A stretch of 64,000 nt of DNA from a bacterium. GTDB taxonomy: Bacteria > CG2-30-53-67 > CG2-30-70-394. The notes beneath the pieces are model-generated. The model did not search any database and was not told the DNA's origin. It saw nothing but the letters and a program-made list of their open reading frames with translations. The DNA lies in NCBI GenBank assembly GCA_024278555.1, contig JAJRSX010000183.1:9310-73309 (forward strand), written 5' to 3'. Shown here piece after piece: positions 1 to 64,000 of this stretch. The position numbers were made by a program, and so were the translations under genes. Position 1 is the stretch's first letter; each line of letters opens with the position of its first letter.

Positions 1-528
1 GTCGACAACCGCCTGATCTCCAACACCAAGGGGCTGTTCGTCTACAACTCCCTCTACAACAAGATCCGCGGCAACCTGGTCGCTCGCAACCACCTCGGGA
101 TGCACTACTGGGGCGGCTCGGAGGACAACGAGGTCAACGACAACGCCTTCATCGACAACGAGATCCAGGTAAAGTTCGTCGCCTCTCGCGACCAGCGGTG
201 GGACGGCAACTACTGGAGCGACTACCTCGGCTGGGACATCGACCGCGACGGCCGCGGCGACGCCCCGTACCTGTCGAACACCCTGGTGGACTCCCTCCTG
301 TGGAGGTACCCGGCGGCGAAGCTCCTGCTCACCAGCCCCGCCTTCCAACTCCTGGCGGCGGCGGAGCGCGCCTTCCCGGTGATCGCGGTGCCCAAGGGTG
401 AGGACCGGTCGCCGCGCATGGCGCCGATGTTTGTCGACTGGCAGGGAACCCTCGACCGTTACCCGGAGGTGGCCCACCGGTACTACGGTCACCTCTCGAA
501 GCTGCCCCATATTCCTGGGGGGCACTAA
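1..528 (+). CDS. nosD: NosD, nitrous oxide reductase maturation protein (3' part)
   Basis: The reading frame is open from base 1, so only the last 175 residues are present. The visible part shows the right-handed beta-helix turns of periplasmic NosD (repeated N-x-I/L turns such as NRLISN, NKIRGN, NEVNDN), followed by the family's WDGNYWSDYLGWD and DRDGRGDAPY segments. NosD is a periplasmic protein needed to assemble the copper centre of N2O reductase and works with the NosFY ABC transporter, whose genes follow after about 200 bp. The N-terminus and signal peptide lie outside the window, and nosZ is expected upstream. Identification is firm from the C-terminal motifs and context. Confidence 0.93.
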   Translation, partial: VDNRLISNTKGLFVYNSLYNKIRGNLVARNHLGMHYWGGSEDNEVNDNAFIDNEIQVKFVASRDQRWDGNYWSDYLGWDIDRDGRGDAPYLSNTLVDSLLWRYPAAKLLLTSPAFQLLAAAERAFPVIAVPKGEDRSPRMAPMFVDWQGTLDRYPEVAHRYYGHLSKLPHIPGGH

Positions 529-572
529 TCCAAGGGAGGTAGGGATTAGGGATGTAGGAAAATAGGGGAGGA

Positions 573-587
573 CAGCCCTTCGGGCTG
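573..587 (+). other. Small hairpin between nosD and nosF
   Basis: CAGCCC-TTCG-GGCTG forms a stable UUCG tetraloop hairpin 45 bp after the nosD stop. There is no clear T tract, so it may be an attenuator or mRNA stabiliser rather than a terminator. The rest of 529-730 is non-coding, with short AGGG/CCCT runs. Confidence 0.35.
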
Positions 588-730
588 ATAAATATGCTGA
601 TGGAAGCCACCCACAAAACAATCATCGTCGGCCGCAGGCCGGCACCACCCCGATCTCCCTCACCCCTCACCCCTAACCCCTAAACCATGTCCATTGAGCA
701 AATAGAGGCACCTCGTTTCGGGAGCACCCC

Positions 731-1621
731 ATGATCCGTCTCGAAGCGGTCTCCAAGCGGTACGGCGAGCAGGTCGCCCTGCGCGCCATCGATCTGGAGA
801 TCCACCGGGGGGAGTGGCTCGGACTCTTCGGCCACAACGGCTCGGGCAAGTCGACCCTCCTGCGCCTGCTGCTCGGCCTCACCCGCCCGACCACCGGGAG
901 CCTGCTCATCGACGGCAAGGCGCCGAGCCCGGCCGGGTGGCGCCGCCTGCGCGAGCGCATCGGCTTCATGCCGGAGCGCATCGCCTTCTACGACCACCTC
1001 ACCGGCCGCGAGATCCTCGCCTATTTCGGCCGCCTGCGCGGCGTCGGCGGGGAGCGGGTGGCGGCGGTCCTGGAGCAGGTGGGGCTGGAGGCGGCGGCGG
1101 ATCGGCGGTTGGCGGGCTACTCCAAGGGGATGCGCCAGCGTCTCAACCTCGGCCAGGCCCTCCTCGGCGATCCCGAGATCATCTTCGCCGATGAGCCGGT
1201 GGAGGGGCTCGACCCCCAGGGGGTACGCGCCTTCTTCGACCTCCTCCACGCCGGGCGGGTGGAGACGGTGGTGATGTCGTCGCACCGGCTGGCCGAGTGT
1301 AGCCACCGGGTCGACCGTATCTGCGTCCTCAACCAGGGGGAGGTGCGGGCACTCGGGTCGGTGGAGGAGCTCAGTCGCGACCTCCACCCCCCGGTCCACG
1401 TCCACGTCTACCCCTCCGAGTCCGCCAACGGCTCCCTCCAGACTACCCTCACCAATCTCGGCGCCACCGACGTGTCGATGCACCAGGGGGCGTGGGTGGC
1501 GGAGGTAGCGCAGGGGTCGAAGGTCGCATTCCTCGCCGGTCTGGCGGGGTGTCAGCCGCAGATCCGCCACCTCCACATCGAGGAGCCGAGCCTCGAGGAG
1601 CTCTACTTTGAACACGAGTGA
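731..1621 (+). CDS. nosF: NosF, ABC transporter ATPase for N2O reductase maturation
   Basis: This 296-residue ABC ATPase has Walker A GHNGSGKST near residue 34, the variant signature YSKGMRQRL near 130, Walker B IIFADEP near 150 and the switch histidine in SSHRL near 182. A C-terminal extension of about 90 residues follows, as is usual for NosF. It is thought to energise the NosDFY complex, which handles copper or sulfur for the CuZ site. It lies downstream of nosD and overlaps nosY by 14 bp, which indicates translational coupling. The assignment rests on the ABC motifs plus the nosD-F-Y order. Confidence 0.93.
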   Translation: MIRLEAVSKRYGEQVALRAIDLEIHRGEWLGLFGHNGSGKSTLLRLLLGLTRPTTGSLLIDGKAPSPAGWRRLRERIGFMPERIAFYDHLTGREILAYFGRLRGVGGERVAAVLEQVGLEAAADRRLAGYSKGMRQRLNLGQALLGDPEIIFADEPVEGLDPQGVRAFFDLLHAGRVETVVMSSHRLAECSHRVDRICVLNQGEVRALGSVEELSRDLHPPVHVHVYPSESANGSLQTTLTNLGATDVSMHQGAWVAEVAQGSKVAFLAGLAGCQPQIRHLHIEEPSLEELYFEHE

Positions 1622-2444
1622 CCAGGTCCTGGCCATCGCCCGCAAGGAGCTCACCGACCGCCTCCGCAACCGGTGGGTGTGGACGGTCTCCGCCCTCCTC
1701 TTCCTCTGTACCGTGGTGATCGCCCTCTTCGGCGCCGCACCGGTGGGGGTGGTGGGCAACAAGGGGGCGGGTGCGGCCATGGCGAGCCTGATGAACCTGG
1801 TGGCCTACCTGGTGCCGCTCATCGCCCTCATCCTCGGCTGCGGGGCGATCATCGACGAGAAGCAGCGCGGCACCCTCGACCTCATCCTCGTCTACCCCCT
1901 GTCGCCGCGGGCCTACTTCGCCGGCACCTTCCTCGGCTTCACCCTCGCCCTGGCCATCGCGGTGGTGGTGGGCTTCGCCCTCTCCGGCCTGCTGCTCGTC
2001 TTCTGGGTGGGGGTCCCCGCTGTCGAGTACCTCACCCTCACCGCGCTGGCCCTGCTCCTCGGGACGGCCTTCCTCGCCCTGTCGTTTTTCGTCTCCCTCC
2101 TGTCGCGCGAGCGCGGCCGGGCGATCGCCTCGTCCGTCTTCCTGTGGATCTTCGCGATCTTTGTCTTCGACCTGATCCTCGTGGGGATCCTGGTCCTCTC
2201 CGGCGGCAAGGTGCCCGCCTCCCTCTTCGGGGCGCTGCTCCTCGCCAACCCGGCCGACTGCTTCCGGATCCTCTGCTTCCAGTGGATCGGCAGCGCCGCC
2301 ACCCCCCTCGGGCTGGCCTCGGTTGCCCCGGCGGGGCTGCCGGCGCCGCTCCTCCTGGTGATCCTCGCCTTCTGGGTAGTGGTCCCGGTGGTGGCGAGCT
2401 ACTGGCTCTTTCAACGTCGCGTCGACCGTGACGCGCTGGTGTGA
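1608..2444 (+). CDS. nosY: NosY, ABC transporter permease
   Basis: This 278-residue integral membrane protein has about six hydrophobic segments. It carries the ABC-2 permease features ARKELTDRLRNRWVW at the N-terminus and DEKQRGTLDLILVYPL in the middle. It pairs with NosF and NosD. The start is a TTG inside the end of nosF (14 bp overlap), because no ATG or GTG in this frame lies close enough. The C-terminus FQRRVDRDALV is typical. The family is certain and the precise substrate of the transporter is not established here. Confidence 0.92.
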   Translation: MNTSDQVLAIARKELTDRLRNRWVWTVSALLFLCTVVIALFGAAPVGVVGNKGAGAAMASLMNLVAYLVPLIALILGCGAIIDEKQRGTLDLILVYPLSPRAYFAGTFLGFTLALAIAVVVGFALSGLLLVFWVGVPAVEYLTLTALALLLGTAFLALSFFVSLLSRERGRAIASSVFLWIFAIFVFDLILVGILVLSGGKVPASLFGALLLANPADCFRILCFQWIGSAATPLGLASVAPAGLPAPLLLVILAFWVVVPVVASYWLFQRRVDRDALV

Positions 2445-2472
2445 TTTGTGGTTCCTCTTTAAGGAGAAGTCG

Positions 2473-3111
2473 ATGTTCACAGACGCGTGGGTGGTGGCGA
2501 CGGCGCTGTTGTTGGTGGCGGTGGGTGGGGCGGAGGCCGGCGAGCTCCACGGCCGGATCGCCACCCCGAGCTGGGGTACGGCGGTGGTGTGGGTGGAGGG
2601 GGTCAAGGGCGACGTACCGCACCAGGAGACCCCCCTCACCCACGTCCGCGGCGGCAAGTTCCGTCCGCACGTGGCGATCGGCTTCGTGGGCAACGACTTC
2701 GTCTTCCGCAACAAAGACAACCGGATGCACAACATCCACCTCAACCTCCGCCTCGCCCGCCACGAGGCGGTCTCGGGTCGATCGCTCCTCTATGGGGCCA
2801 CCCTCTACAACATCGCCCTGCCGGCGGGGAGCAAGTCGGTGCGGCGGCCGATCAAGGAGAGCTTTCGCTACCGTGACGAGACCGGCTTCATCGAGGTGAC
2901 CTGCGACCCGCACCCGCGCGAGCGGGCCTTCATCCTCGTCTTCGCCCACCCCTTCGCGGCGGTGACCGCGGAGGACGGCACCTTCTCCATCCCTGGCGTC
3001 CCCGCGGGGCGCCACCCGGTGCGCTACTGGCAGGGAGGGAAGGTGGCCGACGGGGGGGTGGTGGAGGTGGGCGCGTCGGGGGTGACGGAGGTGGTGGTGG
3101 GCAAGGAGTAG
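2473..3111 (+). CDS. Secreted cupredoxin/carboxypeptidase-regulatory-like protein of the nos cluster
   Basis: This 212-residue protein has an N-terminal signal peptide (residues 1 to about 22, ending AEA) and a beta-rich body. A DFVFRNKDNRMHNIHLNL segment resembles the plastocyanin-like fold, with possible metal ligands in MHNIH and in TCDPHP. The C-terminal part (GTFSIPGVPAGRHPVRYW) looks like a carboxypeptidase-regulatory-like domain. This architecture is common in secreted copper-associated proteins. The start was chosen at the ATG six bases after AAGGAGAAG. It lies between nosY and a SCO-like gene, so a role in copper delivery to the N2O reductase is likely but inferred. Confidence 0.75.
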   Translation: MFTDAWVVATALLLVAVGGAEAGELHGRIATPSWGTAVVWVEGVKGDVPHQETPLTHVRGGKFRPHVAIGFVGNDFVFRNKDNRMHNIHLNLRLARHEAVSGRSLLYGATLYNIALPAGSKSVRRPIKESFRYRDETGFIEVTCDPHPRERAFILVFAHPFAAVTAEDGTFSIPGVPAGRHPVRYWQGGKVADGGVVEVGASGVTEVVVGKE

Positions 3112-3118
3112 CTCGGTC

Positions 3119-3706
3119 GTGGGGCGGGTGAGGCGGATGGTGGCGGCGGCCGGGCTGGCTGTCGTGACCCTGATCGGGAGCGGGGCCGGGCGTGCTTCCG
3201 CGGCGCCCCTGCAGCCTTCCGCGGCGTCCCTGCCACGCTTTGCGCTGCCCAACTGGGACGGCCGGGTGGTGACCAACGACGCCCTCCTCGGGCAGCGCGC
3301 CATCCTCGTCTTCACCTACGCCAAGTGCGTGGTCGGCTGCCCCACGGTCACCTTTCGTCTCAAGGGGCTCGACGACGAGCTCGGCCACCCGTCGGACCTC
3401 CGCTTCGTGCTGATCTCGGTCAACCCCGCCATCGACACCGCGGAGGAGGTCCTGCGTCACTTCCACACCTGCGACATCGACCCGCAGCGCGATCCCCGCT
3501 GGCTTTTTCTCGGCGGGAGCGAGCAGCAGGTCGCACCGGTCCTGGCGGAGTACGGCATCGTGGTGAAGCATACGGCCACCCCTCTGGGGGACCTCATCAA
3601 GCACACCATCAAGGTGGTGGTGGTCGGCCCCGACGGGCGGCCGACAGCCACCTTTTCCACCTACCAGTGGGATTCAGAGGAGATGCGCCATGCCCTTGGC
3701 CTGTGA
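3119..3706 (+). CDS. SCO1/SenC-like periplasmic copper chaperone or thiol protein
   Basis: This 195-residue protein begins with a GTG. A hydrophobic signal segment (about residues 7-29) is followed by a thioredoxin-like fold. The CxxxC motif in YAKCVVGCPT and the later histidine in LIKHT match the Cu-binding C-x3-C plus His set of SCO1/SenC proteins. SCO proteins deliver copper to or reduce CuA sites, and N2O reductase also has a CuA centre. The gene starts 8 bp after the cupredoxin-like gene and overlaps the next gene by 17 bp, so it belongs to the same operon. Confidence 0.85.
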   Translation: MGRVRRMVAAAGLAVVTLIGSGAGRASAAPLQPSAASLPRFALPNWDGRVVTNDALLGQRAILVFTYAKCVVGCPTVTFRLKGLDDELGHPSDLRFVLISVNPAIDTAEEVLRHFHTCDIDPQRDPRWLFLGGSEQQVAPVLAEYGIVVKHTATPLGDLIKHTIKVVVVGPDGRPTATFSTYQWDSEEMRHALGL

Positions 3707-4760
3707 CCGCGACGCGGACGGAACCCTCGACCGGCGGGCCTTCCTGCGCCTGGCCGGATACGGCAGCCTCACCCTCCTCGGTGGTCCGCTCCTGCCGCGC
3801 CGCGCCGCCGCGGCGGTGGACCCGGCGGCGGTCACCCGGATGGAGATCGAGGTGAGCTACCGCACCGAGGTGCGGAGCCTGCCCAGCGACGCGGAGCGGC
3901 TTCACCTCTGGATGCCCCTGCCGCCGGCGACGCCGAGCCAGGAGGTCCACGACCTCACCGTGCAGGCGTCGCTCCCCCACGAGGTGCGCAGCGAGCCGCT
4001 GTTTGGCAACCGGATGGTCTACGTCGCCAGCGGTCGCACGCCGAGCCGCTTCACGGTCGAGGCGCGCTATCGGATCGTGCGCCACCGGGCTACGGTGGAG
4101 TCGGCGGCGCTGTCACCAGCGGCGACGAAGCGTTACCTCCGCCTGCCGGGGAGGATGCGGGTCACCCCCGAGATCGACGCCTTCGCCCGCAAGGCGATCG
4201 GGGGGGCGAACGAGCCGACGCAGGTCGCCCGACGGGTCTATGACGCCCTCATCGACTACCTCACCTACGACAAGCAGATCGCCGGCTGCGGCACCGGCGA
4301 CACTGCCTGGATCATGAAGAGCCGGCGCGGCAAGTGCAGCGACTACCACGCCCTCTACACCGCCATCCTCCGTTCGCGAGGGATCCCGGTGCGCTGGGAG
4401 CAGGGCTTCCCCCTCCCGTACCCCACCGCCGGAGTCCGGGCACACGGCAAGCTGGCGGGTGATTGCACCGGCGCCCACTGCTGGGTGAGCTTCCATGATC
4501 CGGCGCGCGGCTGGGTGCCGGTGGACTGCTCCGAGGCGGACAAGCACCCCGAGCTGCACGACTTCTTCTTCGGCCACCTCACCCCGAACCGCTTCCAGAT
4601 CTCCGAGGGGCGCTCCATCACCCTCAGCCCCGCCCAGGGGGGAGAGCCGCTGCCCGACTTCGCCTTCGCCTACGTCGAGGCGGACTCCATTCCGCTGATC
4701 TACCCGGCGAACTACGAGAACCTCGTCCGCTTCCGGGTTACCCGGATGGAGACCGCATGA
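3690..4760 (+). CDS. Tat-exported transglutaminase-like protein
   Basis: This 356-residue protein has an N-terminal twin-arginine-like signal (DRRAFLRLAGYG, cut after AAAA). A transglutaminase-core domain occupies about residues 160-300. The catalytic triad is visible as Cys in RRGKCSDYHALY, His in GAHCWVSF and Asp in WVPVDCSEAD, so the fold appears catalytically complete. The bacterial family often acts as a cysteine protease or crosslinker. Its presence in a nos accessory operon is notable. It could process or modify an exported partner, but no substrate can be read from sequence. It overlaps both neighbours. Confidence 0.82.
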   Translation: MPLACDRDADGTLDRRAFLRLAGYGSLTLLGGPLLPRRAAAAVDPAAVTRMEIEVSYRTEVRSLPSDAERLHLWMPLPPATPSQEVHDLTVQASLPHEVRSEPLFGNRMVYVASGRTPSRFTVEARYRIVRHRATVESAALSPAATKRYLRLPGRMRVTPEIDAFARKAIGGANEPTQVARRVYDALIDYLTYDKQIAGCGTGDTAWIMKSRRGKCSDYHALYTAILRSRGIPVRWEQGFPLPYPTAGVRAHGKLAGDCTGAHCWVSFHDPARGWVPVDCSEADKHPELHDFFFGHLTPNRFQISEGRSITLSPAQGGEPLPDFAFAYVEADSIPLIYPANYENLVRFRVTRMETA

Positions 4761-5266
4761 CCTCCCGTTGTGCCAGGACCCTCGCCCCGATCCTCGCCGG
4801 CCTCCTCCTTCTCGGGGGAGTGGCCGAGGCGAAGGTCGCCAGGGTCGGTGAGCCGCCGCCCCTCTTCGCCCTGAAGGACGAGCAGGGGAGGATGCACCGC
4901 CTCCAGGACCTCCTCGGCAAGCCGATCATCCTCTACTTCACCCAGAACATGTGCCACTACTGCACCCAGGTGATCGGCTTCCTGAAGCGGGCCAACGCCG
5001 CCTATGGGGACCGGGGGCTTACCATCCTCACCCTCAACGTCTGGGCGGACAGCCCCAAGTACATCCGCCGCTACCGGGAGCAGTTTGGCCTGCCGTTCAC
5101 CATGCTCCGCGGCAAGGACCGGGACCTCCTGCGGGGCTACGAGGTGAACTACGTCCCGATCATCGTCTTCATCGGCCGCGACGGCCGGATCCACCGCATC
5201 TTCGACCACTACATCCTCCCGGCCGACTTCGAGGCGAGCGTCCGGGAGATCGTGGAGGGGAAATGA
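4757..5266 (+). CDS. Secreted thioredoxin-like (TlpA/AhpC-TSA) protein
   Basis: This 169-residue protein has a signal peptide (about residues 1-25, ending AEA) and a thioredoxin fold. The redox motif C-H-Y-C sits in QNMCHYCTQVIGF near residue 70, and the cis-proline region is EVNYVPIIVF. It probably reduces disulfides in the periplasm, for example in the adjacent SCO-like protein or in copper-site cysteines. The start overlaps the previous stop (ATGA) and its own stop overlaps the next start, so translation is coupled through the operon. Confidence 0.85.
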   Translation: MTSRCARTLAPILAGLLLLGGVAEAKVARVGEPPPLFALKDEQGRMHRLQDLLGKPIILYFTQNMCHYCTQVIGFLKRANAAYGDRGLTILTLNVWADSPKYIRRYREQFGLPFTMLRGKDRDLLRGYEVNYVPIIVFIGRDGRIHRIFDHYILPADFEASVREIVEGK

Positions 5267-5481
5267 CCGCCTGCCCGCTGCCCGCCCTGAGAGGTCCCCG
5301 CCTCGCCCTCGCCACCCTGCTCATGGCCCTGGCCGCCGCCGCCGGCCTCACCGCCTGTCACGGCGACACCGAGGTCCACGCCGCCTACATGTGCCCCATG
5401 GAGTGCGAGGGCGACAAACGCTACCCCGAACCGGGAACCTGCCCCGTCTGCGGCATGGACCTGGTGGAGGTGCAGCAGTAG
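5263..5481 (+). CDS. Small lipoprotein with heavy-metal-binding domain
   Basis: This 72-residue protein has a lipoprotein signal (lipobox GLTAC, Cys near residue 34). It is followed by a complete heavy-metal-binding domain with paired cysteines in YMCPMECEG and GTCPVCGMDL. This domain is usually attached to copper ATPases or CusB-like proteins, and here it stands alone as a predicted membrane-anchored copper-binding lipoprotein. In most nos clusters the copper lipoprotein is NosL, and none is seen here. This gene may fill that role by analogy. It is the last gene of the operon. Confidence 0.8.
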   Translation: MTACPLPALRGPRLALATLLMALAAAAGLTACHGDTEVHAAYMCPMECEGDKRYPEPGTCPVCGMDLVEVQQ

Positions 5482-5602
5482 GCCGACGGGGGGGGCGCAG
5501 GAGGCATGCGTCACAGTGGCGAGGGAGGTCGTGGGCTGGAATGCGGGGCTCGCGCGAAGGCGCGAAGGGCGGTGGGGCCGATGGGTGGGGTGCCTCCGCT
5601 CT

Positions 5603-5767
5603 AGGAGTCTGTCGGACTTTGGCGATCGTCGCGAGGGGAAGCGGGCCCGAGTTCGGATTGTGACCCGTTCGAGGAGCATAGTGGGCCTATGCGACGAAGA
5701 ACGGGGCGCGATCCGGGCCGAGATCCGCTTTCCCGCAGTAGATCGGGCCAAAATCCGACAGACTCCT
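5603..5767. repeat. MITE-like element, copy A
   Basis: A 165-bp non-coding element is bounded by the perfect inverted ends AGGAGTCTGTCGGA (5603-5616) and TCCGACAGACTCCT (5754-5767). The body is shared in inverted orientation with the copies at 33175-33338 and 41128-41310, and more weakly with 47636-47800. Shared landmarks include the GATCTACTGCG block and CGAACGGGTC. It has no coding capacity, so it is probably mobilised in trans. The rest of 5482-5938 is G-rich non-coding sequence that must contain the promoter of the cas operon. Confidence 0.85.
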
Positions 5768-5938
5768 GGGGCTGGGGATTGGGCTGGGGCTTGAAAGGGG
5801 GGGCCAGTTACAAGGGCGCGAAGAGGGGGAGATCCTCCCCGTGATATGGGAGGGGTGGGGGGAGTAGGGTGGGGAGATTGGAGGTGGAGGCGGGGGCTGA
5901 GGGGCAGCGGATGGGGCAGGGCGGACAGGGGTGGTGAT

Positions 5939-8352
5939 ATGGGGTGCGAGAGCTTTGATGGATTGTTCCGGCGGGCCACTGGCTTCGAGGAGCCATTCGG
6001 CTATCAACAGCGACTTGCCTGCGATTACGGGGCGGACGATTTCCCGGAGCTGGTGGATGTTCCCACCGGGTTGGGCAAGACGGCGGCAGTGGTGTTGGCG
6101 TGGCTGTGGCGGCGCCGGTTTCATCCGGATCGCGCGGTGCGCAACGCGACTCCACGGCGCTTGGTCTATTGCCTCCCGATGCGGGTGTTAGTGGAGCAGA
6201 CCCACGACAACGTTGTCGCGTGGCTGGACCGTCTCGGCCTTCACGGCGAAGCGGGAGAGGGCAAGGTCTCCGTTCATCTCCTCATGGGCGGCGAGGACGA
6301 CCTCCGTTCGTGGGCGGACTACCCCGAGGAGGAGATGGTCCTCATCGGTACCCAGGACATGTTGCTCTCTCGGGCACTGATGCGCGGCTACGGTATGAGC
6401 CGCTACCAATGGCCAGTCCACTTTGCCCTCCTGCACAACGATGCCCTGTGGGTTCTGGATGAGGTGCAGCTCATGGGGCCGGGGCTGGCCACCGCCTGCC
6501 AGCTTGAAGGGTTGCGGCGACGTCATGCGACAGCGCGGCCGGCGGCGACTCTGTGGGTTTCCGCTACCTTGCACCGTGACTGGCTCAGCACGGTCGATCT
6601 GCGGCCTCATCTGGACGGCTTCTCCATCCACCGAGTGAGCGGCGAGGAGATTGGTCACGACGCCATCCGAGAACGGTGTGAGGCGACAAAGACGATCGCG
6701 GCGGCATCTGTGAGTGCCCCAGCGCAGGCGGCTACACAGGCGGGTACACGCGCCTACGTTCAGGCCCTCGTCGAAGAAGTTGCCGCTCGACACAAGCCTG
6801 GCTCCACCACCCTGGTTGTGGTCAACACCGTGGGCCGAGCGCAGGCGGTGTACACCGCCCTCGGCAAGGCAGGTGTTACGGCGGACCGGTTGCTGGTCCA
6901 CGGCCGATTTCGTCCGTCAGAGAGGCGGCGTGCAAACGAAGCTCTGCGTGAGGAGCCGGGCCACGACGGTCGCATCATCGTTGCCACCCAGGCAGTGGAA
7001 GCGGGGGTCGACCTCACCAGCCGCACCCTCTTCACCGAGCTTGCGCCGTGGTCTTCCCTGGTTCAGCGGTTCGGTCGCTGCAATCGGTACGGAGAAGAGG
7101 CGGAGGCACACATCTATTGGATCGATCTCGATGAGACCAAGCTCGCCCCGCCGTATGAGGCCGAAGAGCTGGCGCGGGCGCGCGCGGTGGTGGAACAGCT
7201 TTCCAGTGCTAGCCCAGTGGACCTGCCCCCGGTCTCCGGCGACCGGCCCCTCTACCCGGTCCTGCGCGACAAGGACCTCCTCGACCTCTTCAATACCGAC
7301 TCCGACCTGTCGGGCTTCGATGTCGATGTCTCCCCCTACATCCGCGACGCCCAGACCACCGACCTGCGTGTCTTCTGGCGCGACCTTTCCGCCGGCGTGG
7401 ACGGCCAGCCGCGGCCGGAACGCGACGAGCTCTGCACCTGCCCGGTGGGGGAGGTGGCGGCATACCTCAAACGGATCGCCAAGGATGGCGGCCGTGTCTA
7501 CCTCTGGGATGGGCTCGGCGAGCGGTGGGCTCCCCTGTCCGGGCGGCCCCGCCCCGGCGTGGTCCTGATGCTCGATGCCGCCCGTGGCGGTTACGACGAG
7601 GGGCTCGGTTTCGCCAGTGGAGCGAAGAGGCCGGTGGCTCCCGTGGTGTCGCCCGACGTTTCGGTTCCGGAGACTTACGGTGGAGACACACGTAGCCACC
7701 TCACTGAACCGATCCCTCTCACGGATCACATCGGCCACGTAGCAGCGGTGACAGCCCAACTTGGTCGGGTGGTCGGGGCCGATGGAGACACTGAAGCCGT
7801 GTGCCGGGCCGCTGCCTGGCACGACGTGGGCAAGGCCCACGAGGTGTTTCAGCAGACCCTGACCCGTTGCCCACGGATGACCGACCGCCCCGGCGGTCCG
7901 TGGGCCAAATCACCCTGTGGTGGTCGCCACGCCCGCCCCTACTTCCGCCACGAGCTCGCCTCGGCCCTTGCCTGGCTCGCCCACCATGGTGACGAACCAG
8001 AGGCCGACCTGGTCGCGTACCTCATCGCCGCCCACCACGGGCGGGTGCGCATGGGGATTCGTGCCCTGCCCGGCGAGAAAGAGCCGCCTGGGCCCGGTCG
8101 CCGTTTTGCCCGCGGCATCTGGGAAGGTGACGACCTGCCGGCGCTCGTGCTCAACGACGGCGAGAGACTGCCGGCCATCCGGCTTGACCTCCACCTGATG
8201 GAGCTAGGCACCGGGCCTCAGGGCCATTCATGGACAGCTCGCACCCAGGGACTGCTGGCGCGCTTCGGTCCCTTCCATCTCGCCTGGCTAGAGAGCCTGG
8301 TGCGCGTCGCCGACTGGCGCGCCTCGCGCGTCGAGCAGGAGGAGGAGCTGTC

Positions 8353-8356
<4 letters not shown>
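5939..8356 (+). CDS. cas3: Cas3 helicase-nuclease, type I-U/I-G
   Basis: This 805-residue protein has the helicase domain first: Walker A in VPTGLGKTAAVV near residue 42, the DEAD-type box DEVQLMG near 172, SATLHRDW and motif VI QRFGRCNRYG. The HD nuclease comes last, with HDVGKAHEVF near residue 628 and AAHHGRVRMG downstream. The helicase-then-HD order is characteristic of the type I-U (now I-G) Cas3. It unwinds and degrades target DNA recruited by Cascade. ATG 5939 is preferred over an upstream ATG at 5846 because the extra 31 residues are low-complexity G/R/W. It overlaps csx17 by 4 bp. Confidence 0.95.
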
Positions 8357-11462
<3,106 letters not shown>

Positions 11463-11463
11463 G

Positions 11464-12990
11464 ATGGTCGCCATTGCCTTCCGCTTCCCTGGGGGGCGCT
11501 ACCACGCCACCCCCTGGGGACGCCATGTGAACGAGGCGGCAGTGGCGTGGCCGCCGGAGCCGTGGCGCATCGTCCGCAGCCTCATCGCCATCTGGCACCG
11601 CAAGACCGACCACGACGTCTATTCCGAGGAGGCGCTGACCTCGCTGCTCGCGGCGCTGGCGCGGGGGGAGCCGGTCTACCGTCTCCCCGAAGCAACCCAT
11701 GCCCACACTCGCCACTACATGCCTGTGCGCTCGGGTCGGCAGGACAAGAACACCTTGATCTTCGACGCCTTCGTTCGTTTGGCGCCTGAGGCCGAGTTGG
11801 TGGTGGCCTGGCCCTCTGTCGACCTCGACGCCAACCAAACCACGCTCCTCGACGCCCTCCTCACACCCCTCGGTTATCTCGGGCGCGCCGAGAGCTGGGT
11901 GGAGGCTCGGCGGCTGGAGGTGTGGGAGGGAGAACCTAACTGTGTCCCTGGAGAAGAATCTGTCGATCCGGAGACCGGCGAGATCCTCGGTGAACCGGTA
12001 CTCCTCCATCTGCCACAGACTCCCGATGACTATCACCAGTTTCGCGTGCGAATGCTGGCAGGGCTTGAAGACTGCGAGTTGAAGCCACGAGAGCGCCAAC
12101 GCGTCGAGGCGACCCTCCCCGAGGCGTGGCTCGCGGCGGTCTCGCTGGATACCTCCGACCTCCAGGCTGCCGGTTGGAGCGCGCCTCCGGCCGCGCGGCT
12201 CGTCCACTACCTGCGTCCTGAGACGGCTCTCCAGCCCATGGCCTCTCCCCAACCAAAACCGTCTCGCCCGTCAGCCGCCCCCACCACCGCTCGCTTCGCC
12301 CTTTACGGCCGCCCCCTGCCGCCCATGGAAGATGCGGTGAAGGTGGGTGAGTGGCTGCGATGGGGGATCATGGGTAAGGCAAAACGGCTGTTGGGAGAGA
12401 ATCGCATTCCACCGGAACTTGCCGGCCACAACGGCGGTCGCCCCGCCGAGGGACACGGTCATGCCTTTTTTCTCCCCGAGGACGTGGACGGCGACGGCCG
12501 TATCGACCACGTCGCCATTCACGTCCCCGGTGGGCTGTCGCCAGACGGATGCCGAGTGGTGGCCGCGTTGCGCCGTTTGTGGACGCGGGAGGGGCACGAG
12601 TGGCAGATCATTCTCGAAGCCCTGGGTGATGGGCCAGCGCTGGCGACGGCCACGCCACTGTTCGGCGAGAATCAGACCTGGCTTTCCGTCACCCCCTACC
12701 TACATCCGTGGCACGTGAAGAGGCGGTTCACTGTGGCGGACCAACTCCTCCGGGAGTGCGGCGAGCGGGGTCTTCCCGAGCTGTCGACGGTTGAGGCGAT
12801 CCCCACGGTGCAGGTCGGTTCCCGCTCTCGCCACGCCGTCCACTTCCACCGCTTCCGCGCTAAGCGCGGTCTCACCCAGCCGGACACCCACGGCTCTTTC
12901 TGGCGCCTCACCTTCGCCGAGCCCATCACCGGCCCCCTCGCCCTCGGCTTCGCCTGCCACTTCGGCCTCGGTCTGTTTCGCCCCGAGTAG
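11464..12990 (+). CDS. csb2: Csb2 (Cas5-Cas6 fusion, GSU0054 type)
   Basis: This 508-residue protein fits Csb2. The N-terminal Cas5-like part starts MVAIAFRFPGGRYHATPWGRHVNE. The C-terminal Cas6-like RAMP part contains HVAIHVPGGLSPDG and the glycine-rich ending PLALGFACHFGLGLFRP. It holds the 5' end of crRNA and is the likely endoribonuclease that cuts the palindromic repeat RNA. A possible catalytic His lies in the HAVHFHRFRA segment, but I cannot assign it with certainty. It is adjacent to csb1 in the same operon. Confidence 0.92.
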   Translation: MVAIAFRFPGGRYHATPWGRHVNEAAVAWPPEPWRIVRSLIAIWHRKTDHDVYSEEALTSLLAALARGEPVYRLPEATHAHTRHYMPVRSGRQDKNTLIFDAFVRLAPEAELVVAWPSVDLDANQTTLLDALLTPLGYLGRAESWVEARRLEVWEGEPNCVPGEESVDPETGEILGEPVLLHLPQTPDDYHQFRVRMLAGLEDCELKPRERQRVEATLPEAWLAAVSLDTSDLQAAGWSAPPAARLVHYLRPETALQPMASPQPKPSRPSAAPTTARFALYGRPLPPMEDAVKVGEWLRWGIMGKAKRLLGENRIPPELAGHNGGRPAEGHGHAFFLPEDVDGDGRIDHVAIHVPGGLSPDGCRVVAALRRLWTREGHEWQIILEALGDGPALATATPLFGENQTWLSVTPYLHPWHVKRRFTVADQLLRECGERGLPELSTVEAIPTVQVGSRSRHAVHFHRFRAKRGLTQPDTHGSFWRLTFAEPITGPLALGFACHFGLGLFRPE

Positions 12991-13109
12991 CCTCATCTTC
13001 TCGGTAACCTCCATGCCCTCCCTCGCTTCGTGGTGAAAAGACCGTGTAAATCCTTCACGACTACGAGGGTCGGTCCATCCGCCTGACGGACGAGCGCCTC
13101 GCCCATGTC

Positions 13110-13358
13110 TTGGAGCATCCGGAGATGGTCGGGATGGAGGCGGCGACCGAGGAGACCTTGGTGAAGCCGGAAGCGGTGGTCGGGTCGTTCAGCGACGAGA
13201 CAGCCCATCTGTACTACCGTTTCTATGTGGGTACCCGGGTCGGCGATAAGTACGTTTGTGTGGTGGTCAAGGTCGTTTCGGACGACGCCTTTGTGCTGAC
13301 CGCGTATCTCACGGACAAGACGAAGAAGGGAACGCAGATATGGCCAAACGAAACGTGA
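13110..13358 (+). CDS. Small toxin-like protein inside the cas operon, 5' end unresolved
   Basis: From the first ATG this gives 82 residues. The conserved-looking frame runs further upstream to 13050, encoding HDYEGRSIRLTDERLAHVLEHPEM, and is stopped by TAA at 13047. The natural GTG at 13044 or 13033 is therefore cut off by a nonsense or one-base change. The YYRFYVGTRVGDKYVCVVVKV and AFVLTAYLTDKTKKGTQIWP segments resemble small nuclease-fold (BECR-like) proteins that usually precede DUF2283 partners. It overlaps the DUF2283 gene by 19 bp. It may be a toxin that has lost its proper start. The function is inferred. Confidence 0.6.
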   Translation: MEHPEMVGMEAATEETLVKPEAVVGSFSDETAHLYYRFYVGTRVGDKYVCVVVKVVSDDAFVLTAYLTDKTKKGTQIWPNET

Positions 13359-13540
13359 AGATCTGGTACGACGCCGAAGGGGATTACCTGGAGGTGATCT
13401 ACGATCAGCGGTCGGGCTATTTCCGTGAAACGGCTGCCGACCAGGTGACGGAGAAGGTGGATGAGGAGGGGGAGATTCTCGGGTTCTCCGTGTTACGGGT
13501 GAGCTCGTTGACGCGGAGCCCCCTGGAGGTGGCGCTCTGA
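13340..13540 (+). CDS. DUF2283 family small protein (putative antitoxin partner)
   Basis: This 66-residue protein has the pattern VKIWYDAEGDYLEVIYD followed by an acidic strand and ILGFSVLRVSSL, typical of DUF2283. Proteins of this family are often the second gene of a pair with a small nuclease-like gene, as here with the gene ending at 13358. The pair lies between csb2 and cas4-cas1 in the same orientation as the cas genes. An antitoxin role is an inference from this arrangement. Confidence 0.7.
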   Translation: MAKRNVKIWYDAEGDYLEVIYDQRSGYFRETAADQVTEKVDEEGEILGFSVLRVSSLTRSPLEVAL

Positions 13541-13565
13541 CGTCTCGCCGACGTGGGGCCGTAGG

Positions 13566-13646
13566 ATGATTGTGAAAATCACCTACGACAAAGAGGCGGA
13601 CGCCCTCTACATTCGGCTGCTCGATGGGCATCACGAGTGCCGGAAT
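13566..13646 (+). pseudogene. Truncated second DUF2283 gene
   Basis: An ATG at 13566 begins a DUF2283-like start (IVKITYDKEADALYIRLLDG), but the family pattern ends after about 26 residues at HHECR. The downstream frame becomes unrelated Arg/Ser-rich sequence. This looks like the remnant of a second, paralogous DUF2283 gene whose 3' part was lost when the region before cas4-cas1 was rearranged. The open frame nominally continues to 13766. Confidence 0.55.
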
Positions 13647-13775
13647 CTCGGAAGATCGAGTGTCCGATGGCCAGGTAGCTTGGGTCCCGGGTGTGTCCGT
13701 CGCGCGAGTCGTTCAGTCGCGGCCAGGTCCGTGCCGATCCGTAGAGAACTTTGTTTCTTTCGGTGAGGTGCGGAA

Positions 13776-15521
13776 ATGGAAGCTGCCGACTCTGATGGCC
13801 GTGCGGGACGGGCGGGTGGGCCCGCGTCTCCCCCGCAGATCCCGGTGCGGATGCTCAACGAGTTCACCTACTGCCCGCGGTTGGGCTACCTCATGTGGGT
13901 CGACTCCGAGTGGGCGGATAGCCACCACACGGTGGAGGGACGGTGGCGCCACAAGCGGGTAGACAAGGCCCCGACCGAGGGGTTGCCCGAGGCAGACGGT
14001 ACGCGCGATGAGCCGTTGCACGTGCGCTCGGTCAACCTGGGGAGTGAGCGGCTCGGCCTGGTGGCGAAGCTGGACGTGGTCGAGGCGGATGGCGAGACGG
14101 CCACCCCGGTGGACTACAAGCGAGGCAAGCGTCCCAAGGTCGAGGGTGGCGCGTATGACCCGGAGCGGGTCCAGCTCTGCGCCCAGGGGCTGTTGCTCCG
14201 CGAGCACGGTTATCGTTCGGAGGAGGGGGTCCTCTACTACGTCGGCTCGAAGGATCGGGTCACCGTCCCCTTCGATGATGACCTGGTCGCCTTGACCATG
14301 CGTCAGATCGAGCTCTTTGGGTTGGCGGCAGCGGCACCTCAGGCGCCGCCGCCGCTGGCCGACTCTCCCAAGTGTCCGTACTGCTCCCTGGTGGGAATTT
14401 GCCTGCCTGATGAGACCCGGATGCTGGCGCAAGAGACGACGGCGGATGCCGGCGACAACGGCAACGGCTCGAAGCCGGCACGCCATCGACCGCGACGTCT
14501 CCTGCCGGCGAGTGTCGATGCCCTGCCCCTCTACGTCACCACCCAGGGGGCATACGTGGGAAAGAAACAGGAGGTACTGGTGATCAAGGAAAAGGGCGCC
14601 GTGGTGGCGGATGCGCGTATTCGCCACACCTCACAGGTTGCCCTCTTCGGGAATGCTCAGGTCTCCACTCAGGCGCTGCGGGAGCTGTGCCGGAGGGGCA
14701 TCCCGATCACCTACTTCTCCTCCGGCGGCTACTTCTACGGACTCAGCCATGGCATGAGCCACAAGAACGTGGGGTTGCGTATCGCCCAGTACGACACCGC
14801 GCGCAGGCCATCCCGTTGTCTCGACCTTGCCCGCCGTTTCGTGGCCGGAAAGATTGCCAACAGTCGCACGCTCCTGCGTCGCAACCATCGGAGCAAGCCG
14901 GAGGCAGAGCTCCGAGCACTCGCCCAATTGTTGCAGGAGGCGGAGGGCGCTGCTTCACTTCAGACACTCCTCGGTGTCGAGGGAATGGCCGCCCGAACCT
15001 ATTTCGGTCGCTTCGGCGATCTACTCCGTCCCCCGGCCGGTGGTGATCCGGGGTTCGATTTCGAGCACCGCAACCGCCGTCCCCCGAGGGATCCGGTCAA
15101 CGCCATGCTCTCCTTCGGCTACGCCCTCCTCACGCGTGATTGGACCGTGACCCTGCTTTCCGTCGGTTTCGACCCCTATCTCGGTTTCTACCACCAGCCG
15201 CGCTACGGCCGTCCCGCCCTGGCGTTGGACATGATGGAGGAGTTCCGCTCGTTGATCGTCGACTCTGTAGTGATATCAGCCATCAATAACGGTGAGCTCG
15301 GGGAGCCCGACTTCGTTCACGCCACCGGCGCGGTTGCCATGAGCACTCGTGGTCGTAAGGCCTTTCTTGCTGCGTACGAGAGGCGTCTTGCCCAGGAGAT
15401 TTCCCACCCCGTGTTTGGCTACCGTATCAGCTACAGGCGTATCTTTGAGGTACAAGCGAGACTACTCGCCCGAGTCATTCAAGGGGAAATTCCGGAGCTC
15501 CCCGCCTTTCGTCCGAGGTGA
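13776..15521 (+). CDS. cas4-cas1: Cas4-Cas1 fusion protein, spacer acquisition
   Basis: This 581-residue fusion has a Cas4 nuclease domain at residues 25-215. A Cys in FTYCPRLGYL near 32 and a C-terminal CPYC...C cluster near 200-209 supply the Fe-S ligands, and VDYKRGKRP and QLCAQ supply the nuclease core. The Cas1 integrase domain follows from about 240. Its metal ligands are visible as Glu in LLGVEGMAA near 401, His in FYHQPRYGRP near 472 and Asp in ALDMMEEFR near 485. The fusion is a hallmark of type I-U loci and couples PAM-side trimming of prespacers to integration. All catalytic residues appear intact. Confidence 0.95.
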   Translation: MEAADSDGRAGRAGGPASPPQIPVRMLNEFTYCPRLGYLMWVDSEWADSHHTVEGRWRHKRVDKAPTEGLPEADGTRDEPLHVRSVNLGSERLGLVAKLDVVEADGETATPVDYKRGKRPKVEGGAYDPERVQLCAQGLLLREHGYRSEEGVLYYVGSKDRVTVPFDDDLVALTMRQIELFGLAAAAPQAPPPLADSPKCPYCSLVGICLPDETRMLAQETTADAGDNGNGSKPARHRPRRLLPASVDALPLYVTTQGAYVGKKQEVLVIKEKGAVVADARIRHTSQVALFGNAQVSTQALRELCRRGIPITYFSSGGYFYGLSHGMSHKNVGLRIAQYDTARRPSRCLDLARRFVAGKIANSRTLLRRNHRSKPEAELRALAQLLQEAEGAASLQTLLGVEGMAARTYFGRFGDLLRPPAGGDPGFDFEHRNRRPPRDPVNAMLSFGYALLTRDWTVTLLSVGFDPYLGFYHQPRYGRPALALDMMEEFRSLIVDSVVISAINNGELGEPDFVHATGAVAMSTRGRKAFLAAYERRLAQEISHPVFGYRISYRRIFEVQARLLARVIQGEIPELPAFRPR

Positions 15522-15523
15522 CC

Positions 15524-15814
15524 ATGAAACGCGACTATCTTGTCACCTACGACATCTGCGACGACAGGCGTCTGCGCCGCACATTCGAGGCCGTAAAGGG
15601 TTTCGGCCTCCACCTGCAGTACTCGGTTTTTCTCTGCTCACTCACACAGCGGCAACACATGGAGCTGCTTGCAATCCTGGATGAGATCATCCACCATCGT
15701 GAAGATCAAGTGATGGTGATCGACCTTGGTCAATCCGGCTCGCGATTCAATCCCCGAATTGCCACACTCGGCAAACCCGGCCCGGATGCCACCGACAAGC
15801 CCATCATCATTTGA
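15524..15814 (+). CDS. cas2: Cas2
   Basis: This 96-residue Cas2 starts MKRDYLVTYDICDDRRLRR, including the conserved Asp after the first beta strand, and has the central GFGLHLQYSVFLC strand. It bridges Cas1 dimers in the spacer integration complex. The start ATG lies 3 bp past the cas4-cas1 stop. A GTG two codons upstream is possible but less likely. It is the last cas gene, and the array follows 183 bp downstream. Confidence 0.95.
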   Translation: MKRDYLVTYDICDDRRLRRTFEAVKGFGLHLQYSVFLCSLTQRQHMELLAILDEIIHHREDQVMVIDLGQSGSRFNPRIATLGKPGPDATDKPIII

Positions 15815-15997
15815 CAGCCCCTTCGAGCGGTCATGTGACGGGCCGGTCATGGCCACCTCTCGAAGCAGTAAGTTCTTTGATAATAAGGTGTTTTTGTAAG
15901 ATTCAGGTCCTATCCCCCTGTGATGTTCATGCGTCTGCGTGACCGATCGATCCGATGCATGCAAGTTGCTGAGTCGAAAAAGAAAATCGAGCATGCT
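15815..15997 (+). promoter_or_regulatory. CRISPR leader region
   Basis: A 183-bp gap lies between cas2 and the first repeat. It is richer in A/T than the flanks (TTTGATAATAAGGTGTTTTT near 15876) and has no coding capacity. The repeat's 3' end (CCATTGAAGC) resembles the ATTGAAA(C/G)-type 3' ends that become crRNA 5' handles. The array is therefore probably read on this strand, with the leader on the cas2 side. Confidence 0.65.
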
Positions 15998-16974
15998 ATT
16001 TCCGCAGCGTTAACGCTGCGGCCCCATTGAAGCTTGCGGATGATCTTGAACGCATGGCGACGCGGCAGATTTCCGCAGCGTTAACGCTGCGGCCCCATTG
16101 AAGCATTGCGACCTCCTCTTCAGAGCGCTTCTTTTTAGCGATTTCCGCAGCGTTAACGCTGCGGCCCCATTGAAGCAGCCCTCAGCGGGAGGGAGATTCG
16201 CAAGTTTTCCGGGATTTCCGCAGCGTTAACGCTGCGGCCCCATTGAAGCCAGGCGGGATTTGGTAGAAACGAATGAGGTCGTCACATTTCCGCAGCGTTA
16301 ACGCTGCGGCCCCATTGAAGCGTGGCGTGGGTCACGGCGGCGGCGGTGCTCTGCCTCGTTACCGCAGCGTTAACGCTGCGGCCCCATTGAAGCCGAGGAG
16401 CGGCACAAAGACGGGCGCACGTTCTATTTTATTTCCGCAGCGTTAACGCTGCGGCCCCATTGAAGCCCGACCGCGACAGTCTCAGCACGCCCCGCGCGGC
16501 CATATTTCCGCAGCGTTAACGCTGCGGCCCCATTGAAGCTACGCAGTAGTCATAAGAGATCGACATCCCTAGCGTAATTTCCGCAGCGTTAACGCTGCGG
16601 CCCCATTGAAGCCCACGTCCTTCGACATGGACTTCGTCGTTGAGTTGATTTCCGCAGCGTTAACGCTGCGGCCCCATTGAAGCTCTAGGGCTGCTTTCGA
16701 CGAGGTTCTGAAACTCCTCGCATTTCCGCAGCGTTAACGCTGCGGCCCCATTGAAGCGATCCATTGATTCCCACCCATGAGATTGCTCCATCTCATTTCC
16801 GCAGCGTTAACGCTGCGGCCCCATTGAAGCTCCAGCGGCAAGGTGGGGGACGGAGTCTACGGGTATGATTTCCGCAGCGTTAACGCTGCGGCCCCATTGA
16901 AGCACCCACTTCACTTCCCCCGCCACGGTTTTTTTGGTATTTCCGCAGCGTTAACGCTGCGGCCCCATTGAAGC
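15998..16974 (+). CRISPR. CRISPR array, 14 repeats and 13 spacers
   Basis: The 36-bp repeat starts at 15998, 16069, 16141, 16214, 16286, 16358, 16431, 16504, 16577, 16648, 16722, 16795, 16868 and 16939. Spacers are 35-38 bp. The repeat holds a perfect 20-bp palindrome, CCGCAGCGTTAACGCTGCGG, that can fold with a TTAA loop for Cas6-type processing. It ends in GCCCCATTGAAGC. Thirteen repeats are identical. The sixth (16358) differs at its first and fourth bases (GTTA instead of ATTT). Neither end repeat is degenerate. The array belongs to the adjacent type I-U/I-G system. Confidence 0.98.
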
Positions 16975-17022
16975 GTAATGGGTTCGATGGCGTCGGCTAT
17001 GTCGTCCGTTAAGGAGAGCGCC

Positions 17023-17253
17023 ATGGAAGTGGTCCATCTGATGGCCGACATCGAGGCTGATGGCCACCTGCATGTGGACATCCCCACGAAGCTCGCATCC
17101 GGCGCGGTGGAGGTGGTGGTGATCCAGCGCGCCGGCGGCAAGGCCGGCGCGAAGGTGGCCGGGTACGATTTCAGCGACATCACCGGCCACCTCCAGTGGC
17201 AGGGCGATGCTATTGCCGCCCGGCGAAGCCTTCCGGCCGGCTTCGTGATGTAG
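17023..17253 (+). CDS. Small antitoxin-like hypothetical protein
   Basis: This 76-residue protein starts at the ATG six bases after AAGGAG (17011-17016). The N-terminal part (HLMADIEADGHLHVDIPTKL, then SGAVEVVVI) resembles short swapped-hairpin or DUF2281-type antitoxins in which a beta-rich head binds DNA and the tail binds a toxin. No toxin gene follows, because the next gene is convergent. It begins 49 bp after the last CRISPR repeat. The function is not established. Confidence 0.55.
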   Translation: MEVVHLMADIEADGHLHVDIPTKLASGAVEVVVIQRAGGKAGAKVAGYDFSDITGHLQWQGDAIAARRSLPAGFVM

Positions 17254-17290
17254 CTCCAGTCGTGTCGATTCGCGGCCGGCTTTCCCCTTC

Positions 17291-17779
17291 TCAGTAGCTC
17301 CGCGCCCCCGGGCCCTTTTGCCATGCCTTGAAGAGGGCGCGGCAGGCGGCGCGTTCGATGCCTTCTACCACCACCAGGGGGCTGCCGCCGAGGCGGGCGA
17401 GCTCTGCTGCCGGGAGGTGGAGCTCGTGGAAGCCGGCGGCGGCGGCGTCGGCGATGGTGGCGCCGAAGTAGAGGGTGCGGATCCGCGCCCAGTGGCTAGC
17501 GGCGAGGCACATGGGGCACGGCTCGCAGGTGGTGTAGAGGTCGCAGCCGGTGAGGTCGATCGTGGCCAGCGCCCGGCAGGCGGAGCGGATGGCGTTGATC
17601 TCGGCGTGGGCGGTGATGTCGGTGTCCTGCCAGACGGTGTTGTGGGCGCTCGCGACCACCTCGCCGTTGCGGGCGATGACGCAGCCGAAGGGGGTCTGGC
17701 CGGCGGCGATGGAGTCGCGGCAGGCGGCGATGGCACGTCCCATGAGGCGGGTGTGGACCGAGGCGGTAGAGGAGTCCAT
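17291..17779 (-). CDS. Nucleoside/guanine deaminase of the CMP/dCMP deaminase family
   Basis: This 162-residue protein carries the zinc site of the cytidine deaminase superfamily: HAEINAIRSA and the distal CEPCPMCLAA. The N-terminal GQTPFGCVIARNGEVVASAHN matches guanine-deaminase and tRNA adenosine deaminase relatives. The length and the FGATIADAAAAGFHE segment favour a free-base or nucleoside deaminase (GuaD-like) over TadA. It is cytosolic and monocistronic, with the next gene divergent. Confidence 0.85.
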   Translation of the reverse strand: MDSSTASVHTRLMGRAIAACRDSIAAGQTPFGCVIARNGEVVASAHNTVWQDTDITAHAEINAIRSACRALATIDLTGCDLYTTCEPCPMCLAASHWARIRTLYFGATIADAAAAGFHELHLPAAELARLGGSPLVVVEGIERAACRALFKAWQKGPGARSY

Positions 17780-17865
17780 GGGTGTCGTTGCGGCGGGTTT
17801 TTGGGGGTGGTAGCTTGCGGATCAATGATGTACGTGCGGGTCAACCAATCTGCTTGAGGCACGCC

Positions 17866-18271
17866 ATGCTCGATAAGACGGTTCGGGAGATCATGTCCAC
17901 CCAGGTATACACCGCGGAGCGTGACGAAATCCTCTTCGAGGTGGCGGCGCGCATGGCGAGCCACAACATCGGCGCGGTGGTGGTCACCGAGGGGGGGGGC
18001 GCCGGTGGGGATGTTCAGCGAGCGCGACCTCCTCAAGCGGGTGGTCTACCGCGATATCTCCGTCCACTCGTGCTACCTGGGCGAGGTGATGACCCCGAAG
18101 GTGGAGTCGGTCTCCCCGGACGATGCGGTGCAGGCGGTGACCGAGCGGATGAAGCTGTATCGCCACCGCCACCTGCCGGTGGTGGAGGACGGCAACCTCG
18201 TCGGGATCGTGTCGCTGCGCGACCTCCTCGCCGCCTACACCGAGGCGTACGAGCAGATCGTCGCGGAGTAG
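17866..18271 (+). pseudogene. CBS-domain protein interrupted by a frameshift in a G9 run
   Basis: Two frames together encode a normal protein of about 134 residues with two CBS motifs. The first frame gives MLDKTVREIMSTQVYTAERD to VVVTEGG, and the second gives APVGMFSERDLLKRVVYRD to the end with VMTPKVESVSPDDAV. The break is at nine consecutive G at 17991-17999, where eight G would restore the frame. Tandem CBS proteins bind adenine nucleotides. The frameshift may be real (slippage or phase variation) or a sequencing error in a homopolymer. Confidence 0.8.
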
Positions 18272-18449
18272 GAGCGGGCCATGCCCGCGATCGGGGTGCT
18301 CCCGATCACGGGGGGGAGTAGGCCATCCCCGCGGACCGGACGGAGCCTCCTTTCCATTCCCTGTCTCTCCGATCGGGGGCGTGGCCCCCTCCTACCCCGA
18401 TCCCGGCCTCCTACCCGGGTAGGAACCGGCGGGTCATACCCGCGACCCC
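18268..18449. repeat. REP-like repeat cluster
   Basis: Three related units lie in the gap after the CBS gene: GTAGGAGCGGGCCATGCCCG at 18268, its inverted relative ending CCCCCTCCTAC at 18369-18395, and a third starting GTAGGAACCGGCGGGTCA at 18419. Each is a short imperfect palindrome headed by GTAGGA, the layout of REP/BIME elements in gammaproteobacteria. The first overlaps the CBS stop codon. Relatives occur at 24443-24529 and inside the element at 41128-41310. Confidence 0.75.
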
Positions 18450-18519
18450 TGCGCTTCCCGCCGGGCAGGCGCAGGCCATGCACGCAATCCGGCCCTCGTG
18501 TCGGCGGCGTCTGCCGCGG

Positions 18520-19095
18520 CTACCCGGCGGTCGGCGGCTCGGGGCGTTGCGCGGCGATGACCTCGATCGCCCGTGGGGTGGTGGGGCAGACAAAGGCGCA
18601 GGCGCCGCAGCCGGTGCAGCGGGTGGCCTCCACCGTGGGCAGGCCGAGGTTGCGCAGGTCGATGGCGGACTCGGGGCAGCGCTCTCGGCACGACAGGCAC
18701 ATGGCGAAGCCGGCCTGGTTGAGGCAGTGGTCGGCGATGACCTCCGCGACCCCAGGGTCGGCCACGCCGCCCTCCACTCCGCGCTGCAGGGCGCCGCTGG
18801 GACAGGCGTCGGCGCAGGCGCGGCACCGCTCGCAGTAGCCGTCCACGAAGGCCATCCACGGGGTTCTGTCCACGGCCTCGCCGCGGCCGGTGACCGGCGC
18901 GAGGACGTTGTTCGGGCAGGCCTCGATACAGGCGTGGCACCGCTCACAGGTGTCCAGGAAGGCGGACTCGGGGAGGGCGCCGGGAGGGCGTACCGGTGGC
19001 GGCAGGGGGGGCGTGTCGGGCTGCTCGGTGAGCCGTTGCCGCAGCCGCGAGAGGCCGCCGAGGAGGAGGTCGCGCCGGGTCCAGGTGGCAGCCAT
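18520..19095 (-). CDS. NapF-like 4Fe-4S ferredoxin
   Basis: This 191-residue protein starts with a short Arg-rich N-terminus (TRRDLLLGG) like NapF. It then has four cysteine clusters: CERCHACIEACP, CERCRACADACP, CLSCRERCP and CTGCGACAFVCP. NapF-type ferredoxins assist maturation of, or electron flow to, periplasmic nitrate reductase. No nap genes are in the window, so it might serve another molybdoenzyme or redox system. The denitrification context (nos genes about 13 kb away) fits. Confidence 0.82.
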   Translation of the reverse strand: MAATWTRRDLLLGGLSRLRQRLTEQPDTPPLPPPVRPPGALPESAFLDTCERCHACIEACPNNVLAPVTGRGEAVDRTPWMAFVDGYCERCRACADACPSGALQRGVEGGVADPGVAEVIADHCLNQAGFAMCLSCRERCPESAIDLRNLGLPTVEATRCTGCGACAFVCPTTPRAIEVIAAQRPEPPTAG

Positions 19096-19202
19096 GGTCA
19101 GCTTTCGTTGGTGTGCCGCGCGGCGCGCCGATGCCCCTCATTCCCCTCGTGCGCTTCGTGGTCTTCGTGGTTTTGGCCTCTCCCGATGTGGGAAGCCCGG
19201 CG

Positions 19203-20315
19203 TTACTCCTTCCCCTCGAAGAGCTCCTTCACCTTCTGGAAGAAGCCCTGGCCGCGCGGGTGGGTCTCTTCGCCGCTGATCCGGGCGAGCTCTTCGAGGA
19301 GCTCGCGCTGGCGGGGGGTGAGCTTGGTGGGGGTCTCGACGACGACCCGCACCAGCTCGTCGCCGACGCCGTGGCCGTGGACGTTGGGGATCCCCTTGTG
19401 GCGCAGGCGAAAGACGGCGTCGGTCTGGGTGCCGGCGGGGATGTTGAGACTCTCCTCACCTTTGAGGGTGGGGACGCGGATCTCGGCGCCGAGGGCCGCC
19501 TGGCTGATGGAGATGGGGACCTCGCACAGGAGGTCGTCGCCGGAGCGGGAGAAGAGGGGGTGCTCCTTGACCACGATGATGACGTAGAGGTCGCCGCGGC
19601 CGCCGCCGTGGATGCCGCCCTCGCCCTCACCGCCGAGCCGGAGGCGGGTACCGGTCTCCACCCCCGGCGGCACCTTCACGGTGATCTGGCGGCTCTGCCG
19701 CACACGGCCGCTCCCCTTGCACCCGGGGCACGGGTCGGTGACCACCTGCCCCTCGCCGTTGCAGGCGGAGCAGGGGCGGGCGAGGGAGAAGAAGCCCTGC
19801 TGGTAGCGCACCTGGCCGCTGCCGCCGCAGGTGGGGCAGGGGCGGGCGCCGGCACCGCTCGTGCTGCGTCGGCCGCCGCACTCGCCGCACGTCTCCATGC
19901 GCGGTACCTCGACCGGGATCTCGGCACCGAAGGCGGCCTGTTCGAAGTCGATCTCGATGTCGAGCCGGAGGTCGGCGCCGCGCCTGGGCGCCTGGGCACG
20001 GCGCCGGCCCCCGCCGAAGAAGTCGCCGAAGATGTCCTCGAAGATGTCCGAGAAGCCGCCCCCGGCAAAGCCGCCCCCACCGCCGCCGTTGGCGCCGAGA
20101 CCGGCGTGGCCGAACTGGTCGTAGCGGGCCCGTTTGTCCGGGTCGGAGAGGACCTCGTACGCTTCGCTCAGCTCCTTGAACTTGTGTTCCGCCTGCTCGT
20201 CGCCCGGGTTCTTGTCCGGGTGAAAGCGCATCGCCCCCTTGCGATAGGCGCGTTTGATCTCCGTCGGCGAGGCGTCGCGGGAGACGCCGAGGGTCTCGTA
20301 GTAGTCGGTGGGCAT
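19203..20315 (-). CDS. dnaJ: DnaJ co-chaperone
   Basis: This 370-residue protein has the J domain at residues 1-70 with the HPD motif in [11 protein letters not shown] Gly/Phe-rich linker ([11 protein letters not shown]) follows, then four CxxCxGxG zinc motifs ([30 protein letters not shown]) and the C-terminal substrate-binding domain. It stimulates the DnaK ATPase and delivers clients. It is the last gene of the hrcA-grpE-dnaK-dnaJ cluster, 220 bp from dnaK. Confidence 0.97.
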
Positions 20316-20348
20316 GCGCTCGCTACGCTCGCGGGGATGGGGGGCGGG

Positions 20349-20471
20349 GGATGGGGGGTGAGGGGGTGGATGGCCGCTGCGCGGCCACCGATGGCGTGTG
20401 GTGGATGGCTCTCATCGTCGTCTCACGTGGCCCGAAGGGCCAACCATTCCCCCATCCCTCACCCCCCATCC
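20349..20471. repeat. Long inverted repeat between dnaJ and dnaK
   Basis: GGATGGGGGGTGAGGG (20349-20364) is repeated as its exact complement at 20456-20471, about 90 bp apart. The flanks are purine-rich on one side and pyrimidine-rich on the other. In dnaKJ mRNA it could form a large hairpin that separates or stabilises the two cistrons. No protein is encoded here. Confidence 0.6.
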
Positions 20472-20535
20472 CCGGGACAGGATCGCATCCAGGGAATGGA
20501 GAGCCGCCCCGGGGGGCGGTCAACCCCGGGCCGCT

Positions 20536-22452
<1,917 letters not shown>

Positions 22453-22694
22453 GCTCTCTCCTTGGTTCGTCGGTCGGATGCAAAAAGGTCTACGGGGTCA
22501 ATGCTTGAACGGGAGCGAGACGGTCATCCGCCGCTCCCGCAATGGAATATGGGGACGCTCGGGTGGAGGCGCTACCCCCCGGCTCGCGGCGCGAGTTCGG
22601 GGGCTCTCAGCTTTTCGTTTTCAGCAACCGGCTTTCAGCGCACGGCGCTTCGAGTCGACTCCGTAGGTGTCGCGTGGTCGTCGCCGGAAGGGGC

Positions 22695-23276
22695 TCACTT
22701 CCGGCACACCAACACCATCGACGGGCGCAGGAGGCGGTCGTGGAGGAGGTAGCCGCGTTGGAGCTCATCGGCCACCTGGCCCGCCTCCACCGTGTCCGAG
22801 GCGGTCTCGCCGACCGCCTCGTGGAGGTTCGGGTCGAAGGGGGCGCCCACCGCCTCGATCGGGGTGACCCCGTGGCGCTTGAGGGTGTCGAGGAGCAGCT
22901 TGAGGGTCATCTCCACCCCGGTCGCCAGGGCGGCGTCGGCGTCCGCCGCGGCACCCTCGTTGTGGTGGGCCAGGGCGCGTTCCAGGTTGTCCACCGACTC
23001 TAGGAGGTCGCGTGCCAGCTTCTCGTTGGCGTAGCGCATGAATTCCGCCTTCTCCCGGGCGGTACGCTTTTTGTAGTTGTCGAGCTCGGCGCTCACCCGC
23101 AGGAGCCGTTCGTAGGTCTCCCGGGCCTGGCGCTCGATCTCCTCCTCGCGCGACGGCGCGGTCTCGTCGTCGTTCACCGCGGTGACCTCGATGTCCGGCA
23201 TCCCCTCGGCGGCCACGTCGAGGGTCTCGGGGGTGAGGTCACTCTCTTCGTCACTCGGCTTTGGCTGGGTGCTCAT
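22695..23276 (-). CDS. grpE: GrpE nucleotide exchange factor
   Basis: This 193-residue protein has an acidic N-terminus and a long coiled coil (REEEIERQARETYERLLRVS) leading into the conserved LDNYKKRTAREKAEFMRYAN. The C-terminal beta domain has GVTPIEAVGAPFDPNLHEAV. It releases ADP from DnaK. Its start overlaps the hrcA stop (ATGA). Confidence 0.96.
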   Translation of the reverse strand: MSTQPKPSDEESDLTPETLDVAAEGMPDIEVTAVNDDETAPSREEEIERQARETYERLLRVSAELDNYKKRTAREKAEFMRYANEKLARDLLESVDNLERALAHHNEGAAADADAALATGVEMTLKLLLDTLKRHGVTPIEAVGAPFDPNLHEAVGETASDTVEAGQVADELQRGYLLHDRLLRPSMVLVCRK

Positions 23277-24310
23277 ACGCCTTGTAGCTTCCTTTCCACC
23301 GTCCGTGAGGTGAACTCCACCAAGGGAATTACCCGCGAGTAGTCCATTCGCCGCGGGCCGATGACGCCGACCGCGCCCAGGACCCGCCCTTCGATACCGT
23401 ACTTGGCCGCCACCACGCTGCAGTCCACGTTATTCCCGAGCAGGGTCTCGGCGCCGATGAAGACCTGCACCCCCTCCGCCTCCACCACCCGGTCGAGGAT
23501 GGTGAGGAGGTTGCGCCGCTCCTCCAGGGCGGCGAGGAGCTCGCGGGCGCGGTCGATGTCGTCGAACTCCGGCTCGTCGAGGAGGGTGCTCGCTCCCTCC
23601 AGAAAGAGGAGGTGGGTCGCCGAATCGGCGGTCAGTTGCTCCTCGCGCACGGCCTCCATGATTAGGTGGTAGTAGACCTCTCGTGTCTTGTGCAGCTCCC
23701 GCTCCGCCCGCTGTCGTACCGCCTCCAGGGTGAGGCCGTGGAACTGCTCGTTGAGGTGGCGGGAGATGCGCGCCAGCTCCCTCTCCGAGACGTCACGGTC
23801 GGTGTGGAAGATGCGATTCTGCACATAATTGGAACCGCTCACCAGGATGGCAAGGATGCGATGGCGGTCGAGACGGACGAGCTCGATGTGCTCCAGGACC
23901 GTCTCCCCGAGACACGGGGCGGAGACCAGCCCCACGTGGTGGGTGAGGCCGGAGAGGAGCCGGGAGGAGGAGGCGAGGAGCCCCTCCACCCCGTGGTCGG
24001 TGGGGGGGGCGGCGATGATCTTGCGCTCCGCCTCCGACGGCCCCTGGGTGGAGAGGAGGGTGTCGACGTAGAGGCGGTAGCCGAGGTCGGTGGGGACGCG
24101 ACCGGCGGAGGCGTGGGGCTGGGTGATGAGGCCGATCTCGGCGAGGTCGGCCATCACGTTGCGCACCGTGGCGGCGCTCACCTTGATGCCGTGGCGGCGC
24201 ACCACGGTGCGCGAGCTCACCGGCGCCGCGGTGACGATATAGTCCTGAACGATCGCCCTGAGGATCGCCTGGTCACGCGGCTCGATTTCTGGAGTCTCCA
24301 TGTTTTTCAA
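23273..24310 (-). CDS. hrcA: HrcA heat-inducible transcription repressor
   Basis: This 345-residue protein has an N-terminal winged-helix domain (RDQAILRAIVQDYIVTAAPV, then SAATVRNVMADLAEIGLI) and a C-terminal GAF-like domain ending RMDYSRVIPLVEFTSRTVE. HrcA normally represses groE/dnaK operons through CIRCE elements. I found no convincing TTAGCACTC-N9-GAGTGCTAA copy upstream of hrcA here, so control of this operon may act elsewhere or use a diverged site. It is the first gene of the leftward operon. Confidence 0.96.
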   Translation of the reverse strand: MKNMETPEIEPRDQAILRAIVQDYIVTAAPVSSRTVVRRHGIKVSAATVRNVMADLAEIGLITQPHASAGRVPTDLGYRLYVDTLLSTQGPSEAERKIIAAPPTDHGVEGLLASSSRLLSGLTHHVGLVSAPCLGETVLEHIELVRLDRHRILAILVSGSNYVQNRIFHTDRDVSERELARISRHLNEQFHGLTLEAVRQRAERELHKTREVYYHLIMEAVREEQLTADSATHLLFLEGASTLLDEPEFDDIDRARELLAALEERRNLLTILDRVVEAEGVQVFIGAETLLGNNVDCSVVAAKYGIEGRVLGAVGVIGPRRMDYSRVIPLVEFTSRTVERKLQGV

Positions 24311-24442
24311 TAAGTTACGACGTAACCGGGGGATGGATCATCCTCGTGAAGAGGGTGGCCAGTCAAGCTCCCGGCCGCGACCGCGGAGGTCGCGTGCGGG
24401 GGAGAGGTACGGAATGGGGGGCCGCCTTTGACCTTCGAAGAG

Positions 24443-24529
24443 GTAGGAGCGAGCGCCCGCTCGCGATTCGGGGCGGAAGGCCCGGCCCGCTCCGGCGGGG
24501 CGGGCTCGCCGGCGGCAGCCGGCTCCTAC
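24443..24529. repeat. REP-like pair (BIME) upstream of lolD
   Basis: GTAGGAGCGAGCGCCCGCTC (24443 onward) faces an inverted relative ending CCGGCTCCTAC (24506-24529). The two form a large GC-rich hairpin in the 288-bp divergent region between hrcA and lolD. It belongs to the same family as the cluster at 18268-18449. Confidence 0.7.
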
Positions 24530-24598
24530 CGGGAAGGGGTCGCGCGGCAGGCCCCTTTTTTGACACGCCTCCGCTCCCCGGCGTACAAGCGTCGCCCC

Positions 24599-25273
24599 GT
24601 GGCGACCCTCCGTGCCGAGAATCTGTGTAAGCGCTTCGAGCGCGACGGTGCCGCCCTGGAGGTGCTCCGCGGGGTGGATGTGACCCTGGAGGCGGGGGAG
24701 TGCGTCTCCATTGTCGGCGTCTCGGGTGCCGGCAAGTCGACCCTGCTGCACTGCCTCGGCGGCCTGGAGCGGCCCACCCACGGGACCGTGTGGCTCGGCG
24801 ACGACGACCTCTACCGCCTCCGCGACCGGCGTCGGGCGCAGCTTCGCAACCGCGAGGTCGGCTTTGTCTTCCAGTTTCACCACCTGCTCTCCGACTTCAC
24901 CGCCCTGGAGAACGTCGCCATGCCCCTGCGGTTGGGGTCCGCCTCGGGGCGCCGGGCGGAGGCGCGGGCGCGGGAGCTTTTGGAGCGCGTCGGCCTCGGC
25001 GAGCGGGTCGAACACCGTCCCGGCGAGCTCTCCGGCGGCGAGCAGCAGCGGGTAGCGATCGCCCGTGCCCTGGCCTGCAAGCCGTCGATCCTCCTCACCG
25101 ACGAGCCGACCGGCAACCTCGACGAGGAGACCGCTGACGCGGTCCACCAGCTCCTCCTGTCGCTCAACCGTGAGCTGCACACCACCCTGGTCTACGTCAC
25201 CCACAACGCCGCCTTTGCCGCCACCGCCGAACGCCAGCTTCGTCTCCACCGTGGGCGGCTGGAGGCGGTGTAG
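24599..25273 (+). CDS. lolD: LolD-type ABC ATPase (lipoprotein release)
   Basis: From a GTG start this gives 224 residues, the normal LolD/MacB-ATPase length. Walker A is GVSGAGKST, the Q loop is FVFQFHHLLSDFTALENVAMP, the signature is LSGGEQQRVAIARAL and Walker B is ILLTDEPTGNLD. The FHHLL...F.ALENV pattern is typical of LolD, which powers extraction of lipoproteins from the inner membrane with LolC/E. No lolC or lolE is adjacent. Upstream in-frame sequence is REP-like, which argues against a longer start. Confidence 0.85.
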   Translation: MATLRAENLCKRFERDGAALEVLRGVDVTLEAGECVSIVGVSGAGKSTLLHCLGGLERPTHGTVWLGDDDLYRLRDRRRAQLRNREVGFVFQFHHLLSDFTALENVAMPLRLGSASGRRAEARARELLERVGLGERVEHRPGELSGGEQQRVAIARALACKPSILLTDEPTGNLDEETADAVHQLLLSLNRELHTTLVYVTHNAAFAATAERQLRLHRGRLEAV

Positions 25274-25303
25274 GGGTATGGCGGCTCGCAGTCGCCGGGA
25301 CCA

Positions 25304-26263
25304 TCACGACGCGGCGGTGGGGCAGGGCGCCGGCCGGTCGATCTGCTCGGGGGCGAGCTCGGTGTAGTAGACGACTCGGTTTCTTCCTCCCTCCTTGGCG
25401 CGGTAGAGGGCGTCGTCGGCGCAGCGCAGCACTCCGCGCTGGCGTATTGCCGGGGCGAGATCGTCGCTGCTGATCACCCCGATGGAGAGGGTGATGGTGA
25501 GCGGGGTGCCGCCCTTCCACGGAATGGAGAGTTGTGCCACCCGTTCCCGTAGCCGCTCCGCGACCTGAACGGCGGTCTCGCGGTGGGCGTGGTCGAGGAG
25601 GATGACAAACTCCTCGCCGCCGATCCGACCCACCGAGTCCTCGGTCCGGGCCACATCGAGGAGGAGGTCGGAGAGCGACGTCAGGACCTGGTCGCCCGCC
25701 TCGTGGCCGTAGGTGTCGTTGATCCGCTTGAAGTGGTCGATGTCCGCCATGAGCAGGGCAAAGGGCTCCTGGCGACGGCGCCAGCGCGACAGGCGGCTGT
25801 TGATCTGGCCGCTGGTCGCCCGCCGGTTGCCGAGGCCGGTGAGGGGGTCGGTGAGGGCGAGGAGGCGGAGCCGGTCGTTTTCCTCCTTCAGCCTCAGGGC
25901 GGCACGGACCCGGGCGACCAGCTCATCGGGATCGAACGGCTTGGTGATGTAGTCGCTGGCGCCGAGGGCGAGGCCGTGGCAGACGCTCTCCGTGTCGTCC
26001 GCCCGGGCGGTGACGAAGATCACCGGGGTCAAGGCGGTCTCCAGGTTCCGTTGTAGGTGGCGGCAGACGTCGAAGCCGTCCATCTCCGGCATGGCGACGT
26101 CGAGGAGGATCACGTCCGGCGGGTCTTGGATCGCCAGACGCAACCCCTCTTTGCCGCTACACGCCAGGATCGGGCAAAACCCCTCCTCCTCCAGGATCGC
26201 CTCCAGGAGCTCCCGGTTGGCGGCCCGGTCGTCGACCACCAGGATGCGCGGCCTCTCCCTCAT
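25304..26263 (-). CDS. Response regulator with GGDEF diguanylate cyclase domain
   Basis: This 319-residue protein has an N-terminal receiver domain (phosphoacceptor Asp in VILLDVAMPEMDG, Lys in YITKPFDP) and a C-terminal GGDEF domain. The active-site motif is GGEEF, with the inhibitory site RTED exactly five residues before it, so product inhibition by c-di-GMP is expected. The output is c-di-GMP synthesis controlled by phosphorylation. It overlaps the upstream histidine kinase gene by 4 bp, so the two form one signalling unit. Confidence 0.92.
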   Translation of the reverse strand: MRERPRILVVDDRAANRELLEAILEEEGFCPILACSGKEGLRLAIQDPPDVILLDVAMPEMDGFDVCRHLQRNLETALTPVIFVTARADDTESVCHGLALGASDYITKPFDPDELVARVRAALRLKEENDRLRLLALTDPLTGLGNRRATSGQINSRLSRWRRRQEPFALLMADIDHFKRINDTYGHEAGDQVLTSLSDLLLDVARTEDSVGRIGGEEFVILLDHAHRETAVQVAERLRERVAQLSIPWKGGTPLTITLSIGVISSDDLAPAIRQRGVLRCADDALYRAKEGGRNRVVYYTELAPEQIDRPAPCPTAAS

Positions 26264-27429
26264 TGGGAGACCCCGTGGAGGGCCGGGGCGAACGCCTCGT
26301 CGGTGGTCTGGGTCGCTGCCGCGGGCAGGTGGAGGGTGAAGGTCGACCCCTCTCCCACCCCGCTCACCACCTTGATCTCACCCCCGAGGAGGTGGGCGAG
26401 GCTGCGGGATACCGACAGGCCGAGGCCGGTCCCCTCGTGCTCGCGGGTGGAGGAGCCGTCCGCCTGGCGGAACTTGTCGAAGATGGTGGGCAGGGCGGCG
26501 GCGGGGATGCCGATGCCGGTGTCGTGGACCACGTAGGCGAGCCCCTCCGGCCCCTCGGCGACGGTGAAGGTGACCCGCCCCTCGCGGGTGAACTTGATCG
26601 CGTTGCCGCCGAGATTCAGGAGGATCTGCTGGAGGCGCAGGGGGTCGGTGAAGAGGGTCGGCAGGTTGCTGTGGACCACCACCTCCAGATCGATGTCCCG
26701 CTCCTCGGCCAGGGGCAGGAGGGTCTCCACCGCCTGGGTGACGGCGGCGGCGGGATCGATCTCCTCCACCGTGATGGAGACCCTGCCGGCCTCGATCTTC
26801 GACAGGTCGAGGAGGTCGTTGATGACCGCCAGCAGGTGGGTGCCGTTCTCGTGGATGAGCTCCAGTTGGCGGAGCTGGCGGACGTCGCAGGTGCCGTGCG
26901 GGTTGCGTCGCAACAGGGCCGAGAAGCCGAGGATCGCGGTGAGCGGGGTACGCAGCTCGTGGGAGACGTTGGCGAGGAACTCCGACTTCAGCCGCACCGC
27001 CTCCACCGCCTCGTCGCGCGCCGCCTTCAGCTCGCTCTTCAGCCGCTCCCGCTCAATGGCGTAGCGGAGACACCGGCCAAGGGCGTGGCCGTTGATCGTC
27101 CCCTTCACCAGGTAGTCCTGGGCACCCTCCTGCACCGCTTGGAGCGCCAACTTCTCGTCGTTCAGGCTGGTAAGTACCACCAGGGGCACCCGGCCGGCGT
27201 GGCGTCGCACCCGGCGCACGCAGTCGAGGCCGTGGCCGTCGGGGAGGGTGAGGTCCTGGAGGACGACATCAATCTCGCCCCGGTTGAGCCACGCCAACCC
27301 GTCGGCGAGGGTGTCGGCGTAGAGGAGGTGGTAGTTGTCGGCGCCACTCTCCGTCAGCAGCTCGCGGATGAGACGGGCATCACCGGGGTCGTCCTCTACC
27401 AGTAAGAGGGTGAGTGCTTCTTGCTCCAT
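26260..27429 (-). CDS. Hybrid receiver-histidine kinase
   Basis: This 389-residue protein has an N-terminal receiver domain (VVLQDLTLPDGHG; Lys in YLVKGT). A coiled-coil linker leads to HisKA with the phospho-His in ANVSHELRTPL near residue 160, then a HATPase domain (N box GGNAIKFT, DTGIGIP, GTGLGLSVS). There is no membrane segment, so it senses cytosolic signals or receives phosphate from another kinase. It probably phosphorylates the receiver-GGDEF protein encoded immediately downstream. Confidence 0.92.
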   Translation of the reverse strand: MEQEALTLLLVEDDPGDARLIRELLTESGADNYHLLYADTLADGLAWLNRGEIDVVLQDLTLPDGHGLDCVRRVRRHAGRVPLVVLTSLNDEKLALQAVQEGAQDYLVKGTINGHALGRCLRYAIERERLKSELKAARDEAVEAVRLKSEFLANVSHELRTPLTAILGFSALLRRNPHGTCDVRQLRQLELIHENGTHLLAVINDLLDLSKIEAGRVSITVEEIDPAAAVTQAVETLLPLAEERDIDLEVVVHSNLPTLFTDPLRLQQILLNLGGNAIKFTREGRVTFTVAEGPEGLAYVVHDTGIGIPAAALPTIFDKFRQADGSSTREHEGTGLGLSVSRSLAHLLGGEIKVVSGVGEGSTFTLHLPAAATQTTDEAFAPALHGVSQ

Positions 27430-27653
27430 GTCTCACTCGTCGGTGAAAAATCACCGCTCATGAGCAAGAAACGGTCGATGTGAGAGGAAATGTGTCCGCC
27501 TCGCCGCCGGCCGCGGCCGGCGCGGCACGCTTTGCTGGATTGCCCGATGGCGGAGGGGGATGTCGCGCGTCCCCCTCGCTGTCCGTGGAGGGCGGGCCGA
27601 CGCCCGACCTCAGGCCGCAGGGTGCGTCCGATCTTCGCGTGAGACCGCCACGC

Positions 27654-27890
27654 CTACCGCTTCGGGGTCACCTTGGTCACCACCCCGTGGCGGCCGATCT
27701 CCTCGGCGCACGCCTGCGCGGAGGCCTCGTCGGGAAACTCGAAGAGGCGGAGCTGGGCGTCGAGGACGTCGAGGATCACCTGGTGGGCCTCTTCGTAGTC
27801 GATGCCCAGGTGCTTGGCGAGACACTCCCCCGCCGCCTTGGGCATGAGGTCGTCGGTGGTGGTGAAGAGGCGGAGCTGATAGGCGGACAT
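27654..27890 (-). CDS. Small conserved hypothetical protein (ClpS/L7-L12-like fold possible)
   Basis: This 78-residue protein begins MSAYQLRLFTTTDDLMPKAA and ends with a basic VTKVTPKR. The pattern of two helices with LGIDYEEAHQVILDVL and DEASAQACAEEIGRHG looks like a small alpha/beta domain of the ClpS type, which binds peptides or protease chaperones. I cannot name it more closely. It lies 116 bp downstream of proS on the same strand and may be cotranscribed with it. Confidence 0.7.
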   Translation of the reverse strand: MSAYQLRLFTTTDDLMPKAAGECLAKHLGIDYEEAHQVILDVLDAQLRLFEFPDEASAQACAEEIGRHGVVTKVTPKR

Positions 27891-28006
27891 GGCAGGTAGG
27901 GGAGTGGGTGAGGGAAAACAGCGGCCCGGCAACAAAAGGGCGAACCGCGGGATTGTCCGCCGCTTCGGCTGCACGACGCAAACCGAGGTGGCGGCGCACC
28001 GGCGGG

Positions 28007-29713
28007 CTACGCGCACCGTTCGGTGAGCCACCCCACCGCCTGCTCCACCGCCACCTCGACCCGCTCGCCGGTGGCCCGCGCCTTGATCTCCACCTTCCCC
28101 TCCTTCAGACCACGCGGTCCGACGGTCACGCAGTACGGCAGGCCGAGGAGGTCTCCGTCGTTGAACTTCACCCCCGGCCGCTCCTTGCGGTCGTCCACCA
28201 GGGGCTCGTGGCCGGCGGCGGTGAGCTCGCGCTCCATGGCTGCCGCGACCTCCAGGCTCGCCGCGTCGGTCTCGCGGATGAGGATGATCTCGACGGTGAA
28301 CGGGGCGATCGGGACGGGCCAGACAATGCCGTTGTCGTCGTGGTTTTGCTCGATCGACGCGGCCATGGTGCGGCCGATGCCGATGCCGTAGCACCCCATC
28401 ACCGCCGGCGTCTCCGCCCCCTCGGCGTTGAGGAAGGTGGCACCCATGGCCGCCGAGTACTTCGTCCCGAGCTTGAAGATGTGGCCGACCTCGATGCCGC
28501 GGGAGAGGTGCAGGGTGCCGGCGCAGCGCGGGCAGGGGTCGCCGTCGTCGGCGTTGATGAGGTCGGCGACGTTGTCGGTGGCGAAGTCGCGTCCCGGCTG
28601 CACCCCCGCAAGGTGGGTGTCCGCATGGTTGGCGCCGGTGACCGCCGTGGCCATCGCCGCCACCTCCCGGTCGACCCACACCGCCACGTCGCCGGCGAGC
28701 CCCACCGGCCCGGCGAAGCCGCACGGGGCGCCGGTGGCCGCCTCCACCTCTCCGTCGCTCGCCAGGGCGAGGTTGTCCGCGCCGAGGGCGTGGGCGAGCT
28801 TGATCTCGTTCACCTCCCGGTCGCCGCGTACCAACGCGGCGACGGTCTGCTCGCCGGCGCGGTAGAGCAGGGTCTTGATGAAGTCGGTGGGCTCCCGGTG
28901 CAGGAAGGCGGCGACCTCGTCGACCGCCTTCTTGTCCGGCGTCGCCACCGCCTCCGGGGCGGGGGCGTTGGCGGCGGGCGGTGTCGCCTCCGGGGCGCGG
29001 GCGGTCGCCTTCTCCTGGTTGGCGGCGTAGTCGCAGGTGTCGCAGGAGAGGATCGCGTCCTCTCCCGAGTCGGCCAGGACCATGAACTCGTGGGAGAAGG
29101 CGCCGCCGATGGCGCCGGAGTCCGCCTCCACCGGCCGGAAGCGGAGGCCGCACCGCTCGAAGATTCGGGTGTACGCGGCGTGCATCCGCTCGTAGGTGGC
29201 GGCGGCACCGGCGTCGTCGCGGTCGAAGGAGTAGCCGTCCTTCATGATGAACTCGCGGCCGCGCATGAGGCCGAAGCGGGGGCGGATCTCGTCGCGGAAC
29301 TTCGCCTGGATCTGGAAGAGGTTCACCGGCAGCTGGCGCCATGAGCGGATCTGGGCGCGGACGATGTCGGTGATCACCTCCTCGTGGGTGGGCCCGAGGC
29401 AGAACTCGCGGTCGTGGCGATCGTGCATCCGCAGGAGCTCGCGGCCGTACTTGTCCCAGCGCCCCGACTGCTGCCACAGCTCCGCCGGCTGCACCGCCGG
29501 CATGAGGAGCTCCTGGGCGCCGGCGGCCACCATCTCCTCGCGGACGATGGCGGAGATCTTGGTGATCGACCGCAGGGCCAGGGGGAGGTAGGCGTAGATG
29601 CCCGCCGCCACCTTGTGGATCATCCCGGCGCGCAGCATCAGCCGGTGGCTGATGACCTCCGCCTCCGACGGGGTCTCACGGACGGTATTGATCAGGGCGT
29701 GGCTGTAGCGCAT
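28007..29713 (-). CDS. proS: Prolyl-tRNA synthetase, bacterial type
   Basis: This 568-residue class II aminoacyl-tRNA synthetase has the bacterial ProRS layout: catalytic core with motif 2 RPRFGLMRGREFIMKD, an inserted editing (INS) domain in the middle (about residues 225-400), motif 3 in GCYGIGIGRTMAAS and the C-terminal anticodon-binding domain. The INS domain removes mischarged Ala-tRNAPro. The linker before the INS domain is Ala/Pro-rich (PEATPPAANAPAPE). Confidence 0.97.
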   Translation of the reverse strand: MRYSHALINTVRETPSEAEVISHRLMLRAGMIHKVAAGIYAYLPLALRSITKISAIVREEMVAAGAQELLMPAVQPAELWQQSGRWDKYGRELLRMHDRHDREFCLGPTHEEVITDIVRAQIRSWRQLPVNLFQIQAKFRDEIRPRFGLMRGREFIMKDGYSFDRDDAGAAATYERMHAAYTRIFERCGLRFRPVEADSGAIGGAFSHEFMVLADSGEDAILSCDTCDYAANQEKATARAPEATPPAANAPAPEAVATPDKKAVDEVAAFLHREPTDFIKTLLYRAGEQTVAALVRGDREVNEIKLAHALGADNLALASDGEVEAATGAPCGFAGPVGLAGDVAVWVDREVAAMATAVTGANHADTHLAGVQPGRDFATDNVADLINADDGDPCPRCAGTLHLSRGIEVGHIFKLGTKYSAAMGATFLNAEGAETPAVMGCYGIGIGRTMAASIEQNHDDNGIVWPVPIAPFTVEIILIRETDAASLEVAAAMERELTAAGHEPLVDDRKERPGVKFNDGDLLGLPYCVTVGPRGLKEGKVEIKARATGERVEVAVEQAVGWLTERCA

Positions 29714-30070
29714 GGCAGACCGAGGATAGAGGGATTCGAAGGCGCACAGGGAACCACGCCCGGCGGTCGCGGGCCAGATGTCACCTCACCCCATCATCGT
29801 CGGGTGAGGATCTCCCGCGTAGAGGCCAAGACGCAGAGGAGGCCTTCGCGGTCGATGCTGAAGCCGATCCCGCTCTGACGTGAGCCGTGGGCGACGGCCG
29901 CGCCGTCGCTCGATCTCCGATCCATTCCGGGAGTGTTTCATGGGTACCCTGCTTTTCGCGGGGGGCTCTGGCCGGCCGCCGCCACCGCTGCTCAGGATCC
30001 GCACCACATCCCCCCCCGGGCCTCATCGCCCGCCTGCACCGCACCGACCTCGAAAGAGGGTCGGGCCGGA

Positions 30071-30106
30071 CCACCGGGAGAGGGGGCATCTCCCCTCTCC
30101 CGGTGG
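30071..30106 (-). terminator. Perfect 15-bp hairpin downstream of the dsrC-like gene
   Basis: CCACCGGGAGAGGGG pairs exactly with CCCCTCTCCCGGTGG around a six-base loop, 9 bp beyond the stop of the leftward gene. There is no T run on the minus strand, so it is a terminator or 3' mRNA-protecting hairpin of non-canonical type. The remainder of 29714-30070 is non-coding and shows nothing recognisable. Confidence 0.6.
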
Positions 30107-30115
30107 CTCTCCTGC

Positions 30116-30520
30116 CTACCCGTCGATGCAGTCGTACGGCTTCGGCAGGCCGGCAAACTTGGTGCCCTGGAAGGCCGGCCCCTTGGGGAAGAGCTCGTAC
30201 AGGTGGTCGCGGTCGAGCTTCTCGTCGCCCCACTCCGCGCGCAGGTGGCGCAAGAGGATGCGGACATTGGGGGAGATGAGGTACTCGGCGTAGTAGCGGC
30301 GCAGGTAGTCGAGGATCCGCCAGTGCTCCTCGGTGAGGGCAATCCCGTCGAGGTGGGCGAGGACCGCGGCGATCTCCGGCGTCCACTGGTCTCGCTTGAG
30401 CATGTAGCCGTCATGGTTGGTCTCGACGGTCATGCCGTGCATGGTGATCTCTTTGCCGTGCGGGGTCGGGCGGACGGTGACCTTGCCGGCGGGGGTGTTG
30501 AGCGTTGCGGTGGTGGACAT
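30116..30520 (-). CDS. DsrC/TusE-family sulfur carrier-like protein
   Basis: This 134-residue protein has the DsrC/TusE fold signature: DGYMLKRDQWTPEIAAVLA, then EEHWRILDYLRRYYAEY and the C-terminal AGLPKPYDC. The near-terminal cysteine (CysA) is present, but the position 11 residues upstream (CysB in true DsrC) is Thr in GTKFAG. The protein is therefore TusE-like or RspA-like rather than a classic two-cysteine DsrC. Three residues (IDG) follow the cysteine instead of the usual one. It starts 10 bp after the selenoprotein gene and is probably cotranscribed with it. Confidence 0.85.
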   Translation of the reverse strand: MSTTATLNTPAGKVTVRPTPHGKEITMHGMTVETNHDGYMLKRDQWTPEIAAVLAHLDGIALTEEHWRILDYLRRYYAEYLISPNVRILLRHLRAEWGDEKLDRDHLYELFPKGPAFQGTKFAGLPKPYDCIDG

Positions 30521-30530
30521 GGCGGTCTCC

Positions 30531-30770
30531 TCAAGGTTGGGGGTTGTGTCCGAGGGCCTCGATCCGTGCCGCCACCTCCCCCTCTTCGGGAAAACGGCCC
30601 GTGGTGCGCTTGGAGAAGAGGAGCTCCCCGTTGACGGCCACCTCGAAAACCCCCCCGTTGCCGCGCACCAGCTCGGGGGTGGCTCCGAAACGGTGCTCCA
30701 GCTCGGTCGCCAGCCTGGCGGCCCGGGGGCGGTAGTTTCACTGGCCGCAGTAGAGGATCTCGATCTTCAA
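30531..30770 (-). CDS. SelW/Rdx-family selenoprotein with in-frame UGA (Sec)
   Basis: Reading through one TGA at 30738-30740 gives a 79-residue thioredoxin-like SelT/SelW/SelH protein. Codons 1-11 read L-K-I-E-I-L-Y-C-G-Q-Sec, followed by NYRPRAARLATELEHRFG and VRGNGGVFEVAVNGELLFSK. The CxxU motif sits exactly where the family has its redox CxxC. A TTG start (30770) preceded by GGAG fits the family's usual N-terminus; in-frame ATGs lie further upstream. A small hairpin with a GGC loop follows the UGA at SECIS distance. If the UGA were a stop, the conserved downstream part would be unexplained. Standard gene callers would miss or truncate it. Confidence 0.85.
30708..30740 (-). promoter_or_regulatory. 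Candidate bacterial SECIS element and Sec UGA codon
   Basis: On the minus strand the UGA (30740-30738) is followed by CGCCA-GGC-TGGCG, a five-bp stem with a G-led loop whose apex is 23-25 nt after the UGA. This meets the known constraints for bacterial SECIS elements (loop within about 16-37 nt, G in the first two loop bases). It would recruit SelB and tRNA-Sec. Confidence 0.6.
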
Positions 30771-30977
30771 GGGTTGGCTCCACGGTGGATCTCGGACTCG
30801 GTGTGGAGAAAACATACCAAAAAACATAGAGATTGTCCGTTGATCCCGTTGCAGTCCTACCTTGGCCTTCGAATTCTTGCCTGACTGAATTGCCTGGGGC
30901 ATGGTGCCGACCCTTTGACCTCGTGTTGGTTTTGACCCATCTCTATAGTTTGCTGTGTCTAAAGGAGGGCCTCATCC

Positions 30978-32912
<1,935 letters not shown>

Positions 32913-32919
32913 CACCTTT

Positions 32920-32953
32920 GGGGCGGGAGAGAGGAGATCCTCTCTCCCGCCCC
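32920..32953 (+). terminator. Perfect 16-bp hairpin downstream of acs
   Basis: GGGGCGGGAGAGAGGA pairs exactly with TCCTCTCTCCCGCCCC with a two-base spacer, 7 bp after the acs stop. There is no T tract. Its design (long GGGAGAG stem) resembles the hairpin after the dsrC-like gene at 30071-30106, suggesting a common type of 3' end signal in this genome. Confidence 0.6.
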
Positions 32954-32992
32954 GGCAAATGCTGTCGATCGGGGGCGGGCGGTGACGGGGGG

Positions 32993-33097
32993 ATCAACCG
33001 CACTCACCTGAAGCTCTACGTGGTGCGCAGCGGCGCCTTCGAGCTGGACAACAACGCCCAGGCCGCGGTGAAGCTGAAGTTCACCGGCCATCTGTGA
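32993..33097 (+). pseudogene. Possible gene remnant
   Basis: An open frame without a start reads INRTHLKLYVVRSGAFELDN and then NAQAAVKLKFTGHL before a TGA at 33095. It looks like the C-terminal end of a beta-rich protein but I cannot assign a family. It sits between the acs hairpin and a MITE-like copy, in a stretch (32954-33435) with no other gene. Confidence 0.25.
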
Positions 33098-33174
33098 TGC
33101 ACCGCCTGCGGCAGCTCTTGCGCTGGAGCCGCACCCGGTGACAGTAGCGGGGGCTACTTGAGCCCGGCGTCGCC

Positions 33175-33338
33175 GGGAGCCTATCGAACCCATGCACGAT
33201 CTACTGCGGGAAAGCGGATCTCGGCCCGGATCGCGCCCCGTTCTTCGTTGCATAGGCCCGCGTAGCGCTCGAACGGGTCGCAATCCGGACTCGAGCCAAC
33301 TTCCCCTCGCGACGATCGCATAAGTCCGACAGACTCCT
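33175..33338. repeat. MITE-like element, copy C
   Basis: A 164-bp relative of the elements at 5603 and 41128 has an intact right end TCCGACAGACTCCT (33325-33338) followed by AG, giving CTAG. The left end is degenerate (GGGAGCCTATCGAA). Internal blocks GCACGATCTACTGCG and CGAACGGGTCGCAATCCGG are conserved. Non-coding. Confidence 0.8.
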
Positions 33339-33435
33339 AGATCCTTAACCAGCTTGAGCCGAGTTTGTGAATATGCGATATATTGATTAGGTGCGCGGTG
33401 CGCCGGAGCCCTCGGGGGAGGGGAAGACAAAATTC

Positions 33436-34131
33436 GTGACCCGACCAGGAGAACAGCCCCCGGCGTTGTGCGCGCCAGCCGCCGAGTGGCGGCTGGCGCT
33501 TCCGTGGCGCCGTCTCGGTTCGATCCTCCGCCGCCTGTGCCCGTGCGTCCTCCTCCTCACCCTGTGGGGAACCGGAGCGGCGGTCGCCCAGGACCTGGGC
33601 AGAGACGGTGGCGTGGTGCAGAGCCAGAGCCTCGGCCCCGACCCCACCGTCGAGAGTCGTCTCGCCCTGCAAGAGCGAAGTCGCGACCTGGCGCGCTGGC
33701 AGCCCGGTGAGCGTGAAGGGTACTTCGATGAGCAGGATCGCCAGCACCAGGCGCGTCAGGTAAAGGGGTACTACCGCAAGATGGCCCTGCGGGCCCTACG
33801 CCGCTGGTCGGGCGACTGCTTCGGCTCCCTTCTTACCGACGACGGCATGCGCCTGCCGTGTCACCTCAACGGCGCCGGCACGGGCAGCGCCACGGGGACG
33901 ATGGCGCGGCTGGTGAACGACACCGACCTCGAGCTCCACTACGGCGACAGTGGAGCCTCCCTGTCGTTCGGCCGTGACCTCGACCTGGGTCGGATCGGTT
34001 GTCGCTCGGGTCGCCTGGAGGTGGATCCGGTGCGCGGCGAGGTGGAGTTGGGCGTCGACCTCGACCGCACCTCCCTGGCGTGGACCATGGGAAACGGCCA
34101 AATGCGTCTAAGCTGGTCGATCCCGTTTTAG
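33436..34131 (+). CDS. Hypothetical secreted or membrane-anchored protein
   Basis: From GTG 33436, which follows the purine-rich GGGAGGGGAAG, this gives 231 residues. A longer start at GTG 33391 is possible but lacks a ribosome site. A long basic N-region leads to a hydrophobic segment (CVLLLTLWGTGAAVAQ) that looks like a signal peptide cut after VAQ. A Gln/Arg-rich helical part (ERSRDLARWQ, DRQHQARQVKGYYRK) precedes a beta-rich C-terminal half ending GNGQMRLSWSIPF. Two cysteines (in SGDCFG and LPCHLN) may form a disulfide. No family recognised. Confidence 0.6.
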   Translation: MTRPGEQPPALCAPAAEWRLALPWRRLGSILRRLCPCVLLLTLWGTGAAVAQDLGRDGGVVQSQSLGPDPTVESRLALQERSRDLARWQPGEREGYFDEQDRQHQARQVKGYYRKMALRALRRWSGDCFGSLLTDDGMRLPCHLNGAGTGSATGTMARLVNDTDLELHYGDSGASLSFGRDLDLGRIGCRSGRLEVDPVRGEVELGVDLDRTSLAWTMGNGQMRLSWSIPF

Positions 34132-34161
34132 GGGATCCATCCGTAGGGTCGAGTAGCCGCT

Positions 34162-34190
34162 GAATCGTTCCCCCATCGAGGGGGCGATTT
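34162..34190 (+). terminator. Hairpin after the hypothetical secreted protein gene
   Basis: GAATCG-TT-CCCCC-ATCGA-GGGGG-CGATTT forms a two-part stem about 30 bp after the stop. A terminator is plausible although no long T run follows. The gap 34191-34541 shows no other gene I can support, apart from a possible N-terminal extension of the next one. Confidence 0.4.
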
Positions 34191-34541
34191 CGGCGATGCG
34201 CTTTTCCCCCCAATCCGTACCGTGTTTGCTCGCGGGTGGCTGGGGGAGACGACAGAGGTGGGGAGCCGCGGATGGCGTTGATCGTCTCCGTCCGGCACGC
34301 GCCGCCTTCCATGGGGTGGCGCAAATTGGATCACGTCCCTGCCGCGATGCACCGATAGGGGGAGTGATACCCGAACCACGGAAGTCTCACGAGGTGAAGA
34401 GCTAAATCGGTGAGTCACATGGCGAGGTCAGACACAGCGCCAGAGAGCACGACGGGGGCGGCAAAGTCCGGTGAGTCGGAGCGGCAGCGGGTCCCGTCTC
34501 GCCGGCGGATCCGAGGTCACCGCCTGTTGCAGGGGAGCGTC

Positions 34542-35240
34542 ATGGCCCCCTTCGATCTCAAGGCCGCGGACTCCATTGAGGACGTCACGGCGGCGCTCTC
34601 CCTGGTTCACGACAGCTACGTCGAGCTCGGTCTCATCGATCCCCACCCGTCAGGACTGCGGCTGCTGCCCCACCACCTCCTCCCGGAGACCCGGGTCTTC
34701 CTCGCCCGCGAGCACGAAGAGGTGGTTGCCACCCTCACCCTCATCCCCGACACGGAGGCTGGCCTGCCGCTGGACTCGGCGTACCGGCAGGCTGCCGATG
34801 GGTTGCGGCTGGAAGGGCGAAGGATCGGTGAGATCTCCTGCCTGGCGCTTGCCCCTCGCTACCGTCGTCATGACGTCCTCCTCCATCTCTTCCGGATGAT
34901 GCATGTCTGCGCCCGGGCCACTGGCCTCGACGACCTGTGCGTCGTCGTCGCCCCCAAACACGGCCGTTTTTATCAGCACATCCTGCTCTTTGAGCCGTAC
35001 GGCGGCTTTGCCGAGCTCGACCACCTCAACGGTGCTCCGGCGCTCCTCTATCGCCAGGACCTGCGCACGATCGAGGAGACCACTCATGGGTACTACGCCT
35101 CCTCGCCGGCTGCCGCGGACCTCTACCAGTTCTTCTTCGAAGAGGCGGCGACCGTCAGAGCACGGGCGACCGCCGGCCGCGGCTTGACCCCCGCGGAGGT
35201 CGAGACGCTCCTCATGGGCCATCCGGAGCTTCATATCTAG
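34542..35240 (+). CDS. FeeM-like N-acyltransferase 1
   Basis: From ATG 34542, preceded by AGGGGAGC, this gives 232 residues. The frame stays open up to GTG 34410, but those residues are low-complexity. The body matches N-acyl amino acid synthase FeeM / autoinducer-synthase-type GNAT proteins: LLPETRVFLAREHEEVVATLTLIPDTEAGLPLD, then IGEISCLALAPRYRR and CVVVAPKHGRFYQHILLFE. Such enzymes transfer fatty acyl groups from acyl-ACP to amino acids or related amines. The stop TAG lies inside a mobile-element end (CTAGGAG). A paralogue follows 244 bp downstream. Confidence 0.8.
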   Translation: MAPFDLKAADSIEDVTAALSLVHDSYVELGLIDPHPSGLRLLPHHLLPETRVFLAREHEEVVATLTLIPDTEAGLPLDSAYRQAADGLRLEGRRIGEISCLALAPRYRRHDVLLHLFRMMHVCARATGLDDLCVVVAPKHGRFYQHILLFEPYGGFAELDHLNGAPALLYRQDLRTIEETTHGYYASSPAAADLYQFFFEEAATVRARATAGRGLTPAEVETLLMGHPELHI

Positions 35241-35251
35241 GAGTCTGTCGG
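35237..35251. repeat. Solitary MITE end overlapping a stop codon
   Basis: CTAGGAGTCTGTCGG is identical to the end of the element family at 5603, 33338 and 41128, but no matching right end follows nearby. Its TAG supplies the stop codon of the first FeeM-like gene, so an insertion may have trimmed that protein's C-terminus. Confidence 0.6.
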
Positions 35252-35405
35252 TGGGCGCGTCGAGGGGGTGGGTGTCGGTGATTGACCGACGTTCGGTGTA
35301 GTAAAAACGCGACGGTATTGCCCGGCTGGGAGAGCGGAGGCGCTGGCGGTGTATGCCTTTCCAGCCACTTCCACGCCACCGCGCGAATACGGCGCTGTGA
35401 ACCCC

Positions 35406-35421
35406 TGGCACGGTAATTGCT
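35406..35421 (+). promoter_or_regulatory. Sigma-54 promoter (-24/-12), perfect consensus
   Basis: TGGCACGGTAATTGCT matches the consensus TGGCACG-N4-TTGC(A/T) at every fixed position, with GG and GC twelve bases apart. The predicted start point is near 35433, about 50 bp before the second FeeM-like gene. It implies activation by an enhancer-binding protein such as the PrsR type used for PEP-CTERM genes. Confidence 0.85.
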
Positions 35422-35484
35422 TCTTAACTAAAAGCTGCACCGCGGAACCCCTCCTAGTTCTTCCCTCCCCTCCTGGATATCTCG

Positions 35485-36306
35485 ATGGAGCTTTCCCTTG
35501 TCCCCCGTCAGGAGCGTCGCCACGCCCATTCCGTCGAAGAGGTGTGGAACGTCCACTTTGCCCGGAGCGACCACGATTTCGCCGAGGCCCTCAGGCTGGT
35601 CCAGTCGCGCTACGAGATGCGTGGCTACACCCCGGAGGGCCCGGAGCGGGCGGAACTGACCCTCTATCATGTCCTCCCCGAGACCCGGACGATCTTGGTG
35701 AAGGCGCTGTCGCGTGTGCTCGCCACCGTTACCTTCGTTCCGGACTCGCCCCTCGGCCTGCCTGCCGAGCAGGTCTTCCGGGACGAGGTGGCCCCGTTGC
35801 GATCGGAGGGACGCCACCTCTCCGAGCTCTCCGCCCTGGCGGTGGCCGACCAGATCCGCATCGAGGATCGCCCCCACCTTTCCCGCTGGCTCTTCCACTC
35901 GATCGAGGCGCAGGTGCGTGGCGAGGGACGGGTCGATGACCTCCTGATCACCGTCAATCCGCGTCACGTCGCCTTCTATGATCGTCGACTCGGCTTCGAG
36001 GTGATCGCCGGACCGCGTCCCCATCCAAAAGTTCAGGGGGCGGATGCGGTGCTCATGCGCCTGCGGGCCGACGTCGACCGCACCCACCTCACCTGGTGGG
36101 AGCGCGCCAAGGAAGAGAGCCAGGGGCTCATCGCCTCCCTGCTGGCGAATGATCCCGGCTGGACCTGGGACGACCACCGTCTCATCGACTGGGCCGACAC
36201 CCTTCGCCTAGTGGCCAACGAGGTCACCCACACGGGTTGCGACTACCTCCGTCACCTCTTCCCGACCTTCCCCTGGCCGGAGGAGTGCGGCGCGCATCGC
36301 GGTTGA
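35485..36306 (+). CDS. FeeM-like N-acyltransferase 2 (possible exosortase-associated acyltransferase)
   Basis: This 273-residue paralogue of the preceding FeeM-like protein has matching blocks YHVLPETRTILVKALSRVLA, FVPDSPLGLPAEQVF, HLSELSALAVADQ and LITVNPRHVAFYDRRLGFE. The family resembles N-acyl-homoserine-lactone synthases and includes acyltransferases linked to PEP-CTERM/exosortase systems. Its consensus sigma-54 promoter supports that link. The C-terminal 70 residues (TWWERAKEESQGLIASLLAN) form an extra helical part. Its 3' end overlaps the convergent patatin-like gene by 55 bp. Confidence 0.82.
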   Translation: MELSLVPRQERRHAHSVEEVWNVHFARSDHDFAEALRLVQSRYEMRGYTPEGPERAELTLYHVLPETRTILVKALSRVLATVTFVPDSPLGLPAEQVFRDEVAPLRSEGRHLSELSALAVADQIRIEDRPHLSRWLFHSIEAQVRGEGRVDDLLITVNPRHVAFYDRRLGFEVIAGPRPHPKVQGADAVLMRLRADVDRTHLTWWERAKEESQGLIASLLANDPGWTWDDHRLIDWADTLRLVANEVTHTGCDYLRHLFPTFPWPEECGAHRG

Positions 36307-37238
36307 GCCGCACCATGGCCCCGAGGTGGAGAGCTCCCTGGACCACCCTCGCCGCCCTCTGAGGGGTTGCTGAAGTGGTTTCTCAGCTTTATCGGTAGGA
36401 CGTCGAGGGTGGTCTGGTAGCCGCGTTGGACGAGCGCGCTCTTTTCTTCGACGGAGAGGTTGAGTTTGACCGGCGGTACCGTGCCGATGTCGATCAGGAC
36501 CGTGTGGTTCCACGCCCAGGGGCCGAGCCTGCGGGTAGAGGTGGCGTAGGTAAAGGTGTCGGCGAGGAGGGAGAAGTAGTCCGCGAGGCGAAACCGTCGG
36601 GATGTGGGCGACGGGGGGCGGATGGCGGCCTCCACCTCGAAGGTGAAGGCGGGAGTCTCCTGCCGTTGTGTCTCGGTCAGTAAGATCTCGTTGGCGAGGA
36701 TCTCTCCATCCACCAATACCGCTGCACCATATCGTTGGTAATCAAAGAGCACGGGGATCCCGGTGGAGAAACGCACCGCCCGTGCCACCCGTAGCTCGGG
36801 GGTGGTGTCCCGGGAGAAGACCACCGCTCGACGGAGGCGGATGTCGGTGGCTACCACCGCCAGATCGAGATCCAGGTCGCCGAAGGTGGCGCCGTGGAGC
36901 CGTTCGTCCAGCCATGCCTCGAAGGTCTTCCCCGAGCACATCCCGCCCCGTAAGAGGAGGCGGGGCGGGGTGAAGCGGACGAGGCTACGGAAGTCGGTTT
37001 CACACGCCCACTGTTCGATCTCGGTGGCCGTGGCGCCGGCGGCGAAGAGGGAGGCAACGATACTTCCTCCAGAGAGCCCCACCAGACGGTGGAATTCGAC
37101 GCCCAACTCCTCCAGCGCCCGCAACACCCCCACATGGGCAGGAAAGCGGGTTCCACCGCCGCTCAGGATGGGGACAATTTCGCCACCACCCACGGGAGGA
37201 GGCGGGGTAGCGGGAGCAGAGGTTGATGTCTTGGCCAT
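36252..37238 (-). CDS. Patatin-like phospholipase
   Basis: This 328-residue protein has the patatin catalytic dyad and oxyanion hole: SGGGTR near residue 26, the nucleophile serine in GLSGGS near 54 and the aspartate in LVDGEI near 175. It should hydrolyse acyl esters of phospholipids or other lipids. Its location next to two FeeM-like acyltransferases suggests a shared lipid-linked pathway, for example releasing acyl chains. The last 40 residues are Pro/Gly/Ser-rich and lie over the end of the opposite gene, so the natural C-terminus may once have been shorter. Confidence 0.87.
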   Translation of the reverse strand: MAKTSTSAPATPPPPVGGGEIVPILSGGGTRFPAHVGVLRALEELGVEFHRLVGLSGGSIVASLFAAGATATEIEQWACETDFRSLVRFTPPRLLLRGGMCSGKTFEAWLDERLHGATFGDLDLDLAVVATDIRLRRAVVFSRDTTPELRVARAVRFSTGIPVLFDYQRYGAAVLVDGEILANEILLTETQRQETPAFTFEVEAAIRPPSPTSRRFRLADYFSLLADTFTYATSTRRLGPWAWNHTVLIDIGTVPPVKLNLSVEEKSALVQRGYQTTLDVLPIKLRNHFSNPSEGGEGGPGSSPPRGHGAAQPRCAPHSSGQGKVGKR

Positions 37239-37398
37239 CTTCGACGAGCCCCTTCGCTACCGGCAGAGGATGGTCGTGCGCGAATATAAGATCAAATGCG
37301 AAATCCGCACGGGTTTGGGGAGCCACCGCGAACCGGGCGAGGAGCTGGGCCTTGGGGTCACTGTCGTCGACCGGACAGCGTAATGGTCGTTCAATACA

Positions 37399-38649
37399 TC
37401 ATCGTTGGGCGTTTCGCCGGAGCTGCCGGCTGACGACCTGCTCAATGCGCTGCAAGGCCGGGTACTCACCCACCTGTTCCGTGAAGGCCTCGCGCACCGG
37501 CGCGAGCTGCTCCCGCAGACGGGTGGCCACTCCGCCCAACAGCCCCAGCAGGAACCGTGGCCTGATATCGCAGGCCCTTGCCAATGTCTCCCAGTGGGCG
37601 CGGGTGACGAGGCAGGGGTTGCGCTCGCCGCCGACATCGAGGGCCAGATGCTCATCGATGCGCTTGATGGCGCGGGTGCACACCAGATCGTAGAATGGCG
37701 CCAGCCGGATGCCCTCGTGTGGGTGATACAACAGGGCGAGATTCTTCGCGTGTCCATCCGAGTTACCGGCGAGCACGTTGAAGATCTGCCAGCGCAGCAG
37801 GTGCTGTGCGTCGATGGCCGGCTCGCTGGAGACCTCCCGCACCAGGCGATAGCACTGGGCAAAGGTCGGGCCACCATGTTCCTGGTACTTGTGCTCATGC
37901 CCATACCCCAGCGCCTGGCACAAATCCTCCTGGTGCAGCCGTTGCACCTCACCCTGTTCGTCGAAGAAACGGTCATAGCGACCAATTTCGGCAAACCGGT
38001 TCTCCCCGATGGTGTGCAGATGGATCTCCACCACGGGCAGGCCCACGGCAGCGGCAAGGTGCATGGTGAAGGTCTCGTAGGCAGGCACATGACGGTAGTC
38101 GGCCAGCTCGAACTTCAGGATATGGCTGGAGGGTGCCTCGCCTCGGGGCAACCCGTAGCGGCCGTTTTGCAGCAACACCGGGCACTTGTTCTGGGCGCCG
38201 GCCAAGGACAGTCGTGGCCGCTCAACGGCGGGATCGGTCGTATAGATCTGGCCGCGCCGGGCGGCCAGACCGGCCAGATCCTCGTCGCTCAGGGGCCGGT
38301 AACGTCGCTCCCGCGAGGGAGCCCGATCCAGGGGTAGGATCGACAACGCGCCGGCGCACTCGCCGCCAATGGCGCGCAGCAGCTCGAAATCGGTGTTGGG
38401 CAGCTTGAGGTCGTGGACAATCTGGTCGCGGACGCCCCCCTCGGGCAGGAGATTGGCGAAGAAGCGATGGGCGATGGCCGCCTCGGGCGGAAACTCGCCG
38501 GTGGCCAGCGGCAGACTCTGGGAGATCGCAAATCCGCTCGTGATCCACTCGGTGTCGTACCGAAACCCCATCGCGCCGATGGCGTTGCGCCAGAGGGTGC
38601 CGACCCGGCGCCGTTCGTACCAGACGTGAAGCGAATCCAGGTCGCTCAT
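37399..38649 (-). CDS. hipA: HipA-family serine/threonine kinase toxin
   Basis: This 416-residue protein has the HipA N-terminal subdomain (LHVWYERRRVGTLWR) and the kinase fold with P-loop serine region RLSLAGAQNKCPVLL. The catalytic segment is FNVLAGNSDGHAKNLALLY and the DFG-like segment is LAPFYDLVC. HipA phosphorylates aminoacyl-tRNA synthetases and induces dormancy. All expected motifs are present. The start overlaps the hipB stop by 4 bp (ATGA). Confidence 0.93.
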   Translation of the reverse strand: MSDLDSLHVWYERRRVGTLWRNAIGAMGFRYDTEWITSGFAISQSLPLATGEFPPEAAIAHRFFANLLPEGGVRDQIVHDLKLPNTDFELLRAIGGECAGALSILPLDRAPSRERRYRPLSDEDLAGLAARRGQIYTTDPAVERPRLSLAGAQNKCPVLLQNGRYGLPRGEAPSSHILKFELADYRHVPAYETFTMHLAAAVGLPVVEIHLHTIGENRFAEIGRYDRFFDEQGEVQRLHQEDLCQALGYGHEHKYQEHGGPTFAQCYRLVREVSSEPAIDAQHLLRWQIFNVLAGNSDGHAKNLALLYHPHEGIRLAPFYDLVCTRAIKRIDEHLALDVGGERNPCLVTRAHWETLARACDIRPRFLLGLLGGVATRLREQLAPVREAFTEQVGEYPALQRIEQVVSRQLRRNAQR

Positions 38650-38924
38650 GAGCTTGGCACGCGCTCGTCATCAGGCCGCGCCTCCGGTTGCCCGCGCGGC
38701 CGAACGATCACCTCCAGCCCCAAGGTGCGCAACGCCTTCAGCACCTTGCCGATCTCTGCGGTCTCCTTGCCCCGCTCGAGCTCGGAGAGAAATCGCACAC
38801 TCAGATTACCCAGCCCCGAGATCACCTCCAGGGTCAGCTTTCGTTGCTTGCGGTGGGCGCGCAGCAGGTAGCCGAGCTCCTCGATCGTGCGGATGGGGCC
38901 GTAAGGGAGATCTGTCTTGGGCAT
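38646..38924 (-). CDS. hipB: HipB-family XRE antitoxin
   Basis: From ATG 38924, preceded by GAGGG, this gives 92 residues. An in-frame TTG four codons upstream is possible. The helix-turn-helix is clear: LGYLLRAHRKQRKLTLEVIS, then LSVRFLSELERGKETAEIGK. It should bind HipA and repress the hipBA operon through upstream palindromes. The Pro/Arg/Asp-rich tail is probably unstructured. Confidence 0.9.
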   Translation of the reverse strand: MPKTDLPYGPIRTIEELGYLLRAHRKQRKLTLEVISGLGNLSVRFLSELERGKETAEIGKVLKALRTLGLEVIVRPRGQPEARPDDERVPSS

Positions 38925-38939
38925 GTGCGCCCTCAAAAA

Positions 38940-39053
38940 TGTACTGTACGGGAAAAACTAGCACGTACTATGGTCTGTTGCAACAAATTATTACCGTACG
39001 TGAAAGTCGACGCCATCACTCCACGAAACAAGAGGAATTATTACGTACGATAC
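38940..39053. promoter_or_regulatory. Candidate HipB operator cluster
   Basis: Four related sites with a GTAC core lie just upstream of hipB: TGTACTGTACGG (38940), GCACGTACTA (38961), ACCGTACGTG (38993) and TTACGTACGATA (39041). The spacing is irregular and the region is AT-rich compared with its surroundings. They fit the expectation of multiple operators for a cooperative XRE repressor, but binding is untested. Confidence 0.45.
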
Positions 39054-39146
39054 AAATATTGACCCTGGTGGATGAGCCCGTCGTGTCGCCCGATCGTCGA
39101 TCCACGCCTCCCCCTGCCTGTGATCGGCTTCGCCGGCCGTCCCCGA

Positions 39147-40217
39147 TCACGGCCCCGCGAGGAAGCTCGCCGCCGGCCGCCGCAGGCTTCGGGCGCGGGC
39201 GGGGGGGCCGTGGCCGACGCGAAAGAGGAGGACCATGGCGCTCGCCTCGTCCACCGGGAAGAGGCCGCGAAGCAGCTTCCACGCCTCCTCCAGCCAGCGC
39301 CGCTGGCGACCGTCGAAGGCGTCCGGGCCGTGGCGCAGAAGCCGGCGGATGAAGAGGGTGGCGACGGTCATCGGCTGGAAACGGATCGACTCGGCAGTGG
39401 CGGCGAGCCAGATGCGTTCCATCGCCCTCCCCCCCTTGAGAAAGGTGGTCTCCCCCTCCTGTGGTGACCACAGGAGCCCGATCGCCGGGGCGGAGACGGC
39501 CAGACGGGTGGTGGGGAGGGTGAGGCCGCGATAGGCGCCCAGGCGGTTGAGGGCGGCCATACGCGGCCACGGTCGCACCGCCTTCAGAAAGGGGCCGGCG
39601 AAGGGGCCCGCCTCCAGGGTAGGGATCGCCATGCCGTCGCGGGTCGCCTCCGCCTCGGCGCGGGAGAAGCGCAGCTCCGCCATGAGCGACTCGTGGGCGA
39701 GCGGATGGGTGTAGCGGACCCAGTCGGCGAGGCGGATCACATGGCAAATCTTCGAGAGCGCTGCCTGCTCCGTGAGCCAGGTGAGGGTCGTGTCGGAGGT
39801 GGCGGCATCCGCCACCTGGTTCGCCAGCCAGTCGGCAGGCAACGGCCGCCGGTCGAAGGGCCGCCGGTTCACGCACCGCCCGGGGATCGCCGCGGCGAGC
39901 GGCGAGTCAAGAGGCTCTGCGGGCTCGAAGGTCAGGCGCGCCACCGGCCCCTCCCCCCCCTCGGGCCACCATGCCATCTCGGCGCCAAACCCCCGCGCCC
40001 CTGCCTCCAGCTCGACGTTGGCCGCCACGGCGCCCGCCGAGGCCAGCGCCCCGACTCGGTCTACCTCGAAGAAGTTGTCGCTCCGCTCAGCGTCCAAGAA
40101 GAGGTAGAGGCTCTCTCCCTGCCACCGGAACCGCCACGGCTGCGAGTTGTCCCCCGACGGGGCGCGTATCGCCGCCGCCAGGAGGGCTTGCCGGGTCGCC
40201 TCGTCCATTCCCGTCAT
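39147..40217 (-). CDS. Nitroreductase-family protein partnered with a ThiF-like enzyme
   Basis: From ATG 40217, which overlaps the upstream stop by 4 bp, this gives 356 residues. The N-terminal APSGDNSQPWRFRW is the FMN-binding signature of the nitroreductase/Acg branch, and APAIGLLWSP and KGGRAMERIWLAATAESIRFQPM match the second half of the fold. It probably binds a flavin and may act as a dehydrogenase on a modified peptide or small molecule prepared by its ThiF-like partner. Function unknown. Confidence 0.82.
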   Translation of the reverse strand: MTGMDEATRQALLAAAIRAPSGDNSQPWRFRWQGESLYLFLDAERSDNFFEVDRVGALASAGAVAANVELEAGARGFGAEMAWWPEGGEGPVARLTFEPAEPLDSPLAAAIPGRCVNRRPFDRRPLPADWLANQVADAATSDTTLTWLTEQAALSKICHVIRLADWVRYTHPLAHESLMAELRFSRAEAEATRDGMAIPTLEAGPFAGPFLKAVRPWPRMAALNRLGAYRGLTLPTTRLAVSAPAIGLLWSPQEGETTFLKGGRAMERIWLAATAESIRFQPMTVATLFIRRLLRHGPDAFDGRQRRWLEEAWKLLRGLFPVDEASAMVLLFRVGHGPPARARSLRRPAASFLAGP

Positions 40218-41044
40218 CCGAGTTTCCGACGCAGGTACCACAGCTTCGCCCGCTGGATCGGGTTGCGGTTGCCCCACGGCATTACCCCCTTCTTGTAGAT
40301 CCTGCAGTAGGGATCGAACTGGAAGTAGCGGGGTGCGCAGGGCGGCCGGCCGCGCTTGAGGAGGATTCGGATCGCCTCGGTGGCCGCCATGCCGGCGCAC
40401 AGGTCTGTGGCCAGCGCCAGCGAAGGCCCCTTGCCCGAGCGCAGGTCCACGTGGCCGAGGTCCATGTAGGCGAGCTGGGTTGCCCGGGGGGTGAGGCCGA
40501 GGGCGAAGCGGAGGCGTTGATCGAACACCTCCTGCCCATCGTGAATGTCGAAGTAGTCATCGAAGGTGGTCCCGCGGGGGTCAAACACCAGCATGGCGCA
40601 AGAGAAGCCGATGGGCCCCGCGGTGATTACGTAGATGCCACGCTCAGCGGCCTCCCGGAAGAGGAGTCGCCTGGCGTCGAGGGCGAAGAAGTCGAGTCCG
40701 TCCACCACCAGATCCACGCCGTCGAGGAAGGCATCGATGTTCCCCGCGTGGATCCCCTCGGGAAAGGAGACCACCTCCGACTCCGGGTTGATCTTCGCCA
40801 CCCACTCCGCCATCACCTCCACCTTCGCCCGTCCTACCGTATCCACGCTTGCCCCGAATTGGCGGTTGAAGTTCGCCTCCTCGAAGAGGTCGAGGTCGGC
40901 AAGGTGGAAGCGGCCGATCCCGAGGCGTGCGAAGGTGGCGGTGTGGATGCCACCGACCCCACCGAGACCTGGGATCGCGATGCATCGTGTCGCGAGCAAT
41001 TGCTGCTCCACCTCATCGATCAGGCCACGATTGCGAGAGTACAC
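40214..41044 (-). CDS. ThiF/E1-like adenylyltransferase
   Basis: This 276-residue protein from a GTG start has the E1 Rossmann signature GLGGVGGIHTATFARLG, the ATP-binding D-x-D...N-x-x-R set in LADLDLFEEANFNRQ and the Mg-coordinating Asp in VVDGLDFF. A candidate catalytic cysteine lies in ATDLCAGMAATEA. No CxxC zinc pairs are obvious. It should adenylate a carboxyl group, and the coupled nitroreductase gene suggests a two-step modification. No ubiquitin-like or ThiS-like carrier gene is seen nearby. Confidence 0.85.
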   Translation of the reverse strand: MYSRNRGLIDEVEQQLLATRCIAIPGLGGVGGIHTATFARLGIGRFHLADLDLFEEANFNRQFGASVDTVGRAKVEVMAEWVAKINPESEVVSFPEGIHAGNIDAFLDGVDLVVDGLDFFALDARRLLFREAAERGIYVITAGPIGFSCAMLVFDPRGTTFDDYFDIHDGQEVFDQRLRFALGLTPRATQLAYMDLGHVDLRSGKGPSLALATDLCAGMAATEAIRILLKRGRPPCAPRYFQFDPYCRIYKKGVMPWGNRNPIQRAKLWYLRRKLG

Positions 41045-41127
41045 GGGCGGTCCGGGGTGGCGGGGGTGTTGCCTGGAGGCTCCCAGGGGAGGAGGGGAGA
41101 GGCTACGGCAAGAGGTCGATGATCACT

Positions 41128-41310
41128 AGGAGCCTGTCGGACTTATGCACGATCTACTGCGGAAAAGCCGATCTCGGCCCGGATCGCGCCCCGCTCTTCG
41201 TTGCATCGAATCGCGGGCAGGAGCCCGCTCCTACCGCTCCTCGAACGGGTCGCAATCCGGACTCGAGTCCGCTTTCCGTCGTGACGATCGCATAAGTCCG
41301 ACAGACTCCT
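41128..41310. repeat. MITE-like element, copy B, with a nested REP-like insertion
   Basis: A 183-bp element has ends AGGAGCCTGTCGGA (41128-41141) and TCCGACAGACTCCT (41297-41310), flanked by CT and AG to give CTAG at both sides. It carries an extra GC-rich hairpin at about 41208-41241 (ATCGCGGGCAGGAGCCCGCT then CCTAC) that copies A and C lack. This hairpin is an inverted copy of the genome's REP-like unit. Confidence 0.85.
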
Positions 41311-41323
41311 AGATCGGCAACGT

Positions 41324-42628
41324 CTAGGAATCAACCGCCAGCCGGTAGTACGCCTTCTGGTAATCGACACGGGTGGGGCGGAGTTCCATGGCGCGGCGGT
41401 ACTCGCGCATCGCCGCGGCACGGTCTCCTTGAAGCTCGTAACACTTCCCGAGCCAGTAGGCGGCGCTGCCACTTTTCGGCTTGCCTGCGACCCGGCCTTC
41501 GGCGATCCGCAGGGCACGCCGCAGGTGGATCTCGGAGCTTTTCGCATTTCCGAGCTGTCGGTAGCTCCGTGCCAGGGAGAGGTTGGCGGAGACGCTCTCG
41601 CGCCCCCGTTCTCGCTTTTTCGCGATGCGTTTGAGGTCGAGGGTGATCGCCTGGACGAGGTACTTGCGGGCCACCTCTTTGTCGCCCAGGTGGCTGTAAC
41701 AGTTGGCGAGCTTCCGGAGGATGGAGCACCGATCCGGCTCCTGGTCATGGACCCGGCCGTAAAGATCGGCCGCCGTTTCCCACCGCTGGTAGCGCTCGTA
41801 GCGTCCGGCGAACTTCTCGAAGCCGTTGCTGATTCGGTTGTCGATTCGTGCCCGGCCCTGGGGGGTGGCGTACGAGCCGTAGGTGGAGGCAGCGGCGAGA
41901 AGCGCCACCACCGCCACCGCGCCGGCGAGACGGGCGGTCAGGCCGACGGAGCTCCTCCCGGCACCCCCCTCTGTCTCGGTGGCGGCGTGGCCACGGTGGT
42001 CGTGCCAGTAGGTGATGGCCATGAGGGCGAGGGCGCACGAGATCAGCACCTCGGCGAGCTCTGCCTCGTTGAAGTGGAGGGGGCCGAGCTCGAGGACCGC
42101 CGCGGTGACGAAGAAGGGCCACAGGTGCGGGTGCGGCGGTGCCACCCCCAGGCGGTCAAGCCAGGCCGCCGGCGGGAATCGTAGGCGCACGGCAAAGGGG
42201 TAGATGGCGCCGTAGAGGACCATCCCGGCCGCCATCAGGTACTCGATGGCCTGTTTGAGCGGGGTCGCGATGGGACCGGTGAAAAGGTTGTGGAGGTTGG
42301 CCTCGTGCTGGAGGTTGTGTTCCTGGAGCAGGGTGGGGGTGGCGAAGGAGAAGATGCGCTGGCCCCAGGAGATCTCCTCTCCCGAGACGTAGAAGAGAGA
42401 CACGGCGAGGAGGGCGAAGTACCACCGGTAGGGGGAGCGCACCCGGGCGAGTCGGAGGGCGAAGAGGAAGGCGGTGGCGAAGAACCAGAACTGTGCCCAC
42501 TCGCCGACGAGATCCTCGTAGGTCGCCCACAGGTAGGCGATCGTGAAGTAGGCCGCGAGGACCCCGTACAGGGTGACGATCGCGGCAAAGAGGAGGTAGA
42601 CGAAGAGGACGGAGCTGCGTCGATTCAT
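41324..42628 (-). CDS. Multi-pass membrane protein with C-terminal TPR repeats
   Basis: This 434-residue protein has about six hydrophobic segments in the first 260 residues (FVYLLFAAIVTLYGVLAAYF, FWFFATAFLFALRLA and others), with FYVSGEEISWGQRIF and LQEHNLQHEANLHNLF between them. From about residue 285 come TPR-like helices (RWETAADLYGRVHD, NLSLARSYRQLGN, AAYWLGKCYELQGD). It probably scaffolds a membrane complex. A sigma-54-like promoter precedes it, so it may act with the envelope or PEP-CTERM genes nearby. Specific function unknown. Confidence 0.78.
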   Translation of the reverse strand: MNRRSSVLFVYLLFAAIVTLYGVLAAYFTIAYLWATYEDLVGEWAQFWFFATAFLFALRLARVRSPYRWYFALLAVSLFYVSGEEISWGQRIFSFATPTLLQEHNLQHEANLHNLFTGPIATPLKQAIEYLMAAGMVLYGAIYPFAVRLRFPPAAWLDRLGVAPPHPHLWPFFVTAAVLELGPLHFNEAELAEVLISCALALMAITYWHDHRGHAATETEGGAGRSSVGLTARLAGAVAVVALLAAASTYGSYATPQGRARIDNRISNGFEKFAGRYERYQRWETAADLYGRVHDQEPDRCSILRKLANCYSHLGDKEVARKYLVQAITLDLKRIAKKRERGRESVSANLSLARSYRQLGNAKSSEIHLRRALRIAEGRVAGKPKSGSAAYWLGKCYELQGDRAAAMREYRRAMELRPTRVDYQKAYYRLAVDS

Positions 42629-42660
42629 GGCGAGGCTCGTGTCGGTGGGCGTACCGCCAT

Positions 42661-42676
42661 TGCACCACGGGTGCCG
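42661..42676 (-). promoter_or_regulatory. Sigma-54-like promoter upstream of the TPR membrane protein
   Basis: On the minus strand CGGCACCCGTGGTGCA keeps GGCAC at -24 and TGCA at -12 with the correct spacing; two consensus positions differ. It lies 33 bp before the start codon, leaving a short leader. Confidence 0.5.
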
Positions 42677-42746
42677 CGGGTGGCGGAACCCGCTGATCGA
42701 AGATCAATCGCCGTGGGCTTTTGCCGGCAGGCTGCAATCCAGGCCG

Positions 42747-42777
42747 AAAAAAAAGAGGCCCGCCGGAGCGGGCCTCT
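42747..42777 (-). terminator. Rho-independent terminator of the large cysteine-rich protein gene
   Basis: AGAGGCCCGC-CGGA-GCGGGCCTCT forms a perfect ten-bp stem, followed on the minus strand by eight T. It is the second hairpin after the stop at 42840. Confidence 0.88.
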
Positions 42778-42787
42778 GAAGGGTGCG

Positions 42788-42820
42788 AAGGAGGCGGGGC
42801 AACGTACGCCCCGCCTCCTT
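42788..42820 (-). other. Perfect 13-bp hairpin just after the stop codon
   Basis: AAGGAGGCGGGGC pairs with GCCCCGCCTCCTT around a seven-base loop, 20 bp past the stop of the leftward gene and before the terminator. It may protect the long mRNA's 3' end. Confidence 0.6.
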
Positions 42821-42839
42821 GGTGTGATCTCCCCGGCGG

Positions 42840-45800
42840 CTACTTCACCGGGCAGAGGGGACCACCGTTACGGCTGTCGCCATCGACGACCTCGAAGTCA
42901 CCGCGCACCAGTCCCGGGCCGATCGGCTGGGAACAGCTCGTGTGGATCTTGGCGTGGAACTTTCCCTCCACGTAGATCTTGATCTCGGTGCCGAGGGTGC
43001 CCTTCTTGTCGTTCCCCACCAGGTTGATCAGGTCGCCCGGGACAACCGTGTCCTGGAAGACGCGGCTCCCCTTCTTCTGCTGCACCTCGACAAACGCCGC
43101 GGTGGCGCCGTTGTAGCGCAGGGTCAGGTTGGTCACCCTGCCGTCGCAGCCGCAGGCGGCCGGCGGAGTGGACGGCGGCTCAGGCATGGCGACATCTTCG
43201 GAGTCGCTGTCGCCGTCGCCGTTCGAATCCTCGCCGGAATCACTGTCCGAATCGGGGCAACCGGAGAGGGCCGCCTCGGAGTCGCTGTCGCCGTCGCCGT
43301 TGGTGTCGATCCCGGAGTCGCTGTCCGAGTCCCCCGCGCTGCTCGTACCGCAGGGCGAGTCCACCGGGCAGAGGAGCGAGAACTCACGGCTCGCACCGTC
43401 GACCACCTCGAAGTCACCACGGATCAGCCCCGGCCCGATGGGCTGCGAGCAGCTCGTGTGGATCTTCGTCTGCAGCTCACCGTTGACGTAGACCTTGATC
43501 TCCGTCCCCAGAGTGCCCTTCTTGTCGGTGCCGGTGAAGGAGAAGCTCATATTCGGATCGACATCCCCCTCGAAGACGACCGTGTGGTCCTTTTTCTCCT
43601 CCACGCGGATCGCCGCGGTGGCGCTACCGAGGTAGCGCAGGGTGAGGGAGGTCACCTTGCCCTCACAGCCACAGGGCTCTTCGGGCGGAGTCTGCTGGCA
43701 GGTGACCGTGGCCGTGTCCGTCGCCTCACACACGGCACCGGTGGCCAAAGAGCCGGTCGCCGTTACCGTGTTGGTGGTGTCGGCGCAGACGGAGGCTACC
43801 TTCGAGACCGTCTGGCTCTCGCCGGTCGCCAGCACCGGGATGGTGGCGACAACGCCCAGCTTGTCATCGACCACCTGCACGTTCGCCACCGGCGGCCCAT
43901 TATTGGTCACCACGTAGGTGTAGGTGACGTTGTCGCCGGTGCAGGCGGGGGCCGGCGGAGGTGTCCCGCCGGTCGCTTCCGAGTCGGAGTCACCATCGCC
44001 ATTGGTGTCGATGCCGGAGTCGCTGTCCGAGTCGCCGGGGAGTGCCTCGGAGTCGCTGTCGCCGTCACCGTTGCGGTCGATGCCGGAGTCGCTGTCCGAA
44101 TCGCCCGGGAGGGCTTCCGAGTCGCTATCGCCGTCACCGTCGCGGTCGATGCCGGAGTCGCTGTCGCTGTCGGCCGTGCTGCCGGAGACATCCATAGCGC
44201 ACAGCTTGCCGCCCTCCTTGCTCGATCCGTCGACCACTTCGAAATCGCCACTTACCAGCCCCGGACCGATGGGCTGCGAGCAGCTCGTGTGGATCTTCGT
44301 GTGCAGCGCGCCGTTGACGTAGATCTGGATCTCCGTGCCGAGGGTCCAGTGCTTGTCGGTGCCGATGAAGGAGAAGATCTCTCCCGGTGCCACCGTACCG
44401 CTGAAGACCACGTCACCATCCTTTTTCTGCTGGACCGCGACAAAGGCCGGGTCGCTGCCGTTGTAGCGCAGGCTCAGCTCGGTCACCTTGCCCTCGCAGC
44501 CACACTCGGCCGGCGGCGGGGGGGGAGTCGTGCAGTCAACGACCTCGGGAGAGGCGGTCTTCACCACCGTCAGATCACACGTCTCGATGGTACAGGTCGC
44601 CGAGCAGCCGTCACCGTTGATCGTGTTGCCGTCGTCGCACTCCTCGCCCACGTCGAGGATCCCGTCGCCGCAGGTGGGGTTCATGCAGTTGGCCTGGCAG
44701 CCGTCGCCATCGATATTGTTGCCGTCGTCGCACTGCTCGGGCGGAGTGAGGATGCCGTCGCCGCAGAACTCGTTGCCGCAGTTGGCGTTACAACCGTCGC
44801 CGTTGACGTTGTTGCCGTCATCACACTGCTCACCCGGGTCGAGGATTCCGTCACCACAGGCGGGAAGCCTGCAATCGGCCTGGCAGCCGTCACCGCTGAT
44901 GTTGTTGCCGTCGTCGCACTGCTCGCCCGTGTCGAGGATGCCGTCACCGCAGAAGGGCAGGGAGCAATCGGCCTGGCAGCCGTCGCCGCTGATGTTGTTG
45001 CCGTCGTCGCATTGCTCGCCGGCATCGACGATGCCGTCGCCGCAGACGGGCAGGGCGCAGTTGGCCTGGCAGCCATCGCCGTTGATGTTGTTGCCGTCAT
45101 CGCACTGCTCGCCGGCATCGGGGATCCCATCGCCGCAGCGCGGGTTCATGCAGTCGGCCTGGCAGCCATCGCCGTTGATGTTGTTGCCGTCGTCACACTG
45201 CTCACCGGCATCGAGGATCCCATCGCCGCAGCGCGGGTTCATGCAATTGGCCTGGCAGCCGTCACCGTCGATGTTGTTGCCGTCGTCGCATTGCTCGGGC
45301 GGAGTGAGGATGCCGTCGCCGCAGAACTCGTTACCGCAGTTGGCGTTACAGCCGTCGCCACTGATGTTGTTGCCGTCATCGCACTGCTCGCCGGCATCGA
45401 GGATCCCATCACCGCAGATGGGATACATGCAATTGGCCTGGCAGCCGTCACCGTCGATGTTGTTGCCGTCATCGCACTGCTCACCCGGGTCGAGATAACC
45501 ATCGCCACAACGGGCGACCGTACAGTCGCTGTGACAGCCATCGGTCTCGACCAAGTTGCCGTCATCGCACTCCTCGCCGGGATCGACGATCCCGTCACCG
45601 CAGACCGGCACGGTGCAGTCATTTCGGCAACCGTCCGTATTGTCCATATTGCCGTCATCGCACTGCTCGCCGGCGTCGACGATCCCGTCGCCGCAGAAGG
45701 GCAAGGTGCAGTCGTTACGGCAGGCGTCAAAATTGTCCTGATTTCCGTCGTCGCACTCCTCGCCTGGATCGACGATGCCGTTACCGCAGACAGGAGTAAT

Positions 45801-46724
45801 GATAGGATAAACGATGACCGGATCATTGCTCGAGAAATACCATGGAGAGGTTTCGTCGCCACTGTTGAGTACAGCGTCGAAGCCCGCAAAATCATTGTTT
45901 TGTTGCAACTCTGATGCCCCGACAAGATCCGTCAGTACCTGGGGAGTGGTGTCGCCAAGTTCGATCTCGTTCGGGTCATTCAAGCCGGAAAAGGCAAATC
46001 CGGTATTGTTCATGATGGCATTGAGTGCCAGTTGTGCATTGCCCACAAAGGCACCAAATGCGGCGTTAATGGGGACATGGCTATAGGCGAATCCATCGCT
46101 CGGATCGTTGTCGGCGCCGGCCCCGCAGCTGAGCCAAAGGAGGCCGTCTGTTGCCTTGGCAACATCGTCCATGAGGTTGGCTACGGTGATCTCAGCGCCC
46201 CGTCCCGGGGCGGTTCCTTTGCCGTTTGTGGGTACCGTCCCGTTGAACTCAAAGGGCGTTGCTCCGGGTCCACTATCGTGCCAAATCCGGTACATTTCTC
46301 CAGCAGCCAGGTCGAGCTTGCCGAAGGGATCGAACGTGGGCTGCCCAAGAGTCAGGTGAGGGTTGAGCCCGGGATTAGCAGAGAATGGATCTGGAGGTCC
46401 ATCGATTGCGATGACCTTTTGTACAAAGTATCCGGTAAGCTGATCGGTTGCAGATTTAGTCCACGATGAAACGCCATTGGTGACGATCTCCTGGACATCG
46501 AGAATGCCAATAATGTGGTCACCGACCTCGATGGGAACTCCGGAAAACGGTGCTGAAAACAGGGTGCCATCGGCCTTGTAGAGCACTTCGAAATTCTTGA
46601 AAAAAATCTGGTTCGCGGCGTCAGGGACGAGCACTTGGGCAGAGACCGGGGTTGAGGTTGCCCCCATAGTCAGAAGAAACAACACGAGCAACATGGAGCG
46701 GTTCGTTTTCTGGTTGATCCTCAC
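42840..46724 (-). CDS. Large secreted protein: PEP-CTERM-like ectodomain, 13 cysteine-rich repeats, three DUF7467-like domains
   Basis: From GTG 46724, with AAAGGA eight bases upstream, this gives 1294 residues with a signal peptide ending VSAQ. Residues about 38-305 are closely similar to the PEP-CTERM protein at 52505-53524. Residues about 311-715 are thirteen DUF4215-type repeats of about 31 residues (CGDGILDAGEQCDDGN...DGC...C). Three copies of a CGCEGKVT...SCSQPIGPGL domain follow near 736, 1015 and 1190, separated by DSDSDSGID/NGDGDSDSE runs that look calcium-binding. There is no PEP-CTERM tail. It is probably a secreted or surface structural protein. An upstream sigma-54-type promoter is present. 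Confidence 0.88.
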   Translation of the reverse strand: MRINQKTNRSMLLVLFLLTMGATSTPVSAQVLVPDAANQIFFKNFEVLYKADGTLFSAPFSGVPIEVGDHIIGILDVQEIVTNGVSSWTKSATDQLTGYFVQKVIAIDGPPDPFSANPGLNPHLTLGQPTFDPFGKLDLAAGEMYRIWHDSGPGATPFEFNGTVPTNGKGTAPGRGAEITVANLMDDVAKATDGLLWLSCGAGADNDPSDGFAYSHVPINAAFGAFVGNAQLALNAIMNNTGFAFSGLNDPNEIELGDTTPQVLTDLVGASELQQNNDFAGFDAVLNSGDETSPWYFSSNDPVIVYPIITPVCGNGIVDPGEECDDGNQDNFDACRNDCTLPFCGDGIVDAGEQCDDGNMDNTDGCRNDCTVPVCGDGIVDPGEECDDGNLVETDGCHSDCTVARCGDGYLDPGEQCDDGNNIDGDGCQANCMYPICGDGILDAGEQCDDGNNISGDGCNANCGNEFCGDGILTPPEQCDDGNNIDGDGCQANCMNPRCGDGILDAGEQCDDGNNINGDGCQADCMNPRCGDGIPDAGEQCDDGNNINGDGCQANCALPVCGDGIVDAGEQCDDGNNISGDGCQADCSLPFCGDGILDTGEQCDDGNNISGDGCQADCRLPACGDGILDPGEQCDDGNNVNGDGCNANCGNEFCGDGILTPPEQCDDGNNIDGDGCQANCMNPTCGDGILDVGEECDDGNTINGDGCSATCTIETCDLTVVKTASPEVVDCTTPPPPPAECGCEGKVTELSLRYNGSDPAFVAVQQKKDGDVVFSGTVAPGEIFSFIGTDKHWTLGTEIQIYVNGALHTKIHTSCSQPIGPGLVSGDFEVVDGSSKEGGKLCAMDVSGSTADSDSDSGIDRDGDGDSDSEALPGDSDSDSGIDRNGDGDSDSEALPGDSDSDSGIDTNGDGDSDSEATGGTPPPAPACTGDNVTYTYVVTNNGPPVANVQVVDDKLGVVATIPVLATGESQTVSKVASVCADTTNTVTATGSLATGAVCEATDTATVTCQQTPPEEPCGCEGKVTSLTLRYLGSATAAIRVEEKKDHTVVFEGDVDPNMSFSFTGTDKKGTLGTEIKVYVNGELQTKIHTSCSQPIGPGLIRGDFEVVDGASREFSLLCPVDSPCGTSSAGDSDSDSGIDTNGDGDSDSEAALSGCPDSDSDSGEDSNGDGDSDSEDVAMPEPPSTPPAACGCDGRVTNLTLRYNGATAAFVEVQQKKGSRVFQDTVVPGDLINLVGNDKKGTLGTEIKIYVEGKFHAKIHTSCSQPIGPGLVRGDFEVVDGDSRNGGPLCPVK

Positions 46725-46789
46725 GGTGGATTCCTTTCTGAAAGGGTACGGCTGGAAGGTGAACGAGAGAAGAGCCGGTACTTGGTTCT

Positions 46790-46917
46790 GGGAGTCTGTC
46801 GGACTCGGCCCGGAAGGGCTTCGTAACTCATTGAAACCATTGCGTTCGTGTTTCAGAATCCAATGATGCACTTTCAATGAAAACAAACCCACATGGAGAA
46901 AATCCGACAGATGCTCT
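46790..46917. repeat. Possible short derivative of the MITE-like family
   Basis: GGGAGTCTGTCGGA (46790-46803) and TCCGACAGATGCTCT (46903-46917) resemble the two ends of the 165-185 bp family, but the interior does not match the other copies. It lies between the sigma-54-type promoter and the start codon of the large protein, where it would lengthen the leader RNA. Confidence 0.45.
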
Positions 46918-46946
46918 CTGAAGTTGAACTCTCAATGTTCAATGCA

Positions 46947-46962
46947 TGCAAGTTTGATGCCG
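46947..46962 (-). promoter_or_regulatory. Sigma-54 promoter of the large cysteine-rich protein
   Basis: The minus strand reads CGGCATCAAACTTGCA, with GG and GC twelve bases apart and TTGCA intact; the -24 box has two deviations from TGGCAC. The predicted transcript start is near 46935, giving a leader of about 210 bases, most of which is the possible repeat insertion. Confidence 0.65.
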
Positions 46963-47635
46963 TGTGCCGCGAGCCCCCCTCTGTCGAGGGCGTTGTGGCG
47001 GAGTGAAACCCTGAAAAATTATATAGTTGCAGGCAGCGCCTTTGGTGCCGTCCGGGTCCATTGAGGGGGGCGCTGTCGCTAATAGATACAGACAGCAGGA
47101 GTCGGGTCGCGAGTAAGTTGTAAACGCTGTGGACACTTTACCGCCGTGCTATTGCATGGATGATGCTGCATTTCTCGTGTTTACCGCTAGTTATGGGCGC
47201 AAAGCAGTTGTTTATTTCTTTGACAGTTCTCCTCCCGGAGTTTTCTGGATGAGACGGGCGCGGCACATACGGCACACCGAGAAGAGGGCGCCGGAGTCGG
47301 TCGAGTCGTGGTGGCGATTGGCGACGATACAAGAATTGTTGCCGCCGGCCGCCGAGGGTGGTTGCCGAGGGTGGTTGTCGTTCAACCATTGCGAGGCTCA
47401 AGATTTGTCACGCCCGGTTTCCCGGAGGTACGCGATAGTGGAGGATGTCCGGCCCATGGAGGTTTCGCAGATGAGCCACGTGCGGGGGCAGAGGGGGGCT
47501 TCGATCCCATCAATGGGCGCGGGGGCTGGCCGTGTGGCGACCGACGTGTTTTCCGGAGTCGCCGTGCTGCCGCGTCGATCGGCGGAGCCGGAGAGCCGGC
47601 GATGGGGGAATGCAATCGCTCCCCAGCTCTTGTCA

Positions 47636-47800
47636 GGGGGCTTTCGGACCTGGCCCCGATCTACTGCGAAAAGAGGGATTACGGACCCGGTCGCCATCCC
47701 GCCCTACGGCGCATGGGCCTCCTGCGTTCCGAGAAGGGGAGGCAACCCGGACTACGAACCCGTTTCACGTCGTGCCGATCGTCAGACCACAGCAGCCTCT
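47636..47800. repeat. Decayed MITE-like element, copy D
   Basis: The block GGGGGCTTTCGGACC then CCCCGATCTACTGCG aligns with copies A-C in the same orientation as copies B and C. The end CGATCGTCAGACCACAGCAG aligns with their right end, but both termini have lost the exact inverted repeat. Probably an old insertion. Confidence 0.6.
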
Positions 47801-48066
47801 TGGGCGAGCCACAGGTTACGGCGCCCAGGGACCCGGATGTGCCGAGCTGCCGTTCGGAAGGAGATACTGTCGTGCTCGAACGAGGAAAAAGTTCGTGAGG
47901 TAGCCGCTACACGGGTGAATGCTCTGGCCGATCCCCTCTAGATCTGAGATGGCTGCCAGCCGCTCACCATCAACACCCGCCTCATCGCCTATGAGGAGAA
48001 GTAGATCGTTCGTGTGTGGATCTTCAGCCGTAGAGCCATATAACCCAATCCTGCGCGTCCATGAAG

Positions 48067-48099
48067 CTATCACTATACAGACGATCAGCTGAGTGATAG
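48067..48099. promoter_or_regulatory. Inverted repeat before the GMC oxidoreductase gene
   Basis: CTATCACT (48067-48074) and AGTGATAG (48092-48099) are exact complements 17 bp apart, ending 16 bp before the TTG start. It could be a repressor operator or a small leader hairpin. Confidence 0.4.
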
Positions 48100-48115
48100 T
48101 GAAGGAGAACAAGGT

Positions 48116-49765
48116 TTGACGAACTACAAACATTTCGACGTGTGCATCGTCGGCACCGGTGCTGCTGGAGGGATTTTGGCTCACGCACTAGTGCGCTCTG
48201 GTTTGCGTGTCGTTTCTCTGGAGCAGGGGGAAATTGTCAACCAGGATGAATTTCACAATGAACTAACCCCGGAGCAGAAAGGAAACTTCGGAATCACGAG
48301 GAACACCAAGTTTCCAGAAGTAGACCCGGACGTTCTTCAGCATGGTTTGTATGCGGGGCTGAGTACAAGGTCAACCTCTTCCGGGAGTGAGTCTGTTTTT
48401 AAGCAGTATCAAATCTACGCAGTAGGTGGTCTCCAGAATCTGTGGAGTGGCGTGAGTGTTAGATTTTCCCCGAGTGATTTCAGCACCAGAGTGCTTGGTC
48501 TTGAAGGACCTGATTGGCCGATTGACTACAAGGACATTGCGGATCATTACGAGGCTGTTGAGCGCCGTATCGTGGTCTGCGGTACACGAGAGAATCTCGC
48601 GGACATTCCGGATGGTAAGTTCATTCCTCCAAAGCCATTACGACCGCCAGATCTACTCGTTGCCGGTGCGATTGAGCGATGTTCCGGTGGCACAGTGAAA
48701 GCAGTTCCATGCCGAAAGGCCGTGGAGACGCGGAAGGACAGGGGAAACGCATGTAGTAGCTGCGGGCACTGTTACGAGGGGTGTCAGCGTGGAAGTGTAT
48801 ATACATTCGGCAGCAGGCTGTTGCCGGAAATACAGAATAAAGAGAACTATCTGCTAAAGCAAAACGTAAAGGTCGTGGCGCTGCGCTGCGGAGCATCAAA
48901 CGCCATCTGTGGCCTTGACTGTATAGATGTCAAGACGCTGCGTCGGTTCAGCGTAGAGGCAGGTCTATACATAATGTCTGCTGGCGCCATCGAAACGCCC
49001 CGGGTGCTGCTGAATTCGGAATCGTCTCGTTCGGGATGCGCAGTCGCAAACGGGTCTGGTCTGGTAGGACGGTATCTTCAGGATAACCCAAGCGTTATGT
49101 ACGGCGGATCGTTGATGAAGTTGTGGGTACGAGGCGTACCATACGATGTCGGATATGGTGAGCACATGCTCATCTCTGGCGTCTTGGGAGATGCGGGGGG
49201 CAGCGACGTCGACGAGGAATTTTCGGTATTTGGTCAGCTGTACCATGACTTCTGTAGGGAGCCGCTGTATTTGAAAGATATTTACTGGCTGCCATCGTGG
49301 TTGCGGTCGGTGGTCGCGAAAAAGATATTTGGGAGCACGATTGGTCTCGTGTTGTGGTCCTCGGCCGATCCATCAAGAGAAAACATGCTCACTGTTTCAG
49401 ACGAGCGGGACTGTTATGGGGTTCGTAAAGTTGATGTTTCTTACGGCTGCTCACAACTGGAGAGCGCAAGGATGGCGGTGCTGCGTAAATTCTCCAGACG
49501 CGTCATGAAAAGGGCATCGGCGTTGGTTTCTGTTGAGCTCCCGAGGCCTCCTGGTTCCGGTATCCACTATGTCGGAACGTGCCGTATGTCGGACGCGGAA
49601 GAACAAGGTGTCGTCGACAAGAACCTCAAGGCGCACAACCATCCAAACCTATATATTTGCGACGGTAGTGTCTTGCCAACATTACCCCCAAAACACTGCA
49701 CACTGACGATAATGGCGCTCGCCGACAGGCTGGCAGAGCATCTGATATCCCTGCAGAAGGAATAG
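48116..49765 (+). CDS. GMC-type FAD-dependent oxidoreductase
   Basis: From a TTG start preceded by GAAGGAGAAC this gives 549 residues. The FAD-binding signature FDVCIVGTGAAGGILAHALV opens the protein and GGLQNLWSGVSVRF marks the GMC core. YIMSAGAIETPRVLLNSE and the C-terminal HYVGTCRMSD...LYICDGSVLPTLPPKHCTLTIMALA carry the active-site region. A CSSCGHCYEGCQRG cluster in the middle is unusual and could bind a metal. Relatives oxidise sugars or alcohols. GC content and codon choice (ATA, TTA, AGA) are clearly lower than in neighbouring regions, suggesting transfer. Confidence 0.87.
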   Translation: MTNYKHFDVCIVGTGAAGGILAHALVRSGLRVVSLEQGEIVNQDEFHNELTPEQKGNFGITRNTKFPEVDPDVLQHGLYAGLSTRSTSSGSESVFKQYQIYAVGGLQNLWSGVSVRFSPSDFSTRVLGLEGPDWPIDYKDIADHYEAVERRIVVCGTRENLADIPDGKFIPPKPLRPPDLLVAGAIERCSGGTVKAVPCRKAVETRKDRGNACSSCGHCYEGCQRGSVYTFGSRLLPEIQNKENYLLKQNVKVVALRCGASNAICGLDCIDVKTLRRFSVEAGLYIMSAGAIETPRVLLNSESSRSGCAVANGSGLVGRYLQDNPSVMYGGSLMKLWVRGVPYDVGYGEHMLISGVLGDAGGSDVDEEFSVFGQLYHDFCREPLYLKDIYWLPSWLRSVVAKKIFGSTIGLVLWSSADPSRENMLTVSDERDCYGVRKVDVSYGCSQLESARMAVLRKFSRRVMKRASALVSVELPRPPGSGIHYVGTCRMSDAEEQGVVDKNLKAHNHPNLYICDGSVLPTLPPKHCTLTIMALADRLAEHLISLQKE

Positions 49766-49799
49766 GTAATGACGGTGTCGCGCGTGGCGAGAGAATGTA

Positions 49800-50789
49800 A
49801 TGCTGTATGGTAAGATTCGCGGTTTGGATAAGCGGGCCTCGCGATTGGTCCTGGGTACGGATTCTCTGTGGCTGAATCCGTTTCATAGGGTTTTCGGTAG
49901 GTTAGAGAAATGTAGTTGTTTGAATATTCTCGATGTTGCAGTGGAGGTTGGTATTAACACGTTTGATACAGCCGCTGTGTACGGGAGTGAGCCGCTAATC
50001 GGGTCCTGGATCAGATCCAGAGGATGCCGTGACGAAGTTGTCGTTGTGACGAAGTGTGGTCACCCAAGCCTGATTACAGGTCGTTCGCGTACCTCATTGC
50101 GGGCTGTCACTGCCGATATCCACAGGTCTCTCAGGCGGCTCGATCTTTCTGAGATAGATGTCTTGCTGATGCATTACGACGACGACGAAATCGAGGTTTC
50201 CGAGATTGTCGGTTGGTTAGAGATGCACAGGGTCGCGGGGAATATTCGATGCTATGGGGTGTCGAATTGGGATGGTTATCGTATACGTGAGGCGCACAGG
50301 TGTGCGGCGGATAATGGTGCCAGCGGATTGGCGGCCGTCAGCGCGTACTGTGGCTTGGTTGAGTGGACGCAGCCAATGTGGCCGAAAGCCAAGAGCCTCG
50401 CGGGCAGGCAGGGAGAGGAGACTCTTGAATATTGCAGCCAGCATGGGATTTCCATCCTGGCGTGGTCCCCATTGTCTGCGGGCTACCTGTCTGGAAGGAC
50501 AACCCACCCGAGAGGGTGGGTGAGGAAAAGGCGGTATTCTCAGGCGCAGCGGATTTTTGATTGTGAGGACAATAGAAAAATCCGACAGAGGGTCGAGACG
50601 CTGGCGGACCGGCACGGTGTCGGTAGTGCAGAGATCGTGCTTGCCTATTTGTTAGGGAGCAGAAAAGAGGTGTTTCCGATAATCGGTTGCGGGACCGCGG
50701 AACATATAAGAAGAAATGCAGCCGCGGTTTCGGTTGATCTCAGCATGGAAGAGATGCGCTGGCTTGATGTGCAGTCGGTTGATCTCTAG
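49800..50789 (+). CDS. Aldo/keto reductase family protein
   Basis: This 329-residue protein has the AKR barrel motifs NTFDTAAVYGSEPLIGSWI (Asp and Tyr of the tetrad), VVTKCGHPSL (Lys), LLMHYDDDE (His) and ILAWSPLSAGYLSG. NADPH-dependent reduction of a carbonyl is expected. It begins 34 bp after the GMC oxidoreductase, so the two probably work on the same sugar or aldehyde. It shares that gene's low GC content. Confidence 0.88.
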   Translation: MLYGKIRGLDKRASRLVLGTDSLWLNPFHRVFGRLEKCSCLNILDVAVEVGINTFDTAAVYGSEPLIGSWIRSRGCRDEVVVVTKCGHPSLITGRSRTSLRAVTADIHRSLRRLDLSEIDVLLMHYDDDEIEVSEIVGWLEMHRVAGNIRCYGVSNWDGYRIREAHRCAADNGASGLAAVSAYCGLVEWTQPMWPKAKSLAGRQGEETLEYCSQHGISILAWSPLSAGYLSGRTTHPRGWVRKRRYSQAQRIFDCEDNRKIRQRVETLADRHGVGSAEIVLAYLLGSRKEVFPIIGCGTAEHIRRNAAAVSVDLSMEEMRWLDVQSVDL

Positions 50790-50841
50790 GTTATTTCGGC
50801 TACCGTAGCAGTTGCTTGTCGTGCTAAGTCGTGTCGCCGTT

Positions 50842-51162
50842 TTACCTGTCCTTTGTGGGGGGGGGGGTCACGGCACAGGATTGCGCGAAGTCGTCAGAGG
50901 CGAAGTATATGTAGGTGAGAAAATAATGTAGTTTGTTTCGCTGCTTGCGCAACCTCCAGTTATTCGGTCGTAAAAGGGGGCCGAAGGCGCATGGATGCTG
51001 GAGTTGCTCAAGTATGGTTCGAATTTGATCGTTGGACTCGGCTACAGCGGCGATAGTTGCGAGCTTCGGACGGAGACTTGTCCGGTAGGGGTTGCGTTCG
51101 ATGGCTTCCTTCAGCACGGTGAGATGGAGGCTTTCGCGCTGTGGCGATGGGGAGTTGTCCAT
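50842..51162 (-). CDS. Small hypothetical protein downstream of the glycosyltransferase
   Basis: This 106-residue protein begins 9 bp after the glycosyltransferase stop on the same strand. The N-terminal half is helical (LTVLKEAIERNPYRTSLRPK, then LEQLQHP) and the C-terminal half has aromatic residues (LHYFLTYIYFASDD). No family recognised. The small gap and codon use make it a plausible second gene of that operon. Confidence 0.5.
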   Translation of the reverse strand: MDNSPSPQRESLHLTVLKEAIERNPYRTSLRPKLATIAAVAESNDQIRTILEQLQHPCAFGPLLRPNNWRLRKQRNKLHYFLTYIYFASDDFAQSCAVTPPPTKDR

Positions 51163-51171
51163 TACAGTGCC

Positions 51172-52368
51172 CTACGGAGTGATGACCACGGTATCGGTGG
51201 TGGAGCGAAGTTCATAGCAGATTCCGCGCCAGCAGATCCTACGTGTTCCAAGGGAGTAGAGGGTGTTGATCAGGCTAAGTAATGAAGCGATTGGCGCCGC
51301 GAACATGTAGTGAAATCGGAGGCGTGAAAGCTCTTCGTTTAGTTGGGGTAACAAGTTCTGAATGGGCTTTAAGAGAAGCGCCGCATTGGCGATCTCCAGA
51401 GGGGCGAGGAGCAGGCACAGGGTACCGATTGCGGAGGTTTGCCCTCCATTGGTTACCCAAATCAACAGGCTGACGACGCCGTAGAAGAGTAGGAGGTTGG
51501 AGGCCGAGTGGGCAATTGCTGCGCCCCACCACAAGGGAGGGAAATAGACACGCGATATAACCGATTGACGGTTGGTAAACTCTATGGTGTCGGCGAGCGT
51601 GGAGGCTTCGTAGGAGACAGCAATGCAGGTCGGTACGAAGTGAAGTTGTAGCCCGAGTTCCCGTACGCCGAGAGTGAAGGGGAAATCATCGGAGACAGCG
51701 TACTCCCAGCGCTGGGCGATTCTTGCACGTCTGAATGTGTCGTACCGGATTGCCATTGCGCCGCCCCAGGCGAAGTTGCGTTTGGGGTCGACCAAGAAGG
51801 GAAGGGCGCCGGCGTTCCACGTGCTTCGCAGGATGGAGCCGAGGGTGGGGCGAGGAGGGTGGTACCAGCGAAAGCCGGTGGTGGCGCCAACTTGGGGGTT
51901 GGACAGGGGAACGATGAGCCGACGGACGAAGCCGGCATCGGGGCGAATGTCCGAGTCGAGGAAGACGAGGTATTCGGTGTCGTGGGGGGCCTCGCGCAGG
52001 GCAGCCAGTTGGTTGGTGAGTTTTTGTGCCCGTCTGTTGTTGACGCCGGCAACGATGAGTTGGGTATCAACCGTGGTGTCCTGCAGGAGTTTTTTGAGTG
52101 TCGAGTGGGCGGGATCCTCTGCGTGGGCGACGACAAAAATAAGATGTATGGACGGATAGTCTTGCTGGAGGAAGGCGCTGATGTTTTCTCGGAATCCCGG
52201 GTCCAGCCCCTTGCAGGGGATGATGAGAGTTGCCAGTCCATCGGGTGGTGTGGGGTCTTGCGTAGGGACGACTCGGATGCGACGGCGGAAGGAGAGTGTG
52301 AGAAGCAGGGGAATCGACCCCATGAGGAGGGTCAAGACCAGAGGGATCATACTCAGATGGATAGACAT
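51172..52368 (-). CDS. Family 2 glycosyltransferase, ceramide-glucosyltransferase/HpnI-like
   Basis: This 398-residue protein has an N-terminal membrane segment (SMIPLVLTLLMGSIPLLLTL), a GT-A domain with DSDIRPDAGFV and AVSDDFPFTLGVRELG, the acceptor-side motif NRQSVISRVY and three or four C-terminal membrane segments. This matches the GT21 / HpnI group, which glycosylates ceramide or hopanoid lipids. The substrate here is unknown. It belongs to the low-GC block with the GMC and AKR genes but on the opposite strand. Confidence 0.84.
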   Translation of the reverse strand: MSIHLSMIPLVLTLLMGSIPLLLTLSFRRRIRVVPTQDPTPPDGLATLIIPCKGLDPGFRENISAFLQQDYPSIHLIFVVAHAEDPAHSTLKKLLQDTTVDTQLIVAGVNNRRAQKLTNQLAALREAPHDTEYLVFLDSDIRPDAGFVRRLIVPLSNPQVGATTGFRWYHPPRPTLGSILRSTWNAGALPFLVDPKRNFAWGGAMAIRYDTFRRARIAQRWEYAVSDDFPFTLGVRELGLQLHFVPTCIAVSYEASTLADTIEFTNRQSVISRVYFPPLWWGAAIAHSASNLLLFYGVVSLLIWVTNGGQTSAIGTLCLLLAPLEIANAALLLKPIQNLLPQLNEELSRLRFHYMFAAPIASLLSLINTLYSLGTRRICWRGICYELRSTTDTVVITP

Positions 52369-52440
52369 GGCGGCTTTCCGTGGCGTGCGAGTCAGACCGC
52401 GACACTGAAAGCCTTATCGGCGGATTTCTTCGACAGAGCA

Positions 52441-52480
52441 AAAACAAAAAAGGAGGGGCGACCTTCGGGCCGCCCCTCCT
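52441..52480 (-). terminator. Rho-independent terminator of the PEP-CTERM gene
   Basis: AGGAGGGGCG pairs with CGCCCCTCCT around an inner TTCG loop region, followed on the minus strand by a T-rich run (TTTTTGTTTT). It lies 25 bp beyond the stop at 52505. Confidence 0.88.
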
Positions 52481-52504
52481 CGGGAACACACGCTGTCGGG
52501 GTGA

Positions 52505-53524
52505 TTACCGCCGCTGCCGACGGGCGACGCCCGCCAGTCCAACGAGGCCGAGGCCCATGAGGATCACGGTGCCAGGCTCTGGAATGCCCGTGGGGGCGAC
52601 AAGGACTGGATCGTTGGAGGCGAAGTACCAGGGAGACGTCTCGTCGCCCGTGCCCTGCCACGCACCGCCCATGAACGCACCGAGGTTCGCATCGAATCCG
52701 GCGAAGTCGTTGTTCTGGGTGAGTTCGCTATTGCCTACCAGGTGGTATCCGGGAGCAACACTGCGGCCATCGGTTCCCACCTCGTTGGGGTCGACCAAGT
52801 CTCCCCACATGTAGCTGGGGACGTTAAGGATGTTGTCCATTGCAAGCCATGCTTCACCCGCGAAACCGCCAAAGGCGGAGGCAATGGGAAGATGGCTGTA
52901 GGCGAAGCCGTCCGTGTCATCACCGTCGGCTCCGACGCCGAAGCTCAGCCAGGCGGTACCGTCGGTGGCCTTGTCCACATCGTCCTTCAGGTTGGCGGTC
53001 GTGACCTCGGCACCGAGGCCGGCACCCAGGCCCACGCCGTTAACCGGGACCGTGCCGTTGGACTCGAAGGGGGTGGCACCGGCGCCGCTGTCCACGTAGA
53101 ACCGCATCATCTCGCCGGCAGCCAGATCCAGTTTGCCAAACGGGTCGAAATCAGACGTCCCAAGCTCAAGATGGGTGTCGGTCGGGCTCCCTGGCACCGG
53201 TGCGGTGCTTGTAATCTTCTGCACGAAGTAGCCGGAGAACTGGTCCGTATTGGATTTATTCCACGTAGTAACACCGTTGACCGTTATCTCCTGGACGTCA
53301 ATGATCCCCACCAGATAGTCGCCGGCCTGCGCCTGGTGGCCGCCATGGGCCACCGCAAAGGGATCGGTCAGAAGATTCCCCGCTGAATCGTAGAGAACCT
53401 CGAAGTTCTTGAAAAAGATCTGGTTGTTGTTCCCGAACGAGAAGCTCGGCATGGCCTGGGCGGTGGTGCTCACCGCCAAACCTGCCGCCAGGGCGGCGGG
53501 TGCGAGGAATAGGTGTTTCTTCAT
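52505..53524 (-). CDS. PEP-CTERM sorting-domain protein
   Basis: From ATG 53524, with AGGAG seven bases upstream, this gives 339 residues. There is a signal peptide to about residue 24 (ends AQA) and an ectodomain starting NQIFFKNFEVLY that is shared with the large protein at 42840-46724. The C-terminal sorting signal is IPEPGTVILMGLGLVGLAGV followed by ARRQRR. Such proteins are cleaved at PEP by exosortase and placed on or outside the cell surface, often with exopolysaccharide. A sigma-54 promoter and a clear terminator frame it as a single-gene unit. Confidence 0.93.
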   Translation of the reverse strand: MKKHLFLAPAALAAGLAVSTTAQAMPSFSFGNNNQIFFKNFEVLYDSAGNLLTDPFAVAHGGHQAQAGDYLVGIIDVQEITVNGVTTWNKSNTDQFSGYFVQKITSTAPVPGSPTDTHLELGTSDFDPFGKLDLAAGEMMRFYVDSGAGATPFESNGTVPVNGVGLGAGLGAEVTTANLKDDVDKATDGTAWLSFGVGADGDDTDGFAYSHLPIASAFGGFAGEAWLAMDNILNVPSYMWGDLVDPNEVGTDGRSVAPGYHLVGNSELTQNNDFAGFDANLGAFMGGAWQGTGDETSPWYFASNDPVLVAPTGIPEPGTVILMGLGLVGLAGVARRQRR

Positions 53525-53596
53525 GATGGTTCTCCTTTTGATGGGTTGTGGATCGCCCGTGGTTGGGAACTGCGATTGAGTGAATACACCCACTCA

Positions 53597-53612
53597 TGCA
53601 GATTGCGTGCCA
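53597..53612 (-). promoter_or_regulatory. Sigma-54 promoter of the PEP-CTERM gene
   Basis: The minus strand reads TGGCACGCAATCTGCA, matching TGGCACG-N4-TTGCA in all but one position with correct spacing. The predicted start lies about 60 bp before the ATG. The rest of the gap 53613-53899 is AT-rich and non-coding. Confidence 0.8.
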
Positions 53613-53899
53613 GGTCGTGGGTGAGTTTCGGGTTGTGCGTCGGAGTTGTTGTAACGCATTGGTATTATTAGATTTAGATGCGGTTCACTTGGGTGCGCGA
53701 AGGGCGAGACGCGATTTCTGCTCCCCGGCGATGGCCGCCGGAGAGGAAAAATTGGAAAGGATGTCGACATGTCTATCGGGAAAAATGGCGGGAGGTCTGT
53801 TAAAGCCTTAAAAATCAATGCGTTAGTGTGTGTAAAGGGAGTCGACATTGGCCTCAGTGTTGCTGACATGGGGGTGGGAACGACTTATTCCGCAAGGAG

Positions 53900-56422
53900 T
53901 TATGGTACGGCTGTCCGGGCTGCGGGAATCGTATGGCGCCGGGGGCGGAGGGTGACGAGGAGCGCCGGCAGGAAGAGCAGGTCCGCCACCAACGCCGAGA
54001 CCATGGTGGTCGCCGTGAGAAGGCCGAAGTGGACGACGGGCATAAAGGAGGAGACCACCAGGACCACGAAGGCGAAGAAGAGGACCACCGAGGTGGAGGC
54101 CATGGCGCGACCGCGCAGGAGCAGGGTGTGGCGGACGGCCTCGACGGCGTCGGCCCCCTTGGCCCGGGTGGTGCGGTACTCGGCGAGGAAGTGGACGGTG
54201 TCGTCCACGGCGATACCGATGGCCACCGCGGAGATCATCGCGGTGGCGGGGTTGAGGGGGATCCCCGCCCACCCCATGAGGCCGAGGTTGAGGAGGATCG
54301 GGAGGAGATTCGGTGGCATGGCGATGAGGCCGTCGCGTAGCGATCGGAAGATGACGGCCACCATGGCGAAGATGAGGAGACTGGCCAGGGCCAGGGATTG
54401 GATCTGGGCGCTCATGATGGCGTTGATGAGGTTGACGGCGAGGAGGGAGTGGCCCGTGGTGCGGGTTTGACTGGACAGGTCGAGGGTGGCGAGGTGCTCC
54501 TTTGTGGCCTCCACGAGCCCCTTGAGCTCGGCGACGCCGTGGACGTGGACGCGGGCGTTGAGGCTCGCCCAGCTCGCGTCGTCGGTGAGGACGTCGCGGA
54601 TGTCGTTGCCGTCGTAGAGGAGCATGTACTGGGCGATGAGGTCGGCTGAGTCAGGAAGGGTGGAGTGGGCCGGGTCGTCGTCGTGGAAGGCGCGGTTCAT
54701 CGACTTCAGGTAGTCGGGGAGGCCTACCACCTTGTCCACCTCAGGGCGGTCGCGGAGCCAGGTTTCGATTTGCTCCTGTGCCTTCACCGCCTCCAAGGTG
54801 AGGAGGGCGTCGGGTTCGGTGCCCTTCAGGGAGATGTGCAGGTCCTCGGTCCCCGCAAGCCGCCGTTCTACCTCAAGGGTCTGGGTGACCGGCGGTGCGT
54901 CGGGGAAGAAGAACTCGAGGCCGTTGGTCTCCATCCGAAGGCGGGCCATACCGGCGGCGGCGACGGCGGCGATCAGGCCGGCGCCGAGGAGAATGGGGCG
55001 CGGGTGGTGGGTGACGAGGCGGGTGATGCCACCGAGGAGGTTGTCGAGGATGTCGCTCTTGAGGGGTTGGGCGTGGCGCCGGGAGATGGGGCGGCGGATG
55101 ATGACCAGGAGGGCCGGCAGGAGGGTGAAGGCCATGACCAGCGTGTACCCGGCGCCGAGGCTGGCGGCGAGCCCGAAGTGGCGGATGGGCCCCACCTGGC
55201 TGATTGCCAGTGAGCCGAAGCCGGCCATGGTGGTGAGGATCGCCGCGAGGCAGGGACGCCACAGGTCCTCGACTACGTGGGTAACGATGTGGGTGTTGTG
55301 GCGGGCGAGGTGGTCGATGCGGCCGAGGTGGTCGAGCCAGGTGGCGATCTCGGCGCTGAGGGCCGGGTCGGCCGGTGGTTCGACATCGGCCGGCTGGGTG
55401 TCGGGCACCCCGCCGGCGAGGCGCCCCTGCCACTGGCTCATGAGCTCTGCGGCGCCGGGTGTGGGGTCCGCGGGCGCTTCCGCGGGGAGTGGCGCCGCGT
55501 CCCCCATGGGGAGTGCCCCGGTGAGGAGCTGCTCGTGGTAGTCGGTGAGGAGGTGGATGGCGAGGCCGATCCCGGTGGCCATCATCAGGGCCGGGAGGAT
55601 CGAGGTCACCATGTTGTTCGTCCCCCCTACGAGGACGAGGGCGGCCATCCCCCCGGCCATGGCACACCCCACCAGAAGCGAGGGGAGGAGGATCCCCAGG
55701 GGGTGGCGGAAGAGGAGCAGCAGGATGAGGAGCATGAGGCCGACGCACAGGGGCATGAGGCGGCCCATGTCGCGGTTGAGGTAGGCGCCGAGGTAATAGT
55801 CGGTCACCTGCCGGCCGGCGATGGCGAAGCTCCGCTCGGGATGTTCCAGGGGGCGGAGCTGTGCCTCGATCGTCTCTACAAGGCGGGCGCGGGCGGTGTC
55901 GGTGGTCGCCTCCGCCGCCATCTCGACGATGATTCCGGCGCTCTTGTGGTCCGCGGAGACGACGCCGCGGAAGTAGAGGGGCTTGCTCAGGGCGCGGTGG
56001 CGCAGGGCGGCGAGCGTTGCCGGGTCATCGGGGATCTCCTCAAGGAAGGGCTCCACGAGGAACTCTCCCCGGCCGCCGCGGATATCCTCCACATTGGTGA
56101 GGCTGGTGACCTTTTCTACCCCATCGAGGTCGGCGAGCCAGTCGGTGAGGTGGGCGAGGATAGCGAGGTTCTCGTGGGTAAAGAGCTCACCGCACGTCAT
56201 GGTCACGACGAAGAAGTCGTGGGTGTCAAAGGCCTCCTTGTAGGCGTCGAAGAACTGCTGATCCGGGTCGTCGGCGAGCTCGAAGATTTTCGAAGAGTTG
56301 TCCGAGCGGACCTGTGAGGCCGGTACGGCGAGGAGGCCGTTGACCACGACGCAGAGCAGCAGCGTCCACCACGGGTGGCGGATCGGCCAGGTGAGCCACC
56401 GCGGTGGGGCAGGGGTGCTCAT
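53900..56422 (-). CDS. RND-superfamily (MMPL/SSD-type) exporter
   Basis: This 840-residue inner-membrane protein has twelve predicted membrane segments in two halves. Each half begins with one segment, then a large periplasmic domain, then a cluster of five (for example LMPLCVGLMLLILLLLF and ALASLLIFAMVAVIFRSL). An extra loop of about 90 residues (SQWQGRLAGGVPDTQPAD region) sits in the middle. Proteins of this type move lipids or hydrophobic molecules and are usually encoded with a DUF1302-like beta-barrel and a LolA-like protein, both found just upstream on the same strand here. The substrate is unknown. Confidence 0.88.
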   Translation of the reverse strand: MSTPAPPRWLTWPIRHPWWTLLLCVVVNGLLAVPASQVRSDNSSKIFELADDPDQQFFDAYKEAFDTHDFFVVTMTCGELFTHENLAILAHLTDWLADLDGVEKVTSLTNVEDIRGGRGEFLVEPFLEEIPDDPATLAALRHRALSKPLYFRGVVSADHKSAGIIVEMAAEATTDTARARLVETIEAQLRPLEHPERSFAIAGRQVTDYYLGAYLNRDMGRLMPLCVGLMLLILLLLFRHPLGILLPSLLVGCAMAGGMAALVLVGGTNNMVTSILPALMMATGIGLAIHLLTDYHEQLLTGALPMGDAAPLPAEAPADPTPGAAELMSQWQGRLAGGVPDTQPADVEPPADPALSAEIATWLDHLGRIDHLARHNTHIVTHVVEDLWRPCLAAILTTMAGFGSLAISQVGPIRHFGLAASLGAGYTLVMAFTLLPALLVIIRRPISRRHAQPLKSDILDNLLGGITRLVTHHPRPILLGAGLIAAVAAAGMARLRMETNGLEFFFPDAPPVTQTLEVERRLAGTEDLHISLKGTEPDALLTLEAVKAQEQIETWLRDRPEVDKVVGLPDYLKSMNRAFHDDDPAHSTLPDSADLIAQYMLLYDGNDIRDVLTDDASWASLNARVHVHGVAELKGLVEATKEHLATLDLSSQTRTTGHSLLAVNLINAIMSAQIQSLALASLLIFAMVAVIFRSLRDGLIAMPPNLLPILLNLGLMGWAGIPLNPATAMISAVAIGIAVDDTVHFLAEYRTTRAKGADAVEAVRHTLLLRGRAMASTSVVLFFAFVVLVVSSFMPVVHFGLLTATTMVSALVADLLFLPALLVTLRPRRHTIPAARTAVP

Positions 56423-56756
56423 GGGTGGGGGTTGGGGGGGCGCGGGTGGGGGGAGGACTGCGGGAGCCTGATACGGGTGTGGTAGGGGGTCGTGTCAGGG
56501 GAGTCAAGGCGGGTCATTTTCCTTATCGGTGGAGCGCAAGGTTTTCCACGGGGCGGGAAGTGCGAAGGGGGAGGGTGGTGGGTGGGAGAGGCCCGGGAGG
56601 ATGGGCAAGCCGGCAGGGATCTGCATGCCGCCTGCACGCGAATCGGACCCCCGGGGGCGGGGGCATCGAAAGAGGTGGAGCGGTCAGGAGGGCAGCAGCC
56701 TGGAAGGCGGGTTTGCGTGAGCTATCTACGGTAGACTCAGCGCCAACTGTTGGAGA
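56423..56756. other. G-rich intergenic region
   Basis: This 334-bp gap between the divergent RND exporter and MNT genes is strongly G-rich on this strand, with no repeat family seen elsewhere in the window. It must contain the promoter of the MNT-HEPN pair and any separate promoter of the RND gene. Confidence 0.5.
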
Positions 56757-57101
56757 GTGGTAGGTAGACTCGAGGTGCCCGTGAACGAGCCATTACGCGA
56801 AAGGCTGGGGCAGACCCTTCGGCCGATCTTGCAGCGCTACGGCATCCGCCGAGCGATACTTTTTGGTTCGATGGCGCGCGGTGATCTGTCGCGCCACAGC
56901 GATGTCGATCTGATCCTCGTGCAGGAGACGGAGAAGCGGTTCCTCGATCGGTACGACGGGATCCTGGCGGAGATCACGACGGCACTCGGGGGGCGTGCGG
57001 TGGACCTGCTCATCTACACGCCCGAGGAGCTGGCGGCGGTCGCCGACCGCCCCTTCGTGGCGACGGCATTGGAGGAGGGAGAGGTGGTCTATGAGTCGTG
57101 A
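56757..57101 (+). CDS. MNT-type minimal nucleotidyltransferase (antitoxin)
   Basis: From GTG 56757 this gives 114 residues; GTG codons at 56775 and 56781 are alternatives, the last giving a start of NEPLRERLG typical of the family. The catalytic motif LFGSMARGDLSRHSDVDL is intact. MNT antitoxins neutralise HEPN RNase toxins by adding AMP to them. It overlaps the HEPN gene by 11 bp. Confidence 0.9.
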   Translation: MVGRLEVPVNEPLRERLGQTLRPILQRYGIRRAILFGSMARGDLSRHSDVDLILVQETEKRFLDRYDGILAEITTALGGRAVDLLIYTPEELAAVADRPFVATALEEGEVVYES

Positions 57102-57507
57102 GAAGAGTCGACACCAGGCGCAGCGATGGCTGGTGACCGCGGAAGGTGACCTGGAGACCGCGAAGATCCTGCTCCGGGAGGGGGTGTATGCCCACGCCTG
57201 TTTTCACGCCCAGCAGGCGGGAGAGAAGGCGTTGAAGGCCCTCTGGTACCTGGTGGATGGAGATCCCTGGGGCCACTCGGTCCAGAAGCTGGTGGAGGCG
57301 TTCCCCGAGCGTGATGACCTCCCCGATGTGGATCACTGGGTGGAACAGGCGGCCATCCTCGACAAGTTCTATATCCCCACCCGCTATCCCAACGGTCTGC
57401 CCGATCTCACCCCGGCCGATGTCTATCGGGAGCGTGATGGGCTCCAGGGGGTGGAGGTCGCTGCTGCCCTCGTGGCGGCATGCCGCGAGTGGTTGGAAGG
57501 GCATTGA
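57091..57507 (+). CDS. HEPN-domain protein (toxin partner of MNT)
   Basis: This 138-residue all-helical protein has the HEPN core signature AHACFHAQQAGEKALKALWY and a following LVEAFPERDDLPDV segment. With the MNT gene in front it forms a HEPN-MNT (type VII) toxin-antitoxin pair. I could not assign the catalytic R-x4-6-H motif with certainty. The pair runs against the flanking export genes. Confidence 0.88.
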   Translation: MSREKSRHQAQRWLVTAEGDLETAKILLREGVYAHACFHAQQAGEKALKALWYLVDGDPWGHSVQKLVEAFPERDDLPDVDHWVEQAAILDKFYIPTRYPNGLPDLTPADVYRERDGLQGVEVAAALVAACREWLEGH

Positions 57508-57920
57508 TTGTGCCGGTCGGCGAAAAGCGCCCCCCGGCGCACCGGGCCCTCTTCGTATCTCTTCGTGTCCCTTCGTGGACAACCCAACCGGCCGAAGCGC
57601 CAGGGCGACTGGCGGGCGGGTTCGAGGTCGAAGCTCGCTCCTCCGCCATCCCCCCTCTACTTTTCTACCCTCTACTCCCTACCCCCGTTCCGCCCTTCCG
57701 TGTCGTTCCGTGGATTCCGTGGCGACGTCGGTGCGCCGCGCTGCGCTTGGCGCACCCTACTGAGGTTTCTGTTCCCCTTCGTGACTTTCGTGCTCTTCGT
57801 GGTTTTGTCCCCTTTCAGGTGACTCGCCAAGGGGCCACGCCCCCACGACGCCGGTGGTCTCGACCTTCACCCTGTGGGTGAACGGCCCCAGGATTACCGT
57901 TGAGCCCCGTCTCCCTCGGC
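57508..57920. repeat. Intergenic region with CTTCGTG-type short repeats
   Basis: No gene is seen in this 413-bp gap. It contains several near copies of CTTCGTG spaced 8-12 bp apart (CTTCGTATCTCTTCGTGTCC near 57550 and TTCGTGACTTTCGTGCTCTT near 57780). A similar run (CTTCGTGGTCTTCGTGGTTT) lies at about 19154. This looks like a low-order dispersed repeat common in bacterial intergenic DNA. Confidence 0.6.
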
Positions 57921-59312
57921 TCAAAACCCGATTGTCGCCATCACGTACCCCTGGTCGTTGGCGGTGAAGGCGCCGAGGGCGGTGTGCTTGTTGCCGGTGA
58001 AGAGCTCCAGACCCGCCTCGACGGTGAGGTGGTCGTTCACCTTGTACTCGACCCGCGGTCGCAGGTAGCTGGCGTTGTCGCCGAGGTCCCAGGCGGCATA
58101 GAAGGCGGGGGTGAGGGTGCCGGCGAGGAGGTCGTACTGGAGGGTAGCGACCACGGTCGCCGCCTGTTTGCCGACGAAGAGCAGCGATCCGGATTCCTCC
58201 ACCCACTGCTGGACGACCTGGAGGTTGCCGTAGAAGGCGTCCCGGGTGAGGTCGGCGCCGACGCCGATGAGGGTCTGGTCCGCCTCGTACACGGTGATGC
58301 TCCCGTCCGCCGCCTGCCCCTGGTACTGGGCGCCGAGGGTGCGGGCGACCTCGGCGCGGACGCCGTAGTCGCCGAGGGTCGTCTCCAGCTCGCCGCCCAC
58401 GGTGACCACCCACGGGTAGTCGGCGGCCACCGCCGAGTCGGCGGCGAGGAGCGCCGCCCGCACCGCGGGCCCGGCGAGGGGGTCGGCGAGGGTGGCGGCG
58501 GTCGCCTCCGGGTCGAAGAGGGCGGCCAGCGTCGGGGCGTCGCCGCGGAAGACCGGGAAGCGCTGGTGGTAGACGAGTCCGTCGATGGCGAAGTCGACGT
58601 CGCCGATGGTGGAGCGGAGGCGCGCGCCGACCTCCGTGTCGCCCCAGCCCGGGGCGTTCACGTCGACGGCGAGGTCGTTGAAGCGGCGTGCTAGATCGAC
58701 GTCGGCGGCGGTGGCCGCGGCGCCCGCCTGCCGGTTGTGGCGGAAGAGGGCCCAGTCGGAGTCGAAGAAGGGGATGCGGTGGATGAAGGGGCGCGGCAGG
58801 ACGAGGAGCTCGACGGTGGTGTCACCGAAGTAGGCCTCCGCCTCCACCATCGGCACGGCGAGCTTGCGGTCGTCGAGCCACGGGATGATGAACTGGTCCA
58901 TGTCTTGCGGGTTGACGTTGTCGGTGAGGACCAGCTCGTCCATCTTTCCCCACTTGACGATCTGGTTGCCCACCCTCACGGCGAACCGCTCCTGTTCGTA
59001 ACGGAGGTACGCCTCGCGCAGGTCGATATCGACGTCGTTGCGCGTGTCTCCCTTGCCGAAGAAGCCGCCGTCGCCGAAGGAGTCGCCCTGGATCCGCCCC
59101 TCCACCTTCCACCGCCACGGGTCGCCGAGGGCGCCGTCGGCGGTGACATCGAGCTGGCTGCGGGCGTCCCAGTGGTCCTCGAACGCCTCGTCGTGGCGCA
59201 GGTCGGAGGCGCCCTGGAGAGTGAGCACCGACTTCAGCTCGGTGGCGTGGCCGGGAACCGCGAGGACGAGAGCGAGCAGGAGCGCGGTGGAGAGGGGGGT
59301 GAGTTTCGCCAT
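57921..59312 (-). CDS. Outer-membrane beta-barrel protein, DUF1302-like
   Basis: This 463-residue protein has a signal peptide (about residues 1-23, ending GHA) and alternating beta strands throughout. Key blocks are VDIDLREAYLRYEQERFAVR, VGNQIVKWGKMDELVL and NPQDMDQFIIPW, and the terminal strand QGYVMATIGF ends in the aromatic residue used for barrel assembly. The WGKMDE...NP pattern is characteristic of DUF1302-like porins found with RND exporters. It likely forms the outer-membrane part of the export system. Confidence 0.82.
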   Translation of the reverse strand: MAKLTPLSTALLLALVLAVPGHATELKSVLTLQGASDLRHDEAFEDHWDARSQLDVTADGALGDPWRWKVEGRIQGDSFGDGGFFGKGDTRNDVDIDLREAYLRYEQERFAVRVGNQIVKWGKMDELVLTDNVNPQDMDQFIIPWLDDRKLAVPMVEAEAYFGDTTVELLVLPRPFIHRIPFFDSDWALFRHNRQAGAAATAADVDLARRFNDLAVDVNAPGWGDTEVGARLRSTIGDVDFAIDGLVYHQRFPVFRGDAPTLAALFDPEATAATLADPLAGPAVRAALLAADSAVAADYPWVVTVGGELETTLGDYGVRAEVARTLGAQYQGQAADGSITVYEADQTLIGVGADLTRDAFYGNLQVVQQWVEESGSLLFVGKQAATVVATLQYDLLAGTLTPAFYAAWDLGDNASYLRPRVEYKVNDHLTVEAGLELFTGNKHTALGAFTANDQGYVMATIGF

Positions 59313-59411
59313 GGCGACCTCTGTGTCGGGGAATGGGGAGCGGGGAGTCGATACGACCTGGGAACGACTTCGTGGGGGTGCGGCCTTGGGAGGTAGAGAG
59401 AGCCGCGGCGG

Positions 59412-60737
59412 TTACCGCCGCAACGCCCGCTTGTTGAAGTCGCTCGCCTTGAGGCCGACGTTGTAGCGGATCTCTTCGACTCGCAGGCGGGTGGTGTGGT
59501 GGTGCTTGAGGGTGGTGACCTCGCTCTCCATGGAGGTCCAGATCCCCTCGATCTGCTCCATCCGCAGGATTCGGCTCACCTTGATCTTGCGCAGCTTACG
59601 GTCGTACGACTCGCCCTTCACCGGCAGGAGGGTCGCCTGGTCGATCCACGCGATGTTCTTGCCGTAGGCGCTCGAGCCCTTCTCCTTCGGGATCGATTCG
59701 AGGATCCAGCAGCGGCGGCCGTCCACGGTCGCCTCGCCCAGCAGCCGGTGGCGGTCCTTGTCCGGCCGGCGTCGCTCCAGGTCCTGGTAGTAGAGGTCGG
59801 AGTTGACGAAGCTCTTGCCCTTCTGCTTGGCGACGATCCGCCGGACCCGCCGCAGGGCCGGGAGGTAGAGAAACTGCTGCGCATCCCCTCCTCTCCGTTC
59901 GAGGGTGAGGAAGGCGGTGCCGTCGATATCCGTCGGGTAGGTGAAGCGGATCAGGGAGTCCTGCAGGCCGTCGTGGCGCACCATGCGGCTCTCGAAGCGG
60001 CGCACCCGCTGGTGGCCGGAGCGGCTGGTGAGGACCATCTCGATGGTGGCCACGGCGTCGCGGCCGGTGTCCCGATCGTAGATCCACTGGGCGAGCTCGT
60101 CGCCGTCCCGCGGCGGCCGTTGCAGCCGTGTTACCGGCGCGGGCGAGGGGGTCGGGGCGACCGCCTGGGGCGTGGGCCGCAGGGCCGGGGCGGCGGGCTT
60201 GGGCGGCGGGAGCGGCTTCGGCGCCGGCTTGGGAGTGGGTTTGGGTGCGGCCGCGGGAGGAGGCTGGGTCGCCGGGGCGGGGGCGGGTCGCGGACGCACC
60301 GCCGGGGTCGGCGCGGGCCGAGGGTGGTGCACCTTTGGCCGCGGTAGGGGGGGCGGGCTGGGGCGGGGCGGGGTGGCCGGCTGCGGCAACGATGGCAGCT
60401 TGGGTGCGCGGGGGGGCGGGAGGTGGGGTGGGGCCGGTTGGGTCGGCCTCTTTGGTTCGACCGTCGGCCGTGGCAGCGTCGGCGAAGGGGAGGGGGTTAT
60501 CCCCTTCTCGGGCGCGGGCGCGGCGGCGGGGGGCGGGGTCGTTGCCTCTTCCCCTCTCTTTTCCTCCTCCGCCGGCGGCTTGTGGCGGTGAAAGAGGGAG
60601 CGAAAATCCCAGGCGAGGAGGAGCTCATGGGGCGCTGTCCCCACGCCCGCAACCGGGGGGAGCTCCGCGGCGCGTGTCGGCGGGGCGAGCAAGAGGAGCA
60701 GCAGGGGGGTGAGCAGGAGGGGGGATGGGGTTGCCAT
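59412..60737 (-). CDS. LolA-like outer-membrane lipoprotein-sorting family protein with Pro/Ala-rich linker
   Basis: From ATG 60737 this gives 441 residues; a start nine codons upstream is possible. A signal peptide (LLLTPLLLLLLAPPTRA) is followed by a very long Pro/Ala/Lys-rich linker (about residues 50-215). The C-terminal 220 residues are a LolA-like domain with IYDRDTGRDAVATIEMVL, IRFTYPTDIDGTAFLTLER and YYQDLERRRPDKDRHRLLG. Such proteins accompany DUF1302 barrels and MMPL exporters and may carry lipid across the periplasm. The linker, perhaps spanning the periplasm, is unusually long. Confidence 0.84.
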   Translation of the reverse strand: MATPSPLLLTPLLLLLLAPPTRAAELPPVAGVGTAPHELLLAWDFRSLFHRHKPPAEEEKRGEEATTPPPAAAPAPEKGITPSPSPTLPRPTVEPKRPTQPAPPHLPPPRAPKLPSLPQPATPPRPSPPPLPRPKVHHPRPAPTPAVRPRPAPAPATQPPPAAAPKPTPKPAPKPLPPPKPAAPALRPTPQAVAPTPSPAPVTRLQRPPRDGDELAQWIYDRDTGRDAVATIEMVLTSRSGHQRVRRFESRMVRHDGLQDSLIRFTYPTDIDGTAFLTLERRGGDAQQFLYLPALRRVRRIVAKQKGKSFVNSDLYYQDLERRRPDKDRHRLLGEATVDGRRCWILESIPKEKGSSAYGKNIAWIDQATLLPVKGESYDRKLRKIKVSRILRMEQIEGIWTSMESEVTTLKHHHTTRLRVEEIRYNVGLKASDFNKRALRR

Positions 60738-60823
60738 GGTCCTTGGGGGTGGGGGACTCTCCACCGAAGGGAGTGGAGGCCGTCGTCATTCGGCGGCCGT
60801 GAGCTTAGGGCTCACAAAAAAAT

Positions 60824-60969
60824 AACTCCATGTTTTCGCATCCCATCTTCACGCCGTCTTCGGCCGCTCCTCAATCGCGAAATCCTCACCGTAGCCCGGC
60901 TACGCTTGCGGTTTCGCTCGATCGTCGCGACCAAATTCGACGCAAATCTGGGCGCCAAAACATGGAGTT
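60824..60969. repeat. 146-bp imperfect palindrome, MITE-like
   Basis: Ends AACTCCATGTTTT (60824-60836) and AAAACATGGAGTT (60957-60969) are perfect inverted repeats. An inner palindrome (GCGAAATCC...CGTAGCCCGGCTACG...GGTTTCGC) occupies about 60880-60920. It differs from the CTAGGAG family and has no coding capacity. It sits directly before the PrsT-like gene, contributing an in-frame ATG (60962) that is probably not the true start. Confidence 0.7.
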
Positions 60970-61015
60970 CTTTTTTCGCGAGCTCTTACGTCACTGTCGC
61001 GAGAGGAGGGAGTCC

Positions 61016-63787
61016 GTGTTTCGATCCGTTTGGCCTGTTCTGCTGTTGGGGGTCGCCCTCTTGTCGGTGGGGTGCGAGTCCGCCGATACCCGCTACACGA
61101 AGCACATGGGCAACGCCGAGAGCTACCTCGTCGAGGGGCAGCTCCAGGGGGCGATCCTGTCGCTCAAGTCGGCGCTGGCCGCCCACCCGGACGACCCGGC
61201 GGCGCGCAAGCTCCTGGTGGAGTGCTACCTCCAGCGCGGCGCGGCAGAGCCGGCGCGCAAGCTCGTCGACGGACTGAAGAAGGAGCTCCCCAACGACGAC
61301 ACCCTGCCGCTTCTGGAGGCGCGCCTCTTGCTCTTGGAGAAGAAGCCGGACGAGGCCCTGGAGCTCCTCTCGGGCTACATGGGGGTCCACGGCGAGACCG
61401 CCGCCGCGCTGGTCGTCCTCGGCGACGCCCACGCCGCCAAGGAGCTGTGGGCCGAGGCAATCGAGGCCTACGGTCGAGCCACGGAGAAGGACCCGCGGCA
61501 GGCGCGCGGCTGGTTCGGTAAGGCGGTGGTCCTGGCGCGCCTGCAGCGCAACGACGAGGCGGCCGAGGCCGCGGCGAAGGCGGTGGCGGCCGATCCCCAC
61601 CTCGGCCGCGCCTACCTCTTGCAGGCAAACCTCGCCGAGCAGGCGGGGGACCGCAAGCAGGCGGTGGAGGTCTACCGTCGTGCCCTGAAGAACGACCGGC
61701 GCGTCGAGCTCCCCGCCCGCTTCGGCCTCGGTCAGGACCTCCTCGCCCTGAAGGAGGTGGAGGAGGCGCTGGCGCAGGGTAAGCAGCTCGTCAAGGAGTT
61801 CCCCAACGCCCCCCACGGCTACTTCGTTCGCGGTGTCGCCCGCTATATGCAGCAGCAGTTCGACGAGGCGGCCACCGACCTCCAGGCGTGTCTCGCCAAG
61901 TCGCCGAACCACGCCGGCGCCGAGTTCTACCTGGCGCTTGCCCAGTATCAGCGCAAGCAGTGGGAGCAGGCCCTCGGGGCGGCCAAGGTACTGCAGGCGC
62001 AACACCCCGGGGTAAAGCCGGTGGAGATGCTCACCGCCGAGCTTCTCCTGCGTACCGGCGATCCCAAGGGGGCGGAGAAACAGGCGCGCCGGGCCCTGAA
62101 GCTGGCGCCGGAGTCGGCCTTCCTCTATCGCGTCCTCGGCGGCGCACTCATCGCCCAGGGCAAGGCAGAGGGAGGGACCGAGGCCCTGGAAAAGGCGCAG
62201 GAGCTCGCCCCCGACGAGAAGCTCGAGTTCGCCCTCGGCAGCCTCTACCTCTCCATGAACGAGCTCGACAAGGCCTCCACCCGCTTCGAGGCGGCGGCCG
62301 CCGCCCACCCAAAGGCACGGGGTGCCCAGATCCGCCTCTTCTACACCCGCCTGCGCCAGCTCGATTTCGACGGCGCCCTCGGCCTCATGGAGAGCCTCCT
62401 GGAGAAGCAGCCCGACGACCCCATGTGGATGAACCTCAAGGGGGCGGCGCTGATGGCCAAGAAGGACAAGGCCGGGGCCAAGGCGATCTGGAGCCAGGTG
62501 GTGGCAGCCCACCCGGAGCTGGTCGCCGCCCACCTCAACCTCGCAGGCATCTATCAAAAAGATGAGCAGTGGGGAGAGGCCCGCCGGGAGTACCAGGCGG
62601 TCCTGGTGGTGCGCCCGAAGCACAGCGTCGCCCACCGCCAGCTCGCCATCCTCGACCTGAAGGAGGGCAAGCTCGACGACGCCATCGCCCACCTGGAGCA
62701 GTCCCTGGCGAGCGTCGCCGACGGGCTGGTTGCCATGGCCCTGGCCGCCGCCCTCCAGCAAAAGGGCGACCTGGCCGGGGCGGCGGCGGCCGCGGACAAG
62801 GCCACTGCGATCGCTCCGAAGGCAGGAGAGGCGTGGCTCCAGGCAGGGGTGATCGCCCTCGCCCAGGGCGACCTGAAGGGGGGGGAGGCGCGGCTCAGAA
62901 AGGCGTCGGAGCTTGCCCCCAAGTCGGCGGCGGTGTGGTATCAGCTCGGCGGTGTGGCCGGAGCCCAAAAGCGGTGGGCTGAGGCGCGCGGCCACCTGAA
63001 AAAGGCGGCGACCCTCGCCCCGGACGATCCCAATGTCTGCCAGCGGCGGATCATGGCCGAACTGGCTGCGGGCAGCGGCGAGCGGGCCGACCGTCTCGCT
63101 GCCGACTACCTCGCGGCCCACCCGAAACAGGTCGCCGCCTACCAGCTCGCCGCCGAGGAGGCAGAGGTCCGCAAGCGGCCGGCGGCGGCACGGGAGATCC
63201 TCGCCCAGGGGCGCCAGCGCCTCGGTGACAACCTCGCCATCCTCCTGTTGCAGGCCAACTTCGAGCGGCGCCAGGGCAACGGCCCCAAGGCCGAGGCCCT
63301 CTACGGCCGGATCCTCGCCAAGGAGCCGAAGGCGGCCCAGGTGATCATGCGCAAGGCGGCGAGTGAGATGGCCGACGGCCGCTTTGAGGAGGCGGCAAAG
63401 AGCTACGAATCGGTCCTGGCGCTGGCCCCGAAGGCGGCGGTCGCCCTCAACAACCTCGCCTACCTCTACTCCGATGTCCTAGGTACGCCGGACAAGGCGC
63501 TGGAGCTCCTCGGCCGGGTCGACCCGGAGGTGGTGGCCAAGAGCCCCACGGTCCGCGACACCCTCGGCTGGGCGCAGCTCAAGGCGGGCAAGGTGAAGGA
63601 GGCGGTGGCGACCCTGGCCAAGGTGGCCGAGGAGCTCCCGGACGTCCCGGCGGTCCGTTACCACCACGGCGCCGCGATGATCGCCGCCGGCGACACCGAG
63701 GGCGGCCGCACGGAGGTGTCGGTGGCCCTGGAGATGGGGCTGAAGGGGGCCGAGGCGAAGGCGGCGCGGGCGCTCCTTGGTGAGTGA
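61016..63787 (+). CDS. prsT: PrsT-like TPR lipoprotein of the PEP-CTERM system
   Basis: From GTG 61016, with GAGGAGGG five bases upstream, this gives 923 residues. The lipobox is LLSVGC and about twenty TPR units follow (for example GQLQGAILSLKSALAAHPDD and LVAAHLNLAGIYQKDEQWGE), ending EMGLKGAEAKAARALLGE. Length, lipidation and repeat type match the TPR lipoprotein PrsT that accompanies XrtA exosortase and PEP-CTERM exopolysaccharide clusters. An in-frame ATG at 60962 lies in the mobile element and has no ribosome site. The rest of that cluster would be expected beyond this window. Confidence 0.85.
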   Translation: MFRSVWPVLLLGVALLSVGCESADTRYTKHMGNAESYLVEGQLQGAILSLKSALAAHPDDPAARKLLVECYLQRGAAEPARKLVDGLKKELPNDDTLPLLEARLLLLEKKPDEALELLSGYMGVHGETAAALVVLGDAHAAKELWAEAIEAYGRATEKDPRQARGWFGKAVVLARLQRNDEAAEAAAKAVAADPHLGRAYLLQANLAEQAGDRKQAVEVYRRALKNDRRVELPARFGLGQDLLALKEVEEALAQGKQLVKEFPNAPHGYFVRGVARYMQQQFDEAATDLQACLAKSPNHAGAEFYLALAQYQRKQWEQALGAAKVLQAQHPGVKPVEMLTAELLLRTGDPKGAEKQARRALKLAPESAFLYRVLGGALIAQGKAEGGTEALEKAQELAPDEKLEFALGSLYLSMNELDKASTRFEAAAAAHPKARGAQIRLFYTRLRQLDFDGALGLMESLLEKQPDDPMWMNLKGAALMAKKDKAGAKAIWSQVVAAHPELVAAHLNLAGIYQKDEQWGEARREYQAVLVVRPKHSVAHRQLAILDLKEGKLDDAIAHLEQSLASVADGLVAMALAAALQQKGDLAGAAAAADKATAIAPKAGEAWLQAGVIALAQGDLKGGEARLRKASELAPKSAAVWYQLGGVAGAQKRWAEARGHLKKAATLAPDDPNVCQRRIMAELAAGSGERADRLAADYLAAHPKQVAAYQLAAEEAEVRKRPAAAREILAQGRQRLGDNLAILLLQANFERRQGNGPKAEALYGRILAKEPKAAQVIMRKAASEMADGRFEEAAKSYESVLALAPKAAVALNNLAYLYSDVLGTPDKALELLGRVDPEVVAKSPTVRDTLGWAQLKAGKVKEAVATLAKVAEELPDVPAVRYHHGAAMIAAGDTEGGRTEVSVALEMGLKGAEAKAARALLGE

Positions 63788-63902
63788 CGCGTCTCAGCGA
63801 ACAGCTTTCAGCGGAGGGGCGCCGGGAGGGGGCGGTGGAGAGGGGGGGCTTGCGGTCGTACTGCGGACCCCGGTTTGCTTGTTGGAAGGCGACGCTGTTT
63901 CC

Positions 63903-64000
63903 GCTGTCCGCTGTCCGCTGTCCGCTGTCCGCTGTCCGCTGTCCGCTGTCCGCTGTCCGCTGTCCGCTGTCCGCTGTCCGCTGTCCGCTGTCCGCTGTCC
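63903..64000 (+). repeat. Heptanucleotide tandem repeat (GCTGTCC)n
   Basis: Fourteen exact copies of GCTGTCC fill the last 98 bases and run off the window, with partial copies (GCTGTTTCC) just before. Because seven is not a multiple of three it would be frame-changing in coding DNA, but it lies after the prsT stop. Confidence 0.95.

Follow-up and report, generated by a model that had tools for sequence, protein, structure and literature searches.

The locus lies on the minus strand at positions 30770-30531 of the window, the term used here for the whole 64,000-nucleotide stretch of DNA that was analysed. A single reading frame of 79 residues runs from TTG at 30768-30770 to TGA at 30531-30533, and the only in-frame stop ahead of that terminal codon is a TGA at 30738-30740. 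The read-through protein, LKIEILYCGQUNYRPRAARLATELEHRFGATPELVRGNGGVFEVAVNGELLFSKRTTGRFPEEGEVAARIEALGHNPQP, places this internal TGA at the fourth residue of a C-G-Q-U motif, corresponding to the second redox residue. The features of the locus, all on the minus strand, are as follows.

30778-30781, minus strand: GGAG, a Shine-Dalgarno-like sequence 7 nt upstream of the TTG start, read from the sequence
30531-30770, minus strand: predicted selW-like (Rdx family) selenoprotein gene of 79 residues, with matches to PF10262, NF041051 and TIGR02174
30738-30740, minus strand: in-frame TGA, predicted to be read as selenocysteine (Sec) in CGQU from its conserved column and the Sec machinery of the genome
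30708-30720, minus strand: SECIS-like hairpin with a 5-bp stem, a GGC loop and 22 nt from TGA to loop, covarying across homologues and not significant alone
30116-30520, minus strand: one-cysteine DsrC/TusE-family gene, 10 bp downstream of selW, with matches to PF04358 and TIGR03342; kept without selW in the sister genome G001

A preliminary description had placed the TGA at the second redox residue of an otherwise continuous SelW-like frame, and both its coordinates and the continuity of the frame proved correct. The motif (C8-G-Q-U11) is near the N terminus and is aligned with that of the family. TTG at 30768-30770 is most likely the start codon, because homologues begin there. A mechanical ORF caller presents the intact gene as a 54-residue fragment (ORF 30738-30902) that ends at the TGA amid overlapping spurious frames, much as had been expected of standard annotation, and such escape has already been published for the family.

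The read-through protein exceeds all three curated cut-offs of the family models, with no difference seen: 78.4 bits for Pfam PF10262 Rdx (cut-off 22.6), 93.6 bits for NCBIfam NF041051 'SelT/SelW/SelH family (seleno)protein' (SelTWH_Campy; cut-off 88) and 66 bits for TIGR02174 CXXU_selWTH (cut-off 34.2). Both halves of the split frame fit the SelT/SelW/SelH family, as was originally suggested; the conserved GGVFEV, FSK and GRFPEEGE blocks are all located after the TGA. Solved SelW proteins also resemble the read-through protein by sequence (2p0g, E 3e-9; 2npb, E 4e-6), and similarity to mammalian selenoprotein W (2npb) and to the bacterial SelW-related structures (2p0g, 2ojl and 2fa8) is detectable over residues 2-73. 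On this similarity the product would be expected to adopt a thioredoxin-like fold.

The genome that holds the window (3.06 Mb in 211 contigs, estimated 100% complete) encodes tRNA-Sec (77.2 bits against a cut-off of 47, with the anticodon given as TCA by ARAGORN), SelB (326 bits), SelA (541 bits) and SelD (357 bits). All four of selA, selB, selC and selD, whose absence had been named as an argument against decoding of the TGA, are thus present. The SelD gene itself carries one in-frame TGA, within a stretch that reads S-D-C-A-G-U-A-S-K from the DNA. Seven of seven relatives of the same class have tRNA-Sec above cut-off. In six of them the SelD gene contains an in-frame TGA; from the remaining one, G006, only the C-terminal half of SelD was recovered. 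Sec decoding is therefore a property of the class. Formate dehydrogenase was searched for as another possible Sec gene; its full-length Sec type is present in class relatives and was not found in this genome. Judged from the machinery and the family together, Sec would be inserted in this organism.

Conservation of the TGA was assessed in family loci drawn from scans of representative genomes and from relatives, of which 50 have a readable motif, this gene included. The second redox position is TGA at 44 of the 50 and cysteine (TGC or TGT) at the remaining six; counting the other loci alone, TGA occupies the same column at 43/49. The hosts, by genome titles, are proteobacterial, firmicute, chloroflexal, planctomycete, verrucomicrobial and others. 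Alignment with SelW/Rdx homologues, as had been proposed, thus finds Sec or Cys in the TGA column at every locus, which for practical purposes rules out both a chance stop and a sequencing error.

Two of the homologues have TGA at both motif positions, with the motifs UQQU and UGMU. They come from unrelated records, a Chloroflexi MAG (L030:4001-4213) and the Verrucomicrobia single-cell-type genome AG-313-K16 (L060:4001-4213), and suggest a double-Sec form of SelW; the SelW-like family has been listed as CxxU, and UxxU has been reported only for a Prx-like family (PMC2398784). Separately, the class relative G007 carries a Cys form (CNTC; G007:C9, L069 / L089:4312) whose hairpin, GGCCA-GTC-TGGCC, occupies the SECIS register. 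This hairpin is possibly left over from a Sec-to-Cys change, and Sec decoding persists in the genome.

The hairpin at the locus under study is CGCCA-GGC-TGGCG (30720-30708). Taken by itself, this copy is no better than chance: its single-sequence folding energy is no better than that of shuffles (z about 0.2 to 0.8), and an equally good G-loop hairpin occurs in 20% of synonymous recodings of the gene, which is not significant alone. When the best G-loop hairpin was sought at Sec loci in any register, the shift against synonymous recodings was only weak (median p 0.13). When the register is fixed across 42 Sec loci, 218/252 cells are paired versus 159±6 under synonymous recoding (z 10.1, an approximate value because the null uses simple base-composition weighting). 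A register four bases off is also over its null (z 5.4) and far under the true one. Among 38 aligned loci the covariation score is 0.471 versus 0.182±0.024 in shuffles, with none of 500 shuffles as high, and it reaches at most 0.231 when the hairpin is slid to other registers; four of the six pairs show changes on both sides. At the outer end of the family stem most loci have a C-G pair, and this copy has C-A. The significance of the hairpin therefore derives from fixed-register pairing and covariation at the level of the family, not from this copy alone. The claim of a hairpin with a G-led loop at SECIS distance accordingly stands as a SECIS-like element whose register is conserved in the family and whose pairs covary strongly. 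A minimal hairpin of 5/6 bp with an invariant loop G has been described in Epsilonproteobacteria (PMC4607533).

The frame, the family, the Sec machinery, the conserved UGA column and the covarying hairpin together support the selenoprotein reading, and we are highly confident that 30770-30531 (minus strand) encodes a bacterial SelW-like selenoprotein (Rdx, thioredoxin-like fold) in which UGA is decoded with a downstream hairpin. The hidden selenoprotein of the preliminary description is in this respect upheld, with machinery present, a conserved Sec/Cys column and a covarying SECIS-like hairpin. In the mechanism that we propose, SelB with Sec-tRNA(Sec) would decode the UGA at 30738-30740, aided by the hairpin just downstream. 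The product would be a small cytosolic thiol oxidoreductase, whose Cys8 and Sec11 may be able to form a selenenylsulfide. The function of the SelW-like family is described as unclear, probably redox (PMC1088965), and a redox activity of this member may be expected by analogy with the family.

The DsrC-like gene (30520-30116, minus strand) begins with ATG at 30520. The spacing of 10 bp from selW, the family match and the single cysteine, all reported previously, were verified: the protein scores 123 bits with PF04358 (cut-off 24.9) and 124 bits with TIGR03342 (cut-off 53.5), and its cysteine occupies the sulfur-binding cysteine position, followed by I-D-G. The conserved cysteine of the DsrC/TusE family is the penultimate residue (PMC3397948); the aligned cysteine here is fourth from the end, as in the sister genome, whose tail is identical. 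A threonine stands where the second cysteine of dissimilatory DsrC is expected, 11 residues before the first (TKFAGLPKPYDC versus CKIAGLPKPTGC in the canonical paralogue). The one-cysteine paralogue at 30116-30520 was seen with its non-standard PYDCIDG tail in the sister genome as well, and was not seen in the remaining six class members that were searched. Another contig of the genome carries dsrA together with a canonical two-cysteine DsrC. Two dsrA genes about 4 kb apart, with 88% identical protein (G000:C162:17628-18782 and 22447-23595; L091 and L092), share their contig with the canonical dsrC.

It had been proposed that a selenium-based thiol relay could act on the DsrC-like carrier, such that the SelW-like protein would be a dedicated reductase of the adjacent one-cysteine protein. 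The two genes lie on the same strand at close spacing, both products are thiol proteins, and a Dsr sulfur pathway, including dsrA and a canonical two-cysteine DsrC, is encoded in the genome. Against this, no DsrC-family gene was detected near selW at the 47 other SelW loci (stretches up to 4 kb each side), so that the adjacency is found in this genome only among the 48 loci searched. A search for a recurrent selW gene neighbourhood found shared neighbours essentially limited to close relatives, and a literature search found no SelW-DsrC link. The sister species G001, of the same genus, keeps the same dsrC paralogue intact (84% nucleotide identity) beside a truncated selW remnant at the syntenic acs-dsrC locus:

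L083:1116-1440 (G001:C177): selW remnant with start, CGQU and hairpin deleted and the 3' end frameshifted; adjoining dsrC intact

The relay, for which adjacency in a single genome is all that speaks, is thus not supported, and we consider it improbable. A little less probable again is a variant in which the SelW-like selenoprotein and the tailed one-cysteine DsrC paralogue form a genus-specific selenium-sulfur exchange pair that was secondarily lost in the sister species. The dsrC-like gene is probably co-transcribed with selW by position only.

In the G001 remnant a deletion of about 148 bp has removed the start codon, CGQU and the SECIS hairpin, and the last ~110 bp of selW are left. The genome retains tRNA-Sec and Sec-type SelD. 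Decay after the TGA in close homologues, put forward earlier as a sign against Sec, is not what is seen in G001, where the deletion amounts to loss of the gene as a whole, not to toleration of a stop. In the same genus no intact selW orthologue was found from which purifying selection could be measured, the copy in G001 having been lost.

This loss, which shows that selW is dispensable in the genus, could conceivably favour a pseudogene at the present locus, namely a Cys-type Rdx gene disrupted when TGC or TGT mutated to TGA, and the Cys form in G007 points the same way. Such an origin is nonetheless very unlikely given that TGA recurs in the same column at most of the other loci, that the remaining frame is unbroken and keeps every family block, that the genome has the Sec machinery and that the hairpin sits in the family register. 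Least credible is a TGA created by sequencing or assembly error: single-base errors are possible in principle in a draft of 211 contigs, but it is very unlikely that a random error in a Sec-decoding genome would hit the one column that is TGA in most of this family.

The selenoprotein at the locus belongs with the bacterial SelW-like selenoproteins described previously (PMC1088965, PMC2398784, PMC1794560, PMC4607533), which are of the same family, have the CxxU motif at the same position and likewise carry a bacterial-type SECIS directly after the UGA, the Sec form being common and the Cys form rare. The locus differs from them only in its host lineage and neighbouring gene, and the protein shows no departure from the family. 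In mammalian SelW the SECIS is in the 3' UTR (PMC1088965, on eukaryotic SECIS), whereas the hairpin here lies within the coding region. The SelW-like CxxU proteins were reported as the most abundant family of the Sargasso Sea set, with 48 genes (PMC1088965); they have been counted across sequenced genomes (PMC1794560), were one of the two selenoproteins found to be most widely distributed in the GOS set, with 427 sequences (PMC2398784), and have also been treated in Epsilonproteobacteria (PMC4607533). Neither the family, known in bacteria since 2005, nor its habit of escaping annotation is new (PMC1088965, PMC1794560, PMC2398784, PMC4607533).

The selW-like gene is an intact, ordinary further member of this known family. 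It extends a widespread selenoprotein family by one lineage and again illustrates how gene callers lose such genes, and the remnant in G001 is a clear case of recent selenoprotein gene loss with Sec decoding kept; none of these is new in kind.
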